Below, piece after piece: positions 1-49,459 of a stretch of DNA of 49,459 nt (positions are counted from its first letter, which is position 1; each line of letters starts with the position of its first letter). The translations under genes and the position numbers were made by a program. This DNA comes from a bacterium. GTDB taxonomy: Bacteria > Zhuqueibacterota > QNDG01 > DTFT01. The notes beneath the pieces are model-generated. The model did no database searches, had not been told where the DNA came from, and saw nothing but the letters and a program-made list of their open reading frames with translations. The stretch covers positions 1-49,459 of the forward strand of contig JAUCQC010000182.1 of the NCBI GenBank assembly GCA_030372965.1, written 5' to 3'.

Positions 1-1063
<1,063 letters not shown>

Positions 1064-2224
1064 TTATGGACGGTTGTTCCGCGGCCGATCCGGCTCCTGA
1101 AAGAGTCTCCGGGCGATTGTCGAGAGATACAGCCTGCAGTTCATCCAGGTGTGCCCGCCGTCCGAGAGGAACGTTTCATGTCTGATCTTCTTTTCGTCCA
1201 ACACCCGGAGATACTCCGAAACGACGGGAAAGAGGCCGTCCTCCCTGCCGATGCCGATCCAGAACAGTTTCAACCGCCGGTTCGCGGCATCCGGATCCGC
1301 GAAAAGGACCGAATTGTTCCGGTCGAATTCCTCCTTCCGCATGCCCGGCGCGAAACCGCATACCCACGCGAAAAGGTCCGGATGGTTCAGCCCCAGATAT
1401 AGAGCTTCCCCGCCGCCGCCCGAAAAACCAGCGATGGCCCTGCCGTCCGGCCGCCTGAGCACCCGGTAGTTCCCCTCCACGAACGGCAGAAGACAGCCGA
1501 AAAAGTCCTTTTGGAATTCCTGCAGATTCTCCGGGGACCGGAGACTGCCGGCCGACTTCGGGATCACGGGATAGGCCCGGCCGTACGGCATGACCACGAT
1601 CATGGGGACCGCCTTGCCCTGGTGGATGAGATTGTCGAGAATGAAATTCGCCCGGCCCACCTTGGTCCAGGTCTCCTCCGTGTCTGTTGTGCCGTGCAGC
1701 AGGTACAGTGCGGGGTATTTCCGCCCCCGGTTTTCCTCGTAGCCAGGGGGCGTGTAGACCAGCACGGGGCGGACGCCCAGCGCGTCGGAGAAATAGGTCC
1801 GGAAGGCCAGGGTTCCGTGGGGAATGTTCAGAATCGAATGGATCGGCGGCGGATCGCCGGGGATCTCCACCAGGCTGTTTTGAAAACCCTCGTTCGGGAA
1901 GATGAACTGATTGCGCGGGTCAGCCACCTGCATCCCGTCCACGTCGAAGTGGTAGGGGTACAGATCCGGCTCGACCGGGCCGACTGTGACGCTCCAGACG
2001 CCGGCCGTGTCCCGTGTCATGTCGACGGGTCCCTTCTCGAACTGGGCGTCCAGCTGGACCTTTCCGGCGGCCGGAGCCGCCAGACGGAAGACGACGGTGC
2101 GGTCCGGATTCACCTGGGGCGAAACCGGCTGCCTCATCCCCACAGGCTGTCCATCGGAACGGCCCGCCAGCAAAGCGGCCGCGGCCCAAACGATCGCGGC
2201 GTGACCTGCCATCCTGCGCTTCAT
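1064..2224 (-). CDS. CE1-like secreted esterase with N-terminal E-set-like domain
   Basis: 386 aa; signal peptide, VYTPPGYEENRGRKYPALYLLHGTTD, GFSGGGGEAL, DGGHTWMNCR near C-terminus. Confidence 0.88.
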   Translation of the reverse strand: MKRRMAGHAAIVWAAAALLAGRSDGQPVGMRQPVSPQVNPDRTVVFRLAAPAAGKVQLDAQFEKGPVDMTRDTAGVWSVTVGPVEPDLYPYHFDVDGMQVADPRNQFIFPNEGFQNSLVEIPGDPPPIHSILNIPHGTLAFRTYFSDALGVRPVLVYTPPGYEENRGRKYPALYLLHGTTDTEETWTKVGRANFILDNLIHQGKAVPMIVVMPYGRAYPVIPKSAGSLRSPENLQEFQKDFFGCLLPFVEGNYRVLRRPDGRAIAGFSGGGGEALYLGLNHPDLFAWVCGFAPGMRKEEFDRNNSVLFADPDAANRRLKLFWIGIGREDGLFPVVSEYLRVLDEKKIRHETFLSDGGHTWMNCRLYLSTIARRLFQEPDRPRNNRP

Positions 2225-2285
2225 GCGTATGCCCTCCTATACCGTCCCCGGTCAGGCGCCGTCGGAACGGGAATGTGTCCGTTCG

Positions 2286-4688
2286 TCACCGGATCGCCTC
2301 AAAAACCATCTTGTCCAGATTCACGTTGTCCGCGTCGATCACGACTCTCAGCGCGGCCGGACCCGCGTTCAACTTCACGGTTTTGCCGATGATCGTCCAG
2401 TTCTGATACGCACCGGTGAAGGGAACGGTGATGCTCCCCGTGACGTCCCTTCCGTCGCATTCGAGGTGCAGTCGGCCGCCCTCGCTGCCCGAAGCGACCG
2501 AGAAAGAGACCCTGTACTCGCCGGACCGGTCGACCGCGACCGTATACGCCATCCATTCCCCGGCGTGGGTCCAGCCCACATTATAGCCGCCCGTTGAGCA
2601 TTTTTCGATGTCCACGGCCTGATTGAGACGGTATTGCCCGCCCTCGTTCACTTCGTTCCGGTCCGAATAGGCGTCGTCCGGGCATCCCGCGTCGAAATCC
2701 TCGGCTTCCACGGTGCCGGGGATCCGGTGCGGCTTGAACGGGGCCTGGGGCGTTTCGCAGACCTCCGCGAGCGTCCAACCGGCCATGGATCCCTTGTCGG
2801 ATCCGGACACTCCGGCCCGTGCACCCACGGCAGGGGCTCCGGCCACGGACAGGGCGGCGGCGGGAAACCGCTTGTTCGATATCCTCATCAGACCGCCGTT
2901 TGCGCGGTCGATTTTCCAGAGTTGACTCTCGTCGCCCGTCCAGACTGAAAGCAGGAGGCCCTGACCGGCCGCGTCGCAGCCGAGGGCCTTGAGACCGTCT
3001 TTCCGGTTCGAGATCCTGTACACGCCCCTGCCAGCGGATTCCAGCTTCCATTGGGAGGCCGCGGCCTTCCGGTCGGCCGTCAGGGCCAGATCCGAGCCCA
3101 GCACCGGCGCGCCGGACCTGCCGCCGGGAACGAGGAAATAATGAGGGCCGCAGTCAAGATCCGCGTATTTATCCAGCTTCGGTATGCGGCCGTCGAACCG
3201 GAGACGCAGGACATAGGCGAGTTCAGAGAACGGCCTCTCGGGCAGGCGGACCGTCAGTCCGGAAGCGTCCTGACCGAAGGGCAGGGACAGATAATTTCCG
3301 GCGGCGCCGTTGATCAGTTCCACGGACTTCAGGTTCGCGCAGTTGATCCTGTCGGAGGACAGGGAACGGAGCGTGACCTCCATCCGGTCATCGTCCCAGC
3401 CGAGAAGGATGGCGTACAGAATCGTGCTGTCCTTCGACCGGGTGTACCGGACGTCGTCCGCCGTTCCCTCGGCCGGGGCCGTGAACACGCCGTGGCCCGC
3501 GCCCATGACCGTGGGGCCTTCCCCGTATTTTTCCCAGGCGCGCGTGGCGTACACCGCTTCTCCGTATTTTTTAAGCCACGCGCCCATGGCCGTCAGGACG
3601 TCCCGCTGCTCCCGAGGGATGGACCCGTCCGCCTTCGGGGAGATGTTGAGGAGCAGGTTGCCGTTCTTGCTGATCCGGTCCAGGAACCCGTGCAGGACCT
3701 GCCTGGGGGAGTAATACCCGATCCCCTCGGTGTAGCACCAGCTCGAGGAGCTGATGGCGTCGTCGGTCAGCCAGTAGTTGTCCGTGATGTCGACCGGTCC
3801 CCCGCGCTCGTAATCCAGAACCGCGCATCTCTCGTTCAGGCCGTCCTTGTACGTGGCCACGACCTCCTTCCCCCACCCGGCCGCCGCGTTATAATAGTCG
3901 GCGAGGAATTGCAGGAGAACCGGCCGGGAAATGACATGCAGGTTGAAATCCTGCCAGATGACGTCGGGCCTGTAGCCGTCGATGATCTCCCTGTGTTTTT
4001 CGAGCCAGAAGGCCTCGTTCTTTTCCTTTCCCTGCTGGCCGAAAAGCTTCTGCAGATCCGGATCGTCCGTCTTCGGCACGGCGGAATAATACCCGGTGAT
4101 ATTGTAGGCGTGGTGCATCGACAGGATGACTTTCATGTTCCGTTTGCGGATGGCCTCCGTCAGCAGGCCGACCAGGTCGAGTTTCGGCCCCTGGTCCTTC
4201 GCGTTCCAGGGATTGACTTTGCTCGCCCACATGGAGAAACCGTCGTGGTGCTCCGCCACCGGCCCCGCGAACCGGGCGCCCGCGTCCGCGAACAACTGCG
4301 CCCATTCGTCCGGGTCAAACTGCCCGCCCTCGGACTTGAGCCTGGGGGCGAATTGCGTGAACCGTCCCTGTTTGTCCGGGGCTCCGGTGATGAAAAAATT
4401 GTATGGCCAGACGGACGGGTCGCCGTACGTCTCCGTGTGGTGACGGTTCTCCCCGGTACCCTTCAGGTACATGCTCCGGGGATACCATTCGTTCGCGAAA
4501 GCGGGGACCGCGTACACGCCCCAGTGGAAATAGATGCCGAATTTCGCGTCCTTGAACCACTCCGGAACCGGATTCGCTTTTTCCAGGGACTCGAAGGAGG
4601 GCTCGAAAACCCGCGGAGCGGCCGCGGGTTGAGCGGTCAGCAGTCCCGCGGACAACAGAGACAGGATCAACAGGGTTCGGATTCTCAT
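2286..4688 (-). CDS. GH29 alpha-L-fucosidase with C-terminal ricin-like and CBM6/35-like modules
   Basis: 800 aa; WFKDAKFGIYFHWGVYAVPAFANEWYPR, AEHHDGFSMW, DVIWQDF; C-terminus has ESQLWKI-type repeats and VEAEDFD...VGWTHAGEWMAYTV...NVNLDKM. Confidence 0.92.
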   Translation of the reverse strand: MRIRTLLILSLLSAGLLTAQPAAAPRVFEPSFESLEKANPVPEWFKDAKFGIYFHWGVYAVPAFANEWYPRSMYLKGTGENRHHTETYGDPSVWPYNFFITGAPDKQGRFTQFAPRLKSEGGQFDPDEWAQLFADAGARFAGPVAEHHDGFSMWASKVNPWNAKDQGPKLDLVGLLTEAIRKRNMKVILSMHHAYNITGYYSAVPKTDDPDLQKLFGQQGKEKNEAFWLEKHREIIDGYRPDVIWQDFNLHVISRPVLLQFLADYYNAAAGWGKEVVATYKDGLNERCAVLDYERGGPVDITDNYWLTDDAISSSSWCYTEGIGYYSPRQVLHGFLDRISKNGNLLLNISPKADGSIPREQRDVLTAMGAWLKKYGEAVYATRAWEKYGEGPTVMGAGHGVFTAPAEGTADDVRYTRSKDSTILYAILLGWDDDRMEVTLRSLSSDRINCANLKSVELINGAAGNYLSLPFGQDASGLTVRLPERPFSELAYVLRLRFDGRIPKLDKYADLDCGPHYFLVPGGRSGAPVLGSDLALTADRKAAASQWKLESAGRGVYRISNRKDGLKALGCDAAGQGLLLSVWTGDESQLWKIDRANGGLMRISNKRFPAAALSVAGAPAVGARAGVSGSDKGSMAGWTLAEVCETPQAPFKPHRIPGTVEAEDFDAGCPDDAYSDRNEVNEGGQYRLNQAVDIEKCSTGGYNVGWTHAGEWMAYTVAVDRSGEYRVSFSVASGSEGGRLHLECDGRDVTGSITVPFTGAYQNWTIIGKTVKLNAGPAALRVVIDADNVNLDKMVFEAIR

Positions 4689-4703
4689 TGGATGCCTCTC
4701 TCG

Positions 4704-7124
4704 TCAATGCTTTTCGGAATGAAGGGTGATCGTCGCGGAAGACAGGCCCTCTGAACCCGCCTCCAGCCTGATTTTTCCGGCCTCGCGGGCGCTTCGAACC
4801 ACGACCAGCGCGCGGCCGTGGAAGGCGTTCCGCTCGGTTCCGGAGTAGGGATCCGGGTCCTTTCCGTTTCCGTTGTCCACGCCCGCGATGACTCCGGGTC
4901 CGTCGATCCTGAAACGGAGCCTGTGCCCGGCATCGGGCCGGACCGTCCCCTCCGCGTCCGTGATCTCGACCGTCACGAAGGACAGGTCCTGTCCGTCCGC
5001 GGAGATCCGGGACCGGTCCGGTGTCAGCCGGATGCGGACCGGTTCACCCGCGGTTTTCAATGTCACGGATTCCAGTTCCCGGCCGTCTTTCACTCCCGCG
5101 GCCTTGAGAACGCCGGCAGCGTAAGGCAGAGTGAAAACAGCCTTGAATTCCTGCTCCGGGCCGGTCGGCCGCTCGCCGATTCTGTTCCCATTCAGAAACA
5201 GGCGGACGGACGGGTATCTTGAAACCACTTCGACCTGCACGTCCTTCCCCTCCATGCCGGGCCAGGTCCAGCTTTCCCGGCCGGGCCACACGGACCAGAG
5301 TGTTTCCTGGATAATCCCGTCATCCGGATTGGGCTCCCGGACGGACATGTACAGCTTCTCGGTGTCATTCCATAACATGGACCGGTAGTGGGACACGGGT
5401 TTCCGCCATCCGGTCAGATCGATGTCCCCGCAATAGGAGGTGTGCCAGGGATACACGTCGTTTTCCCAGGATTCCCCTTCCGGTTCGCCCGGAACAAAGG
5501 TGCGGCCGATGCCCGATTCGCCCAGATAGTCGATCGCGGTCCAGACGAAATCCCCGATGATATAGGGATGGTTCCGGACCATTTCCCGGTTGCTGAACGC
5601 GTCCCTCGGAAACGACTCCGTCTGCAGGATGATCCGCGACGGGACCCGCTCGTGGTCGGACACGGCCCGGTGCATCTGATAATTGTACCCGCAGACGTCA
5701 TGCGCCGCCATCAGCGGGTCGAAGATCTCCCACCCCTGGTCCCAGGTGGTCATGGCGGAGGTGACCGGCCGCGTGGGATCCAGGCCGCGGACGCATCGGG
5801 CCAGCATTTTGGCGGTTTCGACCGCGGCCGGATCAGTCCTCTCGATGATTTCGTTCCCGGTGCTCCACATCACGATCGAGGGATGGTTCCGGTCGCGCAT
5901 CACCATGGATTCGAGGTCCCGGCGCCACCAGTCGTCGAAGAAAACCGCGTAGTCGTTCGGATTCTTGCCGGTTCTCCAGCAGTCGAACGATTCGTCGATG
6001 ACCATCAACCCCAGCCGGTCGCACGCGTCGAGAAACGCCTCGGACGGCGGATTGTGCGCCGTGCGCACGGCGTTGAACCCCGCCGCTTTCAGCAGTTCCG
6101 CTTTCCGCTCCTCGGCGCGGTCGAACGCGGCGGCGCCCAGGCATCCGTTGTCGTGATGCGCGCACCCGCCGTTCAGTTTCACGGTTTTCCCGTTCAGCTG
6201 GAATCCGTTTTCAGGGCTGTATTTCAGCGACCGGATGCCGAAGGGAATCCGGACGCGGTCAAGTTCCCTCGTCCCCCGCCTCACCGTGACGCGCGCCTCG
6301 TACAGATAGGGCGTCTCCGGGGACCACAGCCGCGGAGTGCGGACGGTCACCGTGCGCAGGACCTCCCGGCTGCCTGCCGCGGCCAGTCCGACCGATGCCG
6401 TGTCTGCAGACGCGATCCGGCCTTTCCGGTCCAGGACCTGGATATCCAGGAGGATTCTTTGAGCGGTACCGGAGCTGTTCTCCACCGTCGTGCGGATTTG
6501 GACGGCCGCCGCTTCCGGCCGGACGTCCGGGGTCGTGACGCACACGCCCCACGTCGCAATGTGAACCGGATCCGTCACGATGAGCCGGACCGGCCTGTAA
6601 ATGCCGGAGCCGCTGTACCAGCGGGAGTTGAGGTGGCGGGAATTGTCCACGCGCACGGCGAGGACGTTTTCCGAATCCGGGCGGAGATGCTCGGTGAGGT
6701 CATGAAAAAAGGACGTGTACCCGTACGGATGAACGCCCAGCGAATGCCCGTTGATGAACACCTCGGCATTCATGTAAACGCCCCCGAAATAGACGGACAC
6801 GCGTTTGTCCGCCCATTCCGCGGGGATCCGGAAGTGTTTCCGGTACCACCCGGCGCCCGCGGGAAAGAATCCTCCGGCCTGGCCCGTGGGATTGTTTCGA
6901 TCGATTGTGCCCTCGATGCTCCAGTCGTGGGGCAGGTCGAGTGTCCGCCAGTTCCGGTCATCGAACCCCGGGCCGCCGGCGGACGGATCGTCCGTCAGGC
7001 TGAATTTCCAGTCTTCACCGAAAAACAGCCCGCGGTCGGTCCCTCTTGAATGACTCGAGCTTCCGGTCCAGCAGGCGGATAAAACCAGCATCGCCGCGGC
7101 CAGCCATGAGGACAGCTTTTTCAT
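4704..7124 (-). CDS. GH2 beta-galactosidase-like, probable lipoprotein
   Basis: ORF open to 7142; start refined to MKKLSSWLAAAMLVLSAC (lipobox LSAC). LPHDWSIEG, MWSTGNEI acid/base, LQTESF nucleophile, GDFVWTAIDYLGE. Confidence 0.9.
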   Translation of the reverse strand: MKKLSSWLAAAMLVLSACWTGSSSHSRGTDRGLFFGEDWKFSLTDDPSAGGPGFDDRNWRTLDLPHDWSIEGTIDRNNPTGQAGGFFPAGAGWYRKHFRIPAEWADKRVSVYFGGVYMNAEVFINGHSLGVHPYGYTSFFHDLTEHLRPDSENVLAVRVDNSRHLNSRWYSGSGIYRPVRLIVTDPVHIATWGVCVTTPDVRPEAAAVQIRTTVENSSGTAQRILLDIQVLDRKGRIASADTASVGLAAAGSREVLRTVTVRTPRLWSPETPYLYEARVTVRRGTRELDRVRIPFGIRSLKYSPENGFQLNGKTVKLNGGCAHHDNGCLGAAAFDRAEERKAELLKAAGFNAVRTAHNPPSEAFLDACDRLGLMVIDESFDCWRTGKNPNDYAVFFDDWWRRDLESMVMRDRNHPSIVMWSTGNEIIERTDPAAVETAKMLARCVRGLDPTRPVTSAMTTWDQGWEIFDPLMAAHDVCGYNYQMHRAVSDHERVPSRIILQTESFPRDAFSNREMVRNHPYIIGDFVWTAIDYLGESGIGRTFVPGEPEGESWENDVYPWHTSYCGDIDLTGWRKPVSHYRSMLWNDTEKLYMSVREPNPDDGIIQETLWSVWPGRESWTWPGMEGKDVQVEVVSRYPSVRLFLNGNRIGERPTGPEQEFKAVFTLPYAAGVLKAAGVKDGRELESVTLKTAGEPVRIRLTPDRSRISADGQDLSFVTVEITDAEGTVRPDAGHRLRFRIDGPGVIAGVDNGNGKDPDPYSGTERNAFHGRALVVVRSAREAGKIRLEAGSEGLSSATITLHSEKH

Positions 7125-7188
7125 GGGACTCATCCCTTTCATGCGACGCGTGTCAGCCCCGGTGCTCCCAGAGGGACATCCGTGCCCG

Positions 7189-10050
7189 CTATCTTGCTGT
7201 TATGGAAACGCGGGCGGTCGGCAGTCCCTCGGACTCCGCGGAGATCCGTATCTCGCCGGATTCCCCGTTCGACCGGATCACCGCGAGACACAGTCCGTGG
7301 AACGCCTTCCGGTGATCCCGGTTGAAATATTCATGGCTGACCGGGTTGCCGTTGTCCACTCCGGCGATCGCGCCCGCGCCGGACACCGAGAATCGCACGA
7401 GCGGGTCCGCGTCGGGGCACAGCCGCCCTTCCCTGTCGGCGATCTCCACCCGGACGAACGAAAGGTCCTTCCCGTCCGGCCGGATCGCGGCGCGATCGGG
7501 CTTCAGGATGATTCGCGCCGGGACGCCCGCGGTGACCGCTGAATCCGCGCACGCCGCTTCCCCGTTGTTTTTGGCGACGGCCCGCACTGTACCCGGCGCG
7601 TAGGGAACCTTCCATTCCAAATAAAGATGCTCCGTGTCCCGGAAACTTTTTTCGCCGAGGGACCGTCCGTTCAGGAACAGTTCCACGGTCCCGCAGTTGC
7701 TGTAACAACGGACGGGGATCTTCTTTCCCTCGAAACCCGGCCAGTTCCAATGCGGAAGGACGTGGACCATGGGCGATCCGGTCCATTGACTCTGGTAGAG
7801 GTAGAACCGGTCCTTCGGAAACCCGCACCGGTCGACGATTCCGAAATAGGAGGAAACCGACGGCCAGCTGAAGGGGGACGGCTCGCCGATGTAGTCGAAT
7901 CCCGTCCACACGAACTCTCCGGCGATCCACGGGGCCGCGGCGACCGCCTTCAGCGTGTTTTCCGCCGTGTCGTCGTCGTAGGAGGAACGCTGATTGTCCA
8001 GGGCCAGGACGATTTTCGGGTCCCCGTTTCCTTCGGCGACCAGGTTGTACCGGCCCCGCGTGCTCACGGCCGAGGCGGTTTCGGAGGCGACCAGCGGCGT
8101 CTTCCCCTTCAGGGTCGGGTAGAAGGAAAGGTTGTAATTGACGCCGAACACGTCCAGCGGTTTCGAGAAGCCGGTTTCCACGGCCGCTTCCGGCAGGTTG
8201 CAGCCCGCGGTGACCGGCCGGGTCGGATCCTCACGCCGGCAGATGTCCGCAAGCCGCTTCGACATTTCGAACGCGTCCGGATGGTACTGCTCGGGGATCT
8301 CGTTGCCGATGCTCCAGAGAATGACGCTGGGATGGTTCCGGTCGCGGCGGATCATGTCCGCCAGGTCCCGTTCGCTCCAGGAGTCGAAAAACCGGTCGTA
8401 TCCGAACGTCGTTTTCGGCCTCTTCCACTCGTCGAACGCCTCGTCCATGACGAGGAATCCCATCCGGTCGCAGAGGTCCAGGAGTTCGGGAGCGGGCGGA
8501 TTGTGGCTCGTTCGAACCGCGTTGCAGCCCATGGTCTTCATGATTTCGAGCTGGCGCTCGATGGCGCGGCCGTTCACGGCGGTCCCCAGGCATCCCAGGT
8601 CGTGGTGGAGGTTCACCCCCCGTATCGGGACATGCCTGCCGTTCAGGAAAAATCCGCTGTCCACGGTGAATTCGAATGTCCGGATGCCGAAAGGCGTTTC
8701 GCCGGAATCCGTTTCCCGGCCGTTCACCCGGACCAGGGACTTGACGCCGTAGAGAACCGGATTCTCCAGGGACCATAAAGCGGGTTTGGCGATTCTGAGG
8801 GTATGGAGGAAAAGGCCGGCGCTGTCGGGTTCGATCCGCATCTCGGAACGGGTCACGGCGGTTTCGCGTCCGGACGCGTCCACAATGACGGATTCCAGAA
8901 TGACGGACTGCGGAACCGGCGACTGGTTCCGGACTTTTGTTTCCACGCGGACCGTCGCCGCGTCCTCGGAAACGTCCGGCGTGGTCACGCCGACCCCCCA
9001 CTGCGCGATGTGAACCGGATCGGTCTTCGTCAGCCGCACGTTCCGGTAAATGCCCGCACCGGAATACCAGCGGGAACAGGGCTGTTTCACGTCGACCCGC
9101 ACGGCCAGGACGTTCCTCCCCTCTCCGAACCGGACGTGCTCCGTCAATTCATACTGACAGCTGGAATAGCCGTACGGCCGGTTGCCGAGATGCGCGCCGT
9201 TGATCCAGACGTCGCTGTTCATGTACACGCCGTCGAATTCGACGAATATCCTTTTCCCCCGGTCGCCTTCGGGCAGGCTGAACGTCTTTCTGTACCACCC
9301 GGTTCCTCCGTCGACATATCCCGCTCCGCTGCCGCCCGGGCAGGCGGAATCGAAGGGTCCCTCGATCGTCTTCTCCCCCTCCGCGTAGAGGCCGCCGCCC
9401 TGGACGCCGTCGAACACACGTATGGCGATGCTGTTGCTTTCCCCGTACCGGATGAGTTCGGCGGGAATCCGGTACTGCCTGAGCCGGTCCCACGCGGTCA
9501 CGTAACCGGGGGGAAAGGATCCCAGGCCGCCCACCTTCACGCCGTTGAAGAAAGTCTCGTCCGCGTCGTCGATCCTCCCCAGATTGACGATGATGTCCTT
9601 TCCCTTTAAATCCGCCGGGACAACCAGGCCGCGCCGGTACCATCCGATCACGTTGTCGTCCGTGTAGTCCGAGTGCGTCTCCCAGTTCGCCGGAAGCGTC
9701 ACGTTCTGCCAGGAACCGTCGTCCAGCCCGGGATTTTTCCACGACGGATCGTCGCCCTTGCTGAATTTCCACTGGCCGGCCGCCGCGCGGATCTCGGGGA
9801 CGGCTTCCGCCTCCGGCTCGGCCGGGGTCAGCCCTTCTATGCTCCAGTCGTGGGGCAGGATAAGGCTGCGCCAGGCAGAATCGTCCAGCGAGGGGTTCTG
9901 TCCGTCCGGGACATCGCCGAGCCGGAAACGCCAGCCCTCGTTGAACGGGACCGTGCCCGGGGACTGGGCGGTCACGGCGGACGCGGCCAGGAAACACGCC
10001 GCGCCGGCCGCGATCCGGCGGATCGCGCGGGGATGGGATCGAAACATCAC
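7189..10050 (-). CDS. GH2 glycoside hydrolase with an extra jelly-roll-like insertion
   Basis: 953 aa; LPHDWSIEG, ILWSIGNEI, ASETAS, GEFVWTGFDYIGE; ~160 aa insert relative to the neighbouring GH2. Confidence 0.9.
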   Translation of the reverse strand: MMFRSHPRAIRRIAAGAACFLAASAVTAQSPGTVPFNEGWRFRLGDVPDGQNPSLDDSAWRSLILPHDWSIEGLTPAEPEAEAVPEIRAAAGQWKFSKGDDPSWKNPGLDDGSWQNVTLPANWETHSDYTDDNVIGWYRRGLVVPADLKGKDIIVNLGRIDDADETFFNGVKVGGLGSFPPGYVTAWDRLRQYRIPAELIRYGESNSIAIRVFDGVQGGGLYAEGEKTIEGPFDSACPGGSGAGYVDGGTGWYRKTFSLPEGDRGKRIFVEFDGVYMNSDVWINGAHLGNRPYGYSSCQYELTEHVRFGEGRNVLAVRVDVKQPCSRWYSGAGIYRNVRLTKTDPVHIAQWGVGVTTPDVSEDAATVRVETKVRNQSPVPQSVILESVIVDASGRETAVTRSEMRIEPDSAGLFLHTLRIAKPALWSLENPVLYGVKSLVRVNGRETDSGETPFGIRTFEFTVDSGFFLNGRHVPIRGVNLHHDLGCLGTAVNGRAIERQLEIMKTMGCNAVRTSHNPPAPELLDLCDRMGFLVMDEAFDEWKRPKTTFGYDRFFDSWSERDLADMIRRDRNHPSVILWSIGNEIPEQYHPDAFEMSKRLADICRREDPTRPVTAGCNLPEAAVETGFSKPLDVFGVNYNLSFYPTLKGKTPLVASETASAVSTRGRYNLVAEGNGDPKIVLALDNQRSSYDDDTAENTLKAVAAAPWIAGEFVWTGFDYIGEPSPFSWPSVSSYFGIVDRCGFPKDRFYLYQSQWTGSPMVHVLPHWNWPGFEGKKIPVRCYSNCGTVELFLNGRSLGEKSFRDTEHLYLEWKVPYAPGTVRAVAKNNGEAACADSAVTAGVPARIILKPDRAAIRPDGKDLSFVRVEIADREGRLCPDADPLVRFSVSGAGAIAGVDNGNPVSHEYFNRDHRKAFHGLCLAVIRSNGESGEIRISAESEGLPTARVSITAR

Positions 10051-10062
10051 AGGGATCTACTC

Positions 10063-12000
10063 CTATTTGATCAGGGTGATTTTCCTCGAGATCGAAAGGC
10101 GGCCCGCCTGCAGCCGGCAGACGTACAGGCCGGCCGGCAGGGAACCCGCGTCGAACGCGGCTGTGACCGTTCCCTTCTCCCTCACTTCATCCACGAGCGT
10201 CGCGACTTCCTCCCCAGCCACGTTGTACACCTTCAGCGTGACCCGGCCTCTTTCCGGGACGCGGACCCGGATCGTCGTGGACGGATTGAAGGGATTCGGA
10301 TAGTTCGGATACAACTGATACCCGGCCGGCCCCCCGTCCGTCTCCGTTTCGCCGACCGAACGGGGGTCTCCGGCTTCGATCAGGACCATCTGAATCGACC
10401 TCGGAGGCGACAGGAATTTGATCTCTCCCGCGACGGGGTAGGCCGCCGCCGGAATCCCGTACAGGTCGTCGTACGGCCCCCAATGGTTCTCCGACGGTCC
10501 GAATCCGTTGATGCTCACGTTCGGAGAGAAGTCCCCGGTGTCCGTCCCCCCGGTGAATGAAAAGACGTAATACCGGCTTCCGGCTCCGACCGCCGAGACG
10601 TCGACTCCGACAATCTTTTCGGATGTCCCCTTGTTCACGGTCACCAGACTGGTCTCACCCGAGGCGAACCGGGAGCCGTAGCAGAGCACGTCCTTGTCGG
10701 TCGAGGCCGCGGGAACCGCGTGGTCCCCGGTCATCGTCTGCAGGTAGGCCAAAGTGTAAAAGTCGGCGCGGGGATGGTGCGAGAAATCGGCGTCCGATCC
10801 GCCGTAGAACATGGTCGATTCGCCGGACAGCAGAAGCCATCGGGCGCCGAGGCCGTAATTGTTCTTCATCAGCTCGCAGACGAGCACGACCGCCTGCATG
10901 CCGTTCACGAACGAGACGGCCCTGGCGGCATTGCCGTTGTCGTTGATGTTGTATTCGGTCAGCGCGACCGGTTTGGACGGGGCGTTGAAGCTCGAAAAGT
11001 CCCGCTTCAGAAAATCCATGTCCCGCTTCAGTTCCGTGGAGGCGAGCGTGAGGATGTCGTTCACGTTGTTGGACGTGCTGATATAGTTGTGAATGACGTA
11101 GAAGTCCGCGGCATCCCCGACTTCCCTGAAGAATTCCTCGTTCCACTTGCGGTCCACGAAGTTCCAACTGGTCGGCCCGTCGATGACCACCTGTCCGCCG
11201 ATATAGATGGTGACGCCGATGTCCGCGGCCGCGGCTCTCATCGAGTCGGCAAACACCCTGAAATGCTGTCCGTACAGCGCGCCCGTGATGATTTGCGGCT
11301 GTCCGTCCTTGTTCAGCGTGGTGTCGATCATCCACCCGTATTCCCACGGACCGCCGTTTTCGTTCCCCACTTCCCAGAACCGGGTCCGTCCGTCGTCGAC
11401 ACGCACCCAGTCCGCGGCCAGGTGCGCGGCCTTCGCGACCGGGTCATCGCTCGTTCCGTAACGCGCGTACCCGTAATTCACGGTGATCAATCCCTCTTCC
11501 ACGAGGGTGTTCTCGCGAAGCGCGTAATACTGGTCCGTCGTCGTCTGCCAGCCGCCCTTCCCCGTCTGTCCCCAGAATTTGTTCTTTTTCGCGGTTTTCG
11601 TCACGCTGTTGTACGTGGTGCCGTCATAGATGGAGTCGGGCACGTCCGCCGGCACGCCGTTCCAGAAATAGCCGTTCGACCAGCTCCCGCCCGGAAACCG
11701 GATCAGCGTGGGCGCCAGCAGTTCGACGCCTTCGACGAATTCACGGTTGGTGTGCGCCCCGGCCCAGGCGGCGATGGCGTTGCCGAAGACGTATTTGGAG
11801 ATGGGCCCGATCGTGTCGTTGCCGAAGGTCACGACAACCGACGCCGGCTCGGCCGGCTTGACCGCGGTCACCGCGGGAGGGAGATCCGCTGTTTTGGGCT
11901 CGAAGTTCTCCAGGAAGCAATTGGGCCGGCTCTGCCCGTCGAGGCCGGCGGGAACGAGAACGGCCGCTCCCAGCAGGATGGCACAAACGGTCTTTTTCAT
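10063..12000 (-). CDS. Clan GH-A glycoside hydrolase, alpha-L-arabinofuranosidase-like, with C-terminal sorting domain
   Basis: 645 aa; LIRFPGGSWSNGYFW, FWEVGNENGGPWEYGW, LTEYNIND; C-terminal YPNYPNPFNPSTTIRV...GLYVCRLQAG...KITLIK. Exact GH family uncertain. Confidence 0.7.
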   Translation of the reverse strand: MKKTVCAILLGAAVLVPAGLDGQSRPNCFLENFEPKTADLPPAVTAVKPAEPASVVVTFGNDTIGPISKYVFGNAIAAWAGAHTNREFVEGVELLAPTLIRFPGGSWSNGYFWNGVPADVPDSIYDGTTYNSVTKTAKKNKFWGQTGKGGWQTTTDQYYALRENTLVEEGLITVNYGYARYGTSDDPVAKAAHLAADWVRVDDGRTRFWEVGNENGGPWEYGWMIDTTLNKDGQPQIITGALYGQHFRVFADSMRAAAADIGVTIYIGGQVVIDGPTSWNFVDRKWNEEFFREVGDAADFYVIHNYISTSNNVNDILTLASTELKRDMDFLKRDFSSFNAPSKPVALTEYNINDNGNAARAVSFVNGMQAVVLVCELMKNNYGLGARWLLLSGESTMFYGGSDADFSHHPRADFYTLAYLQTMTGDHAVPAASTDKDVLCYGSRFASGETSLVTVNKGTSEKIVGVDVSAVGAGSRYYVFSFTGGTDTGDFSPNVSINGFGPSENHWGPYDDLYGIPAAAYPVAGEIKFLSPPRSIQMVLIEAGDPRSVGETETDGGPAGYQLYPNYPNPFNPSTTIRVRVPERGRVTLKVYNVAGEEVATLVDEVREKGTVTAAFDAGSLPAGLYVCRLQAGRLSISRKITLIK

Positions 12001-12024
12001 GTTACCCCCGGGTTTGCCGAATCC

Positions 12025-13659
12025 TCAATTCAGGGGCGACGGGTCCGTTCCCTGCTGTCTTTTCAGGACAAGCAGGAACACGTCATTCTCCCGCATCGAC
12101 AGTGCGCGCTCGAAACCGGTTTTGTTTCCGATCAGGATTCTTTCACTGGAGATCGGGGAACCGTCATTGAGCGCCATTATTTTCCGCACCTGCTCTCTCG
12201 TCAGCTGACCGGGCCTTCCCATGTCGAAATAGGTTGTATAGGGATCATTCACGCGATAGCCTATCTTGTAAACCTCCAGCGTGTACGGTCCCGGGGGAAT
12301 TCGGCTCATCTGGATTTTCACGCTCCCCTTGTTTCGGGCCGGCAGATCCCGGATAAAATATTCCTGGTTGTTGACGGAATCCTCGGGAAGGGTTACGGTG
12401 AAATCCCAGAACAGGATCTGGACGCCTCCCCGGTCATCCCTGCACGCCCAGGAGCAGGGATCGGCGTTCGTCAATTCCGTGTCCCCGAGGCGGTTCATGA
12501 ACTGGTACGCGTAGAACGCGGGCTTGCGGATGGATTGATAGTTCAGGAGGCCGAAGCCGCCGTGAAAAGGCGTGAATCGCGGTCCGGGCTCCTCGAAAAT
12601 GTCCGTGAACACCCAGTATGACATGGATTGAGCCGCGCCTCCGACCCTTTTGATCTTGTCCAGGATGTAGGCGGCCTGGTGGTAACTGTCGTGAATCGGA
12701 TCCGCGGGCGTGTAGGAGGAGCTCCACTCCGTGTAATGAAGCTCCAGACCGGGCATGGAGGAGCCTTCGATTTCCTTCCGTGAATTCAGGACATCGCCGG
12801 CCAGGCTCATCGGGTTCCGGTCTAGAACCGTTCCGGAGTTTCCGTACTCGTCGAGATACCCCTGTTTGACGCCGTAGGCATGGGTGCTGATGAAATCGAG
12901 CGGAAGATCGTTTTTCCGGCAGAAATCGATCAGTTCCACTTCCCACGCGGCGCCCGCGGTGGCCGGACCGCCGACACGGTATTCCGGATTGACGCTCTTC
13001 ACGGCATTCGCGGAATGGCGGTATAACTTGAAATACTCCTCCTGCGTGCCCGCCCAGAACCCGTCCAGATTCGGCTCGTTCCACACTTCAAAATACCAGG
13101 TTTTGACCTCGTCCGCGCCGTACCGTTCCGTGAAATGCTCCGTCAGGTTCCGGATCAGCGCCTCCCATTTCGAAAAATCTTTCGGAGGAGTGACATTCCC
13201 CCTCCACCAGAATATCGTCTTTCTGCCGCTGGCCATGGCCTCGGGCATGAACCCCAGCTCGACGAACGGCTTCATGCCGATGCCGAGGATGTAATCGGTC
13301 AGGACATCGATATATTGATAGTTATACTCCGGGTTTCCATGCCGGTCCTCCCGGTAGACGCCCATGTCGTCGGTCAGCAGTCCGTGCATCCGGATGTATT
13401 TGAACCCGCACTCCCGATGGACTTCGGCCAACTGGGCCTGCCAGTCGGCCCGCAGTCCTTCATTCGCCCTGCCCGCGCCCACGCATTCCCTGAACATCGT
13501 GTTCAGGGGTCCCCGGATCCGGTCATAATCGAGCCGGATCGTCCGATCCGTCCGGGCGGATCGCTCTTTCGCGTCAACCGGCCGGCCGACGGCCGTGAGG
13601 ACCGTCAACAGCCCGAATACCATGAATCTGATCCGCATCATGGATGGGTTCCTTTCCAA
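12025..13659 (-). CDS. GH39-like beta-xylosidase
   Basis: 544 aa; FKYIRMHGLLTDDMGVY, WYFEVWNEPNLDGFW, ELHYTEWSSSY. The start may be one of the internal Met residues near 13641. Confidence 0.9.
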   Translation of the reverse strand: MERNPSMMRIRFMVFGLLTVLTAVGRPVDAKERSARTDRTIRLDYDRIRGPLNTMFRECVGAGRANEGLRADWQAQLAEVHRECGFKYIRMHGLLTDDMGVYREDRHGNPEYNYQYIDVLTDYILGIGMKPFVELGFMPEAMASGRKTIFWWRGNVTPPKDFSKWEALIRNLTEHFTERYGADEVKTWYFEVWNEPNLDGFWAGTQEEYFKLYRHSANAVKSVNPEYRVGGPATAGAAWEVELIDFCRKNDLPLDFISTHAYGVKQGYLDEYGNSGTVLDRNPMSLAGDVLNSRKEIEGSSMPGLELHYTEWSSSYTPADPIHDSYHQAAYILDKIKRVGGAAQSMSYWVFTDIFEEPGPRFTPFHGGFGLLNYQSIRKPAFYAYQFMNRLGDTELTNADPCSWACRDDRGGVQILFWDFTVTLPEDSVNNQEYFIRDLPARNKGSVKIQMSRIPPGPYTLEVYKIGYRVNDPYTTYFDMGRPGQLTREQVRKIMALNDGSPISSERILIGNKTGFERALSMRENDVFLLVLKRQQGTDPSPLN

Positions 13660-13757
13660 AATAGTGATCGCCGGATCCGGTTTCGTATCGGGCGCTCCGG
13701 CCGGGGCGCAGAGCTGGATGTTCGATCGGTCACATGCCGGAGGGACGGGGCCGTCCG

Positions 13758-15803
13758 CTACGGTGTCTCGACGAATTCCGGTTCATTCGGCGGAATCACG
13801 AAATGAGCGGGAAGCGGCCTGTCGAACAGGAGGCTTCTGGACGGCGCCGTCATCCGGATTTCCTTCGGCTCGGCCGTGCAATTCAGGTACAGAACATGCT
13901 TTGCGTCGATGCGCCTGGCCATGACGCCCGCGGGCGCGTCCGGCCCTTTCCGGATGGACAACGCGTCGATCAAATCATCCAGCAGGGGGCTCAGAATCTC
14001 GCCTCTCGCGGGCAGTCCGATATAGACGGCCCTGCCCCTGCCGTACCGGTTGGACGTGATCACCGGCACATCCCGGTCCAGGCTGGTGATCAGCCCGATG
14101 ATTTCGGCGCCTTTCGGTTCGATGACGTCGACCCGGGGCGATTCCGTCTCCAGGTCCTCTCCCCGGTAACGCACCCGGATCTTCTTTCCTTTATAGGAGA
14201 GCCGGGACAGTTCGTTCATGGCCTCGACCTCTTCGAACGCGCCGACCCGCACGCCGAAGACATCCTCCAGCAGACCGGGGCGGGTTGAGCTGAAAACCCG
14301 GCTGGTCGTGTCCACAACCGCCGAGTAGGCGGTCATCACCGCGGTGCCGCCTTTTTTCACGAAATCGCGGATTTTTCCCGCGGTCTCCGGATCCATGACG
14401 GTGACGCCGGGGATCATCAGCAGCTTGTAGTCCAGACCGCTCCGGCGTATGTCCACCATCCGGACGTCCATGTTCCGGTCATAGAACTGCCTGAAACAGG
14501 TGCCGACCTGGCTCTCGTGCGATTCTGGAAAGGACGCGCTGACGATCTGGCTCGGAAACGAAAACGCGAGGGCCGCCTCCGCCCTCGGTTTGTATGGCAG
14601 GAACCTCTCGATTTTCCTGAATTCACCCGCGATCTTCCGGTATTCGTCGTATTTCCGGTTCGGGATGCCGTCCCAGTCGATCAGGCCCTGCAGGTACTGC
14701 TCCTCCCCGCTGTGCATGTTCTGCCAGGTCCATCCGCAGACCATCTGGTTGCCGAACATCAGGGAGGCGTACGCCTGCTTCCGGCAGGATCCGGGAACCG
14801 CCGTCATGGTCGTGAATTCATTGCACCAGAACGGGTTTTCGCTCTCGTACTGAATCCGGACGATGCCGAAAGACGCCCACAGGATGCCCTCGTTGTTGAG
14901 CAGGGACGTGCCCGCGTAGAATCCGTTGCCCTCCCGGGTCATCAGGCCGGAATAGGCGATGGGCGCGTAGTCAAAAAATTTCATGCCGCTGTAATACCAC
15001 GCGTTGGTGGTGATCAGGGCGTTCGGGGCTTCGGCATTGACCCGGCGGATGACCTCGAACAGCAGCTGATTGATTTCATCCGATACGAACCGCCTGAAAT
15101 CGAGCATCCGTTCGGGGACATCATTGAAGTGTGTGGACACGGGAAATCCGACTTCCTCGAACCCGTTGAGGCGTCTGGACCATCTCTGGGTCGCCCAGGC
15201 CTCGTTCAACCGTTCGACCGTGGCGTATTTCCGCTTCAGCCAGCCGATGAAGCGCATCCGGGCCGTTTCGGAATAGGAAATGCGGCCGTCGCCCGACTCG
15301 TTGTCGATTCCGAAGGCCAGCAGGGCCGGGTGCTTCGCGTAGCGTCTCGCGATCGTTTCCGCGAAACGCAGGGCGTACCGCTGATAATATGGATCCCCGA
15401 CATCCTCCATGTACCGGTGATTCGGGTATTGCGGGTCGCCGTTCGAGTCCACAATGCCGATGGAGGGATATTTCCGGTGCAGCCAGATCGGGGCCGGCCG
15501 TATGGCGATGTCCAGGACGACCTTGATTCCGGCTTCGTGCATTCCGTCCATCACCCGATCGAACCATTCGAAGTCGAATTGCCCCTCGGACGGCTCATAA
15601 CTGTCCCAGGCCAGGTGTCCCATACGGACCACCTTGAATCCGGCCTCGCGCATGAGCCGGATGTCGCCCGCGATCTTGACCGGATCCTTGTCGTCGTGCG
15701 GATGGTAATTGGCCCCGACGAACAGCTCCTGGCCGCCCAGCCTGGAGCCGGCCAGAGACAGAATCGCCGCTGATAACAGAAAGCCGCGCAGCCGTTTTCT
15801 CAT
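13758..15803 (-). CDS. GH42 beta-galactosidase-like
   Basis: 681 aa; FVGANYHPHDD, FKVVRMGHLAWDSYEP, LAFGIDNESG, Trimer-like beta-galactosidase C-terminal region. Confidence 0.9.
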   Translation of the reverse strand: MRKRLRGFLLSAAILSLAGSRLGGQELFVGANYHPHDDKDPVKIAGDIRLMREAGFKVVRMGHLAWDSYEPSEGQFDFEWFDRVMDGMHEAGIKVVLDIAIRPAPIWLHRKYPSIGIVDSNGDPQYPNHRYMEDVGDPYYQRYALRFAETIARRYAKHPALLAFGIDNESGDGRISYSETARMRFIGWLKRKYATVERLNEAWATQRWSRRLNGFEEVGFPVSTHFNDVPERMLDFRRFVSDEINQLLFEVIRRVNAEAPNALITTNAWYYSGMKFFDYAPIAYSGLMTREGNGFYAGTSLLNNEGILWASFGIVRIQYESENPFWCNEFTTMTAVPGSCRKQAYASLMFGNQMVCGWTWQNMHSGEEQYLQGLIDWDGIPNRKYDEYRKIAGEFRKIERFLPYKPRAEAALAFSFPSQIVSASFPESHESQVGTCFRQFYDRNMDVRMVDIRRSGLDYKLLMIPGVTVMDPETAGKIRDFVKKGGTAVMTAYSAVVDTTSRVFSSTRPGLLEDVFGVRVGAFEEVEAMNELSRLSYKGKKIRVRYRGEDLETESPRVDVIEPKGAEIIGLITSLDRDVPVITSNRYGRGRAVYIGLPARGEILSPLLDDLIDALSIRKGPDAPAGVMARRIDAKHVLYLNCTAEPKEIRMTAPSRSLLFDRPLPAHFVIPPNEPEFVETP

Positions 15804-15823
15804 CCCGCACCCCCTCCGTACGC

Positions 15824-21753
<5,930 letters not shown>

Positions 21754-21849
21754 CTGTGCACTCCTTTTTGGGGGCGTTTGGGTGCGCGGAGAATCCGGGT
21801 CCCCGGACGCCGCTACAACTGCGATCGTTCATGATCGCGGACGCGGGGA

Positions 21850-24267
21850 CTACAAGCGCACGACGGTTTTCCGTCCGGCGTATTTCACGGTTTTCGCGTC
21901 CTTTGCCGGCGTTTCCATCCCGATGCCGGCTCCCTTCCCGACCCGCACGACGCGGAATTGCCGCGATTCGAGCATTCCGGGATAGCGGCCCTTGCGGGCC
22001 CCGATGGTCAGTGTGCCCGCGGAATCGTCCCAGCGGAAGGGGATCTCCGTGTAAAGACCCTTCTCATAGTTGTAATTGTCTTTCTCGTCCTCGTACAGGG
22101 TGAATGCGCCGTCGGCGCCGGGGTACACCCGTATTTCGAGATCGTCCCACGGTTTCTCGGCCGCGTACTGCACGTCCGGCCCCACGGGCAGAATGGCGCC
22201 GGACCGGACGAACAGGGGAATGAGGTCGATCGGGGCTTCCCGGCTCACGGTTTGTCCGCCGGTCAATCTCTCCCCGCTCCAGAAATCAACCCAGTCGGTT
22301 CCTCCGGGAAGATAGAGCGTGTCGCTCCGGACCGCGCTGAAATCCTCGACGCGGGTCGTATCCTTTCCGGTCACGCGGACGGTCGAATACATGGGCCGGG
22401 TGACCGGGCAGACCAGAATCGACCGGCCGAACAGGTACTCGTCGTTGATGTCGAGCGCCCGCGGATCCCCGGGAAAATCCATCATCAGGGCGCGCGTCAG
22501 GGTCGATTGACGCGCCGTCACGTCCCACGAGGCCGAATAGATGTAGGGCAGCAGGCTGTAGCGCAGCCGGATGCTTTTTTCAATGGAATCATGAACCCGG
22601 TCGCCCTTCCGGCCGAATTGCCAGATCTCGCGGGGCGCGTCCGTGCCGTGCGACCGCATCATGGGGCAGAAGGCGCCGAACTGCATCCATCGGGCGTAGA
22701 GCTCCCGGTAATCGGGATCCCCGAGCCGTTTCGGAAAGTTCCAGAGGAAAAACCCGCCGATGTCGCTGTTCCAGTGGGGGATGCCGCACAGGGAGAAATT
22801 CAGGCCCGCGGAAATCTGGTTCCGGAGCGCGTCCCACGACGCCACCACGTCGCCGGACCAGGTGTTGGCGGCGTACCGCTGCTGGCCGGCGAACGCCGAA
22901 CGGGTCAGGATGAAAACGCGCTTGTCCGAGCAGACGGAACGCTGATGGTCGTAAACGCCCCCCACGGCCGCGAGGGGAAAGGCGTTCCGCACGCTCCGGA
23001 ACGAACCGAGGAAGGTGCGGTTGTCGAAATCCGAGGGCTTGAACTGCATGTGATCGGGTTCCGTGGAGTCCATCCACCATCCGTCCATTCCAAGCGAAAA
23101 AATGCCCTGATTCAGGTATTTCCAGTAGATGTCGCGGGCCGCGGGGTTGAAGGGGTCGTACACCCGCACGCCCGAGGGATAATCCATGTTGGGCGGCCAC
23201 TTTTCGGAGCCGGACTCCGGCCAGGTCCTGATGTCCAGAAGCGCGCCGATTTTCTCCAGTTCCCGATAGGGCTTGGTCTGCGGTCCGAATGAGCTCCAGA
23301 TGGAGATGATCGCGTGGCCGTTCAGTCCGTGGATGTCGTCGATCATCCGCTTCGGATCCGGGAATTCCGGATTGAGGAATTCCATGGCGTTCCACAGGTA
23401 ATTGTTGCCCCAGTACTGCCAGTCCTGGATGACGCCGTCGAGCGGCACGCCCAGTTCGCGGTGCTTCCGGACCACGCCGACGAGCTCGTCCTGGCTCTTG
23501 TACCGCTCCTTGCTCTGCCAGTACCCGTAGGTCCACAGGGGGAACATCGGCGCCTGTCCCGTGAGGCCGCGCATCAGGGCGATGACGCCGTCCGCGCTCC
23601 CGCCGGCCAGGAAGTAATAGTCGATGCCCTCCCCCACCTCGGAGCGGAAGGACGTCCCCCCCGGTCCGTCCTCGAACACCGTGGGCGACGGGTTGTCCCA
23701 GAACACGCCGTACCCCTTGACGGATTGGAAGAAGGGGATGAAGTCCTCGGTGTTGTTCTGCACCATGTGGAGCTTCAGGTTCCGCTGGATCATCCGGCCC
23801 TGCTGCTGCATGCCCAGGCCGTAAATGGGCTCGTCCTTTCCGAGCACGAAGGACTGGCTGACACGGAGCGTCTTCCGGCCTGCGTCGTCGAAATCCTCGA
23901 ACGCGGTGCCGGACGGCTTCTCACGGAAAAGGGGTCCGCCCGCCGCGTCCAGGAAGGAGACCGTTCCGTCCTCGAGGTCGAGCCGCACCTGCAGGTTTTC
24001 GCTCCGCACCGAAACCTGCCGGTCGTCCCTCCGGACCCGGAGGGGCGTCTCTTCCGGCTCCCGGATCACGGAAAAACCCCTGGAGAAGAAAACCCGGCCT
24101 GCCGGCGTTTTCTGGACACGAACCGTGGACGGATCGACAAACCGGATCTCCACGTCCATGGAAGCCACCGTGGCCCGGATGCCGGCCGCGGTTTCGGTGT
24201 AGGTGCCCGTTGGTGCGGCCGCGGCCGTAGCCGCGAGCAGCAGGATTGCCGGAATCACCTTGTGCAT
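21850..24267 (-). CDS. GH31 alpha-glycosidase (alpha-xylosidase-like)
   Basis: 805 aa; YGLGMQQQGR, FPLWTYGYWQSKERYKSQDELV, GWWMDSTEPD, FILTRSAFAGQQRYAANTWSGDV, DIGGF. Confidence 0.94.
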   Translation of the reverse strand: MHKVIPAILLLAATAAAAPTGTYTETAAGIRATVASMDVEIRFVDPSTVRVQKTPAGRVFFSRGFSVIREPEETPLRVRRDDRQVSVRSENLQVRLDLEDGTVSFLDAAGGPLFREKPSGTAFEDFDDAGRKTLRVSQSFVLGKDEPIYGLGMQQQGRMIQRNLKLHMVQNNTEDFIPFFQSVKGYGVFWDNPSPTVFEDGPGGTSFRSEVGEGIDYYFLAGGSADGVIALMRGLTGQAPMFPLWTYGYWQSKERYKSQDELVGVVRKHRELGVPLDGVIQDWQYWGNNYLWNAMEFLNPEFPDPKRMIDDIHGLNGHAIISIWSSFGPQTKPYRELEKIGALLDIRTWPESGSEKWPPNMDYPSGVRVYDPFNPAARDIYWKYLNQGIFSLGMDGWWMDSTEPDHMQFKPSDFDNRTFLGSFRSVRNAFPLAAVGGVYDHQRSVCSDKRVFILTRSAFAGQQRYAANTWSGDVVASWDALRNQISAGLNFSLCGIPHWNSDIGGFFLWNFPKRLGDPDYRELYARWMQFGAFCPMMRSHGTDAPREIWQFGRKGDRVHDSIEKSIRLRYSLLPYIYSASWDVTARQSTLTRALMMDFPGDPRALDINDEYLFGRSILVCPVTRPMYSTVRVTGKDTTRVEDFSAVRSDTLYLPGGTDWVDFWSGERLTGGQTVSREAPIDLIPLFVRSGAILPVGPDVQYAAEKPWDDLEIRVYPGADGAFTLYEDEKDNYNYEKGLYTEIPFRWDDSAGTLTIGARKGRYPGMLESRQFRVVRVGKGAGIGMETPAKDAKTVKYAGRKTVVRL

Positions 24268-24338
24268 GGCATCATCCCCGATGAAGGTTCGGACACCGGA
24301 TCAAGCCGCGGGCCGCGGGACCCGGATCCGGAGTCGGT

Positions 24339-26927
24339 TTACAGGACCGTGACCCGGGTCATTTTCAGGTCCTTCGCGTCCGAGCTGTTGCCGTAAAAGA
24401 TCTCGTACTGCCCCGGCGTCACGGTCATCTCGCCCGCTTTCCGGTCATAGAATTCAAAAGCGCGGAACGGCAGTTCGATGACCGCCTTGCCTTTCTTTCC
24501 GGCTTGCACGTCGACCCGCTGGAATCCCCTCAGGGTTTTCAGCGGTCCGTCCGCGTCATCCGCCTTGCGGATGTACACCTGGACGATCTCGGTTCCGTCC
24601 CGCTTGCCTGTGTTCGTCACCGGTATCGTCAGTTCGACGCTCTCGGCGGATCGGATTTCGGTTCTGCTGACACGGGCCTCTCCGATCGAGAACGTCGTGT
24701 AGCTCAGGCCGAACCCGAACGGGAACAGGGCGTCGGACATGAACCGGTAGGTGCGGCCCTTCATGGAATAATCCTCGAAATCGGACAATTGTCCGACATT
24801 CTTATAGAAAGTGACCGGCAGTTTGCCGGACGGATTGAAATCGCCGAAAAGGACGTCCGCCACGGCCGTGCCGCCCGATTCGCCCGGGTACCAGGCCTGG
24901 AGTATGGCGTCGCAGGTTCCGGTTTCCGGAACCAGCCCCATGGCAGACCCCGAGCAGTTCACGAAAACGACCTTCTTGCCCGCGGCTTTCAGCGCCTTGA
25001 TGCAGTCCCGCTGTATCTCCGGAAGCTCGATGTCCGTGCGGTCGCCTCCCTTGAAACCGGGCAGTTCCACCGGCATCTGTTCCCCTTCGAGCATGGAGGA
25101 GATGCCGCCCGCGAACACGACCACGTCGATTCCCCGGAGTTTTTCGACCAGGTCGTCGAACCGGACCGGCTTTTCGATGCCGAAATTCAGCGTCAGGCTG
25201 GCCGGCCAGGTGCGCAGCTGCCTGAAATTGGCCTCGATCCGGTACGGCTTGCCCTTTTCAACGGCCAGGACGACCCGGTTGAAACGCGACCCCCACCTGC
25301 GGGGCTTGTACAGCGTATCCGCGTTGACGAGAATCTCCAGACCGCCACGGGCCTCCACCTTGAACACGATCTCGCCGGACTCCGCGGGCGTGTAGATCGT
25401 TTCGTATTTTCCCGTGAACCCCTGGAGGTTCACTCCCGGGCTGAACGCGTACGCCCCGTCCGTGGTCAGCTGAATGGGATGGTCGATCCACTCGACCGCG
25501 GCGGGTTCACCGCTGAACTCGCGGTTGTTCCAGTAGGTCGCCCGTATGCCCGGCTTGCCGTCCATGACGCATTCACCGATCACGGATTCGATCATCATCT
25601 TTTCCGTCAGGTCGCATCCCCGTTCGTAGACCACCGTTTCAGCCGGCAGTTTGGCCTTGATGCCTTCGAGAATGGTGACGGTCCTCACCGGCGTGCCGTT
25701 GTAATTGCCCCACAGCATGCGGGCGTTGTCCGCGTTCGGGCCGACGACGGCCAGTTTGCGGACGGATTTCTTCAGGGGGAGGATGGGTCCCCGGTTCTGC
25801 AGCAGGGTCATCGTCTCCCTGGCCATGTCCAGGCTGAGCTTCCGGTGCGCCTCGCAGTTCATCACGGAAAACGGAATCTTCGTCCAGGGAACCAGGGAAT
25901 CCGGGTCCATCTCCCCGAGTTCGAAGCGTCCGGCCAGCACCCGTTTCAGGCTGCGGTCCACGTCGGCTTCGTCGAGCAATTCCCGTTTCACCGCCTGCGG
26001 AATCTGGCGGTAGGAGGGGCTGGAGCAGTCGACGTCCGTGCCCGCGATGACGCCCCTGGCCGCGGCGTGCACCGTGTCCGAAGACGTCTTGTGGCTGGTG
26101 TAGAAATCGGATATGGCGCCGCAGTCGGACACCACCAGGTATTTGAATCCCCACTCGTCCCGTAGAATCCTCTGGAGAAGCCGGGTGTTGCCGCAGCAGG
26201 GCTCGTCGTCCAGCCGCTGGTAGGCGCACATGACCTCGCGCACGCCCGCCTTCTGAACGAGCGCCTGGAACGCCGGCAGGTAGGTTTCGCGCAGGTCCCG
26301 CGGATCGACGTTGTTCACGTTCAGGGTGTGGCGGCTCCATTCGGGGCCCGAGTGCACGGCGTAGTGCTTGGCGCAGGCCAGGAGTTTTCTGTATTTGGAG
26401 TCGGACGGCCCCTGCAGGCCCCGGACCACGGACACCCCCATCCGGGTCATCAGGTACGGATCCTCGCCGTAGGTTTCCTGTCCCCTGCCCCAGCGCGGGT
26501 CGCGGAATATGTTGATATTGGGGGTCCAGACGGAAAGCCCGAGGAAGCGGCGGTCCTCCCGGCCGCGTCGCCTGTTCTCCTGGTATTTGGCGCGGACCTC
26601 GTCCGACACGGCGGTGAAAACCCGAAGAACCAGCGCGTCGTCGAAAGAGGCCGCCATCGCGATGGGCTGGGGGAACACCGTGACGCTGTCGTTGTTGGCC
26701 AGGCCGTGCAGGGCCTCGCTCCACCAGTGGAACTTGTTGATCCCGAGCCGCGGAACGGCCTCCGAAACGTCGCACATCAGCAGCGCTTTTTCATCGAGCG
26801 TCAGACGGCCGACCAGGTCGGCGGCCCTCGCCTCAGGGCTCAGGTCCGGATTCTGATAAGGCAGGATCTGTCCGTGTGTCCGGACCGCCAGGAACAGGCA
26901 CGCGGCGAACAGCAGGGTCTTTTTCAT
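24339..26927 (-). CDS. GH3 beta-glycosidase with PA14-like insertion (paralog 2)
   Basis: 862 aa; co-linear with the 19135..21753 protein over its length; VSDCGAISDFY, FPFGFGLSYTTF. Confidence 0.94.
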   Translation of the reverse strand: MKKTLLFAACLFLAVRTHGQILPYQNPDLSPEARAADLVGRLTLDEKALLMCDVSEAVPRLGINKFHWWSEALHGLANNDSVTVFPQPIAMAASFDDALVLRVFTAVSDEVRAKYQENRRRGREDRRFLGLSVWTPNINIFRDPRWGRGQETYGEDPYLMTRMGVSVVRGLQGPSDSKYRKLLACAKHYAVHSGPEWSRHTLNVNNVDPRDLRETYLPAFQALVQKAGVREVMCAYQRLDDEPCCGNTRLLQRILRDEWGFKYLVVSDCGAISDFYTSHKTSSDTVHAAARGVIAGTDVDCSSPSYRQIPQAVKRELLDEADVDRSLKRVLAGRFELGEMDPDSLVPWTKIPFSVMNCEAHRKLSLDMARETMTLLQNRGPILPLKKSVRKLAVVGPNADNARMLWGNYNGTPVRTVTILEGIKAKLPAETVVYERGCDLTEKMMIESVIGECVMDGKPGIRATYWNNREFSGEPAAVEWIDHPIQLTTDGAYAFSPGVNLQGFTGKYETIYTPAESGEIVFKVEARGGLEILVNADTLYKPRRWGSRFNRVVLAVEKGKPYRIEANFRQLRTWPASLTLNFGIEKPVRFDDLVEKLRGIDVVVFAGGISSMLEGEQMPVELPGFKGGDRTDIELPEIQRDCIKALKAAGKKVVFVNCSGSAMGLVPETGTCDAILQAWYPGESGGTAVADVLFGDFNPSGKLPVTFYKNVGQLSDFEDYSMKGRTYRFMSDALFPFGFGLSYTTFSIGEARVSRTEIRSAESVELTIPVTNTGKRDGTEIVQVYIRKADDADGPLKTLRGFQRVDVQAGKKGKAVIELPFRAFEFYDRKAGEMTVTPGQYEIFYGNSSDAKDLKMTRVTVL

Positions 26928-27020
26928 TTCGGTCTCCTGTTTGAAGATTTCCGACGCCGGCGTCGGGGGCCGGCGGACGCATTCTCTGTCGGATGCGTCA
27001 GGGTCCGGTGAACCGGACGG

Positions 27021-28961
27021 TCAGAACGTCCGTATGACGAATCCGCCGTGCGGACGCAGGGTCAGCTCCACCGGCGCCTTCAGGCTGATCGTTTTCTCGA
27101 TCATCTCTCCCGAATCCGCGGAATCCGTGATGAGCTTCGCTTTTCGGGAAACGCCCGCCGCCGGGAACCGGAAGGACACCGTCCGTTCCCTGTTCTCCCC
27201 GTTGATTCCCGCGATGAACCAGCGGTTTCCCGTCTTCCTGGCCAGGACGACGTACTCGCCGGGAACCCCGTCAATGAATTTCACGTCGTCCCAGGCTTCG
27301 GGCAGGGAACGCATGTATTCCCGGACGAACTCCTTCTGGCCCGCCATGCCTTCCGGCGTCTCGGCGATGTGCTGGATGCCCGAGGTGAAGAGCACGGCCG
27401 AGGCCGCCTCGAACCCCCCCGTGGTCCGGCGCTTGACGTTCGGTATGCCGGAGAAATTCACGGGAGTGAAGTCCATGGGGTCGAACAGGTTCCGGGTGAA
27501 CGGAAGCATGGTGCAATGGACGGGCTGCTGGTCGGCGAAAAACTGGCCGAAGGTGACGTATTCCTCGCCCTTGATCCCCTCCATGCTGACAAGGTTCGGG
27601 TAGGTCCTCACCCATCCCCTGGGATACGTCGAACCGTGAAAATTGACCGCCAGGCCGTATTTCGCGGCGTCCAGCAGGATGCTCTGGTAGTACTTCATCA
27701 TGGACTGCCCGTCGCCGCCGAAGAAGTCGATCTTGACGCCGGCCACGCCCATGTCCCTCAGTTTTTGGAACTCGGCCCGTCTCGATTCCGCCGTCAGCAT
27801 CTTGTCGCGCGGCGTGAGCGGCGTCGTGTTCCAGTCGCCCGCCGAGTTGTACCAGAGCAGAAGTTTCACGTTCCGGGTCGCGGCGTAATCCGCCAGTTCC
27901 TTCATCTTCTCGTACCCGATCTTCGAATCCCAGAAGGCGTCAACGAGGCAGTACCGCCACTTCATGTCCGCGGCGAAATCGACGAACCGCCTCTGACAGC
28001 CGAAAACCGTGGAGTCGTCCTTCAGGATGACCCAGCTCCAGGATGCCAGACCGGGCTTCAGCCACGCCGCGGCGTCGGTCCGGGCCGGAATCGCGAGGTC
28101 CGTTCCCAGGGTGGATTCCACCAGGCCCGCGAGACCCTCGGAGACCGCGATCACGCGCCAGGGAGTGGACCAGGGCAGGGATGACTGCGGCAGCGCCGGC
28201 TCGTTTCCGCGGCATTCCTGCGGCTGGGGAAACTGGACGGTGTATTCTCCGTCCGGGGACAGCTGGCTCAGCCGCGTTCCGCAGTAATTCGTGTCCACCG
28301 CGGTTTCCGTGAGGCTGATCCAGTGCTTGCCGGAACGGAACAGCGCGGGCATGACCCATCCCGCCTGGTCCGGCGACGCCGTGCCGACCGGGATGTCCCG
28401 CTGGTAGTATTCCTCGTAGGAGGGCTGGGAATAATTCCATCCCGTCCGGGCGTCCGGGCAGTGCTGGAGATACGCTCTGGCGGAGCCGTCGAAGTGAAAA
28501 GAGGACGCCTCCCGGAGGATCCGCACGCGGCCCTCCGCCTTTCCCGGAAAATGATACCGGAACGCGACGCCGTCGTTCGACACCTGGAAAATGACCTGCA
28601 TCGGCTTCCCTTCGGCGTTTTTCAGGTGAAACACGCGCCGGTTGGCCGAATACGCGCAGTTCCGCCGCTTGCCGTGCGTCAGCGTGTAACGGTCGGACAC
28701 CGGGGCCGCCGCGGAAACCGAATCGACGGTGAGGCCGGCCGTGAAATCCCCGTCCAGCCTGAGAACCCCCAGACGGGACGGCCTCAACACCGTTTCGCCC
28801 GCGCGGGACACCGTGTAGACCGGGATTCCGCCCTCCGCGAGCCGGACGTGAACCGCGATTTTCCCGTCCGGGCTGAGGATTTCGCTCACTTCCGTCCGGC
28901 CGGCTTCCGCCAGGGAAACCTGCAGCAGGAACATCAGGCCGAGTGCGATCTTTTTCTTCAT
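27021..28961 (-). CDS. GH97 alpha-glycosidase, possibly retaining alpha-galactosidase type
   Basis: 646 aa; WVILKDDSTVFGCQRRFVDFAADMKWRYCLVDAFWD, GVAGVKIDFFGGDGQ, NFHGSTYPRGWVRTYPNLVSMEGIKGEEY. Confidence 0.92.
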   Translation of the reverse strand: MKKKIALGLMFLLQVSLAEAGRTEVSEILSPDGKIAVHVRLAEGGIPVYTVSRAGETVLRPSRLGVLRLDGDFTAGLTVDSVSAAAPVSDRYTLTHGKRRNCAYSANRRVFHLKNAEGKPMQVIFQVSNDGVAFRYHFPGKAEGRVRILREASSFHFDGSARAYLQHCPDARTGWNYSQPSYEEYYQRDIPVGTASPDQAGWVMPALFRSGKHWISLTETAVDTNYCGTRLSQLSPDGEYTVQFPQPQECRGNEPALPQSSLPWSTPWRVIAVSEGLAGLVESTLGTDLAIPARTDAAAWLKPGLASWSWVILKDDSTVFGCQRRFVDFAADMKWRYCLVDAFWDSKIGYEKMKELADYAATRNVKLLLWYNSAGDWNTTPLTPRDKMLTAESRRAEFQKLRDMGVAGVKIDFFGGDGQSMMKYYQSILLDAAKYGLAVNFHGSTYPRGWVRTYPNLVSMEGIKGEEYVTFGQFFADQQPVHCTMLPFTRNLFDPMDFTPVNFSGIPNVKRRTTGGFEAASAVLFTSGIQHIAETPEGMAGQKEFVREYMRSLPEAWDDVKFIDGVPGEYVVLARKTGNRWFIAGINGENRERTVSFRFPAAGVSRKAKLITDSADSGEMIEKTISLKAPVELTLRPHGGFVIRTF

Positions 28962-28997
28962 GTGGAGCCCGCCTTATTTTAGGTGTTTCGCCCGCCG

Positions 28998-29873
<876 letters not shown>

Positions 29874-29920
29874 CTAAACAGTTTACTTAATCGTGTTCGT
29901 GAACGGACGGCAGTAACAAC

Positions 29921-29940
29921 GCGTGGAGACAGCTCCACGC
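29921..29940. promoter_or_regulatory. Perfect 8-bp inverted repeat (operator or attenuator candidate)
   Basis: GCGTGGAG-ACAG-CTCCACGC in the 5' region of the minus-strand esterase gene. Confidence 0.4.
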
Positions 29941-30283
29941 AAATCGTTCCGTGTGTCAGGATTTCTTTGAAACTGTATGGGTCGCTTGAAAAATACAGGC
30001 CTCAAGGGAACCGCGCCCAGCCGGAATGTTACATCTTGTTACAAACTGGTGATTCTATTCGGGTTGCCGAACAAATCCAAAGGAATGATATGAAGTTTTC
30101 ATTCAAAAGTAAAGCCATTTTTTGCAAATCTATAACCACATCGCGCACATCCTTCGGACCCTTCCGTTTCCCGCCGGAACGGTCCCCGAAAACGGGACAT
30201 CCGGGTCTCGGCGCCCGGAAGACATGGGATACGGTACGGCTTTCTATACTATTCCTGAATTCATCATTGGCATTCTGAATCCT

Positions 30284-31474
30284 TCATTGCTCCTCGAGCG
30301 CCTTCCACTTCTCCCGCCACGCGGGAAACTCCCGGGCCAGCAGTTCCTCCGGCCAGTCGCCCAGCCAGCCGTACCGGTTTCTGCGCTCCGACGAGATTTC
30401 GGACAGGTCGAAAACCATGCGTCCGTCCCGGTCGCTGAAGAACGGCCGGTCCGTGCCGATCTGGTAGAACCGCGCCCACAGGTCCGGCGCCTCCGGGTCG
30501 CGGACGATCACCCGGTTCCATCCGGTCGGGCTCGAGGCGTCCGGCTCGCGGACCACGCGGATTCCGCGGATGCGCGACCGGTCCAGCCACTCCGCAGCGG
30601 CCCGCACGGACTCCGCGATCTCCCGCGTCGGGGGCTCCTGCTCCATGAGAAACCGCACAATGCCCACGGTCTCGCTGCCGCTGAGGCTGGGCAGTTCGTA
30701 GCGCCGGGCGGCCGCGGGCTTCAGGGTGTGTTCGTCGTGCTGGGCGCACCAGGCGGTCAGGCGGCCGTTGACCCGCACCTGGGTCTTCAGGATGCAGCCG
30801 ATCCCCTTCTCCACAGCCTTCGCCGCCTTCTTCCTGCGGCCCCGATCCACGAAGCCGTACGCCGACGTGTCGAGCGACACCCTCTTCAGCAGGCGCAGGA
30901 CGCCGGTCATGGCGTCGTCGTTGAATGTGATGTGCGAGAAATATCCCTGCCTGCGCGGGAAGTATTGGGGCCACCCGCCGTTCCCGTACTGCGCCTTGAG
31001 CAGGTAATCCAGCCCCTTCAGGAAGGAAAGCGCGTACCGCGGTTCGGCGGACCGCCCGAAGACGAGGGCCAGAAAAATCATCTGCGTGACGGTGGCGCCG
31101 TTGTCGATGGTGGAAAGGGGCTGGTCCGGGAATTCGGCCAGATCGCGCCTCTCCGATTCCGTCAGGGGCCGGGTCATGTCGATGTTCTTGGGCCAGCCCC
31201 CGGATTTGCGCTGATAGACCGTCATGTTGTCCGCGATCCGGAGCGCCTCCCCGGTGCCGTACCAGGCCGGGGGCCGGTTCAACAGGTCGTCCCGCAGGCG
31301 GGACTGAACCGTCTCCCGCGCCCCCTCTTCCGCCTCCGCCTGTCCCGGCGCCGCGTCCCACGGCTGGGCCTGCAGGCCGGCGGCCGCCATGCCGGAAAGC
31401 AGAACCAGCGCAAAGAACCGGTGGATGCGTCCCCTCCGGCCGGAACCGCGGCCGTCGAATGCGGTGGATTTCAT
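30284..31474 (-). CDS. PL10 pectate lyase
   Basis: Start refined to MKSTAFDGRG...; YQRKSGGWPKNIDMTRPL, STIDNGATVTQMIFLA, YGNGGWPQYFP, ITFNDDAMTGVL, WCAQHDEHTLKPAAAR. Confidence 0.93.
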   Translation of the reverse strand: MKSTAFDGRGSGRRGRIHRFFALVLLSGMAAAGLQAQPWDAAPGQAEAEEGARETVQSRLRDDLLNRPPAWYGTGEALRIADNMTVYQRKSGGWPKNIDMTRPLTESERRDLAEFPDQPLSTIDNGATVTQMIFLALVFGRSAEPRYALSFLKGLDYLLKAQYGNGGWPQYFPRRQGYFSHITFNDDAMTGVLRLLKRVSLDTSAYGFVDRGRRKKAAKAVEKGIGCILKTQVRVNGRLTAWCAQHDEHTLKPAAARRYELPSLSGSETVGIVRFLMEQEPPTREIAESVRAAAEWLDRSRIRGIRVVREPDASSPTGWNRVIVRDPEAPDLWARFYQIGTDRPFFSDRDGRMVFDLSEISSERRNRYGWLGDWPEELLAREFPAWREKWKALEEQ

Positions 31475-31557
31475 GATGGCTGAACGCCTTTCAGGTGAAC
31501 GCGATCGACATCCGTCCCTGGGCCGGGGCGTGAGCCGCCGCGCGGTGCCGGAGCCGG

Positions 31558-34035
31558 TCACTTGATCAGCACCAGCTTTCTGCTCCGGACGAACGATCCG
31601 GCGCGCATGCGGCAGAAGTAGACGCCCGCGGCCAGACCCGTCCCGTCCACGGTCAGCGCGTACCGGCCGGGTTCATGGATCCGGTCGGCCAGGACCGCCA
31701 CCCGTTCGCCCCGCACGTTCATCAGTTCGACGGTCACCCGGCCGGACCGGGGAACGTCGACCCGCAGGATCGTGGACGGATTGAACGGATTCGGCCAGTT
31801 CGGGGAGAGCGCGAACGCCGCCGGAGCCCCGGACGGGCCGGCCTCGCGCCGCACCGCCGACACGACCGGCTTCACGGGCACCCAGTCGAAGCCCAGCCCG
31901 GGATTCGAATCCTTTGAAAAGATGTTCTCCAGCGTGTACCCGGCCGCCTCCTCCTCCGTGAGCGGACGCGAGATCGCGTGCCTCCGGCTGGGATCGGAGC
32001 CCGGACCCGCGCATCCGTACTCCGCGTACAGGGCCGGAGGAACGTTCCACGCGGCCCATCCCGCGGGATCGACCGAGGCCGGCTCTTCGCAGCGCAGGAA
32101 CACCGTCCGCGGCGCCGCCTGCCAGGGCCTGCCGAGGATGAATCGGGTGACCGGCCGGCCGTCGAATCCGACGGTTTCCGCCGTGATCCTGCAGTCGCGG
32201 AACACGAGCCCGAACCTCGATTCCGGCTCCGTGCTGGCCGCGGTCAGCGAGCCGCCCTCGCGGTTGATCCGGATCTCGCAGCTGTCGAACACCACGATGT
32301 CGCGGCCGAAGATGAAGTCGACCGAGCCCTGGACGAGGCATCCGTTCAGGTAAATCCTCCCCGTTCCCCGTCCGCCCCAGGCGTAGAACGTGTCCTGAAA
32401 TCCCAGGATCCGGCAGCGGTAATACGCCTGCCTGTCCCCGTTCACCCGCAGGGCCACGGCCTGCTGGTCCTGGAACGACCCGTCGTTGGCCACGACGTTC
32501 CGGAACGTGATGTCCATGGCGGTGAAGTCGTCCGCGTCGATGGCCACGCTCTGGCTCTGGGACGTGCCGCCGGCCTTTCCGGCATAGTCGTCGTAGGTCA
32601 GGATGGTGGTCTCGGGATCCTCCCCCCTGAGGATCACGTTCGTCTTGTTGCGGCCGAGCAGCAGCTTTTCGTGATAGATCCCCGCCTTGACGAAGACGGT
32701 CCAGGGGCCGGTGTAGAAATCAGGCACGCCGTCGAAAGCGGCCTGCACCGTGGTGTAGTCCCCGCTCCCGTCCTGGGCCACCACCCGGGTCACGGCCGGG
32801 GCCGGCGACTGGGTCGTGAACGTGTGCACCGCGCCGTACCCCGTGCCCGCGCGGTTCTTCGCGTAGGCGCGGACGAAATACTCCGTGTTTTCAGCCAACG
32901 GGTACAGAACGGCCGTGAAAGACCCGAGGCCCGAGCCGTTTTCGGTCTTTTGATCCGAGAGTGTGGGATCGCCGGTCGTATTCCAGCACACGCCCCGCAC
33001 CGTGACCGTGTCCCCGCCCCAGGCCGTGACCTCGCCGCCGCATTTGGCGGACCGGACCAGGATGTCGGTCGGGCCGGCCGTCACCACCGTGGGAACCACG
33101 GTGGAATCGAGCGTCCGGAACGGAACTTCATCCCCGTAGGCCGTTCCCGCGGCGTTGACGGCGTAGGCCCGCAGTTTGTATTCCGTGCCCGGGGTCAGTC
33201 CCGTGATCCGGCTGACGAAGGAACCGGACCCCGTCCCGTCCGCGGTTCGGGCGTCCGCGACCGTCGGCATTCCGGCCGTGTTCCAGCAAACGCCCCGCTC
33301 CGTCACCGGACTGCCGCCGTCCGAGGGGATGTTCCCGCCGCTGACCGCCGAGGTTGTCGCGACCGACGTGACGGCCGCGGTCGTCACCGTCGGCGGGTCG
33401 AAGTCCACGTCTCCCGTCACGGTGCCCGCGATCACCACTTCCTTCAGGCACACGTACTTGCCGGTCCTCACCGCGGGGTCGTTGTGAACCCAGGGATAGA
33501 CCCTGAGCCGGAAGGACTGTCCGGCGGGCACGGGCATGTTCAGGCCGGCGGCGACCGTGATGAGCGTGTCGATGGGAAGATTGCCCAGCCCGTCCGGCGT
33601 CTCATAGGCGATCTGGACCGGATTCAGGAAATCCGGATCCGTGGAGACCCGGATGTCGGCCCGCATCGTGCTGATGCTCATTCCCGCGATCGCCAGTGAA
33701 ACCGAGTCGACCGTGAGATCCGCGCCTTGCCCCGGGGACACGATGAATTCCACGTACACCGTGTCGATCGGCGTGGTTTGCAGGGCCGGCCACGCGTTCC
33801 CCAGGATGCGCACGCGCTGGCTGGCGCCGGGGCCCGTGTACTTGTTGATTTCCGTGCCCGCGAGGTTTTCCGCCTCCGCGGTCACCGGACCGCTGACCGC
33901 GACGGCCGTGCCGGTGCCGCCGGCCGCCGGGTCGGTCAGCCCCCAGACCGCGGATGCCGGCGTCTGTGCCTGCAGACCACAAGCCGGCCCGGCGACGGCC
34001 AGCCAGATGGCGAGTGTCCTCAGCGTGTTTTTCAT
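31558..34035 (-). CDS. CE8 pectinesterase with N-terminal accessory domain, two FN3-like repeats and C-terminal sorting domain
   Basis: Start refined to MKNTLRTLAIWLAVAGPACG. VTRVVAQDGSGDYTTVQAAFDGVP, QAVALRVNGDRQAYYRCRILGFQDTFYA, GSVDFIFGRDIVVFDSCEI, FILGRPWQ; C-terminal NWPNPFNPSTILRV...KLVLIK. Confidence 0.93.
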   Translation of the reverse strand: MKNTLRTLAIWLAVAGPACGLQAQTPASAVWGLTDPAAGGTGTAVAVSGPVTAEAENLAGTEINKYTGPGASQRVRILGNAWPALQTTPIDTVYVEFIVSPGQGADLTVDSVSLAIAGMSISTMRADIRVSTDPDFLNPVQIAYETPDGLGNLPIDTLITVAAGLNMPVPAGQSFRLRVYPWVHNDPAVRTGKYVCLKEVVIAGTVTGDVDFDPPTVTTAAVTSVATTSAVSGGNIPSDGGSPVTERGVCWNTAGMPTVADARTADGTGSGSFVSRITGLTPGTEYKLRAYAVNAAGTAYGDEVPFRTLDSTVVPTVVTAGPTDILVRSAKCGGEVTAWGGDTVTVRGVCWNTTGDPTLSDQKTENGSGLGSFTAVLYPLAENTEYFVRAYAKNRAGTGYGAVHTFTTQSPAPAVTRVVAQDGSGDYTTVQAAFDGVPDFYTGPWTVFVKAGIYHEKLLLGRNKTNVILRGEDPETTILTYDDYAGKAGGTSQSQSVAIDADDFTAMDITFRNVVANDGSFQDQQAVALRVNGDRQAYYRCRILGFQDTFYAWGGRGTGRIYLNGCLVQGSVDFIFGRDIVVFDSCEIRINREGGSLTAASTEPESRFGLVFRDCRITAETVGFDGRPVTRFILGRPWQAAPRTVFLRCEEPASVDPAGWAAWNVPPALYAEYGCAGPGSDPSRRHAISRPLTEEEAAGYTLENIFSKDSNPGLGFDWVPVKPVVSAVRREAGPSGAPAAFALSPNWPNPFNPSTILRVDVPRSGRVTVELMNVRGERVAVLADRIHEPGRYALTVDGTGLAAGVYFCRMRAGSFVRSRKLVLIK

Positions 34036-34067
34036 CCTGTCCTCCCTGACGATCGAGGCCGGTCGGC

Positions 34068-34205
34068 GGGCCTTCAATAATGTAAAAATCTTATAGCTTG
34101 GTCCGGCGAAGCCGGGCCTTCAATAATGTAAAAATCTTATAGCTTGGTCCCGCGAAGCTGGGCCTTCAATAATGTAAAAATCTTATAGCTTGGTCCCGCG
34201 CAGTC
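34068..34205. repeat. 46-bp tandem repeat, three near-perfect copies plus a degenerate fourth to about 34250
   Basis: Unit GGGCCTTCAATAATGTAAAAATCTTATAGCTTGGTCCGGCGAAGCC at 34068, 34114 and 34160. Confidence 0.95.
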
Positions 34206-34536
34206 TTCAATAGCCGGCATCTGTTGCTTGATCCCGCGCAGCGGGACGGGATGGAACGGGACCGGGGAATGCGCTCGCTGACAGATTCAGTATCCATCGA
34301 AAATTAGAAAATGATCCGGTAAAAGACAAGCGCAATGTTGGGAAAAAAGGCGCCGCGGCCGCGGCCCCGGAACCTGCGCCCGGGTCAGATTTTGGCTTGC
34401 AATCCGGTGAAAATGTTATTATTTTTACCCGTGATTCGGAAACACCCGCGCCTTTCAACCGACCACCGCGGGAGACCGTTTCCCGTTCCGCAGCCGGATC
34501 CGGCACTCACCCCTCACTGAGAAAAGGAAAACCGCG

Positions 34537-35298
34537 ATGAGAAAGACCGCGTTCTGGGTTCTGCCACTGGTTCTGATTCTGGCGCTCGACGCCGGGGCCG
34601 TGCCGGCCGAAGCGGATTCCTCTTCCGAAGAGGAGGCGGTTCTGAGCGGCGGATGGGAGCTCACGGCCGGCGACAATTACATCTGGCGCGGCATTCCCTG
34701 CTATGAAAACCTGCTCTTCCAGCCCGACGTCTGGCTGACCTACAAGAGTCTGACCCTCGAAGTCTGGAGCACGATGACCACGTCCGAGAAGGACATTTCG
34801 CCCCGCAGGCAGGAACTCAACTACATCCTGACGCACGAGTTCGAGCTGAAGGGAATGACCATCCAGAACGCCTTCTATTACTATCATTATATCCACCAGC
34901 CGGGCGTGCCGTCGACCGGGGAGTGGATCGGCACCGTCGAAGTCCCGGTCGGCTCGTTCAGCCTGACCGCGTCGGTCGCGGTGGACGTGGTCGAGTACCC
35001 CGGAGCCGCCTACATGGAGCAGGGCGTGTCGTTCGAGAAGGAACTCCGGCCGCCGGTCTCCCTTTCGTCGTCGCTGAAGCTGGGCACCGGCTTCAGCAAA
35101 TTCAACGAGACGTACGCGGGCATCTCCCGGTCGGCGGTCAATGCCGCCTTCTGGGAAAACCGGCTGACCTGGTCCATGGAGAACGGACTCACCATCCAGC
35201 CGTACCTACTGCTCTCGAAAACCCTCGACAACCGCCTGAAGGACGCCTTCAACAGCCGCAACACGGGGTTCGGCCTGACCGTCGGCATGGAATACTGA
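34537..35298 (+). CDS. Outer-membrane beta-barrel protein (TorF-like putative porin)
   Basis: 253 aa; signal peptide, GWELTAGDNYIWRGIPCYENLLFQPDVWLTYKSLTLEVW, alternating aromatic strands, ends GFGLTVGMEY; upstream GAAAAGGAAAA ribosome-binding site. Confidence 0.7.
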   Translation: MRKTAFWVLPLVLILALDAGAVPAEADSSSEEEAVLSGGWELTAGDNYIWRGIPCYENLLFQPDVWLTYKSLTLEVWSTMTTSEKDISPRRQELNYILTHEFELKGMTIQNAFYYYHYIHQPGVPSTGEWIGTVEVPVGSFSLTASVAVDVVEYPGAAYMEQGVSFEKELRPPVSLSSSLKLGTGFSKFNETYAGISRSAVNAAFWENRLTWSMENGLTIQPYLLLSKTLDNRLKDAFNSRNTGFGLTVGMEY

Positions 35299-35407
35299 TG
35301 CCCCGGATGACCGAGCTCCGGGCCGCTTCGATCCGGACAGCCGCCGTCCCGCCGACTCGCGTCGCGGTCCGGTTCTCCGGACGGGCCCTGTCGGAAGCGG
35401 CCTGACC

Positions 35408-36574
35408 ATGGCCGATTTTCTCGAAATCGAGGACGTTTCCAGGCATTTCCGGAACATCCGCGCCGTGGACCACGTGTCCCTGACGGTACGCAAGGGCGAG
35501 TTCTATTCCCTGCTGGGTCCGAGCGGATGCGGAAAGACCACGCTGCTCCGGATGCTGGCCGGGTTCGAGCGGCCCGACACGGGCCGCATCCGGCTCGACG
35601 GCAGGGACATCACGGACCTTCCCCCGCACAAGCGGACCGTCAACACCATCTTTCAGAACTACGCCCTGCTCCCGCACCTCACGGTGCGGCAGAACATCGC
35701 CTTCGGCCTCCAGGTGCAGAAGAAGATGCCCCGGAAGGAAATCGACGAGGCCGTCGACCGGATGCTGAGCCTGGTTCAGCTCGAATCGCAGGCGGACAAG
35801 AAGCCGGGGCTCCTGAGCGGCGGACAGAAACAGCGCGTGGCCGTTGGACGCGCCCTTATCCTGCAGCCCCAGGTGCTCCTGCTGGACGAGCCGCTGGCGG
35901 CGCTCGACCTCAAACTCCGCCAGAAAATGCTCATGGAACTGGACCTCATCCACGATCAGGTCGGCATCACCTTCATCTACGTGACCCACGACCAGGGCGA
36001 GGCCATGAGCCTGAGCGACCGGATCGCCGTGATGAACAACGGGCGGATCGAGCAGGTGGGGAAACCCGCCGAGATCTACGAGGCGCCCCGCAGCAGTTTC
36101 GTGGCCGCCTTCATCGGCGACACCAACTTCTTCGAGGGCCAGGTGCTGGAGCTCGTGGGCGACGAGTACTCCCGGCTCAATATCTCGGGATTCGCCGACC
36201 TGGTGTGTTTCAACGACAAGAAAATATCCGCCGGCAACCCGGTGTTCCTGAGCATACGGCCCGAGAAGTTCCACATCGGCCGGAACCGGCCGGAGCTCAG
36301 CCCCAAGCACAACATCGTGCGGGGCCGCGTGGAGGACATCATCTATCTCGGCGGAATGACCAAGTACTGGGTTCAGGCGGAGGGGCACAAGATTTCGATC
36401 ACCCGCCAGCACTCCCGCTTCTTCCTCGACGAGGAGCCGATCCGCTGGAACGACGACGTGTGGGTCTGGTGGCACGCGGACGACGGGTTCATGCTCGAAC
36501 GGTACAGCGAGGCCGACGAAAACCTCGTCAGCCTCCCCCCGGACGCGTCCGGGACCGCGGAGACGGCGCAGTGA
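35408..36574 (+). CDS. potA: Polyamine ABC transporter ATP-binding protein PotA
   Basis: 388 aa; LLGPSGCGKTTLLRMLAGFE (Walker A), LSGGQKQRVAVGRAL, LLLDEPLAALD, TOBE-like C-terminus. Confidence 0.95.
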   Translation: MADFLEIEDVSRHFRNIRAVDHVSLTVRKGEFYSLLGPSGCGKTTLLRMLAGFERPDTGRIRLDGRDITDLPPHKRTVNTIFQNYALLPHLTVRQNIAFGLQVQKKMPRKEIDEAVDRMLSLVQLESQADKKPGLLSGGQKQRVAVGRALILQPQVLLLDEPLAALDLKLRQKMLMELDLIHDQVGITFIYVTHDQGEAMSLSDRIAVMNNGRIEQVGKPAEIYEAPRSSFVAAFIGDTNFFEGQVLELVGDEYSRLNISGFADLVCFNDKKISAGNPVFLSIRPEKFHIGRNRPELSPKHNIVRGRVEDIIYLGGMTKYWVQAEGHKISITRQHSRFFLDEEPIRWNDDVWVWWHADDGFMLERYSEADENLVSLPPDASGTAETAQ

Positions 36575-37449
36575 CCGGCGGCCGGAAGAACGGCGAATGG
36601 GCCGTCACCGCGCCGACATTCGTCTGGCTCACGCTGCTCTTCGTCATTCCGACCTTTCTGGTCTTCACCATCGTCTTCAAGCCGTCCGACCCGTACGGCG
36701 GCATCGGGTCCGGGTGGACCCTCCGGACGCTGTTCAGCCTCGGCAACCCGAATTACCCGGCCATTCTCTGGCGCACCGCGTGGCTCAGCGCCCTGACCAC
36801 GGCGCTCTGCCTGGCGCTGGCCGTGCCGACCGGCTACTGCATGGCCCGGACCGACCGCCGGTTCAGGAACACGCTGCTGCTCCTGGTGATCATCCCCTTC
36901 ATGACGAGTTTTCTCGTCCGCATCTTCGCCTGGAAAGTGCTCCTGCATCCCGAGGGCCTGATCAAGCGCGGCCTGGTGCTGCTGGGTCTGGCGCATTCCG
37001 ACACGTCCCTGCTGTACACGCCCGGCGCCGTGCTCCTGGTGATGGTGTACACGTCCCTGCCGTTCGCCATTCTGCCGGTCTTCGCGGCCGCCGAGAAGTT
37101 CGACTTTCACCTGATCGAGGCGGCCCGGGACCTCGGCGCGACCCACGCCGGGGCCTTCTTCCGCGTGTTCATTCCGGGCATCAGCCGCGCGCTCTTCACG
37201 TCCGTCCTGGTCGTCCTGATCCCGTGCCTGGGGTCTTACGTCATCCCGGACGTCGTCGGCGGGCCCAACAGCGAGATGCTCGGCAACAAGATCGCCCAGC
37301 GGACCTTCTCGGACCGGAACCTGCCGCACGCGAGCGGATTGTCGGCGATTCTGACCCTGGCCGTCCTGATCCCGATGGTCTGGGTGGTGCTGTCGCAGCG
37401 GAAACGCGAAACGGGCGGCGGCGGGTCCATTCTCAAGGACATCGTATGA
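36571..37449 (+). CDS. potB: Polyamine ABC transporter permease PotB
   Basis: GTG start overlapping the potA stop; multiple TM helices, EAARDLGATHAGAFFRVFIPGISRAL EAA loop. Confidence 0.93.
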   Translation: MTGGRKNGEWAVTAPTFVWLTLLFVIPTFLVFTIVFKPSDPYGGIGSGWTLRTLFSLGNPNYPAILWRTAWLSALTTALCLALAVPTGYCMARTDRRFRNTLLLLVIIPFMTSFLVRIFAWKVLLHPEGLIKRGLVLLGLAHSDTSLLYTPGAVLLVMVYTSLPFAILPVFAAAEKFDFHLIEAARDLGATHAGAFFRVFIPGISRALFTSVLVVLIPCLGSYVIPDVVGGPNSEMLGNKIAQRTFSDRNLPHASGLSAILTLAVLIPMVWVVLSQRKRETGGGGSILKDIV

Positions 37450-38225
37450 AGCGGAGCCGTTTCCCCATGGCGGTCACGGCCTCGGTGCTGGTCTTCTTCT
37501 ACCTGCCGATCGCCGTGCTGGTCGTCAATTCCTTCAACGCCTCCGTGTACGGCGGCCGGTGGGAGGGCTTCTCCCTGCGCTGGTACGCGAAACTGGCCGG
37601 CCAGCGCGAGATCCTCCACGCGCTGGAGAACACCCTCCTCATCGCGGTGTCCGCGACCCTGGTCTCCTGCGCGCTCGGCACGCTGGCCGCGTTCGCCCTG
37701 CACCGGTACCGGTCGGCCCTCCAGCGCTGGCATTTCACGCTGATCTACACGCCCCTGGTCGTCCCCGAAATCCTGATGGGCATGAGCCTCCTCCTGACCT
37801 TCGTGGCCGCCGGCGTCCGGCTCGGCCTGTTCACGATATTTCTGGCGCACGTCACCTTCTGCATCAGCTACGTCGCCATGGTGGTGCTCGCCCGCCTGCA
37901 GGACTTCGATTTCTCGGTCATCGAGGCGGCCCAGGACCTCGGCGCGAACGCCTGGGTGACGGCGCGCCGCGTCCTCGCGCCCATGCTCGCGCCGGGAATC
38001 GCCTCGGGCGCGCTTCTGGCCCTCACCCTGTCGATCGACGACTTCGTTATTTCCTTCTTCGTCGCGGGGCCGGGCTCCACCACGCTCCCGATCCGCATCT
38101 ACAGCATGATCAAATTCGGGTCGCCCGCGATGCTCAACGCGCTGTCGACCCTTCTGCTGGTCGTCACGTTCACGCTGGTCTGGACCAGCCAACATCTCAT
38201 CACGAAAGGGGAACAGGCAAAATGA
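37446..38225 (+). CDS. potC: Polyamine ABC transporter permease PotC
   Basis: ATG start overlapping the potB stop (ATGA); EAAQDLGANAWVTARRVLAPMLAPGI EAA loop. Confidence 0.94.
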   Translation: MKRSRFPMAVTASVLVFFYLPIAVLVVNSFNASVYGGRWEGFSLRWYAKLAGQREILHALENTLLIAVSATLVSCALGTLAAFALHRYRSALQRWHFTLIYTPLVVPEILMGMSLLLTFVAAGVRLGLFTIFLAHVTFCISYVAMVVLARLQDFDFSVIEAAQDLGANAWVTARRVLAPMLAPGIASGALLALTLSIDDFVISFFVAGPGSTTLPIRIYSMIKFGSPAMLNALSTLLLVVTFTLVWTSQHLITKGEQAK

Positions 38226-39250
38226 AAAAAGCGCTGTTTCTGCTGCCGCTGCTCGCGTGTCTGGCGGGATGCCGGTCCGGGGTGAAGACCCTCCACGTCT
38301 ACACCTGGGCCGACTACATCCGGCCCGACCTCATCACCCGCTTCGAGAAGGAAAACAACTGCCGCATCGTCATCGACACCTTCGACAGCAACGAGGCCAT
38401 GTACGCCAAGCTCAAGGCCGGCGCCTCCGGGTACGACATCGTCACGCCCAGCAGTTACATGGTCAAAATCATGCACGATCAGGGCATGCTCCTGGAACTG
38501 GACCACGCCCGCCTGCCCAACCTGAAGCACGTCGACGCCGCCTTCCTCGGAATCGCCGTGGACCGCCGCATGGACCACAGCGTCCCGTACATGATCACCT
38601 ACGCGGGAATCGGCTTTCTGTCGGACCGGGTGAAGGACGCCAGGCCGACCTGGAAGATGCTGGACCGGAGCGACCTGAAGGGCCGCATGACCGTGCTCAA
38701 TGACATGCGCGAGACATTGGGCGCCGCCCTCAAGTCGCTCGGCTACAGCCTGAACACCGTGGATGAAAAGCAGCTGGCCGAGGCGCGCGACACGGTCATC
38801 CGCTGGAAGAAAAACATCGCCAAATTCGACAACGAGCAGTACAAGATCGGCCTGGCGTCGGGCGAGTTCCTCCTGGTCCACGGGTACAGCGGCGACATCC
38901 TGAAGGTGCGCGAGGAGAACGACAAGGTCGCCTTCATGCTCCCGGAGGAGGGCTTTTCGCTGTCGTGCGACGACCTCGTGATCCTCAAGGCGGCCAAAGA
39001 GGCGGAACTGGCGCACGCCTTCATCAATTTTCTGCACCAGCCCGACGTGGCCGCGGCCAACACCGAATTCATCCTGTACCTGTGCCCGAATTCCTCGAGC
39101 TACGCCATGCTCGGCGACTCGATCAAGTCGGATCCGGGCGTGTTCCCCAGCGCCGAGACGCTCGCCAGGGGTGAGATCATCGTGGATCTGGGAGAGAACA
39201 ACGCGAAGTACGTGAAGGTCTGGGATGAGATCAAGGCCGCGGGGGACTGA
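38222..39250 (+). CDS. potD: Polyamine-binding lipoprotein PotD
   Basis: ATG start overlapping the potC stop (ATGA); MKKALFLLPLLACLAGC lipobox, LHVYTWADYIRPDLITRFEKENNCRIVIDTFDSNEAMYAKLKAG. Confidence 0.96.
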   Translation: MKKALFLLPLLACLAGCRSGVKTLHVYTWADYIRPDLITRFEKENNCRIVIDTFDSNEAMYAKLKAGASGYDIVTPSSYMVKIMHDQGMLLELDHARLPNLKHVDAAFLGIAVDRRMDHSVPYMITYAGIGFLSDRVKDARPTWKMLDRSDLKGRMTVLNDMRETLGAALKSLGYSLNTVDEKQLAEARDTVIRWKKNIAKFDNEQYKIGLASGEFLLVHGYSGDILKVREENDKVAFMLPEEGFSLSCDDLVILKAAKEAELAHAFINFLHQPDVAAANTEFILYLCPNSSSYAMLGDSIKSDPGVFPSAETLARGEIIVDLGENNAKYVKVWDEIKAAGD

Positions 39251-39290
39251 GAGTCATTCGGACCGCACAGGCGCTTTCATGCGAGCGTGC

Positions 39291-39325
39291 AAGTGCCCGG
39301 CACCTTCAAGGTGCCGGGCACTTTT
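39291..39325 (+). terminator. Rho-independent terminator of the pot operon (near-symmetric, may be bidirectional)
   Basis: AAGTGCCCGGCACC-TTCAA-GGTGCCGGGCACTT followed by TT; perfect 14-bp stem 40 bp after potD. Confidence 0.9.
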
Positions 39326-39431
39326 CATCTCAGAGGAGATCGCTCCGGGACGCAGAACGGTTTCAATTTCTCGGAAAATATCCCCGATCGGGACTTGAAG
39401 CAGCGCACGGGCGGAAAGTCCGGCTTACAAA

Positions 39432-41000
39432 TCAGCGCACCAGCAGGACCTTCCCGGTCGCGGAATGCCCGGCGGCGCGGACGTGGAGCAGATACACGCC
39501 TGCCGCCAGGCCGGCGGTGTTCCAGTGCACGCGGTTCGGACCGGCCGCAAGGCGGAATTCTCCAAGACGGGCCGCGGTCTGCCCGAGCGCGTTGTAAACC
39601 CGGATGTCCGCCGTTCCGGCGGCGGCCATGTCCAGGCGGATCTCCGTGAACGACGAACCCGGCCGGTTCCACGCGGACACGGCGCAGGGCGCGGAACCGC
39701 GTCCCGGCTCCCGCGAACGGCGGACCGACGTGGCCGAGGCGTATCCCTCCATCAGCGCGTCCAGCGCGCCCGGGTCATAGACCGAACCGTCGTTCCGGTT
39801 GAACAGGGTGAAGGTGTTGTTGCCGATGTAACCCGCGTCCCAGTAGACCGGAATCAGGCCGTTCCGGACCATGGATCCGGTGACGTACCGGTAGTAATGC
39901 TCACGCGAGGCGACGTGCAGGGCCAGGTCGTCGCCGGTCAGGGACGTGCGCTTGATCGCGCCGTATTCTCCCAGAATCACCGGGATGCCCTTGTCCACAA
40001 ACTTGGTCTTGATCTTCCGGAAATACTGGTCCGCGGCGCTTTCTTCTCCCCACGTAGCGTTCCGGTCCGGGTGAACTGTGGAATGATAATCCCTGCCCCA
40101 GAACCAGAACATCCTGCCCCAGGTCTCGTCCTGCGTCATGCCGCAGAAATTCCACGGCGTGTAGTAATGCACCTCGGCCATCAGCCGGTTCTCGATGACG
40201 TCCGCCGGCCAGGAGGACATCAGGCTGACGGTCTTGTCGATGTCCGTGGACGGGCCCTGAATGACCAGGACGCGCGACGCGTTGTTGCCGCCCGTGGCGC
40301 GCACCGCGTCGATGAAAGTCTGGTGATAGGTCATCAGCACCGCCATCTGCCCGGCATTGTCCACGTTGGGCTCGTTCGCGCCCGCGAAGAGCAGGCGCTC
40401 GTCGTAGTCCCTGAACCACTCGGCGATCTGGGTCCAGTAGGCTTCCTGCTTCTCGTTGACCGATTCCTGCTTCTCGGCCGTGACGTTGTTTTCCAGCCAG
40501 CCGCCGTCCCAATGGCAGTTCAGGATCACCCACAGGTTGTCCTCGCAGCAATAATCGACCACCTGCTGGACACGCGCCAGCCAGGTTGGATCGATTTCAT
40601 GCGTGGCCGCGTCCGCGTGGCTGTCCCACGCGACCGGGATGCGGATCACGTTGAATCCGGCCTCGCTGACCGCGTCGATGAGTTCCTGGTCGATTTTCGG
40701 ATTGCCCCACGCGGTCTCCCCGCCCGGCGGCTCGAGGCTGTTGCCTGTGTTCCAGCCCATAGTCATCTGCGCCGCGATTTCCTGCGCCGTGGGGAGCTGG
40801 CCGGAGAGCGGCTCACCAGTGAGGAGCCCCATAACGATTGCGGAAAACATTGCGGCCTTCGATTGGGACCGGATGATTCTTGAAAACCCGCTGGGATCAG
40901 ACATCAGAAGACCTCCCGAAGCGCTTGTGTTTATCAGGATAAAAAACTGTGGGACGGTTCGAGTCTCTGTCTCTGATGGCCCGGCGATCAGCACATTCAA
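39432..41000 (-). CDS. GH5 endoglucanase-like with C-terminal sorting domain
   Basis: 522 aa; MTMGWNTGNSLEPPGG, FNVIRIPVAW, NCHWDGGWLE, FAGANEPN, AEVHYYTPWNF, PVILGEYGA; C-terminal GLAAGVYLLHVRA...KVLLVR. The start may be an internal Met (MSDPSGFSR). Confidence 0.92.
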   Translation of the reverse strand: MNVLIAGPSETETRTVPQFFILINTSASGGLLMSDPSGFSRIIRSQSKAAMFSAIVMGLLTGEPLSGQLPTAQEIAAQMTMGWNTGNSLEPPGGETAWGNPKIDQELIDAVSEAGFNVIRIPVAWDSHADAATHEIDPTWLARVQQVVDYCCEDNLWVILNCHWDGGWLENNVTAEKQESVNEKQEAYWTQIAEWFRDYDERLLFAGANEPNVDNAGQMAVLMTYHQTFIDAVRATGGNNASRVLVIQGPSTDIDKTVSLMSSWPADVIENRLMAEVHYYTPWNFCGMTQDETWGRMFWFWGRDYHSTVHPDRNATWGEESAADQYFRKIKTKFVDKGIPVILGEYGAIKRTSLTGDDLALHVASREHYYRYVTGSMVRNGLIPVYWDAGYIGNNTFTLFNRNDGSVYDPGALDALMEGYASATSVRRSREPGRGSAPCAVSAWNRPGSSFTEIRLDMAAAGTADIRVYNALGQTAARLGEFRLAAGPNRVHWNTAGLAAGVYLLHVRAAGHSATGKVLLVR

Positions 41001-41065
41001 TTGCGACTTCTGAATAATCTCTTTTTCTGCCGGTCATTTCAGTGTCGGCACCCACAGATTCGGGT

Positions 41066-41107
41066 AAAAAGACGCAGTCTGAAGCCTGCGGCTACCGGAT
41101 TCCGGAA
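41066..41107 (+). repeat. REP-like interspersed palindrome, copy A
   Basis: AAAAAGACGCAGTCTGAAGCCTGCGGCTACCGGATTCCGGAA; matches copy B at 43001..43044 in inverted orientation. Confidence 0.75.
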
Positions 41108-41207
41108 TTTTTCAGAAGCCGTCAATGACATGTCCGGGCATTTAAAACAGGAAAATTCCATCCAACTCCCGGATCAAGCGGGCTTGTACGCATATCGGTT
41201 CGCCGAA

Positions 41208-41654
41208 TCAAGGCCGGGTCTGAGCGCGTTTCTTCGTTTTTATGCTCGGACTGGAATTGTGACCTTTCGCCTCTTTCACCGCACGTTTCCGAGCCGGTTT
41301 TTTCATTTTGGGCTCCGGCAGTTCCCTTGCGGTTCTCCTGATCAGTTCGGCCATCCATTCGCGGTCATCGATGCGGTCCTCGATCAGAAAGTGATTCTTG
41401 GCCCCCGGATACGGCGGCGATTCAAGGACGTCTTCAATGAAGGCTCTGCCGGAATCGGTCGGCTTGACATAGAACTGATTGTCGCAGATCAACGCGATCA
41501 CCTTCTGATCGCAATAGACCGCGTACTCGCCGAACATTTTCCTGCAGGAAATGGAACCGGCATTTGCGATCTGATCGACGATGAACCGCACGAAATCGAT
41601 GTCTGATGCCACGGGATGCCCGAATGAGTTATACGATTCCCCGTCCGCGACCAT
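41208..41654 (-). CDS. TfoX N-terminal-domain-like protein with basic C-terminal tail
   Basis: VRFIVDQIANAGSISCRKMFGEYAVYCDQKVIALICDNQFYVKPTDSGRAF is TfoX-N-like; tail MKKPARKRAVKEAKG...KTKKRAQTRP. A GTG start (VASDIDFV) is possible. Confidence 0.82.
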   Translation of the reverse strand: MVADGESYNSFGHPVASDIDFVRFIVDQIANAGSISCRKMFGEYAVYCDQKVIALICDNQFYVKPTDSGRAFIEDVLESPPYPGAKNHFLIEDRIDDREWMAELIRRTARELPEPKMKKPARKRAVKEAKGHNSSPSIKTKKRAQTRP

Positions 41655-41770
41655 CGCGGCGATGCGGTGGTGTATGGAATATACTGAAAAATCCGCTTAA
41701 AAACTCCAACAATCCGCTCCAGCCCCGGACACATCTTCTTTAAAAAGGACTCCGGGCCTCACGGCATCCG

Positions 41771-41806
41771 CAAAATAAAATCCCGCGGGCGTTCTCGCTC
41801 GCGGGA
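41771..41806 (-). terminator. Rho-independent terminator of GH10 gene
   Basis: On the minus strand TCCCGCGAGCG-AGAA-CGCCCGCGGGA (11-bp stem with one wobble) then TTTTATTTTG. Confidence 0.85.
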
Positions 41807-41842
41807 GGTTCCGGTTCGTTTATCCGGTGTCGACGGGGAAGC

Positions 41843-42970
41843 TTACTTTTCCGCCTTGGCCGCCCGGATGACCGCGTCGAAAGCGGGCTTGGGTCTGTAC
41901 TGCCGGTCGAACAGGAGCGGATAATTCGTCCTGCCCCGCACCGGAAAGTGATCGAGCCAGGAATGGCCGTCGTCCACGCCCCACAGGGTCACGCGTTCCA
42001 CGATGTCGTCGTACTCCCTGAAAATCCCGAAGAGTTCGGCGTACCGGGCCGCGAGCTTCGCCTGCACCGAGTCCGGAAGGCCCTCGGTGTAGGGGTTGGT
42101 TCCCGGCAGCTGGTCGAAACGCTTGCCGATGTCCGCCCCCTGGTAGTCCCAGGGATTCGGCAGCACGCTGATGTCCATCTCCGTGATGTGCACCTTGATG
42201 CCGGCCGCGCGGAAGGCCTGGAGCATGGCCCTCAGTTCCCCGTTCTTGGGATAGGTGAATCCCCAGTGCGCCTGCTCGCCCACGCCGTCCACGCGGACGC
42301 CCTTGCCGCGGAGGTGTTTCACGAGATTGACCACGGACTCGGTCTTCCCGGGCTTCCAGACGTTGTAGTCGTTGTAGTAGAGCTCCGCCTTCGGATCCGC
42401 CTCGGCCGCGAACGTGAACGCCTTCTCGATGAAATCCTCGCCGATTCCGGACATCCACGGGCTTTTCCTGAGCGTGCCGTCGTCCTCGAACGCCTCGTTG
42501 ACCACGTCCCATCCGTGGATCCGGCCCCGGTACCGGCCCGCCACGGTCATGATGTGCGACCGCATGCGGCTGAGCAGGGTGTCGCGGCCGGCCTTGCCCT
42601 CGCCGTCCTGAAACACCCACCTGGGCGTCTGGCTGTGCCAGACCAGCGTGTGCCCGATGACGGCCATGCCGTTCCGGGTCCCGAAATCGACGAACGCGTC
42701 CGCCTGTTCGAACGTGTATTCTCCGGCTTTCGGATGGGTGGGGCCGAATTTCATCGCGTTTTCGGCCGTGATGCTGTTGAACTGTTCCTTCACGATGGCC
42801 GCGGCCGCCGAGTCCTTGCCGCTGACCACGTTCGGGTTCAGGGCCGCGCCCACGAGAAAATGCTTCTCCCAGGCCTGCTTGAGCGTCGGTTTGGCGGTCT
42901 GGCCGGCCGCCATGCCCCACGCCGCCAGGCACAGGACGGCGGCCGTCGTTCGATGAAATCTGGTTTTCAT
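41843..42970 (-). CDS. GH10 endo-beta-1,4-xylanase
   Basis: ORF open to 43093; start refined to MKTRFHRTTAAVLCLAAWGMAAG. NSITAENAMKFGPTHP, GHTLVWHSQTPRW, WDVVNEAFEDDG, HITEMDISV, VTLWGVDDGHSWL. Confidence 0.96.
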   Translation of the reverse strand: MKTRFHRTTAAVLCLAAWGMAAGQTAKPTLKQAWEKHFLVGAALNPNVVSGKDSAAAAIVKEQFNSITAENAMKFGPTHPKAGEYTFEQADAFVDFGTRNGMAVIGHTLVWHSQTPRWVFQDGEGKAGRDTLLSRMRSHIMTVAGRYRGRIHGWDVVNEAFEDDGTLRKSPWMSGIGEDFIEKAFTFAAEADPKAELYYNDYNVWKPGKTESVVNLVKHLRGKGVRVDGVGEQAHWGFTYPKNGELRAMLQAFRAAGIKVHITEMDISVLPNPWDYQGADIGKRFDQLPGTNPYTEGLPDSVQAKLAARYAELFGIFREYDDIVERVTLWGVDDGHSWLDHFPVRGRTNYPLLFDRQYRPKPAFDAVIRAAKAEK

Positions 42971-43000
42971 GATTCTCCTTTCGATCTGGAAAATGGATCT

Positions 43001-43044
43001 GCCGGAAATCTTGGTAGTCGCGGGCTTTAGCCCGCGTTTTTTTT
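43001..43044 (-). repeat. REP-like interspersed palindrome, copy B (also terminator-like on the + strand)
   Basis: Minus strand AAAAAAAACGCGGGCTAAAGCCCGCGACTACCAAGATTTCCGGC; on + strand CGCGGGC-TTTA-GCCCGCG then T8. Confidence 0.8.
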
Positions 43045-43223
43045 CATGCGCACTCCTGGGTTGCACACAGGACGCACGGCACAAGATTATCACGATATCC
43101 CGATAAAATCAAGTAATTTTTTGTCACATCACCGAAGGGGATCGTCTTGCCGATCCACCTCTCGGGGAGCCGGAAGCCGCGATGTTTTCCGGATTCCCGG
43201 ATTTCACCCTTCAGGGTTCCATT

Positions 43224-43264
43224 AAAAAACCTCCCGAGGGGTTCGTTCAAACCCGCGGGAGGTT
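43224..43264 (-). terminator. Rho-independent terminator of the carboxylesterase gene
   Basis: On the minus strand AACCTCCCGCGGGTT-TGAACG-AACCCCTCGGGAGGTT followed by T-rich TTTTAAT. Confidence 0.8.
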
Positions 43265-43407
43265 TCGCTGGATCCAGCCCTTGCTGACTCAAATGAAGCA
43301 TTTTTATCGTACTGGAATTGAATGGGTTGAGATAATTGATCACACGGAATGCATGGGATTCCGGTAAACCCGAGCGCCCAATGGTTATTGGATTTGCGAC
43401 TTGTCAA

Positions 43408-44982
43408 TCAATCGATTGGTTTGATCAACCGCATCAATTCCCTGTCGTGGTTGTGGACGATTTTGCATTCATTGTCAAACACCATGGTCGCGCCGTTCTT
43501 GACGGTATACGGTTTCCACTCGGGCAGTTGACCCTTCACATTGGGATTCCCCATCTTGGCGAAGTTGAGCCACGCGGAGCTCATTTTGCCGGCCAGTTCC
43601 CAGGCTTCCTTCGAATTGCCCGTCCAATCCGGTCTCAGATCGACAGTGTTGAACGCCAGGGGAATGTCCAGGCCGTGAAAAGATCCCCGGGAGGCGCTGT
43701 CCACAGGACTCTTCCATGCCAGTAAATAGGCGTATGTCGGAGCGCTTGCCTGCGCCGCTCTCGCGTCCGCGGTCCTGATGGTATTGGGCCGGAAAACCGT
43801 GTCGATGGAGAGCAGATCCTGCGGCGTGTGACCGGGATAGGCCTTGCCGAACAGCCCGATGAACTGATCCGTTCTGCCGCCATACTCCTTTTCCAACCGT
43901 TCTCTCGCCTTCTCCAGGGTCAGGTCTTTTTCGCCGTACACGGTCTTCATCAGCTCGTTGAGCGTGGTCCCGATCAGGAGGGGGACGTCTTTCGAAAGCT
44001 CCGCGAATCCGGGGCTGAAAGGCTGCTGCAGCAGAACCTCTCCGTCCGCCGAAGGGGCGAAACCGAACATCGTCGGCGATCCCGGTTTCCTGGGGCCGGA
44101 AATTTCGGATATGGCTTCATTTCCCGCCTTGACGAGATCCAGGTAGGAGATCGTATCCAGTTTTTCCGCTTCGTCCGGCGTCAGGCCCAGTTTTTCAAGA
44201 ACGGCCAGGCCCAGGTTCCTCGATTTTTCCCGGGTCATGACGCTCAGAAGGGTTCCGCTCTGGATGATCGCCTTGTGAAACAGGCCTTTCGCCGCGGGCA
44301 TGCACATGAGCGTGCCCACCTTGCCGCCGCCTCCCGATTCGCCGAAAATGGTCACATCGGAAGGATTCCCTCCGAAATTCCCGATGTTTCTCTGGATCCA
44401 CTCCAGGGCTTTGACGATGTCGAGCATGCCGACATTTGCGGATTGGCTGTATTTCGGACCGCACCCGGACAGGTCCAGGAAGCCGAGAATGTTCAGCCGG
44501 TGATTGACGGACACGATGACCACATCCCCTTTTTTGGCCAACGCCTTCCCATAGGTCATGGGATCGTTGCTGCTGCCGACATGAAATCCGCCCCCGTGCA
44601 GCCAGAGCATGACGGGCCGCTTCCGGCCGTCCCGTATCCCCTGCGTCCACACATTGACGCTGAACAGCTTTCTTTCGTCCATGGTGGAATCCGGAATCCA
44701 GGCGACGATCTGTCTGGCCACCGGCCCGAAGGCGTCGCATTCGAGAACCCCATCCCAGGCGTCGGGGTCCTGCGGCGGCATGAACCTGTCCGCCTTGGCA
44801 TAGGGGATGCCTCTGAAGGTGAAAATGCCGTCCTCCACGCGGCCCGATATGAGGCCGGAGGATGTTTGAACGATCGGCTTTTGATCCGGATCCGCATTCG
44901 GGCTGGTTTGGGAGCGGCACACCGTCGAATAAAAAAGGACGGATACCAAACAGACAACAACCGATTTGGATGAGTGTCGCAT
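43408..44982 (-). CDS. Type-B carboxylesterase, secreted
   Basis: ORF open to 45063; start refined to MRHSSKSVVVCLVSVLFYSTVCRS. FRGIPYAKADRFMPPQDPDAW, VMLWLHGGGFHVGSSND, VTIFGESGGGGKV. Confidence 0.93.
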   Translation of the reverse strand: MRHSSKSVVVCLVSVLFYSTVCRSQTSPNADPDQKPIVQTSSGLISGRVEDGIFTFRGIPYAKADRFMPPQDPDAWDGVLECDAFGPVARQIVAWIPDSTMDERKLFSVNVWTQGIRDGRKRPVMLWLHGGGFHVGSSNDPMTYGKALAKKGDVVIVSVNHRLNILGFLDLSGCGPKYSQSANVGMLDIVKALEWIQRNIGNFGGNPSDVTIFGESGGGGKVGTLMCMPAAKGLFHKAIIQSGTLLSVMTREKSRNLGLAVLEKLGLTPDEAEKLDTISYLDLVKAGNEAISEISGPRKPGSPTMFGFAPSADGEVLLQQPFSPGFAELSKDVPLLIGTTLNELMKTVYGEKDLTLEKARERLEKEYGGRTDQFIGLFGKAYPGHTPQDLLSIDTVFRPNTIRTADARAAQASAPTYAYLLAWKSPVDSASRGSFHGLDIPLAFNTVDLRPDWTGNSKEAWELAGKMSSAWLNFAKMGNPNVKGQLPEWKPYTVKNGATMVFDNECKIVHNHDRELMRLIKPID

Positions 44983-45059
44983 CGGGAAATCCTCTTTTTG
45001 ATCTTTAAAATTCAAGCCGGTTTGAACGAGCGGCCGGACGTCTTTCGTGAACCCAAAAT

Positions 45060-46271
45060 TCATTTCAACAGCAGCATTTTATTGGCGGAGGTAAACGCCG
45101 CCGATGTGATCTGGCAGTAATAAAGACCGCTGGAAAGCGGGTGACCGCTGTCATCGCGGCCGTCCCAGGCCAGCCGATGCGTTCCGGAACCGGATGGGCC
45201 GTTGAAAAGAGTTCTGACCGGCCGGCCGAGGCTGTCCAGAATCTGAATCTCGATTTCCGAGTCCGCCTTCAGGCTGTATTCGATGGTCGTCGACGGGTTG
45301 AATGGGTTGGGATAATTCGAACCGATCCTGTATTCCGGCGCGGTGTCGCCCTCCCGGACATCCACCGCCGTGATCCCTGAGATCGTTCCGAGAAATTCGA
45401 TCATCATTTCGTAATACTTGTCCAAAAACATGTTTGTCCCATGCTGGGCATTGGGAATCAGGACAAGCTGACTCGGCACATTCGCCGCCTGCAGGGCGTC
45501 AAAGAGCAATTGGCTCTGACAGCTGGGCACGGTCTGATCGGCATCGCCGTGGAGAATGAGAAACGGTGGATCATTCGCGTCGATGTAAGTGATGGGGTTT
45601 GCCAGCGTCGCCTTGTCCCGGTTGTCCTGAACCGATCCCCCGATGAGGAGCGATTCGGGGGAATTGGCGCCGTCATTCAGCGGGGTGTTCCTGCAGGAAT
45701 CGAGCACCAGCAGGTCGGTCGGCCCGGACCAGTCCACCACCGCGTGCACCGCGCTGCTGAAGGCCGTATCCGGACCGACATGGCCTTCTAGATCAAGAGT
45801 GGCTGCGCCGACCGAGTATTGCCCGACCGAACCGGAAGTCCCTGCCAGCGCGGAAAGGTGCCCGCCCGACGAAAAACCGTTGATTCCGATGAAAGAGGTG
45901 TCCAGCTGGTAGGTTGCCGCGTTCGCCCGGACGAATCGGACGACCGCCTTGATATCGTGTATCTGCGCGGGAAATTTCGCGTCCATGCTCGATCGGTGGT
46001 TCGGGGTCACGACGGCATAACCGGCGTCGAGCAGCGCTTTTCCGAAGGTGCCCAGGTCGCTTCCTTTCATGTTGTTGGCGAGCCACGCGCTCCCGTAAAT
46101 CGAAATCACCACGGGATAGACCGGCTTCTCTTTTACGGGAAGATAGATGTCCAGCCTGTGATACTGGAAAGAATCTCCGGCGTAATTCAGGTCTTTCCAG
46201 CTTTTTGAATATTGCTGGCCGAAACAATGGACACAGAGCAAGGCGAGGACTCCTGCTGCGAAGCGTTTCAT
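45060..46271 (-). CDS. Secreted alpha/beta-hydrolase (BD-FAE/esterase-lipase-like) with C-terminal sorting domain
   Basis: ORF open to 46361; start refined to MKRFAAGVLALLCVHCFGQ. LDIYLPVKEKPVYPVVISIYGSAW, IGINGFSSGGHLSALAG, LILHGDADQTVP; C-terminal NYPNPFNPSTTIEYSL...KMLLLK. Confidence 0.9.
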   Translation of the reverse strand: MKRFAAGVLALLCVHCFGQQYSKSWKDLNYAGDSFQYHRLDIYLPVKEKPVYPVVISIYGSAWLANNMKGSDLGTFGKALLDAGYAVVTPNHRSSMDAKFPAQIHDIKAVVRFVRANAATYQLDTSFIGINGFSSGGHLSALAGTSGSVGQYSVGAATLDLEGHVGPDTAFSSAVHAVVDWSGPTDLLVLDSCRNTPLNDGANSPESLLIGGSVQDNRDKATLANPITYIDANDPPFLILHGDADQTVPSCQSQLLFDALQAANVPSQLVLIPNAQHGTNMFLDKYYEMMIEFLGTISGITAVDVREGDTAPEYRIGSNYPNPFNPSTTIEYSLKADSEIEIQILDSLGRPVRTLFNGPSGSGTHRLAWDGRDDSGHPLSSGLYYCQITSAAFTSANKMLLLK

Positions 46272-46618
46272 TTTTCCTTCCTTTTTGGATTGGTCGACCG
46301 AATCAATGTGAAAACACCGGGCTTGGATGGGATGCCGGCACCGGGATAGTCGGGATCGCATCGCGCTCCGCGAGCGCGCGGGCGATCAGGCCCCAGTCTC
46401 GTCCGCGCCGCTGACGGGTGAACGTCTCATTTCTTTCCTGTGACCCTTTTTAACTTGATGGACACTGAAATGAGCTGTTTCGTCGAGACCCAGGTCTTTT
46501 CGAGGAATGGGGTTGAGTTTTATTACGGCGGATTTATTGAGAGAATGTAACGCAATAAGGCTATGATGTCAAGATGTTTTCCATCCGCCCGCAAGCGCCT
46601 GACCCGCGAGGCGTCCAG

Positions 46619-46665
46619 GGTCACGGTTCGCGCCCGGGCCAAGGGCGATGGCGCGACCCGTAACC
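46619..46665. repeat. Imperfect 16-bp inverted repeat with 15-nt spacer
   Basis: GGTCACGGTTCGCGCC ... GGCGCGACCCGTAACC; 14/16 complementary positions. Confidence 0.7.
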
Positions 46666-46696
46666 ATGACCGGGCCGGTTTGTCGCGGCGATTCCG

Positions 46697-47152
46697 TCAC
46701 AATTCCATTCTCATTCTGATCATGTCCCTGCATTCGATTCCGTTTTCGTATATCTTTTCTTCGTGATTTTTCCGGAAATAATCAAATTCGACTCCAACGA
46801 TCCGGAATCCGCATTTTTGATAGAGCATCATCTGTGTCACCCCGGGATTCCCGGTGCCGATTTCCAGCGTTTTCATCCCGTTCTCTTTCGCGTACCCAAT
46901 CGCTTCACGGATAAGCATTTTACCGATACCCTGATTCTGATACTCCTCATATACGGATACATTCATGATTTCCATCGTCTTCGGCCTTGTCTTCAGAAGC
47001 AACAGGGCACCGACGATTTTTTCGCCCAGTCTGGCGACAAATCGAGTGCTTGAATGGATATATTCGGCGATCACTTCCTCGGAAGGATCCGATAAAAGCA
47101 ATAAATCATCGGGTATGGCATCGTTTGTCCGTTCAATGATCACACCTTTCAC
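46697..47152 (-). CDS. GNAT family N-acetyltransferase
   Basis: 151 aa; NVSVYEEYQNQGIGKMLIREAIGYAKENGMKTLEIGTGNPGVTQMMLYQKCGFRIVGVE. Confidence 0.92.
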   Translation of the reverse strand: MKGVIIERTNDAIPDDLLLLSDPSEEVIAEYIHSSTRFVARLGEKIVGALLLLKTRPKTMEIMNVSVYEEYQNQGIGKMLIREAIGYAKENGMKTLEIGTGNPGVTQMMLYQKCGFRIVGVEFDYFRKNHEEKIYENGIECRDMIRMRMEL

Positions 47153-47492
47153 GGCATACCCCTTTCAAACCAGCCACTTCTCATTTTGTCATGAATACCA
47201 TGAAACTGAATGAATGAACGGGCTGCCTGTTCAGGAAATATAGCGGCTGTCGTCCTTAAAAATCCGGCTTTTTGATGTCCTGCGCGAAACGATGACCCGA
47301 ACGTGGGGCGGCCACCAACCGCCCGGATCCCATTTTTGAATCGTCCGCTGACCGGGATTCCGTCCGCTGGTTCCGAGGTCTTGATTTTCAAGACGTATTA
47401 TAGAATTGTCTCAGGCGATTTCTGTCTCTCTGCAGTCAACCGCTCGACGCGGTTACGCTGTTCCTCATTGTTTGAGGTGCGATGAGCCTGTT

Positions 47493-49440
47493 CTATTTGA
47501 TCAGGACCATTTTTTTGATATCGACATACTCTCCGACCTTAAGGGTGTAATGGTATATTCCGCTTGGGAGATGGGAAGCATTAAAGTCCTCCTCATAAAC
47601 ACCCGACGGCTTGTAACCATTCACAAGCGTCATCACTTCATTGCCTAAAACGTCATAAACAATTAAACTGGTTAAAGTCCCGTCCGTTCCGGAGAATGAA
47701 TTGAACGGCGATGTTGGGACCGCAAACTTGATTTTGGTTGTGGCGTTGAACGGATTGGGATAATTTTGACGCAAACCAAATCCCGCCGGGGCCGGTTCAT
47801 CTTGGGATTCGACTGCTGCGGCGCCGACAGACACCGTCGCGTTCGCCGTCACTCCAGAGGAACTGTCCGTGCAGGTGACAATCCAATTGCCTGTTTGGGT
47901 GGCGGTATAAAGACCCGTTGCGTCAATTTCTCCTCCCGTTGCGGACCAGACCGGTCGGAAGTAATGGAGCGTGTCTCCATCGGCGGTGAATCCGACGGCG
48001 GTAAACTGCTGTTTTTCCCCTAGCGCCAGATGCGACTCAACGGGCGACATGCTGATGGAGCTCAACTCACCCGGATGAGTCGATCGACTCAGGCAGGTTA
48101 TGGTCGCATCGATCGTGTCCATCGCGACACCGTTGATGGAGATTCGGACCTGAACAATGTCTTCAATGCCACGAATGGTTTCAGGAGGAATGTGAAATGG
48201 TATTTGCACGCTGTCCGTCGAAAAAGGCGCCAATTCATCCGTGTTGCCGGTAATGGCGCCGACCCAACCGAGTTCGGAATCGATCTCATAATTGATGGAT
48301 TGCGCCGCCATGCTCAGATTCCGCAAAAAGAGCCGAAGTGTGTCAATGGCATTTGCAAAACCGAATCCGTTCGTGAGTGTTGCGGATGCGTTCGTTTGGG
48401 CCGTGTCGGCCGGCAAAATCGTCACGTCGCTCATGAATATTCTCTGCAATTTCCATTTTTCGGAGGGGATCACATGATTGCTGAAGATGCGTTTGCTGTA
48501 TCCGCCCGCAATGGCGTTCATGATCGTTGTTTGGGTAAAGTCAACCGTCCCGTCGATTGTAGTGTAAAACTCGATTCCATCCCACAGAGCGATGCCGGCT
48601 TCGTTTTGAATGTCGACCTTTATGTTCTTGCCGAAGATTTTCAGGGTATCCGCCATGATCATGCTGTCCTGCTGCGCGATCACGACCGAATCGGCACTGA
48701 GAATGATATTGCTGAATTCATTCTGTTGGATCGCGGAACGCTTTCCCATGCTTGTGCCCGATCCTCCTCCCATTGCGCCCTGATTGAATAGATTCCGCGC
48801 GCAAAGATTGACCTTTCCGTTCGTCTTAAAACCTTTCCCCGGCCATAGGGTGCCGTAATTTTTGAATGTATTTGCATAAATATTAATGTTACCGCCGGTA
48901 TCCATCTTTGGCGATTGATCGCATTTGATTCTGCTGCCCTTTTCAAGAATAAATTGCTGATGACAAAAGATTTGAATGGAAGACTCTTCGACGGTTTTTC
49001 CTCCGGAACTGGATATGACGCTTTCGTTGGACATGGTTATCAAATTTGCATTAATGCTGTGAGAATCGCCTAAGATGGAAGCTCCGGACATTTCCAGGAC
49101 ACTTCCGTTGAACTGAAACTGCGCATTCTGGATTTTTCCGCCTGAAATATTCATTGTGACATTTCTGGAAAATAATTGTTCGCCGACAGACAGCTGGCCG
49201 GGCTCGGAGTACATGTCTGTCCAGATCTTGCCTTCATTCTGGATATTCAGCTGGTTTGAAACCGGAAGAATCTTCAAGTCATCCTGCATCAGGATATCGC
49301 CTGTCTTTTTAATAATCAGCTGATCAGTGAAAATTCTTGACCCGCCGGCAGCCCAATGTGAAATTAAAGATCCTTCAATTGTGATCTTTTTCGCTTTACA
49401 GTTCAAATCAATCTCGACCCCTTTGTCACCCGGGATATAC
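47493..49440 (-). CDS. Surface/secreted beta-helix-like protein with Ig-like domain and C-terminal sorting domain (N-terminus truncated)
   Basis: Repetitive N-terminal strands (ISGGKIQNAQFQFNGSVLEMSGASILGDSHSINANLITMSNESVISSSGG); Ig-like SISMSPVESHLALGEKQQFTAVGFTADGD...TATVSVG-like region; C-terminal NYPNPFNATTKIKFAV...KKMVLIK. Residues MCIRDR are adapter. Confidence 0.82.
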
Positions 49441-49459
49441 CTGTCTCTTATACACATCT
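49441..49459 (-). other. Tn5 mosaic end / Nextera adapter; artefact
   Basis: CTGTCTCTTATACACATCT is the reverse complement of the 19-bp mosaic end and gives the spurious N-terminus MCIRDR in the last ORF. Confidence 0.98.

Follow-up and report, generated by a model that had tools for sequence, protein, structure and literature searches.

The ancillary domain of the CE20 acetylesterases has been described as GH2-like and as lining the active-site cleft (PMC12313940, PMC8245568), and the module has been proposed to affect substrate recognition (PMC12313940). The founding member of CE20 is located in a xyloglucan locus. In the window analysed here (the whole stretch of DNA, 49,459 nucleotides), a second jelly-roll of this X448/CE20 ancillary type is inserted into the homologous N-terminal jelly-roll of a GH2 enzyme, P0001, which is probably a secreted beta-galactosidase.

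P0001 scored above the Pfam cut-offs for Glyco_hydro_2_N, Glyco_hydro_2 and the TIM barrel, which places it in GH2, and its nearest solved relatives were beta-galactosidases; against the NCBIfam GalB model it reached 872 bits, just below the cut-off of 900. The pair of glutamates used in GH2 as acid/base and nucleophile was located by alignment at E584 (GNE) and E657 (SET) and was invariant across 73 GH2s. No SASA/SGNH match, and with it no CE20 esterase catalytic domain, was returned by Pfam for P0001. The N-terminal domain contained ~155 extra residues (aa 74–228, nt 9367–9831), flanked by LPHDWSIEG and IEGPFD...GWYRK; the span from LPHDW to GWYR was 184 residues, against 26 in the neighbouring GH2 (P0002) and 24–26, at most 43, in other close GH2s. 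In an alignment of P0001 and 72 further GH2s, the columns added by the insert were filled to 99% in the nested rows and to 0.2% in the rest. The reading frame and both flanks were as given in a preliminary description of the locus, which had set the insert at 9346–9831; the end of that interval was retained, but its start took in the first host residues past the insert and was corrected to 9367. Assembly error was rejected as the source of the insert because independent assemblies from several phyla share both the insert and its site. The insert comprised a complete domain of ~135 residues with a linker on either side, the exit linker overlapping the start (IEG) of the second half of the host domain (Table 1). 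Pfam left the insert below threshold (18 bits against 28) and split the host domain, which illustrates how domain callers miss a nested homologous domain.

Table 1. Positions in the window of the nested enzyme, its parts and the neighbouring GH2 gene.
Feature	Position (nt)	Strand	Residues	Remarks
P0002, neighbouring GH2 without insert	4704..7142	minus		belongs to the GH2 group containing nested clade B
P0001, GH2 beta-galactosidase-type enzyme with nested module	7189..10050	minus	953 aa	
Host N-terminal domain, second half	9016..9366	minus	aa 229-345	from IEGPFD
Exit linker KTIEGP	9355..9372	minus	aa 227-232	pLDDT < 50 at aa 225-230
Inserted X448/CE20-ancillary-type beta-sandwich module	9373..9777	minus	aa 92-226	
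Entry linker	9778..9831	minus	aa 74-91	pLDDT < 50 at aa 74-82
Host N-terminal domain, first half	9832..9954	minus	aa 33-73	ends LPHDWSIEG

Structures were predicted with AlphaFold for the insert alone (pLDDT 93) and for the whole enzyme, where pLDDT averaged 92.9 but dropped below 50 in part of each linker; given these low values, both linkers are probably flexible. The preliminary description had read the insert as a jelly-roll nested in a homologous domain and had named structure prediction as the check; an independent beta-sandwich was returned with a confident fold, which supports that reading. The profile of the insert family was matched to that of the GH2 N-terminal domain by hhalign with a probability of 99.6% (E 9e-25), so host and guest domains are homologous. 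The best solved relative of the insert was the inserted domain of XacXaeA, a CE20 esterase (7KMM; phmmer E 4e-15, profile E 4e-32), after which came the ancillary domains of other CE20 enzymes and the N-terminal domains of GH2s. With Foldseek, the insert was matched to GH2 N-terminal domains and to 9H4U (rmsd 1.7 A), and the whole of P0001 to the GH2 beta-galactosidases 7CWD, 4YPJ and 5T98/5T99 (TM-score 0.90–0.94 on the target). In sequence and fold alike the insert resembles the X448/CE20 ancillary domains; its earlier assignment as a GH2-type domain thus holds as to homology, but it is closer to the CE20/X448 lineage than to the GH2 N-terminal domains.

The nested form was found in 14 genomes, always at the same residue, a count that is a lower bound because the samples overlapped and in the large ones only part of the candidates was scored. 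Among the best 80 GH2 relatives four were nested. Nested enzymes (335 bits or more, full length) were separated from plain GH2s (201 bits or less) by a profile of the nested region. Searches with this profile yielded 2 nested hits among 81 in the enzyme's own phylum, both from one genus, 4 among 45 in the phylum of the Goldiibacteriota genome G084, 5 among 228 in the class of G834, 2 among 116 in the order of G082, 2 among 294 in the phylum of L044 (a planctomycete), and 1 among 245 in the class and 1 among 396 in the phylum of G083; none was obtained among 289 in the phylum of L070, a verrucomicrobial genome. The survey of how widespread the arrangement is, suggested at the outset, therefore describes it as rare, in at least 14 genomes from several phyla. 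In a host tree calculated with the inserts cut out, two distant nested clades of seven members each were recovered: clade A contains P0001, and clade B falls in the group of P0002, the neighbouring gene in the window being among its closest non-nested relatives. A single clade of all nested hosts was rejected by AU tests (p 3e-33).

In a sequence alignment the insertion loop coincided with the loop of E. coli LacZ that carries Asn102, a residue that contacts docked inhibitors, placed in the active site by docking (PMC7934981). Residues conserved in the nested modules and rare elsewhere (H127, S128, Y130, D133 and N134) clustered in one loop of the module and would suit a putative binding or contact surface. 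Next to the clade A genes were found an adjacent GH74 xyloglucanase (L134), a GH31 alpha-xylosidase and GalT–GalK for galactose metabolism nearby (L141 and L133), GH29, GH43 and GH31 in one locus (L138) and, in the window, a GH31 alpha-xylosidase, a GH5 xyloglucanase-like enzyme and a GH29. The clade B neighbours examined were varied and bore no xyloglucan signature, which means that not all nested enzymes can have a role specific to xyloglucan. The window itself contains a large plant cell-wall locus (1064–46361) in which xyloglucan-, xylan- and pectin-type enzymes are mixed and which includes ABC-type transport genes (35527–39250).

The earlier suggestion that the insert may provide an additional binding site or change how substrates reach the enzyme is strengthened by the alignment with the Asn102 loop and by the xyloglucan genes found near clade A genes. 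In the mechanism proposed here, a single capture of the module would have been followed by its transfer, through recombination, from one GH2 subfamily to another; placed near the mouth of the active site on its two flexible linkers, the module would keep hold of the remainder of a branched oligosaccharide (in clade A probably one from xyloglucan) as its terminal galactose is cleaved off in the host pocket, by analogy with the module of the same kind that helps to form the cleft of CE20 esterases. Our best guess is then that P0001 is a beta-galactosidase acting on xyloglucan, with the module as a built-in lid that holds the substrate. To this joint explanation (a GH2 host with an inserted X448/CE20-type module, a single capture followed by transfer, and substrate holding near the active site) we assign an even chance of being right. 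It is possible, and put forward here tentatively, that X448-type modules are portable active-site lids, spliced internally into the active-site loops of unrelated catalytic folds, those of SGNH esterases and of two GH2 subfamilies, swappable between enzymes and changing how branched substrates are held. Alternatively, the module might be a tethered binding module, which would attach the enzyme to polysaccharide without contributing to the active site. Both linkers are of low confidence and probably flexible, as such a tether would be, and the family also occurs outside active sites (as tandem pairs in proteins where no catalytic domain is recognised, and N-terminally on AXE1 esterases and a GH27); the explanation nevertheless seems rather unlikely, given that the insert occupies the same residue position in every case, within a loop that aligns to an active-site loop in LacZ, whereas tethered CBMs usually sit at a terminus.

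In a tree of 14 inserts, all formed one clade (100/99) with those of A and B as sister clades, and in a tree of 10 inserts they were separated from the tandem, AXE1-linked, GH27-linked and CE20 modules and from the GH2 N-terminal domains (100/100). A position of the clade B inserts inside A, weakly supported in the 10-sequence tree, was discarded once 14 sequences resolved A and B as separate sisters. Since two host clades are set against one insert clade, a single capture with later movement from one GH2 subfamily to another is favoured, and it would be the simplest and best-fitting reading. Identity between A and B was 47% for the insert, only slightly above the 41% of the host, so a transfer later than the host split would rest mainly on the shape of the trees. 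The half of the host N-terminal domain that follows the insert fitted either grouping, and no host recombination breakpoint was placed around the insert, sliding identities included. The sister group of clade A was formed by three non-nested enzymes (L044, L045 and L046) with 9–11 extra residues and a second EG exactly at the insertion site, an extension that could be a precursor loop or a deletion scar. It indicates that the loop is tolerant and, with the division of the nested hosts into two clades, would accord with two independent captures, in which two GH2 subfamilies each received, in the same loop, a related module from an unsampled lineage of free-standing modules. We consider this unlikely: in both trees the inserts group together to the exclusion of the other sampled modules, their length is near constant (153–156 aa), their entry linkers are similar, and among the modules sampled no free-standing one had the nested-specific residues. 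If the extension and the second EG were a deletion scar, nesting could also be ancestral to the GH2 group and lost elsewhere, but this is improbable, as ~9 losses would be needed on the host tree, nearly all of them restoring a loop of 24–26 residues. The motifs common to insert and host (WxF..GD, DDS.W, LP.[DN]W and GWYR) might point to an insert that arose recently by duplication of the N-terminal domain within the host itself. This origin has a negligible chance of being correct: it is ruled out by the insert tree, in which the insert falls with the X448-type modules and is separated from GH2 N-terminal domains with full support, and it is opposed by the far lower scores of the insert profile on GH2 N-terminal domains than on free-standing modules. 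Because the insert is closer to the CE20/X448 lineage, it represents a separate module lineage, acquired from another module family, and is no copy of the host domain. Recent foreign DNA was also considered and rejected, GC and GC3 of the insert being near those of the rest of the P0001 gene.

Domains nested in a homologous domain with both folds intact are, to our knowledge, uncommon. Neither the PDB, nor NCBIfam, nor the literature searched yielded a GH2 jelly-roll with a homologous inserted domain; the possibility, raised in the preliminary description, that this is an already described standard GH2 subfamily architecture was thus not borne out. Insertion near an active site is already known for this module in CE20. 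If the lid role is true, it would show how exo-acting galactosidases can become specific for branched hemicelluloses. In three genomes (window 4704–10050, L040 and L042) the nested GH2 gene lies next to a non-nested one, and such side-by-side genes are a natural pair for testing the lid role.

Among known systems, the GH2 beta-galactosidases with DUF4982 and C5 domains (7CWD, 5T98/5T99, 4YPJ and 8Q2H; NCBIfam GalB and GalA) have the same host fold and catalytic residues as P0001, and the insert, present in P0001, is in none of these solved relatives examined. The CE20 acetylesterases with an X448 domain (XacXaeA, 7KMM; Fl8CE20_II, 9H4U; PpCE20_II, 9EGA) resemble P0001 in carrying a homologous beta-sandwich in the middle of a domain of a carbohydrate-active enzyme, but their module is hosted by an SGNH esterase domain and that of P0001 by the homologous GH2 N-terminal jelly-roll; the CE20 module has a role in the catalytic triad. 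Proteins of two such modules (~330–400 aa, without a recognised catalytic domain) are common in the phylum (L002, in the same genome at C22:17801-18646, and many of L012–L039), with several tandem-module genes close together in L025 (G014 C59:40391-46860), and in L004, L005, L017, L018 and L021 the module forms the N-terminal part of fusions with AXE1-type acetyl xylan esterases and with a GH27. The tandem proteins and both kinds of fusion belong to the same module family as the insert, to which the tandem and AXE1-linked modules are ~31–46% identical; in these proteins the modules are free-standing pairs or N-terminal, whereas in P0001 the module is nested.
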